Assembly: GCF_030397665.1 (NCBI RefSeq)
Contig: NZ_JAPUBT010000012.1
Location: forward strand, 124,001 to 188,000
DNA from: Janthinobacterium sp. SUN073
Lineage (GTDB): Bacteria > Pseudomonadota > Gammaproteobacteria > Burkholderiales > Burkholderiaceae_D
Reading direction: 5' to 3'
Length of the DNA: 64,000 nt
The notes under the pieces were generated by a model. That model worked only from the letters and a program-made list of their open reading frames with translations, did not search any database and was not told the DNA's origin. This document shows, piece by piece, positions 1 to 64,000 of this stretch (positions are counted from its first letter, which is position 1; each line of letters opens with the position of its first letter). Position numbers and translations under genes: made by a program.

Positions 1-162
1 CACCACGCGCTCGGGAATGCGCTCGCGGTTGAAATGCTGGAGTTTTTCGATCAGGTGGAAGTCTTGCAGCAGCAGGGGGCCGCGGGGGCCGGCGCTGATG
101 GAATTCTGGTTGTCGGCGACGGGGATGCCCGAGGCGGTGCTGAATGGCGGCTGTTGACTCAT
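1..162 (-). CDS. katA: Catalase, N-terminal fragment (cut by window edge)
   Basis: Only the first 54 codons are inside the window. They begin [20 protein letters not shown] and continue with the [24 protein letters not shown] stretch in two visible blocks ([10 protein letters not shown], then [12 protein letters not shown]), which is the start of monofunctional haem catalases that break down hydrogen peroxide. The catalytic histidine lies just past the edge. The start is well placed: a purine-rich GAAGGAAAAG lies just upstream. A candidate OxyR-type site sits about 65-90 bases upstream. The family is clear; the gene symbol is the usual one for this short-chain type but cannot be proven from 54 residues. 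Confidence 0.85.
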
Positions 163-196
163 GACTGCTTTTCCTTCGTTGTTGACTGATGGAACC

Positions 197-250
197 AGTG
201 TAATGAAGTCAACAACAAAGGAAAAGATAATTGATTTTATCGAAGCGATA
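197..250 (-). promoter_or_regulatory. Candidate OxyR-type operator and promoter of the catalase gene
   Basis: Reading toward the catalase, a TACACT -10-like hexamer (197-202) has no good -35, which is typical of activator-dependent promoters. Directly upstream are two overlapping perfect dyads: GATAA-N6-TTATC (226-241) and TATCG-AAG-CGATA (238-250). The second fits the LysR-type T-N11-A rule, and the ATAR half-sites repeat about every 10-11 bases, as at OxyR tetramer sites. OxyR control of catalase is established in proteobacteria; assigning this site to OxyR is inference. Confidence 0.45.
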
Positions 251-255
251 GATAT

Positions 256-912
256 TTACAATGAACAACCGTGGGCATCGCATACGCCGCCCAGCTGCGC
301 CTGCAACTTCGCCGGCTGGCCCAAAAAGCCGCCGATATCGATCACGGACAGCTTGCCGCTGCCATCGTCGAGCACGAACGTGGGAAAGCCCTGCCCGCCC
401 ACCTGCGCCAGCAAGGCGCGGCTGGCGTCGATGTGCCGCTGCGTGGCGGCGCCCGCCTGCCGCGCATACTCGGCCTGGAAGGCGACGCCATCCAGGCCCA
501 GCTCTTGCGCCAGCGCCAGCAGCACGGGCAGGTCGGCGATGCGCAAGCCGTCCATGTAATGGGCGCGCTGCACGCGCTGCAGCATGTCCAGGCCCTTGCC
601 GGCCAGAACTTCAGCCGTCAGGATGGCCGTGATCGGTGGTGCGGAATCCATCATGGCCGTGGTGTCGTTCAGCAAGCCGTTGACATAGGCGTCGCCGAAG
701 GGCTGGCCCGACAGTTGCTCGATGCGCCGGTCATGCGGCAACACATAGCCGCGCCATTCGGGCGTGATCTGGCGGCGATTGCTGCCCGTCATCATGCCGC
801 CGCCGTGGAAGGCCACCGTCAGGCCGGGCACGGCGCGCGCCGCCTCGACCAGCGGCGCGGCGCCGTAGCACCAGCCGCACAGGGGATCGAAAATGTAGTG
901 CAGCGTGGGCAT
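256..912 (-). CDS. DsbA-family thiol oxidoreductase, cytoplasmic type (COG3531-like)
   Basis: A 218-residue thioredoxin-fold protein with an N-terminal active site CGWC (residues about 11-14, in FDPLCGWCYGAAP) and the cis-proline loop GFPTFVLDD near residue 180, followed by a C-terminal helix. It has no signal peptide, so it probably acts in the cytoplasm, unlike true DsbA. The start is set by a strong AAGGAGGT six bases before the ATG; an in-frame ATG nine codons further upstream has none. It follows the MBL-fold gene by 20 bases and is probably cotranscribed with it. The substrate is unknown; the family is annotated as predicted protein-disulfide isomerase. Confidence 0.85.
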   Translation of the reverse strand: MPTLHYIFDPLCGWCYGAAPLVEAARAVPGLTVAFHGGGMMTGSNRRQITPEWRGYVLPHDRRIEQLSGQPFGDAYVNGLLNDTTAMMDSAPPITAILTAEVLAGKGLDMLQRVQRAHYMDGLRIADLPVLLALAQELGLDGVAFQAEYARQAGAATQRHIDASRALLAQVGGQGFPTFVLDDGSGKLSVIDIGGFLGQPAKLQAQLGGVCDAHGCSL

Positions 913-932
913 GGCGACCTCCTTGTTGCTGT

Positions 933-1802
933 TTACCATTTCATTTCGCCTTTTGCCACTTTCGCGCTGGTCTCTAAAGCGCCATCGAGACCCAGCTTCG
1001 GATAGTGCATTTTCATGGCCTCGATCAGGGCGGCAGAATTGGCGGCCTTGGCCGTTTCAGCTTCGAACGTCACCAGGTAGTCGCGCGTAAAACCGATGCT
1101 GTCGGGCGTCAGGGGCGAACCGACCTTGAAGTGGCCGGGCACGACGGTGACCGGTTTCAGCGCGGCAATGCCATCGAGCGTCTTGAGCCAGTCCTGGCGT
1201 GATTGCAGGCTTTGCGTATCGGCCGTCCAGACGTGCAAGTTGCCAAACAGCGCCACGCCACCGACGACGGCCTTGATCGAGGGAATCCACACATAGGTGC
1301 GCGCTGGCGTCGGCCCGGCGATGTCGAGCGACTGGCCTTCCAGCGTGATGCGCTGGCCTTTCAACGCTTCGGGAATGACGATGCCGTGCGGTGCGTTGTC
1401 TTTCAGGATCGGGCCCCAGTAGGCGACCTTGGCGTCAGCCTTGCGGCGGATCTCGGCCACGGTTTCCGGCGTGGCGACGATTTTTGCCTGCGGGAAAGCT
1501 GCCTTGATCACGTCGAGGCCAAAGTAAAAATCGGGGTCGCTGTGGCTGATGTACACCGTCGTCAGTTTCTTGCCGCTGGCGCGGATCTTTTCCACCAGCT
1601 TTTGCGCTTCGGCGCGCGAAAACTGTGCATCGATCAGCACGGCGTCATGCTTGCCCGCGACCAATACGGAAGCGACGGGGAAGATGGCCGCTTCGCCCGG
1701 GTTGAACACTTCCAGGGTCAGGGGGGCGCTGGCGGCGGCCGAGGCGGCGCCGGCGGCAAACAGGGTGGAAACAAGAACGCTGCTGATGGATTTGGAGAAC
1801 AT
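933..1802 (-). CDS. Exported MBL-fold hydrolase with a degenerate metal site
   Basis: A 289-residue protein with a clear signal peptide (residues 1 to about 25, ending ASAAASA) followed by a metallo-beta-lactamase fold. The usual HxHxDH metal motif reads H87-S-D-P-D-F: the first histidine and the aspartate remain, but the second and third ligands are Asp and Phe. Later histidines (in GNLHVW and VVPGHF) are still present. This could be a one-metal or altered-metal enzyme, or a non-catalytic relative. The gene starts the two-gene unit that ends with the DsbA-like protein. The substrate is unknown. Confidence 0.75.
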   Translation of the reverse strand: MFSKSISSVLVSTLFAAGAASAAASAPLTLEVFNPGEAAIFPVASVLVAGKHDAVLIDAQFSRAEAQKLVEKIRASGKKLTTVYISHSDPDFYFGLDVIKAAFPQAKIVATPETVAEIRRKADAKVAYWGPILKDNAPHGIVIPEALKGQRITLEGQSLDIAGPTPARTYVWIPSIKAVVGGVALFGNLHVWTADTQSLQSRQDWLKTLDGIAALKPVTVVPGHFKVGSPLTPDSIGFTRDYLVTFEAETAKAANSAALIEAMKMHYPKLGLDGALETSAKVAKGEMKW

Positions 1803-2004
1803 GATGCGCCTTCACAAGATGATTGGGATGACTGCATCTTACGTTGCTTTATTCGGTAGAAAAACCCGATAAAACGCAATAGTTTGTTGCATATTTCGAT
1901 GCAATTTAAGATGGAGGGTACGCTACGGTGTATTTTTCCAGCGAGGACGTGCGCAAAAGCCACACCGCCTGCGCCTGCGCAGCAGCATCACAAAATGTGT
2001 CACA

Positions 2005-2038
2005 GCGTCATGAGGATGTCACATTGAATTGTTATCTT
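2005..2038 (+). promoter_or_regulatory. PhoB box and promoter of the alkaline phosphatase genes
   Basis: Two 7-base direct repeats, GCGTCAT (2005-2011) and ATGTCAC (2016-2022), are separated by exactly 4 bases. Each matches the CTGTCAT Pho-box repeat at 5 of 7 positions. Ten bases after the second repeat is TATCTT (2033-2038), a -10 with 4 of 6 matches. The 7-4-7-10 layout is that of classical PhoB-activated promoters such as pstS. A further TGTCAC lies just upstream at 1998. Control by phosphate starvation is inferred from this and from the downstream genes. Confidence 0.65.
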
Positions 2039-2071
2039 GCTAGCTCTTTCAAACCTAGCCGGATGAACCAC

Positions 2072-3523
2072 ATGACACGCAGAAAAATTTCCGTCGCTGG
2101 CTGCAGCGTCGCCATCACCCTGATGCTGGCCGCCTGCGGCAGCGACGCCAAAAAAGAAGACGTGACGCCAGAAGCACCACCGAAAAACGTCATCTTCTTC
2201 CTCGGCGATGGCATGGGCCTGACCACCATGACGGCCGCGCGCATCTACTCGGTAGGCGAAGAGGGTGCACTGACCATGGACACCTTGCCGGAAACGGCCT
2301 TCGTCAAGACCTTCTCGAACGATGCGCAAGTCACCGACAGTGCGCCATCGATGGCCGCCTACATGACGGGCATCAAAATGAACAATGAAGTCATTTCCAT
2401 GTCGGCCAACACGCTCGCCATCGATCCGGGCAAGGATGCCAACGGCAACAAGCTGGTCAACAAATGCGGCACCGGCAACGGCACGCCCGCCACCACCTTG
2501 CTGGAACTGGCCAAGGCCAAGGGCTACGCGGCAGGCGTCGTCAGCACGGCGCGCGTGACGCACGCCACGCCGGCGGCGACCTACTCGCACATCTGCCACC
2601 GCGACCTGGAAAACGATATCGCCGCAGCGCTCGTACCAGGCGGCACGGGCTACAACAACGCCCTGGGCACCACGGGCCTGGAAGTGGTGCTCGGCGGCGG
2701 CGCGCAATTCTTTACGCCATTCAAGAACGGCGGCAAGCGTTCCGACGACCGCGACCTGGTGGCCGAACTGAAAGCGAAGAGCTACACCATCGCCAACAAC
2801 GCCACCGACTTCAAGGCTGTCGATGCGGCCAAAACGGATCGCCTGTTCGGCGTGTTCACCTCCAGCCACATGAGCTACGACCTGGACCGCGATGCGGCCA
2901 AGGAACCTAGCCTGGCGGAAATGACCACCAAGGCCATGGATGTATTGGCCAAGAACAAGAAAGGTTATTTCCTGATGGTCGAAGGCGGCCGCATCGACCA
3001 TGCGCTGCACGAAACGACGGCCAAGAAGGCCCTGCAAGACACGGTTGCTTTTGACAACGCCATCAAGGCCGCCATCGAAAAAGCCAAGCTCACCGATCCG
3101 ACCCTGGCCAATACCCTGATCGTCGTCACGGCCGACCATGACCACACCCTGGTGCTGAACGGCTACGCCAAGCGCACGGGCAAGACGGCTGCCGGCAACG
3201 CTGGCGTGCTGGGCGTGGTGAAGAACTACGTCACCGGCGCGGTCGAGAAAGACCTGGACGGCGCACCGTACTCGATCATCGGCTTCGGCAATGGCGAAAA
3301 ACGCACGCAATCGAGCCGCGCCGCCATGGCCAGCCTCGATGACACCGTCACCAGCGCCAATACTTACCATCAGGAAGCGGTGATCCGCACCGCGGTCGGC
3401 AATGAAACCCACGGCGGCACCGACGTCTTCCTGGGCGCCATCGGCAAGGGTTCGGAAACCTTCCTGGGCACCATCGACAACACCACAGTATTCGGCCTGG
3501 TCAAGACCGCCGGCGGTCTGTAA
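2072..3523 (+). CDS. phoA: Alkaline phosphatase, lipoprotein form
   Basis: A 483-residue enzyme that releases phosphate from phosphomonoesters outside the inner membrane. It opens with a lipoprotein signal ending LMLAAC, so it is probably anchored in a membrane. Family motifs: FFLGDGMG (metal Asp), the nucleophile serine in VTDSAPSMAAYMTG, EGGRIDH, VTADHDHT and ETHGG, in the normal order. Length is normal for the PhoA family. An ATG three codons upstream (2063) is a possible alternative start; neither has a strong ribosome site. It is closely related to the gene 29 bases downstream, so the pair looks like a tandem duplication. Symbol given by family, not by orthology. Confidence 0.88.
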   Translation: MTRRKISVAGCSVAITLMLAACGSDAKKEDVTPEAPPKNVIFFLGDGMGLTTMTAARIYSVGEEGALTMDTLPETAFVKTFSNDAQVTDSAPSMAAYMTGIKMNNEVISMSANTLAIDPGKDANGNKLVNKCGTGNGTPATTLLELAKAKGYAAGVVSTARVTHATPAATYSHICHRDLENDIAAALVPGGTGYNNALGTTGLEVVLGGGAQFFTPFKNGGKRSDDRDLVAELKAKSYTIANNATDFKAVDAAKTDRLFGVFTSSHMSYDLDRDAAKEPSLAEMTTKAMDVLAKNKKGYFLMVEGGRIDHALHETTAKKALQDTVAFDNAIKAAIEKAKLTDPTLANTLIVVTADHDHTLVLNGYAKRTGKTAAGNAGVLGVVKNYVTGAVEKDLDGAPYSIIGFGNGEKRTQSSRAAMASLDDTVTSANTYHQEAVIRTAVGNETHGGTDVFLGAIGKGSETFLGTIDNTTVFGLVKTAGGL

Positions 3524-3552
3524 TCCCCAAGAGACAAGAATTGGACAAGCAC

Positions 3553-4977
3553 ATGAAACCTGCATCGAAACCCGCCGTACTGAAATCGGCCCTGAAACTC
3601 TCCTTGCTGAGCACGCTCGTGGCCGCCAGCGTCGCCAGCGCCTACGCCGCCGACGCCAAGAACGTCATCTTCTTCCTCGGCGACGGCATGGGCCCTTCCG
3701 TCGTGACGGCGGCGCGCATCTTCAAGTACAAGGAAGAGGGCAGCCTGAACATGGACAAGCTGGAACGCACGGCGCGCATCAAGACGTTCTCGCACGATGC
3801 GCAAACGACGGACAGCGCCCCATCGATGGCCGCCTACATGACCGGCGTCAAGATGAACAATGAAGTCATCTCGATGGCGCAGGAGACCATTGCCAAGGAA
3901 CCGGGCCGCGACGCCAACGGCAACCTGGGCGTGGACAACTGCCCGGCCGGCGGCAAGAGCGTGCCGACCATCCTGGAACTGGCGAAAGCCAAGGGCAAGG
4001 CCGTGGGTGCCATCACCACCACGGAATTGACGCACGCCACGCCGGCGACGACCTTCTCGCATATCTGCAACCGCAATGCGCAATACGCGATCGCCGCGCA
4101 AACGGCGCCGGGCGGCGCCGGCTACAACATGGCCCTGGGCGACGGCGTGGACGTGCTGATGGGTGGCGGACGCAACCACTTCACGCCATGGTCCGCCAGC
4201 AACAAAGCCGGCCGCGCCGACGGCCGCGACCTGCTGGTCGAATTCGCGGCCAAGGGCTACACCGTGGCCGCCAACAAGGCGGAAATGGCGGCCGCGCCGA
4301 GCAACAAGAAATTCATCGGCCTGTACAGCGCGAAGAGCCACCTCGACTATGAACTGGACCGCACCTCGTCCAAGCCATCGCCCGACGGCGCCAACCAGCC
4401 TAGCCTGTCGGAAATGACGCTGAAAGCCATCGACCTGCTGTCGAAAAACAGCGCTGGCTACTTCCTGATGGTCGAAGGCGGCCGCATCGACCACGCCTTG
4501 CACGGCATCAATGCCAAGCGCGCGCTGGTCGACACCATCGCCTTCGACGACGCCATCAAGGCGGCCATCGACAAGGTCAGGGAAACCGATCCGAAGCTGG
4601 AAAATACCCTGATCGTCGTCACGGCCGACCACGACCACACCTTGGCCTTCAACGGCTACGGCAAGCGCGGCAACCCTATCCTCGACATCAACCGCGGCTA
4701 CAAGGATAACGCGCCAAGCAAGGATGAAGACGGCAATACCTACACCACCCTGGTGTTCGGCAACGGCCCGAACCGCCCTGACCTGCGCACCAACGTCGAC
4801 AGCGCCACGGCCCTGTCCGACAACTACCTGCAAGAAACAGGCGTGCGCCTGGCCAGTGAAACCCACGGCGGCGGCGACGTCAAGCTGCTGGCCACGGGCG
4901 CCGGCGCCAAGGCCTTCAAGGGCACGCTGGACAACACCAAGGTATTTGACTTGCTGAAGGCGGCATTCGGCTTCTGA
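3553..4977 (+). CDS. phoA: Alkaline phosphatase, soluble periplasmic form
   Basis: A 474-residue paralogue of the preceding gene. The signal peptide is of the ordinary cleavable type (ends SVASAYA before ADAKN), so this copy should be soluble in the periplasm. All catalytic blocks are present: FFLGDGMG, TTDSAPSMAAYMTG with the nucleophile serine, EGGRIDH, VTADHDHT and ETHGGGD. A TTG four codons upstream could be read as a start, but the ATG used here has GGA nine bases before it and gives a clean signal peptide. Likely cotranscribed from the Pho-box promoter. One anchored plus one free enzyme suggests division of labour in phosphate scavenging. Confidence 0.88.
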   Translation: MKPASKPAVLKSALKLSLLSTLVAASVASAYAADAKNVIFFLGDGMGPSVVTAARIFKYKEEGSLNMDKLERTARIKTFSHDAQTTDSAPSMAAYMTGVKMNNEVISMAQETIAKEPGRDANGNLGVDNCPAGGKSVPTILELAKAKGKAVGAITTTELTHATPATTFSHICNRNAQYAIAAQTAPGGAGYNMALGDGVDVLMGGGRNHFTPWSASNKAGRADGRDLLVEFAAKGYTVAANKAEMAAAPSNKKFIGLYSAKSHLDYELDRTSSKPSPDGANQPSLSEMTLKAIDLLSKNSAGYFLMVEGGRIDHALHGINAKRALVDTIAFDDAIKAAIDKVRETDPKLENTLIVVTADHDHTLAFNGYGKRGNPILDINRGYKDNAPSKDEDGNTYTTLVFGNGPNRPDLRTNVDSATALSDNYLQETGVRLASETHGGGDVKLLATGAGAKAFKGTLDNTKVFDLLKAAFGF

Positions 4978-5054
4978 TCTGCATCAACACGGTAACCCCA
5001 CCGGGGCGGATGGCAGTTTTGCCCTCCGCCCCTCTGCACGATAAAGGCAACACC

Positions 5055-5780
5055 ATGAAATCGACCCTGATCGCCGTCCTCCTGGCCGCCGGCTTTGCCG
5101 CCAGCGCGCAAGCCGCTCCTGCAGCCCCTTCCGCTCCCGCCGACCTGGACCTGGGCATCACCTATTACAGCCGCGTGCTGACGCCGGAAGGCGTGACGCG
5201 CGAAAGCCGCTACGAAGAAAAAATGCTGCGCCGACCCGGCCACGTGTGGGTCGAGCGCGTGCTGGCGCCAGCGACCGACGCGCATGCCGGCCACAAGCAT
5301 GGCGAAAATACCAAAGTCGCGCTGAAGGCCACGCAACATGAACACAAGCATTTCAATCCTGTGCTGATACCGCGCCACGTGATGCTGGAAAAGAACACCG
5401 TGCGCGTGGAATACATCGATGCGCACGACAAGATCGTCGTCTCCATCCCCAAGGCCGAGTATGAAAACGTGAATTTCGACGGTTCCTGGGAAAACAGTTT
5501 TTATCTGCTGGACCCGAAACTGGTCACCGCCATGCCATTGTCGAAACAGGCATCGAACGTGACGGGTGCACGCTGGCGCGAAGTGGAAAAGAATGGCGTG
5601 TTCCAGCGCATCCTGTGGGATGAGCAAAAACAGATTCCGCTGGTCATCGAAAGCGGCGACCGCGCGAACACCTTCTATCGCCGGGTCGACGTCAAGCTGC
5701 AGCCCACCGTCAGCAAGGCGCAACCGTGGGCGAATCTGCAGAACTACGCGCAGCGCGAGTATTCCGACTACCTGGACTAA
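5055..5780 (+). CDS. Secreted protein with a His-rich segment, function unknown
   Basis: A 241-residue protein with a clear signal peptide (ends ASAQA before APAAPS). Residues about 70-100 carry a histidine cluster (HAGHKHG and TQHEHKHF), which suggests metal binding, possibly zinc, the cofactor of the two phosphatases encoded just upstream. The rest is rich in beta-type sequence (for example KNTVRVEYID, ENSFYLLDPK) and I do not recognise the family. It lies 77 bases after the second phosphatase and before a strong terminator, so it is probably the last gene of the same transcript. A role in metal supply or phosphatase maturation is only a guess from position. Confidence 0.7.
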   Translation: MKSTLIAVLLAAGFAASAQAAPAAPSAPADLDLGITYYSRVLTPEGVTRESRYEEKMLRRPGHVWVERVLAPATDAHAGHKHGENTKVALKATQHEHKHFNPVLIPRHVMLEKNTVRVEYIDAHDKIVVSIPKAEYENVNFDGSWENSFYLLDPKLVTAMPLSKQASNVTGARWREVEKNGVFQRILWDEQKQIPLVIESGDRANTFYRRVDVKLQPTVSKAQPWANLQNYAQREYSDYLD

Positions 5781-5802
5781 GAATCAACTAAAATCGGGAC
5801 GT

Positions 5803-5832
5803 AAAAAAGCCAGGGACATCCCTGGCTTTTTT
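5803..5832. terminator. Bidirectional terminator between the phosphatase unit and topB
   Basis: A perfect 13-bp stem (AAAAAAGCCAGGG with its complement) around a 4-base ACAT loop, with A and T runs on the two sides, so it can stop transcription from both directions. It lies between two convergent genes. Confidence 0.92.
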
Positions 5833-5847
5833 GTGGCTGGCGCCCGA

Positions 5848-8514
5848 TTACTCCGCCGCTGCCGCTTTCTTTGCCGGCGCCTTTTTGGCGGCCGGCTTTT
5901 TCACGGCCGCAGCTTTCTTCGCTGGCGCCTTTTTGACGGCTGCCGCTTTCTTGACGGCCGTTTTCTTCGCTGGCGCCGCGCCTTCTTCGCCTTCGACCTC
6001 GGTCGCTGCCGCCTTCGGCTTGGCGCCCGGCTTGGCCTTGCGCTCTTCAAACTCGAAGCTCACTTTGCCATCCTTGCCGCGTACGAGGAAAGCCTTGAAC
6101 GGGCGACGGGTACGCTGCGACACAAAGCCCGGCAGCAAGTCCGTTTTGCCATCGTTGAGCAGTTTTGCCATTTGTTCCGGCAAGATTTCCTGCTGCAAGA
6201 TGATGCGGCCGCTGCGGAAATCGCACGTCTTCGGCTTGGCCATGCTGTGTTCGCACACATAGGCCAGGCCCATCTCGTACACGCCGGCGTTGCACTTGGG
6301 GCAAGGTCCCACGGGCGTCTGGCCCGTGAAATCGACACCTTCACCATCTTCGCTTTCGTCGTTCTGGCCGAAATCGAATTCCAGCTTGAAATTCTTGATC
6401 TCTTCATCGCGCACGATGCGCAGGATGGCGGCGAACGGACGGCCCATCTTCGAGCGGAAACCTTGCAGCGGGCCAATGGTGCGGTCCTTCAGCAATTGCT
6501 CCACTTCGGCGATTTCGAACTGGCGCGAACCCGGCGTCTTGCTCATCGAGAATTCGCACTTGGTGCAGGCGAAACGACGGTAGTTTTCCTTCACCACGCC
6601 GCTGCAATTCGGGCATGGCGTTTCCAGGGTGGCGTAATCACCAGGAATGGTGTCGTTGTCGTATTCCTTGGCGCGCTTGACGATAATTTGCGTCATCTGC
6701 GCGATTTCACGCATGAATTCTTCACGCGAAATCTTGCCTTTTTCCATTTGCGACAGCTTGTATTCCCACTCGCCCGTCAGCTCCGGCGCCGTCAATTCAT
6801 TGACGCCCAGGCCCTTGAGCAACGTCATCAGCTGCGAGGCCTTGGCCGTCGGGATCAGTTCGCGGCCTTCGCGGATCAGGTAGCGTTCCGTCAGCAAGCC
6901 CTCGATGGTGGCCGCGCGCGTCGCTGGCGTACCAAGACCCTTGCCGGCCATCGCATCGCGCAGCTCATCGTCGTCGATCAGCTTGCCGGCGCCTTCCATG
7001 GCCGACAGCAAAGTCGCCTCCGTGAAGCGCGCGGGCGGCTTGGTGACCAGGCCGTTGGCGTTGACGCTTTCCGTCTGTACTTTCTCACCCTTGGCGACTG
7101 GCACCAGGTTGCCGTTGCCGTTGCTTTCCTTATCCGCGTCCGTCGATGCTTCCTTGCCGTAGATGGCCAGCCAGCCCGGATTGGTCATGACCTTGCCTTC
7201 AGTCTTGAACTGATGGCCGGACACTTCCGTGTAGCGCGTGGTGACCTGGAATTCCGCAGGCGGGAAGAACACGGCCATGAAGCGGCGCGTGACCAGGTCG
7301 TACAATTTTTGTTCCGGTTCGGACAAATTCTTTGGCGCGATCGTCGTCGGAATGATCGCGAAGTGATCCGAGATCTTGGTATTGTCGAAGATGCGCTTGT
7401 TCGGCTTGACCCAGCCCTTGTCGATGATCTGCTTGGCGAACTGGTGATAGTTGCTGTTTTCCTTGACCGTTTCCAGCGCCTGCAGCACGGTCGGCATGTA
7501 GTCTTCCGGCAGGTGGCGCGAATCGGTACGCGGATACGTCAGCACTTTATGCTTTTCATACAGCGCCTGGGCCAGGCCCAGGGTGTTCTTGGCCGAGAAG
7601 CCGAAACGCGAGTTTGCTTCGCGCTGCAAGCTGGTCAGGTCGAACAGGCCCGGCGCCATCGAGGTGGTCGGTTTCGATTCTTCCGTGACGATGCCTTGGC
7701 GACCGCGGCAGGCGGTGGCGATCGAGTCGGCAGCCGTCTTGCTCCACAGGCGCTCGGCGCGCTTCTCGGGGTCGTTCTCATCTTTCTTGAACTTCGTGTC
7801 GAGCCAGCGGCCTTCATAGATACCGGCCGCGCACACGAATTCGGCACGCACTTCCCAGAAGTCGCGCGGCACGAATTTTTTGATCTTGTCTTCGCGTTCA
7901 ACCACGATCGAGAGCGTCGGCGTCTGCACACGGCCCACGGTGGTCAGATAGAAGCCGCCTTCTTTCGAATTGAACGCCGTCATGGCACGCGTGCCATTGA
8001 TACCGATCAACCAATCGGCTTCCGAACGGCAGCGGGCCGCGTCCGCCAGCGGCAACATTTCTTCGTCGCTGCGCAGGTGCGAAAAACCGTCGCGGATGGC
8101 GCCCGGCGTCATCGACTGCAGCCACAAACGCTTGACCGGTTGCTTGGCCTTGGCGTTTTGCGCGATCAGGCGGAAAATCAGCTCGCCTTCGCGCCCCGCA
8201 TCGCATGCATTGATGAGGGTGGTGACGTCTTTGCGTTTGATCAGCTTGTTTAATACTTTGAGGCGCGCTTCCGTCTTGGCGATCGGGTTCAGCGCGAAAT
8301 ACGGTGGAATCATCGGCAAGTGCGCGAAACTCCATTTGCCGCGCTTCACGTCGAATTCTTCCGGTACGGCGATCTCCAGCAAGTGGCCAACCGCCGACGA
8401 CAGGACGTACTCATCCGATTCAAAGTACTCATCGTGCTTGGTGAAGCCGCCAAGCGTCTTCGCGATATCGTTCGCGACAGAAGGCTTCTCGGCGATGATG
8501 AGGGTTTTTGTCAT
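5848..8514 (-). CDS. topB: DNA topoisomerase III with a Lys/Ala-rich tail
   Basis: An 888-residue type IA topoisomerase that passes single strands to unlink DNA. The Toprim domain starts at TLIIAEKPSVAND; acidic residues DAGREGE follow; the catalytic tyrosine is in TYPRTDSRHLPED. After the core come two Cys4-type zinc ribbons (CPNCSG...CTKC and CPKCNAG...C). The last ~65 residues are a histone-H1-like tail of repeated KKAAA, VKKAP and PAKK units, which probably binds DNA non-specifically. Longer than E. coli TopB (653 aa) because of the ribbons and tail, as in many betaproteobacteria. The start at MTKTLIIAEKP is set by homology; no strong ribosome site is seen. Confidence 0.93.
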   Translation of the reverse strand: MTKTLIIAEKPSVANDIAKTLGGFTKHDEYFESDEYVLSSAVGHLLEIAVPEEFDVKRGKWSFAHLPMIPPYFALNPIAKTEARLKVLNKLIKRKDVTTLINACDAGREGELIFRLIAQNAKAKQPVKRLWLQSMTPGAIRDGFSHLRSDEEMLPLADAARCRSEADWLIGINGTRAMTAFNSKEGGFYLTTVGRVQTPTLSIVVEREDKIKKFVPRDFWEVRAEFVCAAGIYEGRWLDTKFKKDENDPEKRAERLWSKTAADSIATACRGRQGIVTEESKPTTSMAPGLFDLTSLQREANSRFGFSAKNTLGLAQALYEKHKVLTYPRTDSRHLPEDYMPTVLQALETVKENSNYHQFAKQIIDKGWVKPNKRIFDNTKISDHFAIIPTTIAPKNLSEPEQKLYDLVTRRFMAVFFPPAEFQVTTRYTEVSGHQFKTEGKVMTNPGWLAIYGKEASTDADKESNGNGNLVPVAKGEKVQTESVNANGLVTKPPARFTEATLLSAMEGAGKLIDDDELRDAMAGKGLGTPATRAATIEGLLTERYLIREGRELIPTAKASQLMTLLKGLGVNELTAPELTGEWEYKLSQMEKGKISREEFMREIAQMTQIIVKRAKEYDNDTIPGDYATLETPCPNCSGVVKENYRRFACTKCEFSMSKTPGSRQFEIAEVEQLLKDRTIGPLQGFRSKMGRPFAAILRIVRDEEIKNFKLEFDFGQNDESEDGEGVDFTGQTPVGPCPKCNAGVYEMGLAYVCEHSMAKPKTCDFRSGRIILQQEILPEQMAKLLNDGKTDLLPGFVSQRTRRPFKAFLVRGKDGKVSFEFEERKAKPGAKPKAAATEVEGEEGAAPAKKTAVKKAAAVKKAPAKKAAAVKKPAAKKAPAKKAAAAE

Positions 8515-8887
8515 ATTTTGTGGTCTCGAAAAATGCTCTAGGATAGTTTCAGCATGCGCATCATACAGTGCATTGCCAGGCACCGACGCTTTTGTCTGCG
8601 CAATGCCTTGTGACTTGTGGTCTTGTCAAGCGGCCAATGATAAGCGCCTATTGAAGAATTCGGCAAGTTATCTGCAAGCAAGAATGCGCCAGCGCAAACA
8701 CAATGGGCTGGCGTGTGCGCCGGTGCAGGGCATCTTAAAGGGGATGGCGCGGCAGCGGCGCCAGGATCGGGCCCAACGGCTGCAGTGGCAGCCGCAAGAC
8801 AGCATAAAAATGTTCAGGGCAAGGCGCAGCGTCGCAGACAGTACGCCAGTACGGCAAGACGCTGTAACGCCGCCATGGACATTTTTA
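8515..8887. other. 373-base gap between topB and smg
   Basis: This stretch holds the upstream region of topB and, at its right end, one copy of a dispersed hairpin element (8804-8887). A perfect TTGACA occurs on the topB strand at 8624-8629 but has no convincing -10 at the right distance. I see no coding sequence here. Confidence 0.5.
8804..8887 (+). repeat. Hairpin element, family B, copy 1
   Basis: An element of about 84 bp with end arms ATAAAAATGT and ACATTTTTAT and a core that is about 84% identical to 52412-52486. The core folds as one long hairpin: CAGCGTC pairs with GACGCTG, and inside it GTAC-GCCA-GTAC forms a tip. Its right end touches the smg stop codon. Strand is given as the one on which the differences between the two copies keep pairing through G-U wobbles. 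See findings. Confidence 0.75.
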
Positions 8888-9352
8888 TTAGTGCAATAGG
8901 CGGGGAGGCAGGTCTTCGTCGTCTACAAACAGGTCGTCGAACATCAGCGCGTCCGGTTCCTTGCCCTGGCTCCACAGCAGCATGAGCACGATGACTTTCA
9001 GCTTGCCCAGCGAAACGGGGGCCTCGTCGAGCGCCAGCGCCCGTTCGATGACGATTTCACGCTGCAGCGGCGAGAGCACCTTGGCGCTTTCCAGGAACTG
9101 GATGAAACCGATGGCGGCCGTGCCCAGCACGTCGCTTTCCTGCTTGACATAGAAGCGCGTGCCTGTGGAACTGGCCGTCAGGGTTTGCTCGACACCGGCC
9201 ATGGCGTTCAAGTCCGTCAGCCAGACAAGCGCTTCGGAAATCTCCACGTCGTCGAAACCGACGGCCGACAGTTTGCGCGCCAGGACTGCCGGCTCGGGGC
9301 AGGCGTCGGGGCGATAGTAAGTCTCGTAGAGGTACACCAGGATATCGAACAT
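8888..9352 (-). CDS. smg: Smg protein (DUF494 family)
   Basis: A 154-residue protein matching the Smg/DUF494 family from its first residues ([20 protein letters not shown]). This family is widely found beside dprA and topB in beta- and gammaproteobacteria, exactly as here (dprA is 94 bases upstream, topB downstream). Its biochemical role is not established. It is acidic and helical, with no signal peptide or membrane segment. The stop codon abuts a dispersed hairpin element. Confidence 0.88.
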
Positions 9353-9446
9353 GGCTCTACTCTATCAGCTAAGTTCGCTGCGACACAAGGGTGCGCACCG
9401 ACAAAGCACGCCCGTGCGGCAAGGCCGCCACACAAGTGACAAGCTG

Positions 9447-10550
9447 TCATTTGCAGCGTTGAAACAGTCCTCCCGGCAAGCGTTCAAGCAAGCCCGCCAG
9501 CTCCAGCGCCAGCAATTCGCCCATCAGCGCGCCCATGGCCAGGCCGCTGCGCGCGGCCAGGGTATCGGCATCGAGCGGATCGTGCCCCAGTGCGGCCAGC
9601 AGGGGCGTCTCGTCTGCCACCACTGGCGGCACAAGGGGAACGCCGCCCAGCCAGTGCAACTCTTGTAGCACGTCATCGGCCGACTCGACCAGCTTGGCGC
9701 CCTGCTTGATGAGCGCATGGCAACCCTTGGCCAGGGTGGCATGGATGGAACCGGGCAAGGCATACACATCGCGCCCCTGCTCGCCGGCCAGGCGGGCCGT
9801 GATCAGGGAGCCCGATTGCGCGGCCGCCTCGATCACCAGCACGCCGCGCGCCAGACCGCTGATCAGGCGATTGCGACGCGGAAAGTTAGCTGGCATGGCC
9901 GGCAAGCCCAGCGCGTACTCGCTGACGATGCAACCTTGTTCGGCAATTCTTTGCGCCAGATCAAGGTTGCGTCGCGGATACACCAAATCGGCGCCCGTGC
10001 CGATCACGGCCACGGTGGCGCCCGCACCGCGCAAGCCGCCCTCGTGCGCGTGCGTGTCGATGCCCAGCGCCAGCCCGGAAATGATGGTCAGGCCCGCCGC
10101 GCTGAGGGCGTGGGCAAAGGCGGCCGCATTCTGCATGCCTTGCGCGCTGGCATTGCGGCTGCCGATGATGGCCACGCCGGGACGCGACAGCAGTTCCACC
10201 CGCCCCCGTACATATAACAATAGCGGCGGATCGGCGATTTCCAGCAGCAGGGGCGGATACGCGGCATCGGCCAGGGTCAGCACGGCATTGCCGGGCCGTT
10301 GCAGCCACTGCAGGGTGAGCGCCAGCTGGCTGTTGGCCACCGGCTTGGGCGGCTGCACGATGGCACGCGCCACGCTGACCGGCACCACCTCGCGCAAGGC
10401 ATCGAACGGCGCGGCAAAGATTTGCGGCGGCAAGCCGAAGCGGGCCAGCAAGGCGCGCGCCGCCACCGGCCCCACGCCGGGCAGATGCTGCAGGCGCAGC
10501 CAGCCCGCCAGTTCCGTGGCCGTGTCTGCCGTTGCTGCAATTGCATGCAT
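9447..10550 (-). CDS. dprA: DNA-processing protein DprA
   Basis: A 367-residue protein that binds incoming single-stranded DNA and loads RecA during natural transformation. It has an N-terminal helix-hairpin-helix part (LPGVGPVAARALLARFG), a Rossmann-like core with AIIGSRNAS, SGLALGIDTHAHEG, GTGADLVYPRRN and EYALG, and the C-terminal winged-helix region seen in longer DprAs. The start at MHAIAATAD is preceded by AGTGAGG; a longer in-frame reading upstream has no family similarity. It leads the dprA-smg-topB gene row and is divergent from def, a common proteobacterial arrangement. Confidence 0.94.
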   Translation of the reverse strand: MHAIAATADTATELAGWLRLQHLPGVGPVAARALLARFGLPPQIFAAPFDALREVVPVSVARAIVQPPKPVANSQLALTLQWLQRPGNAVLTLADAAYPPLLLEIADPPLLLYVRGRVELLSRPGVAIIGSRNASAQGMQNAAAFAHALSAAGLTIISGLALGIDTHAHEGGLRGAGATVAVIGTGADLVYPRRNLDLAQRIAEQGCIVSEYALGLPAMPANFPRRNRLISGLARGVLVIEAAAQSGSLITARLAGEQGRDVYALPGSIHATLAKGCHALIKQGAKLVESADDVLQELHWLGGVPLVPPVVADETPLLAALGHDPLDADTLAARSGLAMGALMGELLALELAGLLERLPGGLFQRCK

Positions 10551-10853
10551 GACAACCTCACTGTGTACTGTGCCCTCCCATGCTAGCGCCCTGCCAGACA
10601 CGCGATACCGACGCGCGCAAGGATGCGTGCAATGGCGCTGCAAAACGGCCCCGCATCCACAGCGCCATGGGCGTCTGTGATAAAATTTCCCTTTGCAGCA
10701 AACGAATAGCGCACTGGCAAACGCATCTGCCGCGCCGTTGCGCCATACGCGCCCCGCCGTAGCGCATACGAATAAAATAGCCCTGCCATCGTCCGCATGG
10801 CCCAGGCATGAATAATCCGGCGCACCGCGCCCACCTTAACCAGTCGAATCCGT
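10551..10853. other. 303-base divergent upstream region of dprA and def
   Basis: Both promoters should lie here. TAAAAT hexamers at 10681 and 10773 could serve as -10 elements toward def, but neither has a good -35 partner. I see no repeat and no small gene that I would support. Confidence 0.4.
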
Positions 10854-11396
10854 ATGTCCATATTAAATATCCTGCGTTACCCCGATCCGCGCCTGCACAC
10901 GATCGCCAAGCCCGTCACCGAATTTGGCGAGCGCCTGCAAACCCTGATCGACGACATGGCCGAAACCATGTACGACGCCCCAGGCGTCGGCCTGGCAGCG
11001 TCGCAAGTGGACGCGCATATCCAGATGATGGTGATCGACATCACCGAAGAGAAAAACCAGCTGCAAGTGTTCGTCAACCCGGAAATCACCTGGGCCAGCG
11101 AAGAAAAGCAGGTCTACGACGAAGGTTGTTTGTCCGTGCCCGGCGTCTACGATGGCGTCGAGCGTCCGGCCCGCATCAAGGTGCGCGCCCTGGACCGCCA
11201 CGGCAAGCAGTTCGAGCTGGAAGCCGATGGCTTGCTGGCCGTCTGCATCCAGCATGAGATGGATCATTTGCTGGGCAAGGTATTCGTCGAATACCTGTCG
11301 CCACTCAAGCGCAACCGCATCAAGGCCAAGATGATCAAGGAAATCCGTGGTCTCGAGCGCGAAGCGAGTCTGCGCGCTCAGAACCGCCGCTTCTAA
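10854..11396 (+). CDS. def: Peptide deformylase
   Basis: A 180-residue metalloenzyme that removes the formyl group from the N-terminal methionine of new proteins. All three signature motifs are present: GVGLAASQ (residues about 43-50), EGCLSVPG (cysteine metal ligand) and QHEMDH (two histidine ligands and the catalytic glutamate). It is encoded just before fmt, whose product adds the formyl group to initiator tRNA; the pairing is widely conserved. Here a 116-bp repeated element follows the def stop codon directly and separates the two genes. Confidence 0.97.
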
Positions 11397-11512
11397 CACC
11401 TGACCAAACCTACTGCGCGTCGCGACTTGCGGCCTGCGATGCTCACTGTGCTCCAGCACAGTTCCGCTTCTCAGCCACAATTCGCTTCCGCTCGCTACGG
11501 TTTTGTAAGGTG
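11397..11512 (+). repeat. 116-bp structured element, family A, copy 1
   Basis: Starts at the base after the def stop codon. It begins CACCTGACCAAACCTACTGC and ends CTACGGTTTTGTAAGGTG, so the ends are inverted repeats. In the middle, ACTGTGCT-CC-AGCACAGT forms an 8-bp hairpin, and TTGCGGCC can pair with AGCCACAA further out. Two more copies of the same length are at 20004-20119 and 42399-42514. Confidence 0.85.
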
Positions 11513-11624
11513 TTAAAGGAGTTTTTGCAGTACTGCTGATAGACTAAGCAGCAACAGTCGCCGTAACACCATGCCAGCCTGGCGCCTCCGGCGCGGGCCT
11601 GCGCACCTCACGTCAAGGAACCAT

Positions 11625-12581
11625 ATGAAAGTGATCTTCGCAGGCACGCCTGAATTCGCCGCCACGGCCCTGAAAGACTTGCACGAAGCGGGATTCGACA
11701 TTCCGCTGGTGCTGACCCAGCCCGACCGCCCGGCCGGACGCGGCATGCAACTGCACGCCTCGGCCGTCAAGCAATATGCGCAACAGCATGGCATCGAGGT
11801 GCTGCAGCCCTTGTCCCTGCGCTTGGACAGCAAGGACCCGCAGCGCGCCGCCGAGGCAAAAGCGGCCCACGAGCGCCTGCTGGCCACCGATTACGACGTG
11901 ATGGTAGTGGCTGCCTACGGCTTGATCTTGCCGCGCAGCACACTCGACATCAAACCCTGCATCAATATCCACGGTTCATTGCTGCCGCGCTGGCGCGGTG
12001 CCGCACCGATTCACCGCGCCATCGAGGCCGGCGACGATGAAACGGGCGTGACCATCATGCAGATGGAAGAAGGCCTCGATACGGGCCCCATGCTGGCCAT
12101 CGAGCGCACGCCCATCGAAGCGGGCGATTCCACCGCCAGCCTGCACGACAAACTGGCCACCCTGGGCGGCAAGATGATCGTCGAGACCCTGCGCAAGATG
12201 CAACAGCAGCCGCTGGAAGCCGTGCCGCAGCCGGAAGCGGGCGTCACTTACGCGGCAAAAATCGCCAAGGACGAGGCGGCGCTCGATTTCAGCCAGCCTG
12301 CGCTGGAACTGGGCCTGAAAATCCGCGCCTTCAATCCGTTTCCCGGCGCCTGCGGCCAGGTCGATGGCGTCACCATCAAGATCTGGGCCGCCGAGGTACT
12401 CGAAGCGGACAGCAAGGAAGCGCCGGGCCAGGTGCTGGCGGCCGATGCCCAGCACGGCATCGTCGTGGCCTGCGGCGATGGCTCCCTGCGCCTGACGGAG
12501 CTGCAAAAACCGGGCGGCAAGCGCCTGCCCGCGGCCGAATTCATCAAGGGTTTCCCGCTGGAAGGCAAACGCTTCGTTTAA
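11625..12581 (+). CDS. fmt: Methionyl-tRNA formyltransferase
   Basis: A 318-residue enzyme that formylates Met-tRNAfMet with 10-formyl-THF for translation initiation. The N-terminal formyltransferase domain starts [16 protein letters not shown] and has the [14 protein letters not shown] motif with its catalytic Asn-His pair near residues 110-115; the C-terminal tRNA-binding domain starts around [13 protein letters not shown]. An AAGGAACC stands just before the chosen ATG. Length equals the family norm. It is followed by a strong terminator. Confidence 0.96.
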
Positions 12582-12597
12582 GAACCTGGCGCCATAA

Positions 12598-12627
12598 AAA
12601 AAGGGCTTGCCGCGGCAAGCCCTTTTT
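12598..12627. terminator. Bidirectional terminator after fmt
   Basis: A perfect 30-base palindrome: five A, GGGCTTGCCG, its exact complement, five T. It serves fmt and the convergent protease gene. Confidence 0.9.
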
Positions 12628-12643
12628 ACGTCCAGCCACGGCC

Positions 12644-15112
12644 TTAGCGGCGCTGCACCTGCATCAAACGTCCGCCCACGGACGACGACAGGCTGACCTC
12701 GAAACGTCCGCCGGCCGGCAAGGCGCTGACGTCGACGCTGGCATTTCCACCCGTCAAGCCGCTGGCGACCACCGTCTTGCGGCCATCGGCTGCCACGTGC
12801 AGCACGGCCGCATACGGCTCCGCCTGGGCATCCCAAACCAGGGCCAGCTGGCCAGCGCTTTGCGTTACCTCAAAGCTGCCATCGTTGGCGGCCTTGCTGT
12901 GGCGCGCCGAACGCTCCAGCCGGGTCAATGGCTTACCATTTGACAATACTTCCACGTCGCTGATATCGCCCGGGTTGGCGAAACTGACGCGGAAGTGGCG
13001 CATGGCGCTGCCGCCGTGGTCGGCCACGGTGACCGCATCGAAGGGCAAGTCGATAGTTGCTCCCGATGACGTCAGCACCCGCAGGGTGTACGCCTGGCCG
13101 CTGCCGCTGGCCGCTGCGCCCACACGCGTGGACGAGGCAACGGCTGGACGCAAGGCTATACCGGCCGGCGTGATGCTGCCGGAAATGGTCAGGTAGCCAT
13201 TTTCTGCCACGGACATGCTGGCGGCCAACACATTGCTGCCCGTCATTTGCGTGCTGCGTTTTTCCAGGAATTGCTGCACCCGCGCATAGCTGTAGTCGGA
13301 GAACCAGGCGCCGCTGCAATAGCTCATCACGTCCTTCATCGGCGTGGCGCCATAGACGGCCTTGCTCAGCTGGCCGATGCTACCCGCATAGTCGCTGTTA
13401 TACAGCGGTTGCGGGCCCAGATTGCCATCCGTATACGGGTAGTCGGTCACCGCACCAGCCGGGTTGCCGCAGGCAACGTGCTGCAGCGAGTGATTGTGAC
13501 CCAGCTCATGCACGAGCGTGGTCAGCCATTCAGGCCAGCCATTGCCGAAGGGATCGAACGCCGCGACACTGATAGCACTGGCGTCCAGGCCGATGGCCGA
13601 GGTGCTGTCGCTGCCGCTGCTGCGTCCGTTGATATAGGCCAGGCCGGCGGCACGGGTGACAGACATTTTCGGTACGAAACCATAATAATAGGCGCCGCTG
13701 TCTTCCTGCATCCGCTTGCTTTCCAGCTCTCCCAGAGCAGTGCTCCACCAGCTGTCGGCCGTGCTGCTGCCAGGCATGCTCAGCGCAGTGCGCGTGGTGA
13801 TGCTGATATTTTCCGTCGCATACGGATATACGCGCAGCAGCGCGGCGCGGATATCCTTGGCGTCAGGCAGTTGTGCCACGCCATCATCGGTGCTCAAGGG
13901 CACGAGTACCAGACGGATGCGCGCCGCGCTGGAGACGGCCGGCGCCGCGTCCTGGCTCACTTGCACGCCATCATTGCCCACGGCCGTCACGCGTACGCGC
14001 ACGCCGGGCAAGATCCAGCCTGCAGGCAGGACGGCACTGAAATTGCCGTTGAAACTGTAATCGCTTTTCGCCGTCGGCAAGACCGATGGACCGCTCATGC
14101 TGATGCTGCCCAGGTTGCTGCCATTGGCGGCGGTCGCCACCAAGGTCACTGCGGGGCTAGCCTGGCCCACTTGCGTGGCCAACACGGACACGCGCACGGC
14201 GGCCTGCTTGCCGCGCGTCAGGCGCAAGGCCGTATTGCTGGCGTTCAGGTTCAGTACCTGCGCGAAATCAATGCTGCCCAAGGTAAAGGCCGACACCGTA
14301 CCCGCATTGACGGCGATGCGCGCAGCGGCTGACAGCATCACATCGCCCGTTGCCGAGCCTGGTGCAGACAACACCAGCTGGCTGGCATTGGCGCTGACGA
14401 TAAGGGCTGGCGTTTTGCCCACCGAAGCCGAGCTGACCTGGTCAAGATTGCTGCCCTGCAGCGTCACCGACAAGGTCCCGCTGTTGACAGCCGACGTGAT
14501 CGACGTCACGACCACGCTCGCCAAGACCTGGTACGTATCGCTGCTGATGGCATCGTTGTAAGGACCGCGCACCGTCAGCGCCCCCGTTGCCGCACCCAGG
14601 GGCACCAGCACGGTCACGCTGCCGGCCGTCTGGCTTTGCGGCGTCGCCGCAGCACCATTGCCAAACTGCACCGCCGTCACGGCGCCCATGCCACCGCCCG
14701 CGATCGTCACGCTGGAACCGACGCCGCCCATCGCTGGTGCGATGCTGCCCACGCTCAATGGCAGGTACACATTGACGTTATAGCTGGTGGCCGCCGTGCC
14801 GCTGGCGCTGACCAGGCTCAAGGCGCCCGATACGGGCACGCCCGGCATGGCCAGGGTCACGCTGGTGTCGCTGGCGGCGCTGGTGGCAAGCGTCACGCCG
14901 CCCACCTGGAAGGCCGTCACGCGGCCCAGGTTAGTGCCCGTGACTACCAGGCTGCCACCCACGGCGACGTTCGCCGCCGAAACGGCCGTCACGGCAGGAA
15001 TCACGACGGGATTGCCCGAGGTGGTCGCCACCACCGTGTCGCCACCACCACCGCCACCGCAGGCGGACAGACCCAACATGACAAACAATGCAACAAGCAA
15101 ATGGTTTTTCAC
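12644..15112 (-). CDS. Lipoprotein with TIG-like repeats and a metzincin-type protease domain
   Basis: An 822-residue secreted protein. The signal ends in a lipobox (LGLSAC) followed by a six-glycine linker. Residues about 35-280 contain three or more immunoglobulin-like TIG/IPT repeats, seen as repeated blocks such as GGSLVVTGTNLGRVTAFQVG and GSSVTIAGGGMGAVTAVQFG. Near residue 534 is HELGHNHSLQH, the metzincin spacing HExxHxxxxxH (Ser in place of the usual Gly), and about 75 residues later DVMSYC, a plausible Met-turn. It therefore looks like a cell-surface zinc protease of the M66/StcE kind, though this family label is uncertain. Substrate unknown. The start is the only one giving a lipoprotein signal. 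Confidence 0.82.
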   Translation of the reverse strand: MKNHLLVALFVMLGLSACGGGGGGDTVVATTSGNPVVIPAVTAVSAANVAVGGSLVVTGTNLGRVTAFQVGGVTLATSAASDTSVTLAMPGVPVSGALSLVSASGTAATSYNVNVYLPLSVGSIAPAMGGVGSSVTIAGGGMGAVTAVQFGNGAAATPQSQTAGSVTVLVPLGAATGALTVRGPYNDAISSDTYQVLASVVVTSITSAVNSGTLSVTLQGSNLDQVSSASVGKTPALIVSANASQLVLSAPGSATGDVMLSAAARIAVNAGTVSAFTLGSIDFAQVLNLNASNTALRLTRGKQAAVRVSVLATQVGQASPAVTLVATAANGSNLGSISMSGPSVLPTAKSDYSFNGNFSAVLPAGWILPGVRVRVTAVGNDGVQVSQDAAPAVSSAARIRLVLVPLSTDDGVAQLPDAKDIRAALLRVYPYATENISITTRTALSMPGSSTADSWWSTALGELESKRMQEDSGAYYYGFVPKMSVTRAAGLAYINGRSSGSDSTSAIGLDASAISVAAFDPFGNGWPEWLTTLVHELGHNHSLQHVACGNPAGAVTDYPYTDGNLGPQPLYNSDYAGSIGQLSKAVYGATPMKDVMSYCSGAWFSDYSYARVQQFLEKRSTQMTGSNVLAASMSVAENGYLTISGSITPAGIALRPAVASSTRVGAAASGSGQAYTLRVLTSSGATIDLPFDAVTVADHGGSAMRHFRVSFANPGDISDVEVLSNGKPLTRLERSARHSKAANDGSFEVTQSAGQLALVWDAQAEPYAAVLHVAADGRKTVVASGLTGGNASVDVSALPAGGRFEVSLSSSVGGRLMQVQRR

Positions 15113-15632
15113 GGCTGGCCCCCATGCTGATGCAGCGCGATGCCGGAGAGAACACGAGAGAAATGTGACATATTGGTGACTTTTGGTGAGAATTTACTTT
15201 CGAGGAACCAATATTATCGGTTAATTCGATTCCTAAAGACAACTATTGCTACTTTTGATTCATTAAAAACAGGCTGATATGGCAAAAATAATGTAAAAAT
15301 TTTTCCACATCCTGGTCGACATCCATTTCTGCCAATTTTGGCGGAAGAATTAACGTTTTGAGCAAGATTTTCAGGAATGTTATTTTCAGAAACAGGCCAG
15401 GCGCAAGGCGATGTGTTGCAAGAAAGCTTGCCGTGGGGCGAACGGCCGCTTTTGCTTAAAACCAAAGCAGCCTGATGCCGTATAATTTTAGACCCGGTGA
15501 AATCAGGCGATTGCCACCTTCTGCCCGCCCTACCCGGCTGGCACTCTCCGTCAGCGGATCCTGCTGACCCGCAACCGCCCCGTACCTGTCTTGTCGCCGC
15601 GCCGCCGCCCGTTTGCCTATTGAAAGCATGAA
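15113..15632. other. 520-base divergent region upstream of the protease gene and metH
   Basis: The left 300 bases are clearly AT-richer than the surroundings; the right 200 are GC-rich. A perfect TATAAT lies at 15481-15486 reading toward metH, without a good -35, giving a leader of about 140 bases. I looked for a cobalamin or SAH riboswitch before metH and saw no convincing conserved core. No gene is seen here. Confidence 0.45.
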
Positions 15633-18600
15633 ATGAACGATACCGTGATCCCCGCCATGTCCCCGACCGAAGCCACCTTGCGCGCCATTCTGGCGCAGCG
15701 GATCATGATCCTCGACGGCGCCATGGGCACGATCATCCAGCAATACAAGCTCGACGAAGAAGCGTACCGTGGCGGCCCCGCCGGCCGCTTCATCGATTTT
15801 GCCGCGCCGGCCGACAGTGGCGCGCGCGAATTGTTCGTTAAAGGCAACAATGAGCTGCTCACGCTCACCCAGCCGCACATCATCCAGGAAATCCACGAGC
15901 GCTACCTGGCGGCCGGCGCGGACCTGATCGAGACGAATACCTTCGGCGCCACGACGATCGCGCAAGACGATTACCACATGGCCCACCTGGCCTATGAAAT
16001 GAACGTGCAGGCGGCCAAGCTGGCGCGCGCCGCCTGTGACAAGTACTCCACCCCGGACAAACCGCGCTTCGTCGCCGGCGCCCTGGGCCCCACGCCGAAA
16101 ACGGCATCGATCTCGCCCGACGTGAACGACCCGGCCGCGCGCAACGTCAGTTTCGACCAGCTGGTGGCCGCCTACCTGCAGCAGACGCAGGGCCTGGTGG
16201 AAGGCGGCGCCGATGTGCTGCTGGTGGAAACCATTTTCGATACCTTGAACTGCAAGGCGGCCCTGTTCGCCATCGACCTGTTCTACGAGCAAAATCCGAC
16301 CGTCGTGCGCCTGCCCTTGATGATTTCCGGCACCGTCACGGATGCCTCGGGACGCATTTTGTCGGGCCAGACCGTGCCCGCCTTCTGGAATTCCGTGCGC
16401 CATGCGAAACCGCTGACCATCGGCCTGAACTGCGCGCTGGGCGCCGCCCTGATGCGTCCGTACGCGGAAGAGCTGGCCAAGATCGCCGACACCTTTGTCT
16501 GCATCTACCCGAACGCGGGCTTGCCCAACCCCATGAGCGATACGGGCTTTGACGAGTTGCCAGCCGACACGTCCGCCCTGCTGCGCGAATTCGCCGACGC
16601 AGGCTTTTTGAACATGGCGGGCGGCTGCTGCGGCACCACGCCCGAGCATATCGCCGCCATCGGCGAATTGCTGTCAAAGAACACGCCACGCAGCGTGCCG
16701 GCCCCATCGCACGACTTGCGCCTGGCCGGCCTGGAGCCGTTCGTCGTTAACGACGAATCGCTGTTCGTCAACGTGGGCGAGCGCACCAACGTCACGGGCT
16801 CGAAGGCGTTCGCGCGCATGATTCTCAACGAGCAATACGACGAGGCGCTCTCCGTGGCACGCCAGCAAGTGGAAAACGGCGCGCAAGTAATCGACATCAA
16901 CATGGACGAGGCGATGCTCGATTCGCTGGCCGCCATGACGCGCTTCCTGAACCTGATCGCCTCGGAACCCGATATTTCGCGCGTGCCCATCATGGTCGAT
17001 TCGTCGAAATGGTCGGTCATCGAGGCGGGCTTGAAATGCGTGCAGGGCAAGGCCATCGTCAACTCGATTTCGATGAAGGAAGGCGAGGCAGAATTCCTGC
17101 GCCAGGCCAAGCTGTGCCGCCGCTATGGCGCCGCCGTGATCGTCATGGCTTTCGATGAAAAAGGGCAAGCCGATACCTTCGAGCGCAAGATCGAGATTTG
17201 CGCGCGCGCATATCACTTGTTGATCGATGCGCTGGACTTCCCGCCGGAAGACATCATTTTCGACCCGAACATCTTTGCCGTCGCCACCGGCATCGAAGAG
17301 CACAATAATTACGCCGTCGACTTCATCAACGCCACGCGCTGGATCAAGGAAAACTTGCCGTACGCGAAAATCTCGGGCGGCGTGTCGAACGTGTCGTTCA
17401 GTTTCCGCGGCAACGATCCAGCCCGCGAAGCCATCCATACCGTCTTCCTGTACCACGCCATCAAGGCTGGCATGACCATGGGCATCGTCAACGCCGGCAT
17501 GGTGGGCGTGTATGACAACCTCGACCCGGAATTGCGCGAGCGCGTGGAAGACGTGGTGCTGAATCGCCGCGACGATTCCACCGAGCGCATGATCGAGATC
17601 GCCGGCACGCTGAAGGCGGGCGGCAAGGCCGAGGCGCAAACCCTGGCCTGGCGCGAAGGCACGGTGCAGGCACGCCTGTCGCACGCGCTGGTGCACGGCA
17701 TCACGCAATTCATCGTCGAAGACACGGAAGAAGCGCGCCAGGAACTGCTGCACAATGGCGGCCGCCCAATCCACGTGATCGAGGGCCCGCTGATGGCCGG
17801 CATGGACGTGGTCGGCGACCTGTTTGGCCAAGGCAAGATGTTCCTGCCGCAAGTGGTGAAATCGGCGCGCGTGATGAAGCAGGCCGTGGCCCATTTGATT
17901 CCCTACATCGAGGAAGAAAAGCTGCTGGAAGAAAAACGCACGGGTATCGTCGCCAAGCCGAAGGGCAAGATCATCATGGCCACCGTGAAAGGCGACGTGC
18001 ATGACATCGGCAAGAACATCGTCACCGTCGTCCTGCAGTGCAATAACTTCGAAGTGGTCAACATGGGCGTGATGGTGCCCTGCTCGGAAATCCTTGCCCG
18101 CGCCAAGGTGGAAAACGCGGACATCATCGGCCTGTCCGGCCTGATCACGCCGTCGCTGGAAGAAATGGCATATGTCGCCAAGGAAATGCAGCGCGACGAA
18201 CACTTCCGCATGCTGAAGATTCCCCTCTTGATCGGCGGCGCCACCACCAGTCGCGCCCACACGGCGGTGAAAATCGCGCACAACTACGAAGGCCCCGTGA
18301 TCTACGTGCCGGACGCCTCGCGTTCCGTGTCCGTGGCGCAATCGTTGCTGACGCCGGAACAGCGCGACAAGTATGTGCAAGACATCGAACTCGACTACGC
18401 ACGCATCCGCGAGCAGCACGCCAACAAGAAGGCGCTGCCCATCCTGCCCCTGGCGCAAGCGCGTGCCAACAAGATGCTCGTGCCCTTCGACGGCGCCTGC
18501 ACGCCTGTGAAACCGAAGTTCATCGGCCGCCGCGTGTTTAAAAATGTCGACCTGGCCACCCTGGCCAATTACATCGACTGGGGCCCGTTCTTCCAGACCT

Positions 18601-19427
18601 GGGACCTGGCCGGCCCCTTCCCCGCCATCCTCACCGATGAAGTGGTGGGCGACGCGGCCACCAAGGTCTACGCGGAAGGCCAGGCCCTGCTGAAAAAACT
18701 CATCGACGGGCGCTGGCTGACGGCCAATGGCGTCGTGTCATTGCTGCCGGCGAACAGCGTCAATGACGACGATATCGAGGTGTACACGGACGATACGCGC
18801 AGTAGCGTGGCGTTTACGTATTACGGCATGCGCCAGCAGGGCGTGAAACCCGTGGTCGACGGCGTGCAGCGGCCGAACCAGTGCCTGGCCGATTTCATTG
18901 CGCCGAAGGCGTCGGGCGTGAAGGATTACATCGGCATGTTCGCCGTCACCTCCGGCCTGGGCATCGAGAAATACGAAAAGCGTTTCGAGGATGCGCACGA
19001 CGATTACTCGTCCATCATGTTGAAGTCCTTGGCGGACCGCCTGGCCGAAGCGTTTGCCGAATACCTGCACGAGCGCGTGCGCAAGGATTTGTGGGGCTAT
19101 GTGCCGGAAGAGCACTTGAGCAACGACGACATGATCGGCGAAAAATACGTCGGCATCCGCCCCGCGCCCGGCTACCCGGCCTGCCCCGAGCACACGGTCA
19201 AGAAAGAGATGTTCGAGGTCATGCAGGCCGAGGACATCGGCATGCAGCTGACGGAATCGTATGCCATGTTCCCCGGCGCGGCCGTCTCCGGCTTCTATTT
19301 TGCCCACCCGGAGTCGAAATACTTCGTCGTCGGCAAGATCGGCATGGACCAGGTGGAAGACATGGCCAAGCGCCGCGGCGCCAGCATCGAGGACGTGGAA
19401 CGCTGGCTGGCACCGAATCTGTCGTAG
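15633..19427 (+). CDS. metH: Cobalamin-dependent methionine synthase
   Basis: A 1264-residue single-chain enzyme that moves a methyl group from methyl-THF through cobalamin to homocysteine. Domains in order: homocysteine binding ([10 protein letters not shown] near residue 28; zinc cysteines in AGGCCGT near 330); pterin binding (about 370-640, [14 protein letters not shown]); cap and B12 binding (about 660-930, with the cobalamin-ligating histidine in GDVHDIGKN near 790); and the C-terminal AdoMet reactivation domain ([13 protein letters not shown]). Length is normal for a full MetH. No cobalamin riboswitch is seen upstream. The gene stands alone; metX and metW are 40 kb away. Confidence 0.97.
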
Positions 19428-19483
19428 TGCCATAATATAAGCACAAGGCGCGCGGAACTTATCGCGCGCCGCAGCGCACTAAC

Positions 19484-19507
19484 GCAGTATGCCGGTCGGC
19501 ATGCTGC
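19484..19507. repeat. Near-perfect 24-base palindrome before the SPW gene
   Basis: GCAGTATGCCGG followed by TCGGCATGCTGC; 10 of 12 positions are complementary. Just upstream a second hairpin, GGCGCGCG with CGCGCGCC around 8 bases (19447-19470), follows the metH stop. Neither has a T-run, so they are weak terminator candidates; a binding site is also possible. Confidence 0.4.
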
Positions 19508-19549
19508 ATGCCCGCTCCGGCCCGTTCCCTGACTGGCTAAGGAGGATAT

Positions 19550-19921
19550 ATGGCAAGCAATTTCAAACTGAAACGCTGGCAAGATCAAGTGATCCTGTTG
19601 CTGGGCCTGTGGCTGCTCGTTTCGCCTTGGGCCTTTTCCTATCCCGAGGGCTCACCGCAGATGCTCAATGCCTTTGTCTCGGGCCTGGTGATCGCCATCC
19701 TGGCCGCCTTCGACCTGTACAAGACCTATTTCTGGGCCGTCGTCGTCAACCTGCTGGTGGGCGTCTGGGTCGCCGTCTCGCCATGGGTCCTGCGCATCGC
19801 CGAACAGCGCGTCGTCATGTGGAACGAGCTGATCGTCGGCATCGCCGTCGTCGTGCTGGCCCTGTGGGAACTGCGCACCGACCCCGAGCTGCACAAGCAC
19901 TGGCCCGGCGCCGCCGCGTAG
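19550..19921 (+). CDS. SPW-repeat membrane protein
   Basis: A 123-residue integral membrane protein with about four hydrophobic helices and two copies of the Ser-Pro-Trp signature (LLVSPWAFS near residue 25 and AVSPWVLR near 75), which defines the SPW family. Function is unknown in all members. An excellent AGGAGGATAT directly before the ATG fixes the start and suggests good expression. The gene stands alone between metH and a terminator. Confidence 0.85.
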   Translation: MASNFKLKRWQDQVILLLGLWLLVSPWAFSYPEGSPQMLNAFVSGLVIAILAAFDLYKTYFWAVVVNLLVGVWVAVSPWVLRIAEQRVVMWNELIVGIAVVVLALWELRTDPELHKHWPGAAA

Positions 19922-19927
19922 CGGCGC

Positions 19928-19966
19928 AAAAAAGCCCTGCCACGGCTAAGCCGTGCAGGGCTTTTT
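19928..19966 (+). terminator. Terminator after the SPW gene
   Basis: A stem of GCCCTGC and ACGGC with their complements (one bulged base), flanked by six A on the left and five T on the right. Confidence 0.88.
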
Positions 19967-20003
19967 AAAATACGAACAGCACCGCAGATACGCGACGTCT
20001 CAG

Positions 20004-20119
20004 CACCTGACAAAACCGTAGCGAGCGGAAGGAAGAGGTGGCCGAGAAGCGGAGCCGTACTTTAGTACGGTGAGCATCGCAAGCCGCCTATGCCGACGCG
20101 CAGTAGGTTTGGTCAGGTG
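20004..20119 (-). repeat. 116-bp structured element, family A, copy 2
   Basis: On the minus strand it begins 4 bases after the stop codon of the EAL-HDOD gene and reads CACCTGACCAAACCTACTGC to CTACGGTTTTGTCAGGTG. Its central hairpin is CCGTACT-AA-AGTACGG, where the other copies have CTGTGCT and AGCACAG: two base pairs have been replaced on both sides. Same length and same orientation to the upstream gene as the other copies. Confidence 0.85.
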
Positions 20120-20123
20120 CCAA

Positions 20124-21404
20124 CTACAGAGCGTAGCGGACTACGTTGTCGCTCCACTCGTAGGCGGCCATTTCCAGCTCCACCAGGTCGTCCGGCGACA
20201 TGGCCAGGTCGCGCAGGGTCGGCACGATCTCGCCTTCCATGTCTTCGATGCGCTCGATGCATTCGGCCAGGCGCAGCAGGTCGCCGTAGAAGCCTTCGCG
20301 CGACAGCAGCGCTTCGGCCACTTCATCGATCACTTCGATCTGGCTGAGGATTTCCGACATCGGCACGCCGAACAGGGTATCCATCAGGGACATGATGCCG
20401 ACCGTAAAGGCGATATCGGCCGAATGGGAATGGTTCGGGCGCAGTTTATGCGCGAGCAACTCCAGCAAACGGCCGCGCGTGGTGGCCAGCATCAGCAGCG
20501 GCGTCATGCTATGGCCGCGCTTGCTTGGCTCCGCGTACAGCATGATTTGCAGCCAGCGCTGCAGTTGGCGGCGGCCCAGCACGGTCACGGCCTGGCTCAG
20601 CGAATCGATGCGCTGGCGCGCCCCCACGGCCGGTGTATTCACCAAACGCAACAGGTTCAAAGCCAGCGACACGTCGCGCTTGATGGCGCGCTCGATATCC
20701 ATGTTGTCGGCATCCGACGTCACCAGAGTCATCAGTTCCATGACGGCCAGTTGCGACGGCGACAGCTTCTTGCCCGTCATGATGGCGGGCTTGGCGAAAT
20801 AATAACCCTGGAAATAATCGAAGCCCAGGTCCAGGCCTGACTTGAATTCTTCGCGCGTCTCGACCTTTTCCGCCACCAGTTTCTTGTGTTCCCGTTTGAA
20901 ACGGGGCGCCAGCGCCGCCAGCACTTTCGGGTCGACCGTGCTCATGTCCATCTTGACGTACTGCACCAGCGGCAACAATTCCTGCACTTGTGCCGTATCG
21001 GCCACCACGTTTTCCAGCGCGAAAGTAAAACCATGGCCCACCAGTTCACTGATGCGCGCGCGCACTTCCGGCGTGACGGGCATCGATTCGACGATTTCCA
21101 GCACGACTTTTTCACGCGGCAGGAAAACAAAGATATCGCTCATGATCACGTCGGCATCGACGTTGACGAAACCGAGCGCGTCGCCGATCACCTTTTCCAT
21201 CCCCAGTTGGGAAGCGTGGGCGATCACGGACGCCGTGGCGGACAGGTCGCTGGTAATGTTGGCGGGGCCGACCGGAGCGTTGCGGAATAGCAACTCATAG
21301 CCGAACAGGGCCTGGTTGCGGTCGAGAATAGGTTGTCGACCCAGATAGAACTCGCGCACGCGCAAGGGTTTCGGGGTGATGTCATTGCTGGAAATATCGA
21401 TCAT
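20124..21404 (-). CDS. EAL-HDOD signalling protein, probably without phosphodiesterase activity
   Basis: A 426-residue protein with an N-terminal EAL-type domain (about 20-225) and a C-terminal HDOD domain (about 225-420), the YuxH-type pairing. EAL landmarks are partly kept: YELLFRN, VVLEIVES, YVKMDMS, VAEKVET, FQGYYFAKP. The DDFGTG loop, which supplies metal-binding aspartates, is replaced by LENVVAD, so hydrolysis of cyclic di-GMP is unlikely; a ligand-sensing or protein-interaction role is more likely. The ATG chosen is 17 codons before the first conserved block; longer readings start at TTG. The stop is followed by the 116-bp element. Confidence 0.85.
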   Translation of the reverse strand: MIDISSNDITPKPLRVREFYLGRQPILDRNQALFGYELLFRNAPVGPANITSDLSATASVIAHASQLGMEKVIGDALGFVNVDADVIMSDIFVFLPREKVVLEIVESMPVTPEVRARISELVGHGFTFALENVVADTAQVQELLPLVQYVKMDMSTVDPKVLAALAPRFKREHKKLVAEKVETREEFKSGLDLGFDYFQGYYFAKPAIMTGKKLSPSQLAVMELMTLVTSDADNMDIERAIKRDVSLALNLLRLVNTPAVGARQRIDSLSQAVTVLGRRQLQRWLQIMLYAEPSKRGHSMTPLLMLATTRGRLLELLAHKLRPNHSHSADIAFTVGIMSLMDTLFGVPMSEILSQIEVIDEVAEALLSREGFYGDLLRLAECIERIEDMEGEIVPTLRDLAMSPDDLVELEMAAYEWSDNVVRYAL

Positions 21405-21541
21405 TAAGTCTTCATCAATCAGGTCGAGTGACACCGGCCGCGCGGTGCCCGCATCAAGGTTCACTATTGACAATACTTTAGCTGAATTTCGCCCGCGCTG
21501 TGGGTATTTTGGCAGCAATCCGGCGTATTGTCGTCAACAAA

Positions 21542-22321
21542 TTAGGCCACTGGCGTGTCTTGCACCATCCCGTCGACAAATAATTTCAATTCACCGGGCG
21601 CAAACGCCGTCCACTGCTCATTCGTCGTCAGCGGCTGAGTAACGATCACGGCCACGCGGTCCTGGGGCGTCGTCACCTGGGAAAAGTCCACGCTCAGGTC
21701 TTCATCGGAGAGTTTAGCAGTTGGAAACGGATGTTGTCGCACCAGATAGTGCAAGCTGGTCGAGCAATGGGCAAACAGCGCCTCGCCGCTCGACAGCATC
21801 ATGTTGAAAGTGCCGTGGGCGGCGATGCTGGGCAACAATTCCGCCAGCGCGGCATGCAGTTGCGGCAAGGCCGGCGGAGCATCGCCAAAGCGCGCATGCA
21901 ATTCCTGCAGCAGATAGCAGAAAGCCAGTTCGCTGTCCGTGCAGCCGACGGGGCGGTAACTGCCCGTCAGCACGGGATGAAATTGCTTCAAATCGCCATT
22001 GTGGGCGAACACCCAGTAGCGGCCCCACAGTTCGCGCACGAACGGGTGGCAATTTTCCAGCGCCACCTGGCCTTGCGTGGCCTTGCGGATATGCGCGATG
22101 ACATTGCGCGACTTGATGGGGTAGCGTTTGATCAGTTCGGCCACGGGCGAGGCGATGGCCGCCTGGTGGTCGACGAAATGGCGCACGCCGGCACCCTCGA
22201 AAAAGGCGATGCCCCAGCCGTCGTGGTGGGTATCGGTATGGCCGCCGCGCATGGCGAAGCCGGTAAAACTAAAGACAATGTCCGTGGGGACATTGCAATT
22301 CATTCCGAGAAGTTGGCACAT
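21542..22321 (-). CDS. Class II glutamine amidotransferase (YafJ type)
   Basis: A 259-residue Ntn-type amidotransferase domain without a fused synthase. The nucleophile is Cys2 after removal of the start methionine (MCQLLGMNCN), followed by the family blocks RGGHTDTHHDGWGIAF, HIRKAT, HPFVRELWGRYWVFAHNGDL and TDSELAF. The start is forced by the need for an N-terminal cysteine. The acceptor of the released ammonia is not known for YafJ. The gene is single, in a row of minus-strand genes with no obvious link. Confidence 0.9.
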   Translation of the reverse strand: MCQLLGMNCNVPTDIVFSFTGFAMRGGHTDTHHDGWGIAFFEGAGVRHFVDHQAAIASPVAELIKRYPIKSRNVIAHIRKATQGQVALENCHPFVRELWGRYWVFAHNGDLKQFHPVLTGSYRPVGCTDSELAFCYLLQELHARFGDAPPALPQLHAALAELLPSIAAHGTFNMMLSSGEALFAHCSTSLHYLVRQHPFPTAKLSDEDLSVDFSQVTTPQDRVAVIVTQPLTTNEQWTAFAPGELKLFVDGMVQDTPVA

Positions 22322-22398
22322 GGTCTGTTTGCGGCTGGATAACACGGCCACCATACCATGCCGCCCGGCGGATTGGTATGGTGACGATAGCCACCACC

Positions 22399-22656
22399 CT
22401 AGTGCAACAGGACTGGCTGGCTCATGAGGGAATCGTAGCTGCCCAAAAATTCATCGATCTCTTCCATGCTGGGTTCGCTGGCGATCAATTCCGTGACGTC
22501 GCGGCGGAAGTTTTGCGCAAGGATGCCGGCGATAAACGTCTCGCGTTTGCCGCCCTTGTCGACGATTTCATAGCCGCCAAAGCGCAAGGCTTCCAGGTCG
22601 ACGTCGGCGCCGAATTCCACGACGCTGTATTGTTCGCTGTTATAGATCAGGTTCAT
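22399..22656 (-). CDS. DUF3567 family protein
   Basis: An 85-residue soluble protein beginning MNLIYNSEQYSVVEFGAD and ending QPVLLH, with the family block LRFGGYEIVDK and DVTELIASEPSMEEIDEFLG. The family is common in Betaproteobacteria and its role is unknown. The chosen ATG is the family start; a further in-frame ATG six codons upstream is less likely. No membrane or signal segment. Confidence 0.85.
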   Translation of the reverse strand: MNLIYNSEQYSVVEFGADVDLEALRFGGYEIVDKGGKRETFIAGILAQNFRRDVTELIASEPSMEEIDEFLGSYDSLMSQPVLLH

Positions 22657-22808
22657 TTTGCATCCTTCGCTCAAGCAAGAGAAACTCTTGCGGTTTCAGA
22701 ACAGAGGTGGGGCTGATACGGCGCCATTTCAAGCGCCATGCCACCCGGCGGGCTACAGAGTTGTAACGAGATGCAAACTGCGACTTCGGTAAGTCGATCG
22801 AGAAATCG

Positions 22809-23210
22809 TCAGGAAAGCACGATGTCGGCTTGCAGCGCCAGCAGGACGTCGTAGGGACTGGCAGTGAGCCAGGCACGCAATTGTTCGATGTGCGTGGCAT
22901 CGGCCAGGCTGATGAACAGGCGCGCGGGAGGATGGCGCAGCAGACGATTCAATGTTACACGCAATACGAGATTGCCGCTGCAGCACAGGCAACCGGGCGC
23001 GATGCGCAACAGTTGCAATGGAAATGGTGAAGAAGGGGAAACTTGCCCAGCCAGGTCGGCCAGGATGGCGTTGCCGTCAGCCAATCCCTCAAGGATCACG
23101 GCGGCCGGCTCGCCAGGCGCCAAGGCTTGCGCGATGGCGGCCTCGCGCTCGGCGGCGCGTCCACCGCTGACCAGGGTCAGCGGCGTCGGACGCCGCACGG
23201 CTGCCGTCAC
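22809..23210 (-). CDS. CxCC protein resembling a COG0523 GTPase domain without a P-loop
   Basis: A 133-residue protein starting at GTG and overlapping the stop of the response regulator by 4 bases (GTGA), so translation is probably coupled. The block GCLCCSGNLVLRVTLNRLL (Cys74, Cys76, Cys77) followed by RLFISLADATHIEQLRAWL strongly recalls the metal-binding CxCC helix and following strand of COG0523/CobW G3E GTPases. Where those have a GxxGxGKT P-loop, this has SGGRAAERE, so nucleotide binding of the usual kind is lost. It is about one third the length of a COG0523 protein. Could be a metal-binding remnant or a sensor partner; function unknown. Confidence 0.65.
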   Translation of the reverse strand: MTAAVRRPTPLTLVSGGRAAEREAAIAQALAPGEPAAVILEGLADGNAILADLAGQVSPSSPFPLQLLRIAPGCLCCSGNLVLRVTLNRLLRHPPARLFISLADATHIEQLRAWLTASPYDVLLALQADIVLS

Positions 23211-23926
23211 AGGCTTTTCTTGGCCAGCTTGCCCGGTTCGACGCCCAGCTGTTTCAGCTTGCGGTACAAATGGGTACGTTCCAGGCCTGTTTTTTCCGCC
23301 ACGCGGGTCATGCTGCCGCCTTCGCGGCCCAGGTGGTGTTCGAAATACATGCGCTCGAACGCGTCGCGCGCCTCGCGTAACGGCAAGTCGAACGACAGGT
23401 TGTAGCCATGGCCTTCCGCCACCGCCGGTACGGCGATGCCTGGGCGCACCATCAGCTGTTGCGGCGCACTGCCGCCAAAACTGGGCACGGGATGGCTGCT
23501 TTCCTCGGCCACCACGGGTGCCACGGGACGCGGCGCCACGCTCGGCGCGCGCACGGTTTCCTGTGCCCGCGTCAAGCCTTGCTGGACTGCTTTCAGCAGT
23601 TTTTGCAGGGCAATCGGTTTTTCCAGGAAGTTCATGGCACCGATGCGCGTCGCCTCGACCGCCGTATCGATGGTGGCGTGGCCCGACATCATGATCACCG
23701 GCATGGTCAGCAAGCCATCGCGCTGCCATTCCTTGAGCAAGGTCACGCCATCGGTGTCGGGCATCCAGATATCCAGCAATACCAGATCCGGCGCACCGGC
23801 GGCGCGCGCTTCACGCGCCTGCTGCGCATTTTCGGCCAGCTGGATAGCATGTCCTTCGTCGCCCAGAATTTCCGAGAGCAACTCACGGATACCCATTTCA
23901 TCATCCACTACGAGTATGTTTGCCAT
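23207..23926 (-). CDS. Response regulator, receiver plus Fis-type HTH (NtrX-like without AAA+ domain)
   Basis: A 239-residue regulator. Residues 1-120 are a CheY-type receiver (MANILVVDDE, phospho-acceptor Asp in LVLLDIWMPDTDG, Lys in EKPI). A Pro/Val/Ala-rich linker leads to a C-terminal Fis-type helix-turn-helix (MTRVAEKTGLERTHLYRKLKQLG). The sigma-54 AAA+ domain of true NtrX is absent, so it cannot remodel sigma-54 polymerase itself. It follows the NtrY-like kinase by about 100 bases and is probably its partner. The start is the receiver ATG; an upstream in-frame ATG adds a basic tail without similarity. Confidence 0.9.
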   Translation of the reverse strand: MANILVVDDEMGIRELLSEILGDEGHAIQLAENAQQAREARAAGAPDLVLLDIWMPDTDGVTLLKEWQRDGLLTMPVIMMSGHATIDTAVEATRIGAMNFLEKPIALQKLLKAVQQGLTRAQETVRAPSVAPRPVAPVVAEESSHPVPSFGGSAPQQLMVRPGIAVPAVAEGHGYNLSFDLPLREARDAFERMYFEHHLGREGGSMTRVAEKTGLERTHLYRKLKQLGVEPGKLAKKSL

Positions 23927-24024
23927 TCGTGTCTTGCCTTCCTCATTTCGCCGGCCGGCGCGCACAAGATGTACACGACGGACAGCTATGATTTTATTAG
24001 TGTTTTAAATACTAAACCAGACCC

Positions 24025-26322
24025 TCACGCCAGGAAATCCTGGGCAGGAGTGTCGGGAGCTAACTTTAACAGCAAAATGACCACCGAAGCGCCACTGCCG
24101 TCGACCCGGTTCTCGATATCGATGCGTCCGCCATGTTCATCGATAATTTTCTTTACCATCGCCAGGCCCAATCCCGTGCCGCGCGCCTTCGACGTCACAT
24201 AGGGTTCGAAGGCGCGCGCCAGGATTTTTGGCGCGAAACCAGGGCCATTGTCGGTGATGGCCAGCCGCACGGCGATATTCACGCCGCCGTCCGCACTGCG
24301 ATAATGAATTGCTTCCGTCCTTACGTCAATCCGCGGATGCGGCGAGTCCGGCGGCAGGTCGGCCATGGCGTCTTGCGCGTTCTGCAGCAAGTTATGGATC
24401 ACCTGGCGCAACTGGGTCGGATCGCCCATCACCATCGGCAGATTCGGCGCCAGTTGCGGGTGGATGATGTCGCCATCATCGCCGCGCAGGTACAGGTTCA
24501 GGATCTCTTCGATCAGTTCGTTCAGGCGCAGCGGCGTGAGCACGGCCGGCGGCGTGCGCGCATAGTCGCGGAAGTCGTCGACCATGCGTTTCATCGCATC
24601 GACCTGCTTGACGATGGTGGTGGTGGCGCGGTTGAGCAAGTCCGCATCGGGCTGCTCCAGCTTGCCTTCGAGCTTCATCTGCAGGCGCTCGGCCGACAGC
24701 TGAATGGGCGTGAGGGGATTCTTGATTTCATGCGCCAGGCGGCGCGCCACCTCGCCCCAGGCGATCGAGCGCTGCGCGGAAATCACATCGGAAATATCAT
24801 CGAAGACGACGATGTAGCCGCTGCCGGACTCCAGCGGCAAGCGCGAACCGCGCGCCAGCAGGGTGATGTCATGCTCGTCGGCACTGCTGCCCAGGCGGCG
24901 CGGAATCTCGATCTGGCGCTGCCAGTGCAGGCGCTGCTGGTTGCGGCCCGACGCCGATTGCGCGCTTTGCGCCGTGAAGGCGCTGATGATGGCGCCGCCA
25001 AACTCTTCCATTCCAGCAATATGCGCCAGCGGCTGCCCCACGATGCTCATGCCCGAATGCTGCAAGATGCGCTCGACCGATTCATTGCACGTCACCAGCT
25101 TGAAATCACCGTCGAGCACCATCACGCCGGCCGACATGTTCGCCAGCACCGATTCCAGGTGGGCCTTGGCGTTTTGCAGCGCGGCGCGGTTGCTTTCCAC
25201 GGCCGTGCGCGCGTCGAGCAACTGGCGCGTCATGATGTTGAACGACTGCGTCAGGGTGCCCAGTTCATCCTTGGTGGCGACGATGGGGCGCGGCGACAGG
25301 TCACCCTCGGCCACGGCGCGCGTGCCTTCCGCCAGCAGCAGCAGGGGTTGGGCCAGGTTGCCCGCGATCAGGAAAGCGCTGCCGATGGCGCCAAAAATGG
25401 CCAGCAGCAAGGTCAAGGTGAGGATTTCCATGTACATCTTGCGCAAGCCCACGCGCGCGACGAAACGTTCCTTGTATTCGCTGTAGGCGGCGCGCAGCAC
25501 CTCGCCGTTCGTCGCCAGCTTGGGCGGCACCGCCTGCAGCAATTGCAGGTAGCGGGGCGAAACCGAGGGCCCCGGCACGGCCACCAGCACGCGCAAACGC
25601 AGGCTGGCCGCCGTTTCCAGCGATGCCGGCGTGCCCGCGCGGAAACCGCCGCCGCCCGACTCCGTGCCGTCGTCGTGCAACTCCAGCCCCCCTTCGGCGG
25701 AGGCATAGCCGGCCGGCGAGGCGGCCTGCACCAGCATGGCCGGCGTGGGCAAGTCTGCCGCGCTGTGCGGCCCGGCGCTGGCCAGCAACACGCCGTCACC
25801 GCTGACAACCATGACATTTTGCATGCCTTCTTCGCGCAGCAGGCTGGTCAGCACGGCCGGACCGGCCACCGGATCGCTGCCCAGGTCCGCGACCGCCTTG
25901 TGACCCCGGTGGTCCAGCTCGACCAGGGCCGCATCGAGGCCGGCGCGGCCCAGCTCAATCCCCGATTCCAGCGCCGCTTCGATCTTGACGTTGAACCAGG
26001 ATTCGATGGAGTGGGAGACGAATTGCACAGAGACAAGAAAAATCACCAGGCCCGGCAGGATGCCGACGGCGGCGAACAGCATCACCAAACGTGTCATCAG
26101 CTTGGAGCCGAACTTGCCGCTCTTGTAGCGCACGTACAGGCGGCCCAGGGAAATGCCCACCAGCGCCAGCAGCGACACGGCCACGGCGGCATTCAGCCCC
26201 AGCAGCCAGGTGTAATAACGGTCGAAAAAACCGGAATTGTCGGAAGCCGACGCCAGCAGGAACAGCAGGATACTGACAATGCCGCCGCCCACCACCAGCA
26301 GATAGCGCAATGCTTGACTCAC
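24025..26322 (-). CDS. ntrY: NtrY-like membrane sensor histidine kinase
   Basis: A 765-residue kinase. Three N-terminal hydrophobic helices (within residues 1-105), a long periplasmic loop, a further helix near 305-325, then HAMP, a PAS domain (around VMVLDGDFKLVTCNESVERIL), the phospho-acceptor histidine in RRLAHEIKNPLTPIQL (near 530) and a C-terminal ATPase (NDNGPG equivalent ITDNGPGFAP; GTGLGLAMVKKI). It starts at GTG, overlapping the DUF4390 stop by one base. NtrY-NtrX systems respond to nitrogen or redox state in other proteobacteria; the signal here is not visible. Symbol by similarity only. Confidence 0.88.
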   Translation of the reverse strand: MSQALRYLLVVGGGIVSILLFLLASASDNSGFFDRYYTWLLGLNAAVAVSLLALVGISLGRLYVRYKSGKFGSKLMTRLVMLFAAVGILPGLVIFLVSVQFVSHSIESWFNVKIEAALESGIELGRAGLDAALVELDHRGHKAVADLGSDPVAGPAVLTSLLREEGMQNVMVVSGDGVLLASAGPHSAADLPTPAMLVQAASPAGYASAEGGLELHDDGTESGGGGFRAGTPASLETAASLRLRVLVAVPGPSVSPRYLQLLQAVPPKLATNGEVLRAAYSEYKERFVARVGLRKMYMEILTLTLLLAIFGAIGSAFLIAGNLAQPLLLLAEGTRAVAEGDLSPRPIVATKDELGTLTQSFNIMTRQLLDARTAVESNRAALQNAKAHLESVLANMSAGVMVLDGDFKLVTCNESVERILQHSGMSIVGQPLAHIAGMEEFGGAIISAFTAQSAQSASGRNQQRLHWQRQIEIPRRLGSSADEHDITLLARGSRLPLESGSGYIVVFDDISDVISAQRSIAWGEVARRLAHEIKNPLTPIQLSAERLQMKLEGKLEQPDADLLNRATTTIVKQVDAMKRMVDDFRDYARTPPAVLTPLRLNELIEEILNLYLRGDDGDIIHPQLAPNLPMVMGDPTQLRQVIHNLLQNAQDAMADLPPDSPHPRIDVRTEAIHYRSADGGVNIAVRLAITDNGPGFAPKILARAFEPYVTSKARGTGLGLAMVKKIIDEHGGRIDIENRVDGSGASVVILLLKLAPDTPAQDFLA

Positions 26323-26882
26323 TACTCCGCCGTATACAAAAAGGTTTTTTTATTCGAAGCCAGGCGCCAGTCGCTGTTATTGAAGGCATTGACCTGTATC
26401 GGCTTGGGCAGGTAGTCGCGGTCCATGCCCATGCGCAAGGTGACGTTATACGTCTGCCCCACTTTCAGCGCGCCGCGCGGCGCCACCAGCCAGCGGCTGG
26501 GGCGGCGGATCAGGAACAGCGCGTCGTCGAGCGTGGGGAAGCTTTGCTGCAAGCCGCCGCCCGACACATGATACTGGCGCGTGAGCACGTTGTACGACAG
26601 CCGGCTGGTCTGGCGCGCCACGATGGCCTTTTCATCGAACCAGTACCAGCGGGGCCGGGTCAGTTCGATTTCTGTCGTGAAAAACAGCGGCACGCCATGC
26701 TGCACAGCATCATCGAGGTCGTGATTGAGATCAAAGGAGTAGGTGGCGGCCAGCTTGTAGCCCTCTTCGCTCGACTCGATGTAGGCACGGGTGATCTCGA
26801 CCATGTCGGCGGCTTGCGCGCGTGGCATGGTACATGCCAGCATCAGCAGCAGGGCCAGGAGTCGGAAGAGTCGTGTTGTCAC
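26322..26882 (-). CDS. DUF4390 exported protein
   Basis: A 186-residue protein with a signal peptide (TTRLFRLLALLLMLACTMPRAQA) and a mature part containing RAYIESSEEGYKLAATYSFD and LTRPRWYWFDEK, typical of DUF4390. It is regularly encoded between rsmB and ntrY in Betaproteobacteria, as here, and may take part in the same signalling, but no function is proven. The GTG start gives a normal signal peptide; an ATG at 26936 would add 18 residues before it and overlap the rsmB end. Neither has a clear ribosome site. Confidence 0.8.
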   Translation of the reverse strand: MTTRLFRLLALLLMLACTMPRAQAADMVEITRAYIESSEEGYKLAATYSFDLNHDLDDAVQHGVPLFFTTEIELTRPRWYWFDEKAIVARQTSRLSYNVLTRQYHVSGGGLQQSFPTLDDALFLIRRPSRWLVAPRGALKVGQTYNVTLRMGMDRDYLPKPIQVNAFNNSDWRLASNKKTFLYTAE

Positions 26883-26925
26883 AAGTGTGCCGGTGGTGTC
26901 CGTAGGAAAAGGTTCGACGAATCGC

Positions 26926-28347
26926 TCAAGCCGCATTTTTTTGGAATAGCGCATAGAACAAACCGTCATGGTCCTGCTCCGCGCTGCCAGTCGGCAACAG
27001 CTGGCCAGGCGCTGTCAATCGGGTCGCATTATTGCGCACCGCAAATGCCGCCGCCTGTGCCTCGGACTCTTGCGGCCACAATGAACATGTCACGAATAGC
27101 AATTTACCATCGGGACGCAGCATCTGCCACAGGTTGTCCAGAATTTTGGAGGAAAGTGTTGCAAGTTGGAACGCGTCGCCCTTGCGGCGCAACCAGCGAA
27201 TGTCCGGATGGCGGCGCACGATGCCCGAGGCCGTGCACGGCACGTCGGCCAGGATGCGGTCGTACTGCTGGCCGTCCCACCACGCGCTCGATTGCGCATC
27301 CTGCGCCTTCAAGGTAGCGTCCAGACCCAGGCGCTCGAGGTTTTCCGCGATGCGCGGCAAGCGCTTGGCGTCCGCATCGATGGCCGTCACGTGCACGTCG
27401 GCCAGTTCCAGGATGTGGCACGTCTTGCCGCCGGGCGCCGCGCAGGCATCCAGCACGCGCATGCCATCTTGCAAGTCCAGCAGTGGTGCGGCCAGTTGCG
27501 CGCCGGCATCCTGCACGGAGACGACGCCCTGCTCGAAGCCGGGAATCAGCGCCACGCCGATGGGCTTGTCCAGGCGTACGGCAAACGGTCCCACCTGGCG
27601 CGCGGCAATACCCGCCTCCTGCAACACAGCCAGATACGCTACAACCGTGCTCTTGCGGCGATTCACGCGCAAGGTCAATGGCGGCACGGCATTGCCGGCG
27701 GTCAATATGGCTTGCCAGTCGCGCGGGTAAGCCAGGCGCAGCGAATCGATCCACCATTGCGGATAATTCCATTGCGCCAAAGGTTGCTGCAGGGCCGCTT
27801 CCAGCAAGGACTTTCGCTCGCGCAAGAAACGCCGCAAGACGGCATTCACCATGCCCTTGGCATGCGCCAGGTCAGGGTGCGAGGTGGCCACCGTGACAGC
27901 CTGGTCGACAACGGTAAATTCTTCGTACGGCTGTTCGCCCGGCTCGGCCGACATCAGCGACAGCGCGCAGCACAGCAGCGCGGCCAGCATCGGCGGCTCG
28001 GGCGCCTTCGACGTCATCAGGCCGACCAGGGTTTCGCTGCGGCCCAGCTGGCGCATGGTACGGTAGGAAATATCCTGGATGGCGCCGCGCGCCTGCGGAC
28101 TGGCGTTCGATTGCGCAAACACCTTGGCCAGCGCCTGCGGCAGGGCCGTGCCCGTGCGCACTTGCGCCACGGCATTGGCGGCGCCCAGCAGGCAAAACGC
28201 CAGCGAGTCGGCGCGCAAATCGGGTTGGAAGCCTGGCTGCAAGACCGGTTTCAGGTCGGGATGGTAGCTGGGACGCAATTTCGGTGCGGCAGGAGCCTGG
28301 GCTGGCGCCGGCTTGGTTTTCAATTTCAGCGTGGGGCGCTTGTTCAT
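26926..28347 (-). CDS. rsmB: 16S rRNA m5C967 methyltransferase RsmB
   Basis: A 473-residue enzyme that methylates cytosine 967 of 16S rRNA using SAM. The N-terminal NusB-like domain (about 45-190) is followed by the methyltransferase core: LDACAAPGGKTCHILE (SAM binding), ADVPCTASGIVRRHPDIRW (PC catalytic cysteine region) and LFVTCSLWPQESEAQ (TCS, second catalytic cysteine). A Lys/Pro/Ala-rich extension of about 45 residues precedes the NusB part. The start MNKRPTLKLKTK is the most plausible ATG before this. It heads a minus-strand run through DUF4390 and ntrY. Confidence 0.95.
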   Translation of the reverse strand: MNKRPTLKLKTKPAPAQAPAAPKLRPSYHPDLKPVLQPGFQPDLRADSLAFCLLGAANAVAQVRTGTALPQALAKVFAQSNASPQARGAIQDISYRTMRQLGRSETLVGLMTSKAPEPPMLAALLCCALSLMSAEPGEQPYEEFTVVDQAVTVATSHPDLAHAKGMVNAVLRRFLRERKSLLEAALQQPLAQWNYPQWWIDSLRLAYPRDWQAILTAGNAVPPLTLRVNRRKSTVVAYLAVLQEAGIAARQVGPFAVRLDKPIGVALIPGFEQGVVSVQDAGAQLAAPLLDLQDGMRVLDACAAPGGKTCHILELADVHVTAIDADAKRLPRIAENLERLGLDATLKAQDAQSSAWWDGQQYDRILADVPCTASGIVRRHPDIRWLRRKGDAFQLATLSSKILDNLWQMLRPDGKLLFVTCSLWPQESEAQAAAFAVRNNATRLTAPGQLLPTGSAEQDHDGLFYALFQKNAA

Positions 28348-28723
28348 AGTTATCCGGTGTGGCTGCGCGCGGTGGGCTGCATGGTGGCAAAGTCGCGGCC
28401 GCGCGTTATCAATAAAGGGTCGATTGTAGCGTTTGTGGCGCCCTCTGGCCCAAGCGATTGCAGCGATACATGTAAATTGCGGCAAAAAACTGCATATATA
28501 CAAGCAGAATGCGCCATGCTGATGTTTTCATGCACCAACATGGGCATGTTGTCCTGATAATATCGTGAAATGCGCCGCCACGGGGACCTTGCCGGCAAGC
28601 GTATTGTTCCCGCCGGCAAACCAGTATAATTGACGCAGTCTGGGCGGCTTGGGTACTTGCCGTCCGTTTTGCTTTTTGATTCATTCTATTCATTCTTAAC
28701 GCGGTTCCACCGCCATCCTGCTC
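28348..28723. other. 376-base divergent region between rsmB and argS
   Basis: A TATAAT at 28625-28630 reads toward argS with a poorly spaced TTGTTC upstream. An exact 8-bp inverted repeat, TTGCCGGC (28589-28596) and GCCGGCAA (28612-28619), flanks that -35 area and could be an operator. No gene or long repeat is seen. Confidence 0.45.
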
Positions 28724-30433
28724 ATGCTCGCCCAACAGAAACAAGAAATCATCGCCCTGTTCCAGGCCGCCCTCGCTCCCGTCCTGGCCGGCACTACGCT
28801 GACGCCATCCGTGGTGCTCGAGCGACCACGCGACGCATCGCATGGCGACGTCGCCTGCAACATCGCCATGCAACTGGCCAAGCAGCTGAAACAGAATCCC
28901 CGCGAACTGGCGCAAACCATCGTCAGCGCCGTGCTGGCCAATCCGGCTGGCAAGGGCCTGATCGAGGCAGTGGAAATCGCCGGTCCCGGCTTCATCAACG
29001 TACGCGTGTCAAACGCCGCCAAGCAAGCCGTGGTGAAAACCATCTTGAGCGAGGCCGACAGCTATGGCCGCAGCACGGCAGGCGCCGGCAAGCAAGTCAT
29101 CCTGGAATTCGTCTCGGCCAACCCGACCGGCCCCCTGCACGTGGGCCACGGCCGCCAGGCGGCGCTGGGTGACGCCCTGTCGTCGCTGTTCGACGCGCAA
29201 GGCTACCAAGTGACGCGCGAGTTCTACTATAACGACGCAGGCGTGCAGATTCAGACCCTGGCCAATTCCGTGCAGGCGCGCGCACGCGGCTTCAAGCCGG
29301 GCGACGCCGAATGGCCCGAACCGGCCTACAACGGCGACTACATCGCCGACATCGCCAACGACTTCAAGGCTGGCAAGACGGTGTCGGCCAGCGATGGCTT
29401 GCCCGCCACGGCGAATGGCAACATCGACGACATCGATTCGATCCGCCCGTTTGCCGTCACCTACCTGCGCAACGAGCAGGACATCGACTTGCAGGCGTTC
29501 GGCGTGAAGTTCGACAATTACTACCTGGAGTCCTCGCTGTACGCGGACGGCAAGGTCAACAGCGCCGTGGAAACCTTGATCAAGGCGGGCCACACCTACG
29601 AGCAGGATGGCGCGCTGTGGCTGCGCACCACCGACTTCGGCGATGACAAAGACCGCGTCATGCGCAAGACGGACGGCACCTACACGTATTTCGTACCGGA
29701 CGTCGCGTATCACCTGGTGAAATGGCAGCGCGGCTTCGTGCAGGCCATCAATATCCAGGGCAGCGACCACCACGGCACCATCGCGCGCGTGCGTGCCGGC
29801 CTGCAGGCGGTCGACATGGGCATCCCGCAAGGCTATCCCGACTACGTGCTGCACAAGATGGTCACCGTCATGAAGGACGGCGAAGAAGTCAAGATTTCGA
29901 AGCGCGCCGGCTCCTACGTGACCGTGCGCGACCTGATCGAATGGTCGGGTGGCGGCGACATCGCCAAGGGCCGCGACGCCGTGCGCTTCTTCCTGATCTC
30001 GCGCAAGGCCGACACGGAATTCGTCTTCGACGTCGACGTGGCACTGAAAACCACCGATGAAAACCCGGTGTATTACGTGCAGTACGCGCATGCGCGCATC
30101 TGCCGCATCCTGGAAAACTGGGGCGGTGATGAGAACACGGTCGCCGGCATCGATTTGTCTCCTTTGACGGCACCGACCGAAGCGACCCTGCTGGCGACCC
30201 TGGCCGCCTACCCGGAAACGCTGGCGCGCGCGCAAGCGGAACTGGGACCGCATCAAGTCGCGTTCTACCTGCGCGACCTGGCCGCCAACCTGCACAGCTT
30301 CTACTTCGCCGAAAAAGTGCTGGTCGAGGACGACGCCGTCAAGATGGCCCGTCTGGCCCTCGTCATCGCCGCGCGCCAGGTGCTGCGCAACGGCCTGGCA
30401 CTGATCGGCGTATCCGCGCCAAACAAAATGTAA
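28724..30433 (+). CDS. argS: Arginyl-tRNA synthetase
   Basis: A 569-residue class I synthetase that charges tRNA-Arg. It has the N-terminal Add1 domain (about 1-110), the HIGH-type signature as HVGH in [19 protein letters not shown], the KMSKS-like loop [11 protein letters not shown], and a C-terminal all-helical anticodon-binding domain (from about 450, [10 protein letters not shown]). Length is normal. It is the first gene of a plus-strand row; the next gene starts 20 bases downstream. Confidence 0.97.
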
Positions 30434-30453
30434 TCGCGAAGGTCTAACCGTCA

Positions 30454-31170
30454 ATGAGTCACGCTTCCCCCCACGCCTCCCGCTTCTCTTCGACCCGGCG
30501 CCAGCAGGGCAACACGCTGGTCGGCATCATCATCGGCCTGGTCATCGGCCTGGGCATCGCCGTGGTGGTCGCCCTGGTGATCACCAAGGGCGCCTCGCCC
30601 TTCACCGACAAGTCGGGCAAGGCCGGCAAATCGGCCGAACCGACCGCCGGCCAGATCGCCGATCCGAACAAGCCGATGTACGGCAACAAGGAAGCGGCCA
30701 AGGAAGCGGCGCGCGACTTCTCCAAGGAGCCGCGCGAGATCGTCACGCCGACGCAGCCAGTCGCACCGGCACCCGCTCCCGCGCAGCAGCCGAAGGCACC
30801 GCCGCCGGACGCGTTGCAGGAACTCATCGGTACATTAAAGGACAAGCCGGCGCCGAAAACGCCGGTGGCGGCAGCGCCAGCGCCGCAAGCCAAGGCCGAC
30901 GTGAAAGAGGCCAAGGCCGATGCAGCCAGCGACAAATGGATTTATTATCTGCAGGCAGGCGCCTTCCATGACATGTCGGACGCCGAAAGCACGCGCGGCA
31001 AACTGGCGCTGCTGGGCTTCGAAGCGGCCATCAGCGACCGCAGCACCGATGCCGGTGTGCTGCACCGCGTGCGCATCGGGCCGTTCAACCAGCTCGAAGC
31101 GATGAACCGTGCGCGCACCAAGCTGTCTGAAAACGGCATCGATGTCGCCGTCGTCCGCAACCAAAAATAA
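30454..31170 (+). CDS. SPOR-domain cell-division protein (FtsN-like)
   Basis: A 238-residue bitopic protein: a short cytoplasmic tail, one membrane helix (residues about 20-42, LVGIIIGLVIGLGIAVVVALV), a long Pro/Ala/Lys-rich periplasmic linker, and a C-terminal SPOR domain (about 160-238, YYLQAGAFHDMSDAESTRGK and VRIGPFNQLEAMNRARTKL) that binds denuded septal glycan strands. The layout is that of FtsN. In betaproteobacteria FtsN-like genes lie between argS and dsbA, as here. Confidence 0.88.
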   Translation: MSHASPHASRFSSTRRQQGNTLVGIIIGLVIGLGIAVVVALVITKGASPFTDKSGKAGKSAEPTAGQIADPNKPMYGNKEAAKEAARDFSKEPREIVTPTQPVAPAPAPAQQPKAPPPDALQELIGTLKDKPAPKTPVAAAPAPQAKADVKEAKADAASDKWIYYLQAGAFHDMSDAESTRGKLALLGFEAAISDRSTDAGVLHRVRIGPFNQLEAMNRARTKLSENGIDVAVVRNQK

Positions 31171-31179
31171 GGAACCAGC

Positions 31180-31851
31180 ATGCGTTTTCTGAAGAAAATC
31201 CTGTTCGCCGCCGCCCTGTGCACCGTTGCCCTGGGCGCATCGGCCTCGCCGGCCGAGCCGAAAAACGGCGTCGAATACGACACCCTGGCCACGCCGCAGG
31301 CGACGGAGTCGGGCAAGAAAATCGAAGTGACGGAATTTTTTGCGTATTACTGCCCGCATTGCAACGTGCTCGAACCGCAACTGGCGGCCTGGGTCAAGAA
31401 ACAGGGCGACAACATCGTCTTCAAGCGCGTGCACGTGTCGCGCGATGACAGCGTGGCGCCGCAGCAGCGGCTGTTCTTCACCCTGCAAGCCATGGGCCTG
31501 CTCGACAAGCTGCACACCGGCGTCTTCCACGCCATGCACGTGGAACGCAACCGTCTGGCCACCGACGACGCCGTCTTCGACTTCGTCGCCAGGCAGGGCG
31601 TGGACCGCCAGAAGTTCATCGACACCTACCGTTCGATGGGTGTCTCGGCCCGGGTGCGCCGTGCGGACGCCATGATGCAGGGCTATAACGTGACGTTCTG
31701 GCCCATGATCGCCATCGACGGCCGCTACATCACCTCGCCTTCGCAAGCCGATCAGGGCAGCAAGTCAGCCAAGAACGAAGAGCAACTGAACGCCCAGGCA
31801 CTGACCGTGATGGACGTGCTGCTTGCGAAAGCCAAAGCGGAAAAGAAATAA
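31180..31851 (+). CDS. dsbA: Periplasmic thiol:disulfide oxidoreductase DsbA
   Basis: A 223-residue protein with a signal peptide (ends LGASA) and a thioredoxin fold with an inserted helical domain. The active site is C58-P-H-C61 (EFFAYYCPHCNVLEP), the classical DsbA sequence, so it should oxidise cysteines in exported proteins. The residue before the conserved cis-proline is Trp (VTFWPMIAIDG); most DsbAs have Thr or Val there. An AAGGAACC precedes the ATG. It follows the SPOR gene by 9 bases. Confidence 0.94.
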   Translation: MRFLKKILFAAALCTVALGASASPAEPKNGVEYDTLATPQATESGKKIEVTEFFAYYCPHCNVLEPQLAAWVKKQGDNIVFKRVHVSRDDSVAPQQRLFFTLQAMGLLDKLHTGVFHAMHVERNRLATDDAVFDFVARQGVDRQKFIDTYRSMGVSARVRRADAMMQGYNVTFWPMIAIDGRYITSPSQADQGSKSAKNEEQLNAQALTVMDVLLAKAKAEKK

Positions 31852-31888
31852 GCATGGCCACTTCCCTGGCGCGCCCGGGCATCGCCTG

Positions 31889-32650
31889 ATGCACAGCGTT
31901 TTCATCACGGGCGCGTCGAGCGGATTGGGCGCTGCCCTGGCGCTGCAGTACGCGCGCCAGGGCGCCCATTTGGGCTTGCTGGCGCGCCGCGGCGAGACCC
32001 TGCAGCAACTGATCGCTTCCCTGCCCCACCCTGAACGCCACCGCGCCTACGCCGTCGATGTGTGCGACCATGCCGCCCTGAAAAACGCGGCGCAAGACTT
32101 CATCGGCCATGCCGGGCATGTTGACGTCGTCATCGCCAGCGCCGGCGTGTCGTACGGCACCTTGAGCGAACACGCGGAAGACCTCGACGCCTTCGCGCGT
32201 TTGATGGCCATCAACGTCACGGCCACCGTCGCCACCTTCGCACCCTTCATCGCCGCCATGAAAAGCCAGGGCAGCGGACGCCTGGTGGGCATCGGCAGCG
32301 TGGCCGGCATCCGCGGCCTGCCCGGCGCCGAAGCCTACAGCGCCTCGAAGGCGGCCGTCATCAGCTACTGCGAATCGCTGCGCCTGGAATTGAAACCGGC
32401 CGGCATCAAGGTCGTCACCATCACGCCCGGCTACATCGACACGCCGATGACGCGCCACAACGCCTATCGCATGCCCTTCCTGATGCCGGCCGAAAAATTC
32501 GCCGTGCGCGCCGCGCGCGCCATCGCCGACGGCGACAGCTACCGCGTGATCCCGTGGCAGATGGGCGTCGTCGCCAAGCTGCTGCGCGCGCTGCCGAATG
32601 CCGTCTACGACCGGGTCTTCGCGAATGCGCCGCACAAGGCGCGCAACTGA
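31889..32650 (+). CDS. Short-chain dehydrogenase/reductase
   Basis: A 253-residue classical SDR with the NAD(P)-binding TGASSGLGAAL at residues about 7-17, the NAG-like ASAGVS, the catalytic serine in GIGSVAGIRG and YSASK (Tyr and Lys). The basic residues after the first strand (ARRGETL) suggest NADPH. It lies in a tight row between dsbA and birA. Substrate cannot be read from sequence. There is no clear ribosome site at the chosen ATG; homology sets it. Confidence 0.88.
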   Translation: MHSVFITGASSGLGAALALQYARQGAHLGLLARRGETLQQLIASLPHPERHRAYAVDVCDHAALKNAAQDFIGHAGHVDVVIASAGVSYGTLSEHAEDLDAFARLMAINVTATVATFAPFIAAMKSQGSGRLVGIGSVAGIRGLPGAEAYSASKAAVISYCESLRLELKPAGIKVVTITPGYIDTPMTRHNAYRMPFLMPAEKFAVRAARAIADGDSYRVIPWQMGVVAKLLRALPNAVYDRVFANAPHKARN

Positions 32651-32660
32651 ACCAATCACC

Positions 32661-33458
32661 ATGACGAAGCACTCAGACCTGAACAGCGCGGCCATCGCCG
32701 CCCATTGCGCCACGGGCGCCGCCCACGTATGCATTGAGGTGGTCGACGAAACGGGATCGACCAACGCCGACCTGCTGGCGCGCTGCGCCACCCTGGCCGG
32801 CCCCACCCTGCGCATCGCCGGCCAGCAGACGGCCGGCCGCGGGCGGGCCGGACGGCCGTGGGTGTCGCAGGCGGACGCCAGCCTGATGTTCTCGCTGGCC
32901 TGGCGCTTCAAGGGACCGCTGCATCAGCTGGTCGGCCTGCCGCTGGCCGTCGGCGTGGCGCTGGCCGAAAGCATGACGGCGCTGGGCGTGCCGGTGCAAC
33001 TGAAATGGCCGAATGACCTGCTCAAGGATGGTCACAAACTGGCGGGCATCCTGGTCGAGACGCAACAGGCGCCCGAGGGCAACGGCGTGTGGGCCGTGAT
33101 CGGCTGCGGCATCAATTTGCTGATGCCCGATGCGCTGGAACGGCAGATCGGCCGCAGCGTCTCGGCCGTGCCGTGGCTGGCGCAGATGGAGCGCAATACC
33201 CTGGTGGCGGCGCTCCTGAGCCGCCTGGCCGGCGTGCTGGCCGAATTCGACGACACGGGTTTTACGCCGTTTGCCGAACGCTGGAACCTGCTGCACGCCT
33301 GGCAGGGCCAGCACGTGAAAATCCTCGACAACGGCCAGCTGCTGCGGCAAGGCGTGGCGGCCGGCGTGGATCACCTGGGGCGTTTGCTGCTGCGCACCGA
33401 TGGCGGCTTGCAGGAAATCATGTCGGGCGACATGTCCTTGCGCCTGAGCGGGGAGTAA
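32661..33458 (+). CDS. birA: Biotin--[acetyl-CoA-carboxylase] ligase, monofunctional
   Basis: A 265-residue enzyme that makes biotinyl-AMP and attaches biotin to carrier proteins such as AccB. Motifs: VDETGSTNADLL, GQQTAGRGRAGRPWVSQ (biotinyl-AMP loop), LKWPNDLL, KLAGILVETQ and GCGINL; a C-terminal SH3-like part follows (HVKILDNGQLLRQGVAAGVD). The N-terminal DNA-binding domain of E. coli BirA is missing, so it should not be a repressor. It ends 4 bases before coaX, a common pairing. Confidence 0.95.
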   Translation: MTKHSDLNSAAIAAHCATGAAHVCIEVVDETGSTNADLLARCATLAGPTLRIAGQQTAGRGRAGRPWVSQADASLMFSLAWRFKGPLHQLVGLPLAVGVALAESMTALGVPVQLKWPNDLLKDGHKLAGILVETQQAPEGNGVWAVIGCGINLLMPDALERQIGRSVSAVPWLAQMERNTLVAALLSRLAGVLAEFDDTGFTPFAERWNLLHAWQGQHVKILDNGQLLRQGVAAGVDHLGRLLLRTDGGLQEIMSGDMSLRLSGE

Positions 33459-33462
33459 GCGC

Positions 33463-34221
33463 ATGCTACTGCTGATCGACGCCGGCAATACGCGCATCAA
33501 ATGGGCACTCGTGGCCGCCGATGGTGCCGTCGGCGGCTGGCTGGCCAGCGGCGCCGTCACGCATGCGCAGCTCGATACCCTGGCGGCGCACTGGGAGAAA
33601 CTCGCCATCAGCGAAGCGCTGCTGTCGAACGTGGCGGGCAGTGTCATCGGCATGCGCCTGCGCGCCATGCTGCCGGTGGCACCCTGTGACTTTGTCTCGC
33701 TGCCGCGGTTGGCCGGACTGACGAATGGCTACCGCACGCCGTCGCAACTGGGCTGCGACCGTTTTGCCGCCGCCATCGGCGCGCACGTACTGGCGCCTGG
33801 CCAGGCCGTCATCGTCGCCAATTGCGGCACCGCCACCACCATCGACGCCATCACGGCCGATGGCGTTTTCCTCGGCGGGATGATCTTGCCGGGACTGGGA
33901 TTGATGGCCAGCTCGCTGGCGCGCAACACGGCGCAGCTGCCGCAAATCGCCAGCGACGCCATGCTGCCGGCCGGCTTTGCCGACAACACGGACGACGCGA
34001 TTTTGAGTGGATGCCTGGCGGCCCAGGCGGGCGCCATCGAACGGGCCGTGCGCATGCACGGCGCCAGCGCCTGTTTATTGTCAGGCGGCGCCGCGCCGCG
34101 TATCGCACCGGCCCTGGCACTGCCGGTACCGCTGCATCTGGTGGACAATATCGTCATGCTCGGCCTGCAGGCATCCGCACGCGCCGACGCGGCGGGAACA
34201 CAAGGAAAGCACGTATGCTGA
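33463..34221 (+). CDS. coaX: Type III pantothenate kinase
   Basis: A 252-residue ASKHA-fold kinase that phosphorylates pantothenate, the first step of coenzyme A synthesis. Motifs: LLIDAGNTRIKWAL (phosphate 1), PSQLGCDRFAAAIGAH (pantothenate site), ANCGTATTIDAI (phosphate 2, with catalytic Asp) and GGMILPGLGLMASSL. Follows birA by 4 bases, and its last codons overlap the start of the next gene by 7 bases, so the three are one transcript. Confidence 0.96.
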   Translation: MLLLIDAGNTRIKWALVAADGAVGGWLASGAVTHAQLDTLAAHWEKLAISEALLSNVAGSVIGMRLRAMLPVAPCDFVSLPRLAGLTNGYRTPSQLGCDRFAAAIGAHVLAPGQAVIVANCGTATTIDAITADGVFLGGMILPGLGLMASSLARNTAQLPQIASDAMLPAGFADNTDDAILSGCLAAQAGAIERAVRMHGASACLLSGGAAPRIAPALALPVPLHLVDNIVMLGLQASARADAAGTQGKHVC

Positions 34222-34898
34222 AATTCGTCTTCTGGCTGCTGGCCGGCGTCAACCTGCTGGTGCTGGCCATCGGCCAGGGTTATCTGGGCAGTTTTCGCAC
34301 GGAGACGCGCGAACCGGCGCGCCTGAAAAACCAGCTGCAGGCGAATAAACTCACCTTGCTGACGCAGGAGCAGGCCACGGCACCGGCCGCGCCGCCAGCC
34401 GCCGAGGCAGCTGTGACGCCGGCGCCGCCGACATCGTATGCCTGCACGGAAGTGGGCAATTTCCTGCTGGCCGACGGGCGCCGCTTCGAAGCGCAAGTAG
34501 CGGCGCTGGACCTGGGCGACCGCCAGTCGCGCCGCAACGTGGCCGGCCAGGACATTTCCAGCTACATGGTGTACATCCCGCCGCAGGGCAGCAAGGAAGG
34601 CGCCGACCGCAAGGCCGGCGAATTGAAGCAGCTGGGCGTGACGAATTACTTCATCATCAACGAAAGCAGCCCGCTGCGCTGGGGTATTTCGCTGGGTGTG
34701 TTCAAGTCGGAAACCAGCGCGCAAAGCCAGCTGGCATCGCTCAACAAACAGGGCGTGCACAGCGCCCGCGTCGCGCCGCGCTACAGCGCCAGCAAGCAGC
34801 TGGCCTACCAGTTCCGCGACCTCGACGCCGCCACGCGCGCGCGCCTCGAAAAGATCAAAACGCAGTTCCCGGAGCAGGAACTGCATAGTTGTAAGTAA
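34215..34898 (+). CDS. Membrane-anchored SPOR-like protein
   Basis: A 227-residue protein with an N-terminal membrane helix (KFVFWLLAGVNLLVLAIG), an Ala/Pro-rich linker and a C-terminal region with SYMVYIPPQGSKEGADRKAGEL, WGISLGVFKSETSAQSQLASL and ARVAPRY, which resembles a SPOR domain. It starts inside the coaX end (7-base overlap) and its stop directly abuts the stop of the convergent rlpA gene. A role near peptidoglycan or the septum is inferred; the family is not firmly recognised. Confidence 0.75.
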   Translation: MLKFVFWLLAGVNLLVLAIGQGYLGSFRTETREPARLKNQLQANKLTLLTQEQATAPAAPPAAEAAVTPAPPTSYACTEVGNFLLADGRRFEAQVAALDLGDRQSRRNVAGQDISSYMVYIPPQGSKEGADRKAGELKQLGVTNYFIINESSPLRWGISLGVFKSETSAQSQLASLNKQGVHSARVAPRYSASKQLAYQFRDLDAATRARLEKIKTQFPEQELHSCK

Positions 34899-35942
34899 CT
34901 ACCTTTGAATCACGATAGGCTTGATACCCGTCGACTCAGGCAAATTCGCCGCCGCCCGCGCCGCCTCGGCACGGCTGGAAAACGGCCCGCCATACAGGCG
35001 GAACAGGTTACCGGCCTGCACCACCCCAAGCGTACCCAGGGCCGCCGCGTATGGCGCCAGGCGCGACCGCCCCGTTTCCGCATTGTCGGCGCGCGAGTAG
35101 GCACCCAGCTGCAAATAAAAACCGCTGGTCAACGCGGCCGGTGCTGGCGCGGCCACCGTGGCATCCATCTGCGTCGACACTTCCGGCTGCACCACGGCCC
35201 CCGTCTCGGGCGGTGTATCGATGGAAATGGCCACCACGGAAGGCGTCAACGGTGCCGGCTTGGGTGCCGCGCGGGCAGCCAGGATGGCATCGATATCGGC
35301 CGGCAGCAGCCGTTCGACGACCACCTGGTGGCTGCCCTTGCCCAGGAAGCCCAGTTTCAGCGCCGCCGTGTAGGACACGTCGATCACGCGCGTGGCGTGG
35401 AAGGGACCACGATCATTGACGCGCACGATCACCTGTTCGCCGCTGTCGATGCTCGTCACACGCGCATACGACGGAATCGGCAAGGTGGGATGGGCCGCCG
35501 TCATCTTGTACATATCGTAGATTTCACCCGACGAAGTGCGCTGGCCATGGAATTTCTTGCCATACCAGGTGCCCGTGCCCTTCTGCGTAAATGGTTCGTT
35601 GTCGGTGATCGGCGTGTACGTCTTGCCGAACACAACGTAAGGACGATTCGAGCGCGTCGAATACGGCTCGTTGCGCACTTCCGCATCGGGCACGTCGCGC
35701 AGGTTGGCCGGCGGATTGTCGCCCGGGCCGTCATCCTTGTAGTAGCCGCCGCGCCCGGACCCGGCCGCCGGCAACGCCGGCAAGGTGGGGTCCTGGCGCA
35801 CGGGGGACTTGATCTTGCCGCCTGACGGCAGCGGCACGTTAGTCGATGCGGGCTTGTGCGGCGTGGTGCCGCAGGCGGCCAGGGTCAGCAAAGCGGCCAA
35901 GCTCAGCCCGCGCATGGCGAGAGTGTCAAAAGGCGCGCGCAT
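34899..35942 (-). CDS. rlpA: Septal ring lytic transglycosylase RlpA
   Basis: A 347-residue lipoprotein (lipobox LTLAAC near residue 24). The double-psi beta-barrel catalytic domain spans about 115-215 (GTGTWYGKKFHGQRTSSGE, with NDRGPF and VIDVSYTAALKLGF), and a C-terminal SPOR domain spans about 270-347 (YLQLGAYSRADNAETGRSRL). The enzyme cleaves glycan strands lacking stem peptides and localises to septa. The start overlaps the rodA stop by one base (TGATG), so it is the last gene of the rod-shape unit. An in-frame ATG nine codons later is an alternative. Confidence 0.93.
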   Translation of the reverse strand: MRAPFDTLAMRGLSLAALLTLAACGTTPHKPASTNVPLPSGGKIKSPVRQDPTLPALPAAGSGRGGYYKDDGPGDNPPANLRDVPDAEVRNEPYSTRSNRPYVVFGKTYTPITDNEPFTQKGTGTWYGKKFHGQRTSSGEIYDMYKMTAAHPTLPIPSYARVTSIDSGEQVIVRVNDRGPFHATRVIDVSYTAALKLGFLGKGSHQVVVERLLPADIDAILAARAAPKPAPLTPSVVAISIDTPPETGAVVQPEVSTQMDATVAAPAPAALTSGFYLQLGAYSRADNAETGRSRLAPYAAALGTLGVVQAGNLFRLYGGPFSSRAEAARAAANLPESTGIKPIVIQR

Positions 35943-37057
35943 CAGGTCTGCACCAGCTTGCGATGGCGCTGGATGCTCATCAGGATACCGGTGGCCACAC
36001 CCAGGGTCAGCAGCGCGGTGCCGCCATAGCTGAGGAAAGGCAGGGGAACGCCGACCACCGGCACAATGCCGCTGACCATGCCCATGTTGACAAACGCATA
36101 CGTAAAGAAAATCATTGTTATCGCTCCTGCCAGCAGGCGAGTGAAAAAACTGGGGGCGTTGGCGGCGATCATCATGCCCCGTCCCACCAGCAGCAAATAC
36201 ATCAGCATCAGGATCAAGTTACCGACCAGTCCGAATTCCTCGGAATATACGGCAAAAATAAAATCGGTCGTGCGCTCCGGGACGAATTCCAGGTGGGCCT
36301 GGGTGCCGTGCGTCCAGCCCTTGCCCGTCATGCCGCCCGAACCGATGGCGATGATGGACTGGATGATATGGAAGCCCTTGCCCAGCGGGTCCTTGGTCGG
36401 GTCGATCAGCATCATCACGCGGTCGCGCTGGTAATCATGCAGATGCGACCAGGCGATCGGCAGACAGGAAACAAAGGTGATCAGCAAACCGGCCAGCACC
36501 TTCCACGACAGGCCCGCCAGGAAGATGACGGTGAAGCCGGCCGCCACCACCAGCAGCGCCGTGCCCAGGTCGGGCTGGCGTGCGATCAGGTAGACGGGTG
36601 CCAGCAACAGCACGGCCGCCATCAGGAACGATTTCCAGCGCAGGGCGCCCGCATTGTGCTGGAAGAACCAGGCCAGCATCAGGGGCGTGGCGATTTTCAG
36701 GAACTCGGAGGGCTGGATGTCGATCACGCCGATATGCAGCCAGCGCCGCGCGCCCAGCTTGATGGTGCCGAACAGCGCCACGGCCACCAGCAGTATCACC
36801 GATATCGTATACGCGGGCACGGCGATGCGCATCATCATCTGCGGCGTGATGTTGGCCGCCACCCACATGACGAAAAAGCACAGCAGGATGTTGCGCAGGT
36901 GGTCCTCGATCTTGCCGGGGATGCCGATGCTGGCCGAATACAGGGTCAGCAGACTGGTGCTGAGCAGCATCAGGATGATGATCATCAGCGGCGGATCGAA
37001 CACCGCCAGATAGGGTTTGGCGCGCCGCCACAGCGAGCGCCTTTCGTTAATGGGCAT
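35942..37057 (-). CDS. rodA: Rod-shape SEDS glycosyltransferase RodA
   Basis: A 371-residue polytopic membrane protein of the SEDS family with about ten helices. It polymerises lipid II into glycan strands for elongation together with PBP2. Recognisable blocks: YSASIGIPGKIEDHL, GWMHIG-like RRWLHIGVIDIQPSEFLK, QPDLGTALLV, and the C-terminal GMVSGIVPVVGVPLPFLSYGG in two parts. It starts 8 bases after the mrdA stop and overlaps rlpA by one base. Confidence 0.96.
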   Translation of the reverse strand: MPINERRSLWRRAKPYLAVFDPPLMIIILMLLSTSLLTLYSASIGIPGKIEDHLRNILLCFFVMWVAANITPQMMMRIAVPAYTISVILLVAVALFGTIKLGARRWLHIGVIDIQPSEFLKIATPLMLAWFFQHNAGALRWKSFLMAAVLLLAPVYLIARQPDLGTALLVVAAGFTVIFLAGLSWKVLAGLLITFVSCLPIAWSHLHDYQRDRVMMLIDPTKDPLGKGFHIIQSIIAIGSGGMTGKGWTHGTQAHLEFVPERTTDFIFAVYSEEFGLVGNLILMLMYLLLVGRGMMIAANAPSFFTRLLAGAITMIFFTYAFVNMGMVSGIVPVVGVPLPFLSYGGTALLTLGVATGILMSIQRHRKLVQT

Positions 37058-37065
37058 GTGCTTCC

Positions 37066-39036
37066 TTATTGCCTGGCAGGCGGCGCCGGGGCGGCCTGCT
37101 CGTCGGTGATTTCTTCCAGGGTGCGCACTTCGTCGACATCTTCCTTGGGCACCTTGGTGGTGTCTTTTTCCTTGTCGCTCGGGCGCTTGCCCAGCAGGTA
37201 GTAGTCGAGCGCCTTGCGCGCGATCGGCGCAGCCACGCCGGCACCGAAGCCCGCGTTTTCCACCACGATGGCAATGGCGATGCGCGGCTTGTCGGCCGGC
37301 GCGAAGGCCGTAAACAAGGCATTGTCGCGCAAGCGTTCGGCCAGCAGCTTGGCATTGTACTTCTCGTTTTTCTTGATGCCCACCACCTGTGCCGTCCCCG
37401 TCTTGCCGCCCACCGTGTACTGCACACCGGCGAAAATGCGCGCGGCCGTGCCGCCCTGCTCGCTGGTCACGCCCACCATGGCGCGCTTGATGACGTCGAT
37501 GTTTTCCTGCTTGAGCGCGATGCGGTAGCTTTCCTTCGGTACCGTCAGGGTGCGCGCGCGCGTGGCCGCGTCTTCGATGATCTTCACCAGATGCGGCTTC
37601 ATCACCACGCCGTTATTGGCCAGGTTGGCCGTCGCGTGGGCGATCTGCAGCGGCGTATACGAGTTGTAGCCGGAGCCGTTACTCACCGAAATCGTGTCGC
37701 CACCCACCCATTTTTTCTGCTGCGGCGTCTTGAAGCGGTTGCGCTTCCATTCCATCGACGGCAGCACGCCCGTCTTTTCATTATTCAGGTCGATGCCCGT
37801 CAGCTGGCCGAAACCGAACGGTTTCATGAAGTCGTGGATGGCATCGATGCCCATGTCGCGGCCCAGCTGATAGTAGTACGTGTTGCACGAGACGACGATG
37901 GACTTGTGCATGTCCACCGTGCCGTGGCCGCCCACCTTGTCGTCGCGGAAGGTGTGGCCACCGAGGATGAAGAAACCCGGATCGGAAATCGACTGGCTCG
38001 GCGTGCGCTTGCCCAGTTCCAGCGCGGCCAGCGCCATGAAGGGCTTGAAGGTCGAGCCGGGCGCGTAGGTGCCGGACAGGGGCCGGTTGACCATCGGCCG
38101 ATCCAGCGAAGTATTGAGTTCATTCCAGCTTTGCTGGTCGATGCCGTCGACGAACAGGTTGGGGTCGTAGCCGGGCTTGGAGACGTAGGCCAGGATATCG
38201 CCCGTGGCCGGGTCGATCGCCACGGCCGCGCCGCGCCATTCGCCGAACGCTTCCTCGACCACTTTTTGCAGTTCGATGTCGATCGACAGGATCAGGTTGT
38301 TGCCAGGGGTGGCCGCCGTGCGCGACAGGGTGCGCATGGCGCGTCCGCCGGCCGACACTTCCACTTCTTCGTAGCCGGTGGTGCCATGCAGCTGCTTCTC
38401 GTAGCTTTTTTCCAGGCCTTCCTTGCCGATATGGTCGGTGCCGTTGTAGTTGGCCGCATCGTCGCCCTCTTCCAGCCCCTTGGCTTCATTGCGGTTGATG
38501 CGGCCGATGAAGCCCACCACATGCGAGGCGATTTCGCCCATCGGATACTGGCGAAACAAGCGCGCCTGCACCTCCACGCCAGGGAAGCGGAAGCGCTGCG
38601 CCGTGAAACGCGCCACTTCCTCGTCCGTCAGGCGCGTACGCAGCGGCACACTGACAAAATTCTTCGAGTCTTCCAGCAGCTTCTTGAAGCGGCGGCGGTC
38701 CTTGATGTCGATCTGCACCAGGGTCGACAGCTCGTCGATCACCGAATCGAGGCTGGCGCTCAATTTCGATGGCGTGATTTCCAGCGTATAGGCCGAGTAA
38801 TTGCGCGCCAGGACCACGCCGTTACGGTCGAGGATCAGGCCGCGCGTGGGCACGATGGGCACCACGGCGATGCGGTTGTCTTCGGCCTTGGTCGCGTAAT
38901 CCTCGTGCTTGATCACCTGCAGCCAGATGAAGCGCGCCAGCAGCAGCGAAAAGCAGACGAAGACGAGCGCGCCCAGGATGGTCAGGCGCATGCGGAAAAA
39001 ATGCAGCTCGCGCTCGGTATTTTTCAGTTCAGTCAT
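37066..39036 (-). CDS. mrdA: Penicillin-binding protein 2
   Basis: A 656-residue transpeptidase that crosslinks lateral-wall peptidoglycan. A short cytoplasmic tail and one membrane helix (about 20-42) lead to the dimerisation/pedestal domain (RGLILDRNGVVLARN) and the transpeptidase domain with the catalytic serine in APGSTFKPFMA, VSCNTYYYQLG as the SxN motif and GGKTGTAQV as the KTG motif. Pairs functionally with RodA, encoded next. Length is normal for PBP2. Confidence 0.96.
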   Translation of the reverse strand: MTELKNTERELHFFRMRLTILGALVFVCFSLLLARFIWLQVIKHEDYATKAEDNRIAVVPIVPTRGLILDRNGVVLARNYSAYTLEITPSKLSASLDSVIDELSTLVQIDIKDRRRFKKLLEDSKNFVSVPLRTRLTDEEVARFTAQRFRFPGVEVQARLFRQYPMGEIASHVVGFIGRINRNEAKGLEEGDDAANYNGTDHIGKEGLEKSYEKQLHGTTGYEEVEVSAGGRAMRTLSRTAATPGNNLILSIDIELQKVVEEAFGEWRGAAVAIDPATGDILAYVSKPGYDPNLFVDGIDQQSWNELNTSLDRPMVNRPLSGTYAPGSTFKPFMALAALELGKRTPSQSISDPGFFILGGHTFRDDKVGGHGTVDMHKSIVVSCNTYYYQLGRDMGIDAIHDFMKPFGFGQLTGIDLNNEKTGVLPSMEWKRNRFKTPQQKKWVGGDTISVSNGSGYNSYTPLQIAHATANLANNGVVMKPHLVKIIEDAATRARTLTVPKESYRIALKQENIDVIKRAMVGVTSEQGGTAARIFAGVQYTVGGKTGTAQVVGIKKNEKYNAKLLAERLRDNALFTAFAPADKPRIAIAIVVENAGFGAGVAAPIARKALDYYLLGKRPSDKEKDTTKVPKEDVDEVRTLEEITDEQAAPAPPARQ

Positions 39037-39048
39037 GGCGGGCGCCCG

Positions 39049-39561
39049 TCAAATCGGCCGGTTATGGTCGCGGTCCACGGCGCGCCGCTGTGGCGCCAGC
39101 AAGACCCATGTGACGAAGGGCCACAGGGCCACGGCGACGAAGCTCTCGATGAAATTGAGCCAGCCGGGGAAACGGCCCGAGACGATCAGGCGCGTCAGCA
39201 ATTGCAGCGCCTGCGTCAGCTGCAGCAGCGGCAGCACATGCAGCGCCTGCGTCAGGATGGGGAACCACAGCACGCGGCGGTGCATCATGATGGCGAAGTA
39301 CGACAGCAAGGTGTAGGCCAGCGCATTCTCGCCCAGCAGGGTCGAGTCGTGCACGTCCATCATCAGGCCCATGAAGAACGCCACGCCGATGCCGACCTTG
39401 CGCGGCTGGTGTATGCCCCAGAAGACCAGCACCAAAGCGACGAAATCGGGCACGCCGACGAACTGCCCCCATGGCAGCAGGTTCAGCAGAAAAGCGCACA
39501 GCAGGGAGAAGCCGATGAACAGGGGGCTGACCGGCAGCAGGATGTAATGCGGGCGGTTCAT
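39049..39561 (-). CDS. mreD: Rod-shape protein MreD
   Basis: A 170-residue membrane protein with about five helices, starting MNRPHYILLPVSPLFIGFS and carrying GIGVAFFMGLMMDVHDSTLLGENAL in two blocks, typical for MreD. It is part of the elongasome with MreC and MreB. ATG overlaps the mreC stop by 4 bases (ATGA), so translation is coupled. Confidence 0.93.
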   Translation of the reverse strand: MNRPHYILLPVSPLFIGFSLLCAFLLNLLPWGQFVGVPDFVALVLVFWGIHQPRKVGIGVAFFMGLMMDVHDSTLLGENALAYTLLSYFAIMMHRRVLWFPILTQALHVLPLLQLTQALQLLTRLIVSGRFPGWLNFIESFVAVALWPFVTWVLLAPQRRAVDRDHNRPI

Positions 39562-40592
39562 CGTGGCGCCTCCTTCGGTGGCACGGCGGCAGGTACCACG
39601 GCCGGTTTCGGCACGGCGGCAGGCGTGGCTGGCGGTTTTGCCACGGGTGTCGCGGCGGCGGGCGGGGTCGCTGCGGCCGCCGGGTCCTTGATCGGCGCCA
39701 TCTTGCCAGCGATCTTGCGGCCCGTCTTGACGTCTTCGACTGGCGGACGCGCCGGGATCTCCGGCGACGTCATCAAGATGAGCAGTTGGGTGTTGCGTTC
39801 GATGCCGGCCAGCGGCTGGCACACGACGCGGCCGAACGGGCCATGCGCGTTGCGCTCGACCAGGGTCACGCGCGCCACGGCCAGGCCGGCCGGGTACAGG
39901 CCGTCGAGGCCCGAGGTAATGACGATGTCACCGATCTGGATGTCGGCGGTGGGCGCCGTAAAACGCAGCTCCATGGTGCCGGACTTGCCGCGGCCGATGG
40001 CCACGCTGCGCACGCCATTGCGCAGCAGCTGCACGGGAATGGCCTGTTCTTCATCGGTCAGCAAGGTCACTTCCGAGGTGAACGGGAACACGCGCGTGAC
40101 TTGTCCCACCACGCCCAGGTTATCGATCACGGGACGGCCCAGTTCCACGCCATTCTGAATGCCCCGGTCCAGCACGATCTTGCGCGTGGCCGAATCGCGC
40201 GTGTCATACAGGACTTCAGCCATCAGGGTCTTCACGGGAACGCGCTCGCGCGCTTCCATCAGCTTGCGCAAATGGTTGTTCTCAACGATATTGAGCTGCG
40301 CCTGCTGCATGATCTGCGCCGAGGCGATTTGTTCGTGCTTCAGGTCGCGCACCTGTTTTTCCAGGGAGGACAGCGAAGAAAAGTAGTTGCCGACGCCCAG
40401 CGCCACATCGCGCGGCACCAGGGCCGCCATCTGCACCGGATACAGCACGGTACCGACTGCCTGGCGCACGGCCGTCAAGGCGTGCATGCGCGAATCGACC
40501 AGCAACAGGGCGATAGAAATGCCGGCGAACACCATCATCTTGACGCGGGCGGAGGCGCCTTGTTTGAAAAGTGGCGGAGGACTGTATTCCAT
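39558..40592 (-). CDS. mreC: Rod-shape protein MreC
   Basis: A 344-residue bitopic protein: one N-terminal membrane helix (ARVKMMVFAGISIALLLVDS), a coiled coil (about 65-105, LEKQVRDLKHEQIASAQIMQ), the beta-barrel core with VDRG-type RKIVLDRG, GVVGQVTRVFPFTSEVTLL and TSGLDGLYPAGLAVARV, and a Pro/Ala/Val-rich tail of about 70 residues that is longer than in E. coli. The ATG used (MEYSPPPLF) is preferred to an upstream TTG. It follows mreB after a terminator-like hairpin. Confidence 0.93.
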   Translation of the reverse strand: MEYSPPPLFKQGASARVKMMVFAGISIALLLVDSRMHALTAVRQAVGTVLYPVQMAALVPRDVALGVGNYFSSLSSLEKQVRDLKHEQIASAQIMQQAQLNIVENNHLRKLMEARERVPVKTLMAEVLYDTRDSATRKIVLDRGIQNGVELGRPVIDNLGVVGQVTRVFPFTSEVTLLTDEEQAIPVQLLRNGVRSVAIGRGKSGTMELRFTAPTADIQIGDIVITSGLDGLYPAGLAVARVTLVERNAHGPFGRVVCQPLAGIERNTQLLILMTSPEIPARPPVEDVKTGRKIAGKMAPIKDPAAAATPPAAATPVAKPPATPAAVPKPAVVPAAVPPKEAPR

Positions 40593-40658
40593 GACATCCA
40601 ATAATCAGGCGCGGTGCGCCAACGTACGAGCCCCGGTCGAACGCCGGCGCCAAAACCT

Positions 40659-40685
40659 AAAAAAGGCCGGAATTGGCTTCCGGCC
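40659..40685 (-). terminator. Terminator or attenuator between mreB and mreC
   Basis: On the minus strand, GGCCGGAA pairs with TTCCGGCC around a 5-base loop, followed by six T. It lies within the rod-shape cluster, so it should make mreB mRNA more abundant than mreCD mRNA. Confidence 0.8.
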
Positions 40686-40696
40686 CTTCTGTCAGA

Positions 40697-42091
<1,395 letters not shown>

Positions 42092-42394
42092 ATGTCCCTG
42101 ACACTCTCCGACGTAAAACGCATCGCCCACCTGGCACAACTCGAAATGGCCGACGATCAGGCCGTCACGTCCCTGGCCCAATTGAACAAGATTTTTGCCC
42201 TGGCGGAACAAATGCAAGCCGTCAATACCGATGGCGTGGCCCCCCTGAGCCACCCGCTGGCTGCCCATATGGACAATATCGCCCTGCGCCTGCGCGAAGA
42301 CGTCGCCACGGAAAAAAATCACCGCGACGCCTACCAGGCCGTGGCGCCGAAAGTCCAGGATGGCCTGTATCTCGTCCCCAAGGTTATCGAGTAA
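42092..42394 (+). CDS. gatC: Aspartyl/glutamyl-tRNA amidotransferase subunit C
   Basis: A 100-residue subunit that stabilises the GatA-GatB complex. It begins [19 protein letters not shown] and contains PLSHPL and LREDV, typical of GatC. The complex turns misacylated Glu-tRNA-Gln or Asp-tRNA-Asn into the correct aminoacyl-tRNA. The 116-bp element follows 4 bases after the stop and separates gatC from gatA. Confidence 0.94.
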
Positions 42395-42398
42395 CTGG

Positions 42399-42514
42399 CA
42401 CCTGACATAAGCTACTGCGCGTCGCGATTTGCGGCCTCCGATGCTCACTGTGCTAAAGCACAGCTCCGCTTCTCGGCCACAACTCACTTCCGCTCGCTAC
42501 GCTTCTGTCAGGCG
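42399..42514 (+). repeat. 116-bp structured element, family A, copy 3
   Basis: Starts 4 bases after the gatC stop and reads CACCTGACATAAGCTACTGC to CTACGCTTCTGTCAGGCG. The inner end pair AAGC/GCTT replaces AACC/GGTT of the other copies, a change on both sides of the stem. The central hairpin is CTGTGCT-AA-AGCACAG; TTGCGGCC faces GGCCACAA with 7 of 8 pairs. Confidence 0.85.
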
Positions 42515-42572
42515 CTAGAACGGCGCAGTACACGAATCACAACCTTGTCGAATAGATAAAAATAGAAACGCC

Positions 42573-44057
42573 ATGCATACAAAATCCATCAAACAGCTGT
42601 CCACGCTCTTGCAGAACAAGGAAATTTCCGCCGTTGCGCTGGCGACGCATTTCCTCGACCGCATCGCAGCGGACACTTCGAACGCCTTCCTGCACGTCGA
42701 CCGTGCCCTGACCCTGGCGCAAGCTGCCGAGGCCGACGCGCGCATCGCCGCCGGCACGGCCACGCCATTGACGGGTGTGCCGATCGCGCACAAGGACCTG
42801 TTCGTGACCAAAGGCTGGCGCACCACGGCCGGCTCGAAAATGCTGGCCAACTACGCCAGCCCGTTTGACGCCACCGTGGTGGAAAAATTCCAGGCGGCCG
42901 GCATGGTCACCCTGGGCAAGGTCAATTGCGATGAATTCGCCATGGGTTCCGGCAATGAGAACTCGGCCTTCGGTGCCGTGCGCAATCCGTGGGACAAGAC
43001 GGCCGTGCCAGGCGGCTCGTCCGGCGGCTCGGCTGCCGCCGTCGCCGCCGGCCTGACGCCAGCGGCCACCGGCACCGACACGGGCGGCTCGATCCGCCAG
43101 CCGGCTGCTTTTTGCGGCATCACCGGCATCAAGCCGACGTATGGCCGCGTCTCGCGCTTCGGCATGATCGCCTTTGCCTCGTCGCTGGACCAGGGTGGCC
43201 CGATGGCCCGCTCGGCCGAAGACTGCGCCCTGCTCTTGAGCGCCATGGCCGGCTTCGACGAGCGCGATTCGACCAGCCTGTCGCCGGAACAGGGCGGCGT
43301 GACGGAAGATTTTTCACGTGAACTGGGCCAGCCGTTGACGGGATTGCGCATCGGCGTGCCGCGCGAGTACTTCGGCGAAGGCCTGGCCAAGGACGTGGAA
43401 GCGGCCGTGCGCGGCGCGCTGGCGCAGTATGAAAAGCTGGGCGCCACCCTGGTCGACATCTCGCTGCCGAATACGGCCCTGTCGATTCCCGCCTACTACA
43501 TGATCGCGCCCGCCGAAGCCTCGTCGAACCTGTCGCGCTATGACGGCGTGCGCTACGGCCACCGCGCCGCCGAGTACAAGGACTTGCAGGACATGTACAA
43601 GAAGTCGCGCGCCCAGGGCTTCGGCCCGGAAGTGCAGCGTCGCATCATGGTCGGCACCTATGTGCTGTGCCACGGCTACTACGACGCCTACTACCTGAAG
43701 GCGCAAAAGATCCGCCGCCTGATCGCGCAGGATTTCGATGCCGTATTAAATGGCCCGAACGCCGTCTGCGACGTCATCATGGGACCGGTCGCGCCGACCG
43801 TCGCCTGGGACCTGGGCGACAAGACGGACGACCCGGTGGCAAACTACCTGGCCGACATCTACACTCTGTCGACCAGCCTGGCCGGCCTGCCCGGCATGTC
43901 GATTCCATGCGGCTTTGGCGACGGCGAGAAAAACAGCAAGCGCCCCGTCGGCCTGCAAATCATCGGCAATTACTTCGGCGAAGCCAAACTGCTGAACGTG
44001 GCCCACCAGTACCAGCTGGTGACGGACTGGCATACGCGCAGCCCGGCCGGCATTTAA
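42573..44057 (+). CDS. gatA: Glutamyl-tRNA(Gln) amidotransferase subunit A
   Basis: A 494-residue amidase-signature enzyme that releases ammonia from glutamine for the GatB reaction. The Ser-Ser-Lys triad is visible: Lys in [10 protein letters not shown], the serines in [16 protein letters not shown] and [27 protein letters not shown] follows. Length is normal. It lies between the 116-bp element and gatB. Confidence 0.96.
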
Positions 44058-44111
44058 GAAAAAAAATTCGCGCCGCCGAGGCGGCGCCACCAAAAAATAA
44101 GCGAGAACACT

Positions 44112-45572
44112 ATGCAATGGGAAGTCGTCATCGGTCTTGAGAACCACGTGCAGCTCACGACCGAATCCAAAATTTTCAGCGGTTCGCCGATCAAGTACGG
44201 CGCCGACGCCAACACGCAAGCGAGCCCCGTCGACCTGGCCCTGCCAGGCGTGCTGCCGGTGATGAACAAGCAAGCCGTCGACCGCGCGATCCGCTTCGGC
44301 CTGGCCGTGGGTGCCACCGTGGCGCCGCACTCGGTCTTCGCGCGCAAGAACTATTTTTATCCGGACTCGCCCAAGGGCTACCAGATCAGCCAGTTCGAAG
44401 ACCCCGTCGTCATCGGCGGCGCCCTGACCTTCGGCTACGAAAAGGATGGCGAATTCGTCACCAAGACGGTCAACCTGACGCGCGCCCACCTGGAAGAAGA
44501 CGCCGGAAAATCCCTGCATGAAGACTATGCGGGCATGAGCGGCATCGACTTGAACCGCGCCGGCACGCCGCTGCTGGAAATCGTCTCGGAACCGGAAATC
44601 CGCAGCGCCGCCGAAGCCGTGGCCTACGCCAAGGCGCTGCACTCGCTGGTCATGTGGCTGGGTGTTTGCGACGGCAACATGCAGGAAGGCTCGTTCCGCT
44701 GCGACGTCAACGTCTCCGTGCGCCCCGTCGGCCAGAAGGAATTCGGCACCCGCTGCGAGATCAAGAACCTGAATTCCTTCCGCTTCATCGAGGAAGCCGT
44801 GCACGTCGAAGTGCGCCGCCAGATCGAACTGATCGAAGACGGCGGCAAGGTCGTGCAAGCGACGCGTTTGTACGATCCGGACCGCAAGGAAACACGCGAA
44901 ATGCGCAGCAAGGAAGACGCCCAGGATTACCGCTACTTCCCGGACCCTGACTTGCCGCCACTGGTCATCTCGCCAGAGTGGATCGCCACCATCAAGGCCT
45001 CGATGCCGGAACTGCCGGCCGCCATGCGCGCGCGCTTCATCAGCGAATACGCGCTGCCGGACTACGATGCGCTGGTGCTGACGCAATCGAAAGCCATGGC
45101 CACCTATTTCGTCGCCGTGGTGGACAAGGCCGGCAAGGAAAACGCCAAGGCCGCCGCCAACTGGCTGATGGGCGACGTAGCGTCGACCCTGAACCGCGAA
45201 GGCGTGGACCTGGACGACGCGCCCGTCTCCGCCGCGCAGCTGGCCGCCATGCTCAAGCGCATCGCCGACGGCACGATCTCGAACAAGGCGGCAAAAGAGG
45301 TCTTCGCGGGCATGTGGGAAGCGAAATCGAGCGACGAGCACCTGGTCGACACCATCATCGATGCCAAGGGTTTGAAGCAGATTTCGGACTCGGGCGCACT
45401 GGAAGCCATCGTCGATGAAGTGCTGGCGGCGAATGCCAAGTCGGTGGAGCAGTACCGTGCCGGCAAGGAAGCGGCCATCAACGCGCTGATCGGCCAGGCC
45501 ATGAAGGCCTCCAAGGGCAAGGCCAACCCGGCCCAGCTGACGGAATTGCTGAAGGCCAAGCTGGCGGGCTAA
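44112..45572 (+). CDS. gatB: Aspartyl/glutamyl-tRNA amidotransferase subunit B
   Basis: A 486-residue subunit that binds the misacylated tRNA, activates the side-chain carboxylate with ATP and amidates it. Starts [15 protein letters not shown]; contains [37 protein letters not shown] and [13 protein letters not shown]; the C-terminal YqeY-type tRNA-binding tail ends [11 protein letters not shown]. It is the last gene of gatCAB, before a strong terminator. Confidence 0.97.
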
Positions 45573-45587
45573 CTCTCCCCCATCCCC

Positions 45588-45617
45588 AAAAAAGACGCTG
45601 CGGCGTCTTTTTTTTTT
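45588..45617 (+). terminator. Terminator after gatB
   Basis: AAAAAAGACGC pairs with GCGTCTTTTTT around a short loop, followed by a long T-run. Confidence 0.93.
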
Positions 45618-45701
45618 CGCTTGTACGCATCGTTTATAAACAGCCTTGTCTAGACTTTTCCTCAGCACTGAAGGGCATTTGCAGACCGCCTTAAATTAAA
45701 G

Positions 45702-45739
45702 TATACATTTTTGTCTACAAGGTTTAATCTAGCCATATT
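45702..45739 (+). promoter_or_regulatory. Promoter with BlaI/MecI-like operator
   Basis: TATACA-TTTT-TGTCTA (45702-45717) is a dyad with 5 of 6 arm matches and fits the TACA...TGTA core of BlaI/MecI operators. It overlaps TTGTCT (45711-45716), a 4-of-6 -35, which is followed after 17 bases by CATATT (45734-45739), a 4-of-6 -10. Bound repressor would cover the -35, implying autorepression of the downstream repressor-peptidase pair. Confidence 0.55.
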
Positions 45740-45763
45740 GAATTTCAGGCAAGAGGAAACAGC

Positions 45764-46147
45764 ATGACCAAGACGCACGACATCCCGAAACCGACGGCAG
45801 CCGAACTCGATCTGCTGCAGGCACTGTGGCCGCTGGGCGCCGCCACGGCCAAGCAGGTGCACGAGGCGATGACGTTGACCAAGCCGGCCATCACGTATGG
45901 CACCGTGCTGCGCTTGATGCAGATCATGCACACCAAGGGCTTGCTGATCCGCGACGCAAGCCAGCGTTCGCACGTGTATGCGCCGGCGCAGGCGCAGGAC
46001 AGCCTGCAGACGAACCTGCTCAAGGAATTGATGCAAAAAGCCTTTGCCGGTTCGGCCAAGGCGCTGGTGCTGGCGGCGCTGCGCACGGGCGTGTCGCGCG
46101 CCGAGCGCGAAGAGATAGAAAAAATGCTCAAGGACGATCAATCATGA
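45764..46147 (+). CDS. BlaI/MecI-type winged-helix repressor
   Basis: A 127-residue repressor of the Penicillinase_R family: TAAELDLLQALWPLG, the recognition-helix area ITYGTVLRLMQIMHTKGLL, and a C-terminal dimerisation/cleavage helix region. Such repressors are inactivated by a membrane M56 peptidase. Here that peptidase gene starts within the stop codon (ATGA overlap). A matching operator overlaps its promoter. No beta-lactamase gene is next to it, so the regulated target is unknown. Confidence 0.88.
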   Translation: MTKTHDIPKPTAAELDLLQALWPLGAATAKQVHEAMTLTKPAITYGTVLRLMQIMHTKGLLIRDASQRSHVYAPAQAQDSLQTNLLKELMQKAFAGSAKALVLAALRTGVSRAEREEIEKMLKDDQS

Positions 46148-47391
46148 GCGGCTTCGTGCCAGCGCTGGGCTGGACTCTGCTGCATTTCCTGTGGCAAGGC
46201 TTGCTGATCGGCTGCGCCACGGCGCTGGCGTGGGCCGCCCTGCGCAATGCGCGTCCCGAGGCACGCTACGCCGTCGGTTGCGGTGCCCTGCTGGCCTGCC
46301 TGGCATGGCCGGCAGCGGGCTTGTATTTGCGCCTGGCCGATGGCGATGCCACGGGTGCCATGTTCTCCAGCACCTTGCTGCCGGCCGCACTGCTCATGCC
46401 CACGACCTTGCCGGACCTGGACCTGCTTCTTCGCGCCATCGTCGGCGTCTGGGCCCTATACACCGCAGTGCTGGCCATGCGCATGGCACTGGGCATGCTA
46501 TGGATAGAGCGCAGCGCCAGCAGGACGGGCGCCACACATGAACAACTGCAGACAAGGCTGTCGCGCATGGCGCAGGATGCCGGCGTGGCGCGGCCCGTGC
46601 GCCTGCGCGTACTCGACAACATCGCCAGCCCGCTCACGGCCGGCATCTGGCGCCCCATGGTGCTGGTGCCCGCAGCGCTGATCACCGGCATGCCGCCGCA
46701 GCTGCTCGATGCGCTGCTGGCGCACGAACTGGCGCACATCCGGCGCCACGATTATCTGCTCAACCTGTTGCAAAACGCCATCGAGGCGCTGCTGTTCTTC
46801 CACCCTGCCGTCTGGTGGATCTCTCGCGGCGTGCGCCTCGAACGCGAACATATTGCAGATGATTTCGCAGCAAGACAACTGGGCGAACCGCGGCGTCTGG
46901 CTCTTGCACTCTCGGAACTGGAACGTCTCCAGTTCTCAACCCACCACCTGGCCCAGGCGGCCAACGGAGGAGATCTTATGTCACGTATCAAACGATTGCT
47001 GCGCCCTGCACCACAGCCCCTGAACTGGAAAGCGGCCGTGCCGCTGCTGGCCCTCGCCGGCGCCTGCCTCGGCATCTACGGCCAGGCCGTCGCCGCCGAC
47101 AGTGCGCCGGTACTGGAGCGCCGTCCCATCATCGACTTTGGCGTCTGCGGCAAACCGGTCTACCCAGCCGCATCGCTGCAGGCGAAGGAAGAGGGCACGG
47201 TCAACATGTCCTTTGACGTCAATGCCTCCGGCAAGGTATTGGGCTCGAGCGTGGTCAAAAGCAGCGGCCATCCGGCCCTCGACGAGGCGGCGCGCAGCGG
47301 CATTGCCAAGTGTACGTTCAAGCCTGCCCTCGCTGGCGGCAAGCCCGTCAGCGCCAGCGTCAAGGTGCAATACGTCTGGAGCCTGAACTAA
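46144..47391 (+). CDS. M56-family membrane peptidase fused to a TonB C-terminal domain
   Basis: A 415-residue protein. Residues 1 to about 300 are a BlaR1/MecR1-type M56 peptidase with several membrane helices and the zinc site H194-E-L-A-H198 in LLAHELAHIRRHDY. After another hydrophobic segment (about 305-320), residues 325-415 form a TonB C-terminal domain (GKPVYPAASLQAKEEGTVNMSF, VVKSSGHPALDEAAR, CTFKPALAGGKP). The penicillin-sensor domain of BlaR1 is replaced by this TonB part. It may sense an envelope signal and cleave the repressor encoded just upstream. Overlaps that gene by 4 bases. Confidence 0.88.
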   Translation: MSGFVPALGWTLLHFLWQGLLIGCATALAWAALRNARPEARYAVGCGALLACLAWPAAGLYLRLADGDATGAMFSSTLLPAALLMPTTLPDLDLLLRAIVGVWALYTAVLAMRMALGMLWIERSASRTGATHEQLQTRLSRMAQDAGVARPVRLRVLDNIASPLTAGIWRPMVLVPAALITGMPPQLLDALLAHELAHIRRHDYLLNLLQNAIEALLFFHPAVWWISRGVRLEREHIADDFAARQLGEPRRLALALSELERLQFSTHHLAQAANGGDLMSRIKRLLRPAPQPLNWKAAVPLLALAGACLGIYGQAVAADSAPVLERRPIIDFGVCGKPVYPAASLQAKEEGTVNMSFDVNASGKVLGSSVVKSSGHPALDEAARSGIAKCTFKPALAGGKPVSASVKVQYVWSLN

Positions 47392-47488
47392 TGCATGCGC
47401 GGCGGCATCGTGGCAACATTGCAGCAGCGGTGCCGCCGCCCGCTTGCGGGTATGATCATGGATTCTTCCACGCACCTGTGAACCCGCC

Positions 47489-48526
47489 ATGAACAAGATC
47501 AAGACCGGCCTCGTCGGCTACGGCTTTGCCGGCTCCACCTTCCACGCTCCCGTGCTGTCCACCATCGATGCCCTGGAATTGACGGCCGTCGCCTCCAGCA
47601 AGCCAGAACTCGTGCACAAGGACTGGCCGCACGCCACCGTGTATGCGGAAGCGGCGCAGCTGTTTGCCGACCCATCCATCGAATTGGTGGTCATTGCCGC
47701 GCCCAACGAGGCGCACTTCAGCCTGGCGCAAGCGGCGCTGCAAGCGGGCAAGCACGTGGTGGTGGACAAGCCCTTCACCATTTCCAGCGTTGAAGCGCAG
47801 AGCCTGATCACGCTGGCGCAAGAACGCAAGCTGGTGCTCAGCGTGTATCACAACCGGCGCTGGGATGGCGACTTCCTGACCCTGAAAGCGCTGCTGGCAC
47901 AGGGTACGCTGGGGCGCATCGCCAGCGTCGAATCGCATTTTGACCGTTTCCGCCCGGAGATCCGCCAGCGCTGGCGCGAGTCCGGCGCGCCCGGCGGCGG
48001 CCTGCTGTACGACCTGGGTCCGCACATGCTGGACCAGGCCATGCAGCTGTTCGGCCAGCCGGAAAAGCTGTACGCCGATATCGTCCTGCAGCGCGATGAC
48101 GCGCAGGCTGTAGATTATTTCCACCTTGTTCTGTACTACGACCGGCTGCGCGTGGTGCTGCAAGCGGGCTGCCTGGTAAAAGCGCCGACGGCGCGCTTCG
48201 CCGTGCATGGCGACAAGGGGAGTTTCGTGAAGTTTGGCCTCGATCCGCAGGAAGACGCCCTGAAGGCGGGCGGCAGGCCGGGCCAGCCCGGCTGGGGCGT
48301 GGACCCCGTGCGCGGCGCGCTGCACCTGGGCGCGCAGCCGGACGGGCATTGTGAACACCTCGACATGCAGGCCGGCCGCTACCAGGACTTTTACCAGGGC
48401 ATGGCCGACGCCATCCGCCACGGCGCAGCGGCGCCCGTGGCGGCCGAAGATGCGGCGGCGACGATACGCCTGATCGAACTGGCGCTGCAAAGCGCCGCCG
48501 AAGGGCGCGTACTCGCGGTCAGCTGA
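47489..48526 (+). CDS. Gfo/Idh/MocA-family oxidoreductase
   Basis: A 345-residue NAD(P)-dependent oxidoreductase. The N-terminal Rossmann fold starts IKTGLVGYGFAGSTFHAPV; the family motif VVVDKPFTISSVEA carries the conserved EKP-type lysine as DKP; the C-terminal domain contains GGGLLYDLGPHMLDQAM with the usual catalytic histidine. It resembles YdgJ-type proteins, which act on sugars or inositols. Substrate unknown; it stands alone. A 9-bp inverted repeat (GCGGCGGCA, 47399-47407, and TGCCGCCGC, 47431-47439) lies upstream. Confidence 0.9.
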   Translation: MNKIKTGLVGYGFAGSTFHAPVLSTIDALELTAVASSKPELVHKDWPHATVYAEAAQLFADPSIELVVIAAPNEAHFSLAQAALQAGKHVVVDKPFTISSVEAQSLITLAQERKLVLSVYHNRRWDGDFLTLKALLAQGTLGRIASVESHFDRFRPEIRQRWRESGAPGGGLLYDLGPHMLDQAMQLFGQPEKLYADIVLQRDDAQAVDYFHLVLYYDRLRVVLQAGCLVKAPTARFAVHGDKGSFVKFGLDPQEDALKAGGRPGQPGWGVDPVRGALHLGAQPDGHCEHLDMQAGRYQDFYQGMADAIRHGAAAPVAAEDAAATIRLIELALQSAAEGRVLAVS

Positions 48527-48544
48527 TCGGGCCGCCGTCGCCCA

Positions 48545-49009
48545 TCAAGGCCGGCCCTGATTCGTTCCCGTCGGCCAGACCAGCTCCACGCGCGCGGAGC
48601 TGCCCGCCTTGACCTGCACCTTGCGTTCCAAAGTCTTGCCGGCCAGCATGGCGCGCAAGCTGTAGCTGCCCGGTGGCAGTTTCGCCAGCAGGAACGGTCC
48701 GCTGGCCGTCGTTTCCAGTACCGGCGCGCCCTTGGCGTCGCGTATTGTCAGCTTCACGTCGGAGGCGAATTCCGCCTTGCCCGCCGCCTGCACGGAAAAC
48801 ACCAGGCTCAAGGGCCAATGCCGGCTGGCACTCTTGATGGCGGTCGACTCATCGAGGCCGATGCCGCCGCTCAGATACTCCACCGCCCCGCTCTTTTGCA
48901 CGGGCGGCAGTGCGCTATCGGTCTGCGCCTGCGCCACACTTCCCAGCAACAGCCCGGCGGCCAGCATCGCCGCCGCCAGGTTCAAGGTACCGCGTCTGTC
49001 TGGTGCCAT
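48545..49009 (-). CDS. Exported protein with a carboxypeptidase-regulatory-like beta-sandwich
   Basis: A 154-residue protein with a signal peptide (AAAMLAAGLLLGSVAQA) and a C-terminal beta-sandwich recognisable from VKLTIRDAKGAPVLETTASG, FLLAKLPPGSYSLRAML and KVQVKAGSSARVELVWP, the pattern of carboxypeptidase-regulatory or transthyretin-like domains. A GGAGAGTGAG before the ATG fixes the start. It converges with the Gfo/Idh gene 18 bases away. Periplasmic; function unknown. Confidence 0.72.
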   Translation of the reverse strand: MAPDRRGTLNLAAAMLAAGLLLGSVAQAQTDSALPPVQKSGAVEYLSGGIGLDESTAIKSASRHWPLSLVFSVQAAGKAEFASDVKLTIRDAKGAPVLETTASGPFLLAKLPPGSYSLRAMLAGKTLERKVQVKAGSSARVELVWPTGTNQGRP

Positions 49010-49071
49010 CTCACTCTCCTCATGTCAGTTGCATCAAGATAGGAAGCGCAGCTTAGGCCAGCCTTAGCTTG

Positions 49072-49229
49072 GAGCCTATCTCAGTAGATGAATACATCCC
49101 CTGCTGGCGCCCCTCAGAAGCGGGGACTGCGTTGATCGTCGTTGCGTGGCTCGCCACGCGTCCTCCTCACGCCTTGTCCGCGCTCCTGATGAACTGCCAG
49201 CAGAAGACGCTCCCTACTGGGATAGGCTC
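49072..49229. repeat. 158-bp nested inverted-repeat element
   Basis: Ends are 16-base inverted repeats with one mismatch: GAGCCTATCTCAGTAG (49072-49087) and CTACTGGGATAGGCTC (49214-49229). Inside, CTGCTGGC (49101-49108) pairs with GCCAGCAG (49196-49203), and GCGTGGC-TC-GCCACGC (49144-49159) makes a central hairpin. Its right end touches the stop codon of the Pmp3-like gene. It encodes nothing I recognise and looks like a small non-autonomous element or a structured RNA. Confidence 0.7.
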
Positions 49230-49421
49230 TTAGCGCCGGCGCATGGCCTCGGCGATCTTCTGGTCCGTCTTGTACTGGCTCAGCGAGTACACGGCCCAGA
49301 TCGTCGCTGGCAGCCAGCCGATCAGGGTAATTTGCAGGATCAGGCAAATGATGCCGGCAATGGGGCGGCCGATCGTGAAAAAGGTCAGCCACGGCAGTAA
49401 CAGGGCAATCAGCAAGCGCAT
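49230..49421 (-). CDS. YqaE/Pmp3-family small membrane protein
   Basis: A 63-residue protein with two membrane helices (LLIALLLPWLTFFTIG and IAGIICLILQITLIGWLPATIWAVY) and a charged C-terminus, the layout of the Pmp3/YqaE family, members of which are often stress-induced and affect membrane potential. AAGGAACG seven bases before the ATG supports the start. Its stop codon abuts the nested inverted-repeat element. Confidence 0.87.
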   Translation of the reverse strand: MRLLIALLLPWLTFFTIGRPIAGIICLILQITLIGWLPATIWAVYSLSQYKTDQKIAEAMRRR

Positions 49422-49515
49422 CGTTCGTTCCTTGAGTATTCCCCTGTGCCGCGGGGACCGGGCCGGCATGCGCCGGCGGTCAATTCATTGAACCGATTAT
49501 AACGATACTGGCGCC

Positions 49516-50382
49516 TCACGCCGGCACGGGTGCCAGCAGTTTCTCGATCCAGGCCAGGATCGCGGCAAAGATCACGTCACGGTTCACCTCATTGAAGTTC
49601 TCGTGATAATTGGCCGGGTAAAAATGGTAGTCGAGCAGGCCATCGGGCACGCTGCGCAGCAGGCTTTCCGTGGCGCGGCTGTCGGCCAGCTTGTCGTCGC
49701 CGGCCACCACGGCGAACAGGGGGAAGCGCCAGTCCGACAAGCCGCCCGCCAGTTCCTTTTGCGCCGACGTCAAGGCATGGGCGAAGCGCACCGACGCCGC
49801 ACTGGCGCGGATGCCATCGCGCTCATCCTGGAAATGGCGCGCGGTGATGGTCTGATCATGCGTCAGCAGCATGGTCAGATTCCCCAGCGGTACCTTAATC
49901 GTCGGGAAGCGCCGCGCCAGCCAGCCGGACAACATCTGCAGCACCTTCGGCACGGGAATCGCATTCACGTAATACGGCGATGAGATGATGAAGCCTTTGA
50001 TCGCCGGGTCGCCCGTAAAGCGCCGCAGCCCCAGGTGCGTGGCGATCAGGCCGCCCATGGAATGCCCCATGACAAAAATCGGCACGCCGGGATACGCCTG
50101 CTTGACCCAGGCGAGGAACAATTCCTCGTCGTCGAGGAAGGCCTCGAACGAGGGGATATCGACCTTGCGCTTGCCATCGTGGCCCACCATGTCGAAGCTG
50201 ACGGTGGCGATGCCGTGCTGGCGGAAGGTCAGCGCCGGCGTGACATAGTCACCCGCATGCGCCATGCCGCCGTGGATCGCCAGGATCACGGCGCGTGGGT
50301 GCTCCGGTTGCCAGATGTGGATGGGACGCTCGACCTGGTCGCTGCACCGCAGGCTGGCCATCTTGTCTTCTGAAAAACGCAT
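49516..50382 (-). CDS. Alpha/beta hydrolase (S33 / lysophospholipase-like)
   Basis: A 288-residue alpha/beta hydrolase. The oxyanion block is AVILAIHGGMAHAGDY and the nucleophile serine is in FVMGHSMGGLIATHLG near residue 106; the acid is probably the Asp in VVAGDDKLAD and the histidine is in YHENFNE. It resembles monoacylglycerol lipase/lysophospholipase-type hydrolases. No signal peptide. Substrate unknown. Confidence 0.87.
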   Translation of the reverse strand: MRFSEDKMASLRCSDQVERPIHIWQPEHPRAVILAIHGGMAHAGDYVTPALTFRQHGIATVSFDMVGHDGKRKVDIPSFEAFLDDEELFLAWVKQAYPGVPIFVMGHSMGGLIATHLGLRRFTGDPAIKGFIISSPYYVNAIPVPKVLQMLSGWLARRFPTIKVPLGNLTMLLTHDQTITARHFQDERDGIRASAASVRFAHALTSAQKELAGGLSDWRFPLFAVVAGDDKLADSRATESLLRSVPDGLLDYHFYPANYHENFNEVNRDVIFAAILAWIEKLLAPVPA

Positions 50383-50403
50383 CGCTGCTCCTGTCTTGCC
50401 CTG

Positions 50404-51297
50404 TCACGCTTTCAGATGATCGATCAACTGGCGCGCATACAGGGGTAATTCACTGAACTGGCGCACGCAGATCGTCAGATTGCGTACCGACCAGGGATCG
50501 GATAATTCCAGGCAGCGCAGCGCCATCGTCTGCTGGCAGCGGCTGGCAGCCGCCAGCGGCACCACGCTGATGCCCACGCCGCTGGCCACCATGCGGCACA
50601 CGGCATCGAAACTGCGCAAGCGCACGCGCACCTTCAAAGGACGGCCCAGGCGCGCCGCGTGCATGCCCAGGTACTGCTGCATCGCGCTGTCGTCGGCCAG
50701 GCCGATGAAATCGTGATCCAGCAGCGTGGAGAACGCGACGACGCCATCCTGGCCGAGCGCGCGGTGATGCACGCCGTCGGCCGCCGCGATGACGACTAAA
50801 CGGTCGGGGCGGAACAAAAACGTCTGCAAGCCGCGCATGTCGACCGAGTCGGACACGATGCCCATGTCGGCCAGTCCTTCCGAGACGGCCTTGACGATAT
50901 CGTAACTGAGGCGCTCTTCCAGGTCGATGGTCAGGTTCGGATGGCGGTCGAGAAAAGCGCCGAGCGCCTCGGGCAAAAATTCGCTGAGCGCGGCTGTATT
51001 GCACAGCAGGCGCAACTGCCCTTTCAAACCGCGCGCAAATTCGCCGAGCTCACCGCGCATTTTCTCCATTTGCAGCAACACCAGGCGCGCGTGATGCAGG
51101 AGGGTCTGCCCTACCGGTGTCGGCTCCACGCCGCGCCGCCCGCGCAGCAGCAGGGGCATGCCCAGCGCCTCTTCCATGCCGCGCACGCGCGCGCTGCTCG
51201 ACGCCAATGCGAGATGGCTGCGCGCGGCGCCCGCCGTCAGGCTGCCCGCCTCCACCACGTTGACAAACAGCTGCAAATCGACCAGATCAAAGCGCAT
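50404..51297 (-). CDS. LysR-family transcriptional regulator
   Basis: A 297-residue regulator with an N-terminal winged HTH (FDLVDLQLFVNVVEAGSLTAGA) and a C-terminal periplasmic-binding-type effector domain. AAGGAGAG stands seven bases before the ATG. It is divergent from a TSUP-type exporter gene 125 bases away, the usual layout for a LysR and its target, so it probably controls that exporter. Effector unknown. Confidence 0.9.
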   Translation of the reverse strand: MRFDLVDLQLFVNVVEAGSLTAGAARSHLALASSSARVRGMEEALGMPLLLRGRRGVEPTPVGQTLLHHARLVLLQMEKMRGELGEFARGLKGQLRLLCNTAALSEFLPEALGAFLDRHPNLTIDLEERLSYDIVKAVSEGLADMGIVSDSVDMRGLQTFLFRPDRLVVIAAADGVHHRALGQDGVVAFSTLLDHDFIGLADDSAMQQYLGMHAARLGRPLKVRVRLRSFDAVCRMVASGVGISVVPLAAASRCQQTMALRCLELSDPWSVRNLTICVRQFSELPLYARQLIDHLKA

Positions 51298-51422
51298 GGC
51301 GACTCTCCTTTTCGCCATCTTATCAGCCTTCGGCTACCCCTTAGGCTGGCTCAAAATAATCCACCTTGGCGAAAGTCCCGGGCAAGCGCAAAATCCAGGC
51401 AAAATCACTGTGGATAAAAAAG

Positions 51423-52166
51423 ATGGAGACGTCATTCCTGCTGGTCGTCGGCGCCAGCTTCCTCGTCGCTGGCTTCGTCAAGGGCGTAGTCGGACTGGGA
51501 CTGCCGACGGTGGCCATGGGCACACTCAGCCTTGTTATGCCGCCCGTGCAGGCGGCGGCCCTGCTGATCGTGCCGTCGATGGTGACGAATGTCTGGCAGC
51601 TGGCGGCAGGGCCGGGCCTGCGCGCCCTGCTGCGCCGTTTGTGGCCCATGCTGGCCACCGTCATGGCCGGCACCCTGGCGGGTGGCGCCCTGCTGCCGAA
51701 GGACAGCGGCACCTGGGCCGTCGTCGCGCTGGGCGTGGCGCTGATGCTGTATGCGCTGGCGGGATTATTCTCGCTGCAGTTGCGCGTGCCGGCGCGGCAC
51801 GAAGCCTGGCTGGGACCCATGGCGGGCGCGGCGACGGGGCTGGTGACGGCCGCCACGGGCGTGTTCGTCATCCCCGCCGTGCCGTATCTGCAAGGACTGG
51901 GGCTGGCACGCGATGCACTGGTGCAGGCGCTGGGCCTGGCGTTTACGGCATCGACCGTGGCGCTGGCGGCCAGCCTGGCCCTGCACGGCGACTTCAGCCT
52001 CGGTGCAGCCGGCGCTTCCGCGTATGCGCTGCTACCGGCGCTGGCCGGCATGCTGGCCGGTCAATGGCTGCGCGGGCGCATCGCGCAAGCAGTATTCAAG
52101 CGGTGCTTTTTTGCCGGGCTGTTCGCCCTGGGCTTGCATGCGGCGCTGAAACCATGGCTGGCGTGA
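51423..52166 (+). CDS. TSUP (TauE/SafE) family transporter
   Basis: A 247-residue integral membrane protein with about eight helices, containing the family blocks FLVAGFVKGVVGLGLPTVAMG and GPMAGAATGLVTAATGVFVIPAVPYLQ. TSUP proteins move organosulfur or organic anions. An in-frame TTG upstream would add 19 residues before the first helix; the ATG used here is preferred. It is probably regulated by the divergent LysR gene and its stop overlaps the next start (TGATG). Confidence 0.87.
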   Translation: METSFLLVVGASFLVAGFVKGVVGLGLPTVAMGTLSLVMPPVQAAALLIVPSMVTNVWQLAAGPGLRALLRRLWPMLATVMAGTLAGGALLPKDSGTWAVVALGVALMLYALAGLFSLQLRVPARHEAWLGPMAGAATGLVTAATGVFVIPAVPYLQGLGLARDALVQALGLAFTASTVALAASLALHGDFSLGAAGASAYALLPALAGMLAGQWLRGRIAQAVFKRCFFAGLFALGLHAALKPWLA

Positions 52167-52411
52167 TGCACATCGATTGGCAAGGGGACAGCGCGCTGTG
52201 CGCGTGGATCGACGGCCAGCAGGTGGCCATGCTCGACATCAGCAAGAACATGGATGGGGTGACGGTGAACATGCTGTTCGTGAAACCGCCGTTCCGCCGG
52301 CGCGGCATCGGTGGCGCGCTGTTGCGGCGGCTGTTGCAATGTCATCCGCAAGCTGGCGCCGCCTGCAGCGACCCGCGGCTGCGGGCGCTGCTGGAAAGTA
52401 GTGCGACTTAA
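52166..52411 (+). CDS. Minimal GNAT-like acetyltransferase
   Basis: An 81-residue protein that keeps only the acetyl-CoA-binding core of the GNAT fold: VTVNMLFVKPPFRRRGIGGALLRRLL, with the RxxGxG/A motif as RRRGIG. The first and last parts of a full GNAT (about 140 aa) are missing, so it may be a minimal or decayed form. The chosen ATG overlaps the transporter stop; an ATG four codons upstream is also possible. Its stop codon forms the left edge of a hairpin element. Confidence 0.65.
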   Translation: MHIDWQGDSALCAWIDGQQVAMLDISKNMDGVTVNMLFVKPPFRRRGIGGALLRRLLQCHPQAGAACSDPRLRALLESSAT

Positions 52412-52486
52412 AGTGCTCAGGGCAAGGCGCGGTGCGGCAGACAGCACGCTAGTGCGGCAACGCGCTGCAACGCCGCCATGGGCGCT
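52412..52486 (+). repeat. Hairpin element, family B, copy 2
   Basis: Fills exactly the 75 bases between the stop codons of the GNAT-like gene and the convergent pyrE gene. The stop codons themselves extend the end arms (TTAAAGTGC with GCGCTTTAA). The 64-base core CAGGGCAAGG...CCGCCATGG aligns without gaps to copy 1 with ten differences, eight of them in stems and all keeping the pairing. Confidence 0.78.
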
Positions 52487-53149
52487 TTAAATGCCGTAGC
52501 GGGTGCGGTAGGCGGAGACGGCTTCTTTGTACTTCAACAGTTCCGGATCGGCGCCCGCGCCGTTCAGGTAGCCGAACAAGTCGTCCAGGTTGCCGATCGA
52601 GATGACGGGAATGCCGTACTGTTTCGACACTTCCTGCACCGCCGAACTTGGCGACAGCTGGCCATCCGGGCCCGAACGCTCCATGCGGTCCAGGGCGATC
52701 AGCACGGCGCATGGCTCGGCACCGGCGGCGCGGATCATGTTCACCGATTCGCGCACCGAGGTGCCGGCCGAGATCACATCGTCAATGATGACAACCTTGC
52801 CATGCAGCTTGGCGCCGACGATGGTGCCGCCTTCGCCATGGTCCTTGGCTTCCTTGCGGTTGAAGGCGAACGAGGTGTTGCGGCCCTTGCCGGCCAGCGC
52901 CACGGCGGTGGCCGACGCCAGGGTGATGCCCTTGTAGGCGGGACCAAACAGCATGTCGAATTCCACGCCCGAGTCGAGCAGGGTCTGCGCGTAGAACTGC
53001 GCCAGCTCGGCCAGGGTGGCGCCGTCATGGAACAGGCCCGCATTGAAGAAGTACGGCGACTGGCGTCCGGCCTTGGTGGTGAACTCGCCAAACCGCAAGA
53101 CGCCCTTGGATACTGAAAACGCGATAAACTGCTGGCGTAAATTATTCAC
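52487..53149 (-). CDS. pyrE: Orotate phosphoribosyltransferase
   Basis: A 220-residue enzyme of pyrimidine synthesis that joins orotate and PRPP to make OMP. Motifs: [29 protein letters not shown], and the PRPP-binding [17 protein letters not shown]. It starts at GTG with TGAGG six bases upstream; this start matches the E. coli protein in length and sequence (RQQFIAFSV). An ATG 19 codons further upstream has no family similarity before the GTG. Its stop abuts the hairpin element. Confidence 0.95.
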
Positions 53150-53258
53150 ATTAGCCTCATTTTTTAAAAGTGCCTGTATTTTAATCCGCGCGCAGCGGCG
53201 AGACAATCGCCATGCCGCGTCCGCCGGCCCCGTCCAGCGCCCTTTTCATTCTCAACCT

Positions 53259-54035
53259 ATGCCAAAAATTATCTCCGCCAACCTGAACGGCATCCGTTCC
53301 GCCGCCAAAAAAGGCTTTTTCAACTGGATGGGCACGCAAACGGCCGATTTCATCTGCGTGCAGGAATTGAAGGCGCAACTGCCCGACATGACGCCGGAAT
53401 TCCTCAATCCGCACGGCTACCATGGCCATTTCCACTATGCCGAGAAAAAGGGCTATTCCGGCACGGGCGTGTACAGCAAGGTGGAACCGGATGCCGTGCA
53501 TATCGGTTTCGGCAGCCCCGAATTCGATGCCGAAGGGCGCTATGTGCGCTGTGATTTTGGCAACCTGTCCGTCATTTCCGTGTACTGCCCGTCCGGCTCA
53601 TCCGGCCCGGAACGCCAGGAAGCGAAGTTCCGCTTCATGGAACTGTTCCTGCCGCACCTGCTGGCATTGAAGGCGCTGGGACGCGAAGTGGTCATCTGCG
53701 GCGACTGGAACATCGCCCACCACGAAATCGACCTGAAGAACTGGAAGGGCAACAAGAAGAATTCCGGCTTCCTGCCGGAAGAGCGCGCGTGGCTGACGCG
53801 CGTCTTCGACGAAGTGGGCTTTGTCGACGTGCACCGCGGCCTGGACAAGCGCGAAGACCAGTACACATGGTGGAGCAACCGCGGACAAGCCTACGCGAAA
53901 AACGTCGGCTGGCGCATCGATTACCACGTCGCCACCCCCGGCATCGCGGCGCAGGCGCATACGGTCAGCGTCTACAAGGACGAGCGTTTTTCCGACCACG
54001 CACCCTTGATCATCGATTACACGCTCAAGGGCTGA
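53259..54035 (+). CDS. xthA: Exodeoxyribonuclease III
   Basis: A 258-residue exonuclease/AP endonuclease of base-excision repair. Motifs in order: SANLNGIRSAAKKGFF, FICVQELKAQ (metal Glu), YCPSGS, GDWNIAHHEIDLKNWKGNKKNSGFLP, and the catalytic SDHAPLIID. The length and order are those of ExoIII. Divergent from pyrE. A palindromic repeat begins 20 bases after the stop. Confidence 0.95.
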   Translation: MPKIISANLNGIRSAAKKGFFNWMGTQTADFICVQELKAQLPDMTPEFLNPHGYHGHFHYAEKKGYSGTGVYSKVEPDAVHIGFGSPEFDAEGRYVRCDFGNLSVISVYCPSGSSGPERQEAKFRFMELFLPHLLALKALGREVVICGDWNIAHHEIDLKNWKGNKKNSGFLPEERAWLTRVFDEVGFVDVHRGLDKREDQYTWWSNRGQAYAKNVGWRIDYHVATPGIAAQAHTVSVYKDERFSDHAPLIIDYTLKG

Positions 54036-54055
54036 TCTGATACGTCCGTGGTGAC

Positions 54056-54133
54056 GTCGGATTACGCTGCGCTAAGCCGACCTACGCTGGATCTATCGTA
54101 GGTCGGATTAGGAGCGCAGGGCCGTAATCCGAC
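54056..54133. repeat. 78-bp palindromic intergenic repeat
   Basis: Begins GTCGGATTACGCTGCGCTAA and ends with the complement, ...CCGTAATCCGAC, with a central CGTAGGTCGG and its partner CCGACCTACG around the loop GCTGGATCTAT. Very similar palindromes with the words GTCGGATTACG and CGTAGGTCGG are common in proteobacterial intergenic DNA. It lies between the exonuclease gene and the convergent pseudouridine synthase gene. Confidence 0.8.
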
Positions 54134-54166
54134 AACATTGTTGGCCGCGCCTGTGGCGGCGTCTAA

Positions 54167-55069
54167 TTACCCGAGCACGCGCCGGCTCTCAAAATGGCGC
54201 GGCTCGCCACTCAACGGGTCCGTGAAATCGATGGCGCGCGCCAGCAACTGCAGCGGGTGCGACATGTCGTCTTCCTTGCACGGCTGGGCCAACGGGTAAA
54301 AAGCATCGTTGACGATGGGGATGCCGAGTGCAGCCAGGTGCACGCGCAGCTGGTGCTTGCGCCCCGTGTGCGGCTGCAGCCGGTACAGGTTGACATCGCC
54401 GCGCCGCTCGATCACGTCGATGATGGTTTCCGAGTTCGGCTCGCCCGCTTCCTCGCGCATGAGGAAGAACTGTTCGCCCTCGACCATGCGGCTGCGATAC
54501 GTGAACGGAAAATCGCGGCCTGCCAGGACGGGCGCCAGCGCCTCATACGTCTTGCGCACTTCGCGGCGCTGGAACAGCGTCTGGTAGGCGCCACGACTGG
54601 CTACCTGGCGCGAAAAAATCACCACGCCAGCCGTCTCGCGATCGAGGCGGTGGATCGGCGTCAGCTCGGCGCAGTCCAGGCTTTTCTTCAGGCGCGTCAG
54701 CAGCGTCTCCTGCACGAAGCGCCCGGCCGGTGTCATGGGCAAGAAGTGCGGCTTGTCGACCACCACCAGGTGTTCGTCCTGGAACAGGATCTCTTCGTGG
54801 AACGGGATCGGCGTTTCCCGTTCCAGCTCGCGGTAGTAAAAAATGCGCATGCCGCGCCGGTATGCGCTGCCGGGGCCGAGCACGGCGCCGTCACCATTGA
54901 GCACTTCGCCGCGCGCCATGCGGTCCAGCCATTGCGCGGCACCGATCTGCGGATAGCGCTCAATCAGAAAGGTGAGCATGTCCGGCCACTGCCCCTCCGG
55001 CAGCCACAGATAACTGGGCGCCACGCCGTCGCGCATGGGCAAGGGTGCGGCGGCGTGACGCTTCGACAT
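54167..55069 (-). CDS. RluA-family pseudouridine synthase
   Basis: A 300-residue RNA modification enzyme. The catalytic aspartate is in HRLDRETAGVVIFSR; HLVVVDKPHFLPMTPAG and LQPHTGRKHQLRVHLAALGIPI are the flanking family blocks. The N-terminal part has no clear S4 domain. It makes pseudouridine in rRNA or tRNA; which site cannot be told from sequence. Lies just after the M48 peptidase gene (gap of one base). Confidence 0.9.
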   Translation of the reverse strand: MSKRHAAAPLPMRDGVAPSYLWLPEGQWPDMLTFLIERYPQIGAAQWLDRMARGEVLNGDGAVLGPGSAYRRGMRIFYYRELERETPIPFHEEILFQDEHLVVVDKPHFLPMTPAGRFVQETLLTRLKKSLDCAELTPIHRLDRETAGVVIFSRQVASRGAYQTLFQRREVRKTYEALAPVLAGRDFPFTYRSRMVEGEQFFLMREEAGEPNSETIIDVIERRGDVNLYRLQPHTGRKHQLRVHLAALGIPIVNDAFYPLAQPCKEDDMSHPLQLLARAIDFTDPLSGEPRHFESRRVLG

Positions 55070-55070
55070 C

Positions 55071-55973
55071 CTAGCGCTGCGCGATGGCGGTGCTGCGGTA
55101 CGGCGGCAAGGCATCCACGCTGACGCCCTTGCTGCGCGCGTACAAGGGCAGCACTTGCGCCATGTGGCTGTTCATCTGCGAAATGCGGTCCTTGCCCGAC
55201 GGGTGGGTCGAGAGGAATTCCGGCGGCGCGCCCTTGCTCACGGCGGCCATTTTCTGCCACAGGACCACGCCGGCACGCGGATCGAAGCCGGCGCGTGCGG
55301 CCAGGTCCATCCCGATCAAATCTGCCTCGCGTTCATCGTCGCGCGAGAACTTCAGCATTACGCCCTGCGCCGCCATATTCGTGGCGGTACTGGTAATGTT
55401 CGGATCGACGCCGAGCCAGGCCGACAGCCCGGCGCCGGCCAGCTTGGCGCCGACGGCAGCCAGGTTGCCCTTGCCGGCCTGCGCCTGCGAGTGTTCGCGC
55501 AGTGCGTGCGAAATTTCATGCCCCATGACGATGGCCACTTCATCGTCGGTCAAATTGAGCTTGGTGATGATGCCACTGTAAAAAGCGATCTGCCCGCCCG
55601 GCATGCAAAAGGCGTTGACCTCGTCCGAGTTGAGCAGGTTGACTTGCCAATTCCAGCTGGCCGCCGCCTCGTTCCAGCGCGTGGCGAACGGGATGATGCG
55701 CTGGGCGATGGCGCGCAGACGTTTCACTTGCGGGTCGCTGTCCGGCACCAGCGCGTTTTTTTCCTTCGCTTCGTTGACCAGCTGCGCATATTGCTGCTTC
55801 GATTGCGCATTGAAATCGGCGCCGCCGGCAAAGATGCGCGAAGTCGACAAGGGGCGTACCTTGATGCCATCCTGGACCGTCGCCTGCTGGGCGTGGGTGG
55901 ACAGGGGCGCCAGCGCGGTAGCCGTGCACAGGCTGGCCAGGACGGCGTAACGTTTAAGGGATATTGGTGCCAT
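55071..55973 (-). CDS. Exported M48-family metalloprotease
   Basis: A 300-residue protein with a signal peptide (ends ALAPLSTHA) and an M48 zinc site in VAIVMGHEISHALREHS, with a downstream READLIGMDLAARAGFDP supplying the third ligand. It resembles LoiP/BepA-type periplasmic quality-control proteases but has no TPR region. GGAGGT six bases before the ATG supports the start, even though this overlaps the ampG end by 20 bases. Confidence 0.9.
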   Translation of the reverse strand: MAPISLKRYAVLASLCTATALAPLSTHAQQATVQDGIKVRPLSTSRIFAGGADFNAQSKQQYAQLVNEAKEKNALVPDSDPQVKRLRAIAQRIIPFATRWNEAAASWNWQVNLLNSDEVNAFCMPGGQIAFYSGIITKLNLTDDEVAIVMGHEISHALREHSQAQAGKGNLAAVGAKLAGAGLSAWLGVDPNITSTATNMAAQGVMLKFSRDDEREADLIGMDLAARAGFDPRAGVVLWQKMAAVSKGAPPEFLSTHPSGKDRISQMNSHMAQVLPLYARSKGVSVDALPPYRSTAIAQR

Positions 55974-57213
55974 TGGCAGACCTCCATGGAGCGATTTTAG
56001 GCAGCATCATCATGGCCGGGAAGGCCAGGAAGAAGCAAACAATGAAAAACGAGAACCAGCCCAGCTCGGCGACCAGAAAGCCCACCGAGGCATTGATCAG
56101 GGTGCGCGGCACGGCGCTCAGGCTGGAAAACAAGGCATATTGCGTGGCAGTGTAGCGCGGGTCCGTGGTGCGCGACAGGAACGCGACAAAGGCGGCCGCA
56201 CCCAGGCCCAGACTGGCAAAGGCTTCAAAACCGATCACGGCGCTGAGCAGCATGGTATTCGGCCCCACCTGCGCCAGCCAGGCGAATCCCAAAATCGCGA
56301 TCGCCTGCAGCGCACCAAAGACCCACAGGCCCCGGTTGATGCCCAGTTTGAGCATCCACACGCCACCCACCACGCCGCCGGCCAGACTGGCCCAGAAACC
56401 CGTGGTGTTGGCAGCCAGGCCGATCTGCGTCATGCTGAACCCCAGGTCCAGATAAAACTTCGTCGCCAGCGCCGTGGCCATGCTGTCGCCGATTTTGTAG
56501 AGTAATACGAAGGCGAGTATCCACATTGCGTTACGCCAACCATCGCGTGCGATGAATTCCTGGAACGGCAAGATGATCGCTTCGCGCATGGTCTTCGGCG
56601 GCGAGCCGTAGACGGTGGGCTCCTTGATCAGCAAGGTGCACACGAGGCCCGGCAGCATGAAGGCGGCCGTGATCCAGAAGACGGGCTGCCACGGCATGCG
56701 GTCGGCCAGGATCAGCGACAGCGCGCCCGGCACCATGCCTGCCACTTTATACGCGTTGACGATGACGGCGGCGCCCAGGCCCTGCTCGTTGTCGCTAAGG
56801 ATTTCGCGCCGGTAGGCATCGATGACGATGTCCTGGCTGGCCGACAGAAAGGCCACGCCGCCCGCGGCGGCGGCGATCAGGCCGATCTGCGTGAGCGGGT
56901 CGAGCATGCCCATGCCGCCGATGGCAAAAAACAGCGCCACCTGCGTGAGCGCCATCCAGCCGCGCCGGCGCCCCAGTCCCAGGATGCGGTAGCGGTCCAT
57001 CAGGGGCGCCCACAGGAATTTCCAGATGTACGGGAACTGCACCAGGGCGAACAGCCCCAGCGCCTTGACGTTCAGTCCCGACTTGGCCAGCCATGCCTGC
57101 AGCAGGTACAGCAGGATGAACAGGGGCAGGCCGGAACTGAAACCCAGCACCAGCACGGCCAGCATGCGGCCGTTGGCATAGGAACGCCAGCCTGGCGCCG
57201 GGCTTGTCGTCAT
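55954..57213 (-). CDS. ampG: AmpG-type muropeptide permease (MFS)
   Basis: A 419-residue MFS transporter with about twelve helices. It starts with GWRSYANGRMLAVLVLGFSSGLPLF, which with SQDIVIDAYRREIL is the AmpG signature. It imports GlcNAc-anhydroMurNAc peptides for cell-wall recycling and, in relatives, for beta-lactamase induction. Start overlaps metW by one base (TGATG). Confidence 0.93.
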   Translation of the reverse strand: MTTSPAPGWRSYANGRMLAVLVLGFSSGLPLFILLYLLQAWLAKSGLNVKALGLFALVQFPYIWKFLWAPLMDRYRILGLGRRRGWMALTQVALFFAIGGMGMLDPLTQIGLIAAAAGGVAFLSASQDIVIDAYRREILSDNEQGLGAAVIVNAYKVAGMVPGALSLILADRMPWQPVFWITAAFMLPGLVCTLLIKEPTVYGSPPKTMREAIILPFQEFIARDGWRNAMWILAFVLLYKIGDSMATALATKFYLDLGFSMTQIGLAANTTGFWASLAGGVVGGVWMLKLGINRGLWVFGALQAIAILGFAWLAQVGPNTMLLSAVIGFEAFASLGLGAAAFVAFLSRTTDPRYTATQYALFSSLSAVPRTLINASVGFLVAELGWFSFFIVCFFLAFPAMMMLPKIAPWRSANGTNIP

Positions 57214-57824
57214 CAATGCACCGCTTTTTTACGCAGGCGGAAGACGGCAAGGTCGCCGCGCAGGTTCGGCAGCACGGAGACCATCTTGCCTTCGGCCAGG
57301 GCCACGCATTCGATCACTTCCAGGCCGCATTCCTCGGCCAGTTCGCGGAAGTCGTTGATGGTGGCGCAGCGCACGTTGGGCGTGTCGTACCACTGGTAGG
57401 GCAGCGATTTCGACACGGGCATGCGGCCTTTCAGCAATGCCACGCGGTGCGGCCAGTAGGCGAAGTTGGGGAACGAGACGATGGCCTCGGCGCCCACGCG
57501 CACGATGTCGCGCAGCAGCGGCTCGACCTGCTTCATCATCTGCAGCGACGACAGGCACAGCACCGTATCGAAGCTGTTGTCGCCAAAGATGGCCAGGCCC
57601 TTTTCCATGTCCTGCTGGATCACGTTGACGCCGCGCAGGGTGCTGGCCAGCACCTTGTCGTCGGCGATCTCGATGCCATAGCCGCTGCACTCCTTGTCGC
57701 TTTGCAGGTACTGCAGCATCACGCCTTCGCCGCAGCCCACGTCCAGCACGTGCGCGTTGTTCGGCACCCAGTGGGCGATGAAGGCCAGGTCGGGGCGCAG
57801 TGCGCTCAATTCGTCAAAAGTCAT
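57213..57824 (-). CDS. metW: Methionine biosynthesis protein MetW
   Basis: A 203-residue SAM-dependent methyltransferase-like protein: [17 protein letters not shown] (SAM motif I), [33 protein letters not shown] and [13 protein letters not shown]. MetW partners MetX in many proteobacteria and is needed for full homoserine acylation. Start overlaps the metX stop by 4 bases (ATGA); the stop overlaps ampG. Confidence 0.94.
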
Positions 57825-59020
57825 GCGGTCTCCTTGGCGCCCTGGCGGACGGCGGTGTGCTGTGCGGGAGCGGGCAAGCCCGCCCCGATATCGTTCCATA
57901 CCTGGCCATAATAGGCGCGCACCATGTTCATGTAGCGCGCATCTTCCAGCAGGAAGGCGTCGTGGCCATGCGGCGCGTCGATCTCGGCATACGTGACCTG
58001 GCGGCGGTTGCACACCAGCGCTTCGACGATTTCGCGGCTGCGCTCGGGCGAGAAGCGCCAGTCGGTGGAAAACGAGGCGAGGAAGAACTTGGCCTTGGTG
58101 CCCGACAGGGCCTTGGCCAGGTCGCCGCCATGCGCGCGCGCCGGGTCGAAATAGTCGAGCGCCTTGGTGATCAGTAAGTACGTGTTGGCGTCGAAGTACT
58201 CGGAGAACTTGTCGCCCTGGTAGCGCAGATACGATTCGATCTCGAAATCGATGCCGAAGCCGAATTTGTAGTCGCCCGTCTGCGCCGCGTCGCGCAGCTT
58301 GCGGCCGAATTTCTCGGCCATGTCGTCATTCGACAGATACGTGATGTGGCCCACCATGCGCGCCACGCGCAAGCCGTTCTTCGGCACCACGCCATGCGCA
58401 TAAAAGTCGCCGCCATGGTAATCGGGGTCGGACAAGATGGCCTGGCGCGCCACGTCGTTGAAGGCGATGTTCTGCGCCGACAGCTTGGCCGTCGAGGCGA
58501 TCACCACGCAGTGACGCAGCCGCTCGGGGAACATGATGCTCCACGCCAGCGCCTGCATGCCGCCCAAAGATCCCCCCATCACGGCGGCGAACTGGGCGAT
58601 GCCCAGTTCATCGGCCAGGCGCGCCTGCGCGCTGACCCAGTCTTCCACCGTGACGACGGGGAAAGAGGCGCCATACGGCTTGCCGGTGGCGGGATTGGTG
58701 TGCATGGGGCCCGTCGAGCCGAAGCAGGAACCGAGGTTATTGACGCCGATGACGAAGAATTTATTGGTGTCGAGCGGCTTGCCCGGTCCCACCATATTGT
58801 CCCACCAGCCCGTGCTTTTCGGCTCGTCCGCATACACGCCGGCCACGTGGTGCGAGGCGTTCAGGGCGTGGCAGACCAGCACCGCGTTCGATTTGTCGGC
58901 GTTCAGGGTGCCGTAGGTTTCATACATCAACATATAGTCCCGCAGCGATGCTCCGCTTTGCAGCTGCAGGGGTTGCGCAAAATACATGGTTTGCGGCGAA
59001 ACGATTCCAATGGATGACAT
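57821..59020 (-). CDS. metX: Homoserine O-acyltransferase MetX
   Basis: A 399-residue alpha/beta-hydrolase-fold enzyme that acylates homoserine in methionine synthesis. Nucleophile serine in [17 protein letters not shown]; acid-base Asp and His in the C-terminal part ([12 protein letters not shown]). LNNLG- and GSCFGSTGP-type blocks are present. In betaproteobacteria, MetX acting with MetW often uses succinyl-CoA rather than acetyl-CoA; sequence alone does not settle the donor here. Start [12 protein letters not shown] is the first conserved one. Confidence 0.94.
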
Positions 59021-59097
59021 GTGTGTCGGTTTATAAAAGGGGGTGGCCCCACGGGCCATGGTCGATGCGGCACCGCGATGATAGGTGCTGCAACTTT

Positions 59098-59140
59098 AGC
59101 ATCAGGACACCTCTTGCCGCGCGCGACGTGTCCTGATGCT
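59098..59140. promoter_or_regulatory. 13-bp perfect inverted repeat between ptsI and metX
   Basis: AGCATCAGGACAC and GTGTCCTGATGCT are exact complements separated by 17 bases. There is no T-run, so it is not an ordinary terminator. It lies 78-120 bases before the metX ATG and 15 bases after the ptsI stop. Could be an operator of the met genes or an RNA hairpin; unassigned. Confidence 0.55.
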
Positions 59141-59154
59141 GATAAGGTGACAGT

Positions 59155-60897
59155 TTACATGAGCTGCAGTTGCCGGACGGCTTCCGCGATCACATTTGGT
59201 TCCATGGAACGCATAATTTTGCGCATTTGTGGTGCGATCAGGCCCAGGTCGCTGTTGAGGATCTCTTGCTTGACCGCCAACAGCTGGGCCGGATGCATGG
59301 AAAACTCGCGCAGTCCCATGCCCAGCAGCAAGCGCGTGAGCTTCACGTCGCCCGCCATCTCGCCGCACACGGCCACGTCGATGCCCGCCTTGTGGCCGGC
59401 CGCGATCGTCATCGAGATCAGTTGCAGCACGGCCGGGTGCAGCGGATTGTACAAATGCGCCACTTCGTAATCGACGCGGTCGATGGCCAAGGTGTACTGG
59501 ATCAGGTCATTCGTGCCGATCGACAGGAAATCCATGCGCTTGACGAACATGGGCAGGGCCAGCGCGGCGGCGGGAATTTCGATCATGGCGCCCACTTCGA
59601 CGGCGTCGTCGAACTTGACGCCGTCCTCGCGCAGGCTGGCCTTGGCTTGCGCGATCATGGCCAGCGACTGGTCGATCTCGAACGCATGCGCCAGCATGGG
59701 GATCAGGATGCGCACCTTGCCGAACGCCGAGGCGCGCAGGATCGCCCGCAGCTGCGTCAGGAACAACTGCGGCTCGGCCAGGCAGTAACGGATGGCGCGC
59801 AAGCCCAGGGCGGGATTGAGGGCCGTATGGTCGGACTGGTCGAGCGGCTTGTCGGCGCCGATGTCGAGCGTGCGGATGGTCACCACGCGCCCTTTCATCG
59901 ACATCACCGTGTTGCGGTAGGCGTCGAACTGCTCGTCCTCGGTGGGAATCTTGTGGGCGCGGCCCATGAACAGGAATTCGGAGCGGAACAGGCCCACGCC
60001 GCTGGCGCCGGACTCCAGCGCAAACGGACAATCCTCGGGCAATTCGATATTCGCCAGCAAGGTGATGGGGGTACCGCATTTGGTGACGGCCGGCGTCTTT
60101 TTCAGCTTGCCCAGCTTTTTGCGCGCGCGCTGCATGGCCATCTGGCGCTCGCGGTACTGCTCCAGTACCAGCGCGCTGGGGTTGGCGATGACCACGCCGG
60201 CGTCGCCGTCGATGATCAGCCAGTCGTCCTGCTCGATCAGCATCGACGCCTGCGACATGCCGACGGCGGCCGGGATATCCAGGCTGCGCGCGACGATGGC
60301 CGTGTGCGAGTTCTGTCCGCCCACGTCGGTGATGAAGCCGATGAAGGAGCGGTCGCGAAATTGCAGCATGTCGGCCGGAGAAATATCGTGGGCGACGACG
60401 ATCATCTGCGCCACCAGCTCATCCGCGGTGGCCGCCTTGGGCAGCAGCTGTTCGGTGCCCAGCAAGACCTTCAGCACGCGCTCTGCCACTTGCTGGATAT
60501 CGGCCTTGCGCTCGCGCAAATACGGGTCTTCGATTTCGTCGAACTGCGCCGATAATTCATCGATTTGCGTCAGCAGTGCCCATTCGGCGTTGTAATGGCG
60601 CGAACGGATGATGTCGAGTGGCGCTTCGGCGATCAATGGGTCCGACAGGATCAGCGCATGCACGTCGATGAACGCGCCCAGTTCCGTGGGCGCGTCTTTC
60701 GGTAGCTCGTTCCACAGGGTTTGCAGTTCCTTGTGGACGGCGGCGATGGCGTTTTGCAGACGCTGGACTTCGGCTTCGATCTGTTCCTGGGCGACCAGGT
60801 AGTGTTTGACGTCAAGGGCGGCCGGCGCCAGCAGATGCGCGCGGCCAATGGCGATGCCGCGGGAGACCGGGATGCCGTGGAGCGTGAAAGATGCCAT
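59155..60897 (-). CDS. ptsI: PTS enzyme I
   Basis: A 580-residue PEP-protein phosphotransferase that passes phosphate from PEP to HPr. The phosphorylated histidine is in VGGQNSHTAIVARSL; the C-terminal barrel carries the PEP-binding VGLFRSEFLFM and ATRALDIG-type VTIRTLDIGADKPL and the catalytic cysteine in AVCGEMAGD. Follows ptsH in the row IIA-HPr-EI. No sugar-specific membrane component is encoded nearby. Confidence 0.95.
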   Translation of the reverse strand: MASFTLHGIPVSRGIAIGRAHLLAPAALDVKHYLVAQEQIEAEVQRLQNAIAAVHKELQTLWNELPKDAPTELGAFIDVHALILSDPLIAEAPLDIIRSRHYNAEWALLTQIDELSAQFDEIEDPYLRERKADIQQVAERVLKVLLGTEQLLPKAATADELVAQMIVVAHDISPADMLQFRDRSFIGFITDVGGQNSHTAIVARSLDIPAAVGMSQASMLIEQDDWLIIDGDAGVVIANPSALVLEQYRERQMAMQRARKKLGKLKKTPAVTKCGTPITLLANIELPEDCPFALESGASGVGLFRSEFLFMGRAHKIPTEDEQFDAYRNTVMSMKGRVVTIRTLDIGADKPLDQSDHTALNPALGLRAIRYCLAEPQLFLTQLRAILRASAFGKVRILIPMLAHAFEIDQSLAMIAQAKASLREDGVKFDDAVEVGAMIEIPAAALALPMFVKRMDFLSIGTNDLIQYTLAIDRVDYEVAHLYNPLHPAVLQLISMTIAAGHKAGIDVAVCGEMAGDVKLTRLLLGMGLREFSMHPAQLLAVKQEILNSDLGLIAPQMRKIMRSMEPNVIAEAVRQLQLM

Positions 60898-60941
60898 GGG
60901 GTGACCTGTCGGAATGCGGCTGCGGCTACGTTCGGCGGGCA

Positions 60942-61211
60942 TTACTCGCCTTCGCCAAACCTGTCATTAATCAGGGCGGTGAGCGCATCGACACATGCCT
61001 GCTCATCATCGCCCTCGGCTTCCAGGGTCACTTTTGCGCCCTTGCCGGCGGCCAGCATCATCACGCCCATGATGGACTTGGCGTTGATGCGGCGCGCGTT
61101 GCGGGTCAGCCAGACGTCGCTCTTGAACTTGGCGGCGAGCTGGGTAAATTTGGCGGAGGCGCGTGCGTGCAGTCCCAGCTTGTTGATGATTTCGAGTTCT
61201 TTTTGAATCAT
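60942..61211 (-). CDS. ptsH: Phosphocarrier protein HPr
   Basis: An 89-residue carrier. The phospho-histidine is in NKLGLHARASAKF near residue 16, and the regulatory-site region is NAKSIMGVMMLAAGKG, with serine where HPr kinase acts in some bacteria. Sits between the IIA and enzyme I genes. Confidence 0.95.
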   Translation of the reverse strand: MIQKELEIINKLGLHARASAKFTQLAAKFKSDVWLTRNARRINAKSIMGVMMLAAGKGAKVTLEAEGDDEQACVDALTALINDRFGEGE

Positions 61212-61270
61212 TTTTGTATGGTCTCTATCCCTGAATGCACTACGCTGATGACAATCTTGGCCTATAAAAC

Positions 61271-61291
61271 CCGCCGCCTTCAGGGCGGCGG
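61271..61291 (-). terminator. Possible attenuator between PTS IIA and ptsH
   Basis: On the minus strand, CCGCCGCC pairs with GGCGGCGG around a 5-base loop, followed by GTTTTAT. The T-run is short, so it may only partly stop transcription into ptsH-ptsI. Confidence 0.45.
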
Positions 61292-61303
61292 CCTTGCACT
61301 TCC

Positions 61304-61708
61304 CTATTCGCCCACGCGGATGCGGTTATCGACGCGCACGGCACCGCTTTGCGCGCCGGCCAGCGCCATCTCCACCACCACGTCGAGCGTGTCGCGGCGA
61401 TACGTGATGGCGCGCAGCAGCATCGGCAGGCTGATGCCGGCGATGACTTCCACCCGCCCCGCATCGGCCAGCTTGTTGCAGCAGTTCGACGGCGTGCCGC
61501 CCTTCACGTCGGTAATCACCAGCACGCCGGAGCCGTCGTCGAGGCGGCAGATGGCTTCCGATGCCAGCTTCTGCACCTCCGCCAGGTCCTGATCGGCGAC
61601 GACGTCGATGGCTTCAAAACGTTCCGTTGGCCCGCGAAACACATGCGCGCAGGCGGCGATGAACGCCTGTCCCAGCGGTGCATGTGTCATGAGCAAAATC
61701 CCTACCAT
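61304..61708 (-). CDS. PTS EIIA, mannose-family type
   Basis: A 134-residue IIA(Man)-type protein: MVGILLMTHAPLGQAF with the phospho-histidine near residue 9, and LVITDVKGGTPSNCCNKLA. In Cupriavidus and related genera the same gene precedes ptsH and ptsI (sometimes called ptsM) with no IIB or IIC partner, so a regulatory output is likely. The ATG used has AAGGTG upstream; an ATG two codons earlier overlaps the gshB stop. Confidence 0.9.
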   Translation of the reverse strand: MVGILLMTHAPLGQAFIAACAHVFRGPTERFEAIDVVADQDLAEVQKLASEAICRLDDGSGVLVITDVKGGTPSNCCNKLADAGRVEVIAGISLPMLLRAITYRRDTLDVVVEMALAGAQSGAVRVDNRIRVGE

Positions 61709-61710
61709 GG

Positions 61711-62679
61711 TCATTTCACCTTCTGATGCTGCTGCGCTTGCGCAACGCCATGCTCGACGGCGTCGACAAACATGGCAGCCACATCAAAACCCGTCTGCTG
61801 CATGATTTCTTGGAAGCAGGTCGGGCTGGTGACATTGACTTCCGTCAGATAGTCGCCGATCACGTCCAATCCTACCAGCATCAGGCCACGCGCGGCCAGG
61901 ATCGGGCCCAGTTTTTCAGCGATTTCCAGGTCGCGCGCCGTCAATGGCTGCGCCACGCCCGTGCCGCCGGCGGCCAGGTTGCCCCGTACTTCACCCGCCT
62001 GCGGGATGCGCGCCAGCGAAAACGGCACCGGCTTGCCGCCGATGACGAGGATGCGCTTGTCGCCCTTGACGATGTCGGCGATAAAGCGCTGCGCCATGAT
62101 GGTCTGCGCGCCGTTCTCGCTCAAGGTCTCGATGATGGCGCCCAGGTTCAGGCCATCGGCCTTGACGCGGAAGATGCCCGTGCCGCCCATGCCGTCGAGC
62201 GGCTTGAAGATGACGTCCTGGTGCTTGGCGTGGAAGGCGCGCAGGCGCGCTTCATCCGACGTTACCAGGGTCGGCGAGGTGAATTCGGAAAACTGGGCAA
62301 TGGCCAGCTTTTCATTGTTGTCGCGGATGGCGGACGGCTTGTTGAAGACGCAGGCACCCTGCTTTTCCGCCAGTTCCAGCAGATACGTGCCGTACACGTA
62401 TTCCATGTCGAACGGCGGGTCCTTGCGCTCGATGATGGCGTCCAGGGTCGACAAACGTACTTCCTCGGTGGAGACGACCTTGTACCAATCGTGTTCGTCA
62501 CCGGTCAGCTCGATGTGTTTTACCCGTGCCGTGACGATGCCCTCTTCCAGCGCCATGTCCTTCTGTTCGAACGCATACACGGCGTGGCCGCGTTTGGCCG
62601 CCTCGCGCATCATGGCGAAGGTGGAATCTTTGTAAGTCTTGAAGCCTGCCAGCGGGTCGGCAAGGAATGCAATTTTCAT
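61711..62679 (-). CDS. gshB: Glutathione synthetase
   Basis: A 322-residue ATP-grasp ligase that adds glycine to gamma-glutamylcysteine. Starts MKIAFLADPLAGFKTYKDST; ATP-grasp blocks VIFKPLDGMGGTGIF, MAQRFI and DVIGDYLTEVNVTSPTC. Follows gshA by 96 bases and is followed by the PTS IIA gene with a stop/start overlap region. Confidence 0.96.
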   Translation of the reverse strand: MKIAFLADPLAGFKTYKDSTFAMMREAAKRGHAVYAFEQKDMALEEGIVTARVKHIELTGDEHDWYKVVSTEEVRLSTLDAIIERKDPPFDMEYVYGTYLLELAEKQGACVFNKPSAIRDNNEKLAIAQFSEFTSPTLVTSDEARLRAFHAKHQDVIFKPLDGMGGTGIFRVKADGLNLGAIIETLSENGAQTIMAQRFIADIVKGDKRILVIGGKPVPFSLARIPQAGEVRGNLAAGGTGVAQPLTARDLEIAEKLGPILAARGLMLVGLDVIGDYLTEVNVTSPTCFQEIMQQTGFDVAAMFVDAVEHGVAQAQQHQKVK

Positions 62680-62775
62680 GGTGCGTCCAATCGGGGAGCC
62701 TGATAAGGAATGCTTGATTCTAGCCGAGATCGCCAGGCACAGTGGTCACCGCGCCCGGCAAGCTGCGGGGAGGGA

Positions 62776-64000
62776 TCAATACACCTCGGGATTCGGGTCC
62801 GTGCGCTCCATTTCCAGCGACGCGGCCAGCAAGGCCAGGCGCGCCACCACGCCGTACACATAGAAGCGGTTCGGCGCGGCCGTGCCCGGCTTGGCCTTCA
62901 AGTCCGGCACGGCATGCTGCTGGGCAAACGCCAGCGGCACGTACTGCGAGCCGGGCGCGTTCAGGTTCTGGTCGACGCCCTTCTCCGCGTGCACGCGGTA
63001 GAAGCCGCCCACCACATAGCGGTCGATCATGTAGACGACAGGCTCGGCCACGGCATCCTTGATGCTTTCAAAGGTCGGCACGCCTTCCTGGATGATCACA
63101 TCGGTTACCAGCTGGCCATCCTTGACGATGGACATTTTTTCGCGCTGCTTGCGCGACAGGTCGCGCACTTCGCTGGCGTCGCGCACCGTCATGATGCCCG
63201 TGCCATACGTGCCCGCATCGGGCTTGACGATGACAAACGGCTTTTCCTTGATGCCGTATTCCTTGTATTTCTTGCGGATCTTGGCCAGCAGCACATCGAC
63301 GCTGGCGGCCAGCGCATCTTCGCCCTCGCCTTCCTGGAAATTCACGTCGCTGCACTTGGCGTGGAAGGGATTGAGCATCCACGGGTCGACATCGATCATC
63401 TTGCCGAATTTTTTCACCACTTCATCGTAAGCCGTGTAGTGGTTGCTCTTGCGGCGCAAGGCCCAGCCCGCGTGCAGCGGCGGCAGCAGGCTTTGCTCAT
63501 GAATATTTTGCAAGATATCGGGGATACCGTCCGACAAGTCATTATTCAGCAAGATCGTGCACGGATCGAAATCCTTCAAGCCCAGGCGGCGGCCATTGTT
63601 CAGGCGCACGAGCGGCTCGATGACGAGCATGTTGCCATCTGGCAACGCCAATGGCGTCGGCTGGGTGATCTCGGGCGACCACGAGCCCAGGCGTACGTGC
63701 AAGCCCGTCTGGCGAAAGATCTGCATCAAGCGCGCCACGTTTTGCAGGTATTGCGGCGTGGTGTTGTGCAATTCCGGCACCATCAGCAGATTGCGGGCGT
63801 CCGGACAATACTTGTCGATGGCAGCCATGGCCGCCTGCACGGACAAGGGCAGCATTTCCGTGGCCAGGTTATGGAAGCCACCAGGGAACAGATTGGTATC
63901 GACGGGCGCCAGCTTGTAGCCCGCGTTACGCAAGTCTACCGAGCAATAGAAGGGCGGCGTGTGCTCTTGCCACTCCATGCGGAACCAGCGCTCAATGGCA
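62776..64000 (-). CDS. gshA: Glutamate--cysteine ligase, betaproteobacterial type (partial)
   Basis: The C-terminal 408 codons of a gene that runs out of the window on the right (no start inside; the frame is open through the edge as AIERWFRMEWQEH). It carries the blocks VDTNLFPGGFHNLATEM, NEDLSDG-type LLNNDLSDGIPD, VDPWMLNPFHAKCSD and VIVKPDAGTYGTGIMTVRD of the gshA type named after Acidithiobacillus ferrooxidans. The first enzyme of glutathione synthesis; it lies in order gshA-gshB. Confidence 0.92.
   Translation of the reverse strand, partial: AIERWFRMEWQEHTPPFYCSVDLRNAGYKLAPVDTNLFPGGFHNLATEMLPLSVQAAMAAIDKYCPDARNLLMVPELHNTTPQYLQNVARLMQIFRQTGLHVRLGSWSPEITQPTPLALPDGNMLVIEPLVRLNNGRRLGLKDFDPCTILLNNDLSDGIPDILQNIHEQSLLPPLHAGWALRRKSNHYTAYDEVVKKFGKMIDVDPWMLNPFHAKCSDVNFQEGEGEDALAASVDVLLAKIRKKYKEYGIKEKPFVIVKPDAGTYGTGIMTVRDASEVRDLSRKQREKMSIVKDGQLVTDVIIQEGVPTFESIKDAVAEPVVYMIDRYVVGGFYRVHAEKGVDQNLNAPGSQYVPLAFAQQHAVPDLKAKPGTAAPNRFYVYGVVARLALLAASLEMERTDPNPEVY

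Follow-up and report, generated by a model that had tools for sequence, protein, structure and literature searches.

Known palindromic repeats of bacterial genomes

Integron attC sites lie behind the stop codon of a cassette, fold on one strand and are read by structure; their core sites are R'' (RYYYAAC) and R' (GTTRRRY). REPs are strand-specific hairpins of single-stranded DNA. The IS5/IS1031 group and the Tourist MITEs of PIF/Harbinger generate 3-bp TNA or TWA duplications and have fixed terminal inverted repeats (TIRs), and are not known to show strand polarity. REPs and BIMEs, which are associated with RAYT (Y1) transposases, have been described as high-copy extragenic palindromes located mostly downstream of genes (PMC2817692, PMC3733652). 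Bacterial MITEs including ERIC, Correia/NEMIS, and RUP are shorter than 200 bp, possess inverted repeats, duplicate their target and are mostly intergenic, and the majority of them are bounded by terminal TA and TIRs (PMC2229807). YPAL of Yersinia is a palindromic mobile element of 168 bp without terminal TA, for which empty and filled sites are known; its target duplications range from 3 to 26 bp, it is described as being transcribed or translated together with upstream genes, and strand polarity goes unmentioned in the sections of that account dealing with it (PMC2229807). The Burkholderiales-1 motif was proposed as a structure candidate in Burkholderiales, and appears in the relevant part of that report without an Rfam accession (Weinberg 2010; PMC2864571).

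The element in Janthinobacterium sp. SUN073

The window, i.e., the whole stretch of 64,000 nucleotides that was analysed, carries three copies of a non-coding element of about 116 bases with no coding capacity. Our results point to an undescribed kind of small mobile element. Throughout, "sense" denotes the strand of the upstream gene and F the opposite strand. The features in the window are as follows.

11394 to 11396, plus strand: stop codon TAA of def (ORF 10854-11396, peptide deformylase), abutting copy 1
11397 to 11512, plus strand: copy 1, in the intergenic region between def and fmt; folding strand, minus
11514 to 11516, plus strand: TAA to the right of copy 1, a TNA and possible target duplication, judging from the sequence and the TNA enrichment
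20004 to 20119, minus strand: copy 2; folding strand, plus
20124 to 20126, minus strand: stop codon TAG of the gene upstream of copy 2 (ORF 20124-21518, weak EAL-domain match), 4 nt away
42392 to 42394, plus strand: stop codon TAA of gatC (ORF 41945-42394, GatC), 4 nt ahead of copy 3
42399 to 42514, plus strand: copy 3, in the intergenic region between gatC and gatA; folding strand, minus

A sequence-only reading of this DNA had reported three copies of exactly 116 bp at these places, and all of them are present as claimed, aligning without gaps inside the element. The paired changes that it had singled out (CTGTGCT/AGCACAG to CCGTACT/AGTACGG, AACC/GGTT to AAGC/GCTT, and TTG/CAA to AGG/CCT) can also be seen in the copy alignment. 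Searching the whole genome with copy 1 yielded 40 matches, while a covariance model built on 39 own-genome copies found 53 full-length copies and two internally deleted ones (82 rows of output, 27 of which were the reverse strands of the same places).

Covariation among dispersed copies

Covariation was assessed in an alignment of 39 own-genome copies, from which one of the 40 first listed (L029) was left out because of its divergent flanks. In the named 34-pair structure, 135 cells carried a double change compared with 44.6 (sd 7.9) after shuffling, a value reached by none of 500 shuffles, and 92.7% of cells were paired compared with 84.1% in the shuffled alignments. Sliding the partner by 1-3 columns brought pairing down to 33-40%. 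Further pair types were weakly raised (41 vs 36.9, reached by 22 of 500 shuffles), and an unsupervised RNAalifold fold of the 39-copy alignment showed a double change in 16 of 34 pairs. The paired stem changes are not due to chance. The proposal that stems change together with their partners among dispersed copies, made from three copies, thus holds genome-wide, and the unpaired words said to be conserved are conserved in the copy alignments. Selection on a folded strand, which had been put forward as selection on a folded RNA or a DNA hairpin, is likewise supported, but the selected strand is opposite to the orientation in which the element had been read, and the element is most probably more than a non-coding RNA, namely a mobile repeat whose target is a 3-bp TNA, with DNA being favoured.

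Conversion or replacement may have transferred part of the between-copy covariation in a single step. At an orthologous site in sister species (L333 and L342), the flanks are ~97-98% identical while many stem pairs differ on both sides; because several compensatory changes separate two copies with such similar flanks, conversion or replacement is the simplest reading there. At another pair of sites (L351/L358), the element is identical over its length.

Anatomy of the hairpin

A conserved core of ~90 nt is flanked by arms of ~17 nt. From the outside inward, the element comprises often a TNA, the ~17-nt arm, CTACTGCGCG opposite CGCTCGCTACG, a second stem, GATGCTC opposite CGCTTCTC, and an apical hairpin of the CCGTAC..GTACGG or CTGTGC..GCACAG type. 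On F this corresponds to an outer stem of ~17 bp of free sequence, followed by an internal loop containing two GTAG words, the second stem, an asymmetric internal loop (GAGAAGCG/GAGCATCG), and the apical hairpin of the CCGTAC..GTACGG type.

Between genera the core words are kept and the arms are changed yet complementary, and the arms vary within genera too. For the 126 copies from the genus, an arm pairs with its own partner at 13.4 of 16 positions and with that of another copy at 10.2; the corresponding values are 13.8 and 6.4 of 16 for 65 copies from other genera, and 31 further copies of unlisted origin were tallied apart. The arms are almost free in sequence and complementary within each copy. 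Among the 208 apical loops scored of 222, ~77 are T-NN-A and 48 are G-N-A-N (together about 117-125), while GNRA accounts for ~10 (8 of which are also G-N-A-N) and UNCG for 2.

Several variants of the hairpin were encountered. A 14-bp insert is present in the apical stem of copies at L032, L027 (2772-2901), L117, L125, L174, and L271, where L271 has a second, inverted insert on the 3' side of the same element. This insert is a mini-hairpin with a covarying 3-bp stem and a fixed loop (GCC-TCGGC-GGC-CCC, GGC-TCGGC-GCC-CCC, GAC-TCGGC-GTC-CCC), and it looks like a smaller mobile hairpin nested in the element. Mini forms with internal deletions, in which the outer stem and some of the core words are retained, occur at L250-L259, L287, and L393. 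Two elements stand head to tail in a Zoogloea MAG (L123, 655-903), and a group II intron match lies further along that locus.

Strand polarity

Mismatches in the outer stem are distributed unequally between the two strands. Read in sense, A.C outnumbers G.T by 98 to 29, and pyrimidine-pyrimidine outnumbers purine-purine by 154 to 45 (174/175 copies). An A.C mismatch in sense is a G.T pair on F, and strand-symmetric mutation would give as many A.C as G.T, so that the excess of A.C in sense indicates that the strand kept folded is F. The A.C bias stays when positions 5-6 are left out (96 vs 24, all copies); the pyrimidine bias then vanishes (48 vs 45, all copies), and hence rests mainly on one conserved C.T position. 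Since the copies share ancestry and core, these raw counts overstate independence, for which we corrected in part by counting each distinct context once (A.C 58 vs G.T 24; pyrimidine-pyrimidine 71 vs purine-purine 31) and by taking other genera alone (43 vs 10 and 56 vs 13, respectively, no positions omitted). In addition, the folding energy of F is below that of sense in 169 of 174 copies under RNA parameters and in 173 of 174 under DNA parameters. The fold under selection is that of the strand opposing the upstream gene, and not of its mRNA.

We also considered polarity as a by-product of avoiding hairpins in mRNA, which was not supported: where the left neighbour has the direction of F (21 copies), the bias persists (A.C 12, G.T 1) and F is lower in 21/21, so polarity is not simply mRNA-hairpin avoidance. 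The start of the neighbouring gene is 6 to 2071 nt away in these copies, with five within 10 nt. No replication-strand bias was found, with 27 co-directional and 30 head-on copies among the matches listed (five genomes, assumed to be numbered from the origin).

Position behind stop codons and probable target site

In this genome, a co-directional stop codon lies within 7 nt of the element in 32 of 40 copies (open frames of at least 80 codons). Across 116 sources, in which gene contexts were assigned with a simple codon-usage gene caller, the stop codon of the upstream gene is located at -9 to +8 nt in 76 of the 86 copies with a co-directional upstream gene, with a peak at -3 (22 copies). With E as the element, 112 copies are arranged as >E> (52), >E< (32), <E< (16), and <E> (3), the other 9 contexts being incomplete; both neighbours oppose F in 52 of the 112.

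Another site lies between phoU and the gene of an ABC ATPase, presumably pstB. It is occupied in three genomes of Massilia and in one of another genus (L132, L152, L161, L068), and the copy in this last sampled genome is its single one. This would be an old site, either retained or repeatedly used.

Occupancy of orthologous sites is patchy. The def-fmt site is occupied in 6 of 30 orthologous loci of the genus, and the def stop codon is TAA in 19 and TGA in 5 of the 24 unoccupied ones. At the gatC-gatA site, 6 of 30 loci have a full element and 1 an internally deleted one. At the site of copy 2, the element is present in 10 of 30 loci, a different, GTAG-type REP in 15, and neither at the stop codon in 5. 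This REP (GTCGGATTAG..CTAATCCGAC), carried by other species of the genus where copy 2 would be (L307-L315, L317, L319, L320, L325, L326, L328), overlaps the TAG stop codon with its GTAG tag in 14 of the 15 loci.

Comparison of two sister species covered 21 sites, for 20 of which a counterpart was found. Two pairs show an exact duplication, namely CCGC TAA GTTGCC vs TAA-element-TAA (L394/L044) and TTC TAA GCA vs TAA-element-TAA (L396/L361), and a third is near-exact with one base off (AAA TAA TTAC vs TAA-element-TGA; L389/L353). Duplications are probable in two more, L390/L334, where the TGA is not the stop codon, and L398/L354. The other pairs were both occupied, consisted of half or mini forms, had deletions, or were too diverged; the right-hand TNA is not adjacent to the stem in some, including L337/L383, L357/L385, and L359/L400. 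In a further pair, L331/L332, which comes from the orthologous loci above, TGA flanks the element on the left but TGT on the right. Judging from the empty and occupied site pairs together with these TNA duplications (two exact, one near-exact, and two probable of 20), the element is most likely mobile, and few cases support a 3-bp duplication on insertion.

TNA is enriched at an equal distance on both sides of the element, at which it was found on the left in 69 and on the right in 73 of 214 non-redundant copies, compared with 2-35 at the other tabulated distances; most copies have no TNA at the exact peak distance. Left and right TNA are the same in 40 of 93 copies vs 26 expected, a modest excess. 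Stop codons occupy the peak distance 70 times, and 59 of these are TAA or TGA, while some abutting stop codons are TAG, which is not a TNA.

Distribution and database searches

Within the genus, 37 of 40 genomes have matches and three have none, the rows per matching genome ranging from 1 to at least 88 with reverse-strand echoes counted. Under stricter filters, matches were obtained in 79 of the 145 genomes of the family and in 32 of its 44 sampled genera, the own genus counted. The named pattern scan retrieved at least 115 stretches, and among the 80 matches listed 33 are from Janthinobacterium, with the others including Massilia, Telluria, Pseudoduganella, Herbaspirillum, Ralstonia, Variovorax, Undibacterium, Zoogloea, Azoarcus, Uliginosibacterium, Lautropia, Gallionellaceae, and Rhodocyclaceae. 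Of these 80, the covariance model confirmed 79, including one truncated at a contig end; the sole listed stretch that it did not support came from a MAG labelled Actinobacteria.

The sequence-only reading had recognised no named family, in agreement with the Rfam searches, which gave no match over any copy examined: there was none in the window, none for copy 1 even with E values as high as 5, and, in 15 loci of other genera, four matches that did not overlap a copy. Plasmid and phage collections contained no match to copy 1. Viral contigs contained no complete core word pair when searched with the core pattern; 120 stretches had the 14-base word, in none of them with the core words within 160 bases, and the right word gave 11 matches, one of which is a lone right half. 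No paper on this repeat was found in the open-access literature, which is weak evidence of absence, and a 17-base word of the element was absent from the papers searched.

Search for a mobilising partner

Neither a transposase nor a gene-carrying relative was found among neighbouring genes, Y1 regions, own-genome matches to the end word, or viral contigs. When neighbouring open reading frames of 110 loci were compared all-against-all, and members of some of the 14 largest clusters were annotated, the annotated clusters proved to be ABC transporters, PhoU, histidine kinases, LysR regulators, and short-chain dehydrogenases, with two lacking a family; several clusters arose from frames that run across the element. 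Those recurrent neighbours that were annotated belong to common paralogous families, and a rarer partner may lie among the other clusters.

Y1 transposases were rejected as the partner, since all 40 genomes of the genus have their genes whatever the copy number of the element. The complete element was absent from the eight Y1 regions examined (two of this genome and six of other genomes of the genus), four of which contain the 9-base left-core word alone, never with the right-core or loop words. A Y1 transposase gene of this genome (L242, around 1300) adjoins another palindrome, GGGTCGGACCC..GGGTCCGACCC, which occurs again at L415 and is probably a separate REP family of this genome.

The end word has 75 matches with at most one mismatch in this genome, compared with ~7 expected from the control. 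The two exact matches that fall beyond the 53 copies proved to be a mini copy in one case and a half or mini copy in the other, and the three one-mismatch matches examined had no complementary arm within 5 kb.

Interpretation

Our preferred explanation, to which we assign a probability of roughly 0.55, is a non-autonomous mobile palindromic element that is distributed across Betaproteobacteria and whose recognised form is a single strand of one polarity in its folded state. A candidate protein acting in trans would read the folded F strand through the conserved core, and insertion at a TNA trinucleotide would duplicate it. TAA and TGA stop codons are good targets because each is a TNA at the end of a gene and a 3-bp duplication leaves the stop intact, while insertions within genes would be lost by selection. 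The orientation could be set by a preference for TRA, the middle purine being favoured on the left, and TAG stop codons, not being TNA, would need a shifted target or a later change. Such an enzyme could account for the free arms, fixed core, polarity, target, and position at stop codons; any effect on host mRNA is putative. We put forward more tentatively, as something that may well prove otherwise, that the ends are defined by complementarity alone, that the antisense fold is read via the core of the internal loop, that stop codons serve as safe havens, and that the element has its own recombinase working on an attC-like principle.

Among the alternatives, an ordinary MITE of a TNA-targeting DDE transposon, of an IS5/IS1031-like or Tourist-like group, would have moved as double-stranded DNA with the palindrome as a long imperfect TIR. 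TNA flanks with 3-bp duplications, the lack of coding capacity, and the occurrence of internally deleted forms would all be expected of it, but we consider it unlikely, because the arms share no sequence between genera though they pair, the polarity of mismatches and folding energy is unexpected for double-stranded recognition, and no IS with such ends was seen at the end-word matches inspected in this genome.

Selection could instead act on a structured RNA transcribed from F, belonging either to a family of small RNAs or to a mobile element of retro type. Tolerance of G.U on F, internal loops that are conserved and rich in purine, and the strong folds of F as RNA are consistent with this explanation. 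Nevertheless, single-stranded DNA is favoured over RNA as the selected form, because both neighbours run against F in the 52 of 112 contexts given above, no promoter-like conservation was visible by eye in the aligned flanks outside the element, and the apical loops are not mainly GNRA or UNCG, their T-NN-A and G-N-A-N types being ones that we take to lean to DNA; an RNA from F is accordingly rather unlikely.

A sense element in the 3'-UTR of mRNA, serving the upstream gene as a stabiliser or processing site like transcribed ERIC or NEMIS, would fit its place right after stop codons in sense, also between genes of the same direction (def-fmt, gatC-gatA, and ABC ATPase-phoU), but is very improbable given that sense is the worse folder in 169 of 174 copies and that only some orthologous loci are occupied (6, 7 counting the internally deleted form, and 10 of 30 at the three sites). 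The least probable explanation, a solitary integron attC-like site or a REP mobilised by RAYT, shares with the element the folding of one strand, the position behind stop codons, the GTAG words in the core, and the presence of REPs of another family behind the same stop, yet there is no R' box (GTTRRRY), right-flank positions 17 and 19 outward from the core being T in 105 and A in 129 of 222 copies, the size is 116 bp and not 20-40, and neither the ubiquity of Y1 genes regardless of copy number nor the eight Y1 regions without a complete element speaks for RAYT.

If recognition of a folded single strand is true, this would be a bacterial family of mobile repeats whose termini are conserved in structure and not in sequence, and whose polarity is readable from mismatch statistics alone. 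It would explain a repeat of many Betaproteobacteria that is placed between core genes (def-fmt, gatC-gatA, before phoU), and it would make the hunt for the recombinase directly testable with short oligonucleotides. The asymmetry between A.C and G.T would offer a cheap general test for the selected strand of any palindromic repeat.

Comparison with known systems

The Burkholderiales-1 motif, compared by description, is a candidate earlier sighting that could in principle be the same element. The element is similar to attC in that it folds on one strand, judging from polarity and folding counts, but differs in having no R' box in 222 copies, in being dispersed behind core genes, and in its long conserved core. 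A 3-bp TNA duplication as in the IS5/IS1031 type may be shared by the element, for which TNA enrichment and two exact and one near-exact duplications of 20 pairs were observed; the fixed TIRs of that type are a difference. YPAL is likewise a mobile palindrome with empty and filled sites, and the present element differs from it in its length of 116 bp, its 3-bp TNA target, and its strand polarity. As in MITEs, the element is short and non-coding, with complementary ends and target duplication (two exact and one near-exact of 20 pairs). It departs from them in its sequence-free arms, TNA target, and selection of one strand, while fixed ends shared with an autonomous IS, a further feature of MITEs, were not seen at the own-genome end-word matches inspected.

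The likeness to REPs lies in its being an extragenic high-copy palindrome, and behind the stop codon next to copy 2, 15 of the 30 loci compared carry a GTAG-type REP. While REPs of the GTAG and CGTC superfamilies are 20-40 bp long with a terminal GTAG or CGTC tag, the element is 116 bp with GTAG only inside its core on F, and is further distinguished by conserved internal loops, sequence-free arms, TNA flanks, and no link to Y1 genes. The element would by analogy work like attC or a REP and move like a MITE, but it lacks a defining feature of each of the three.
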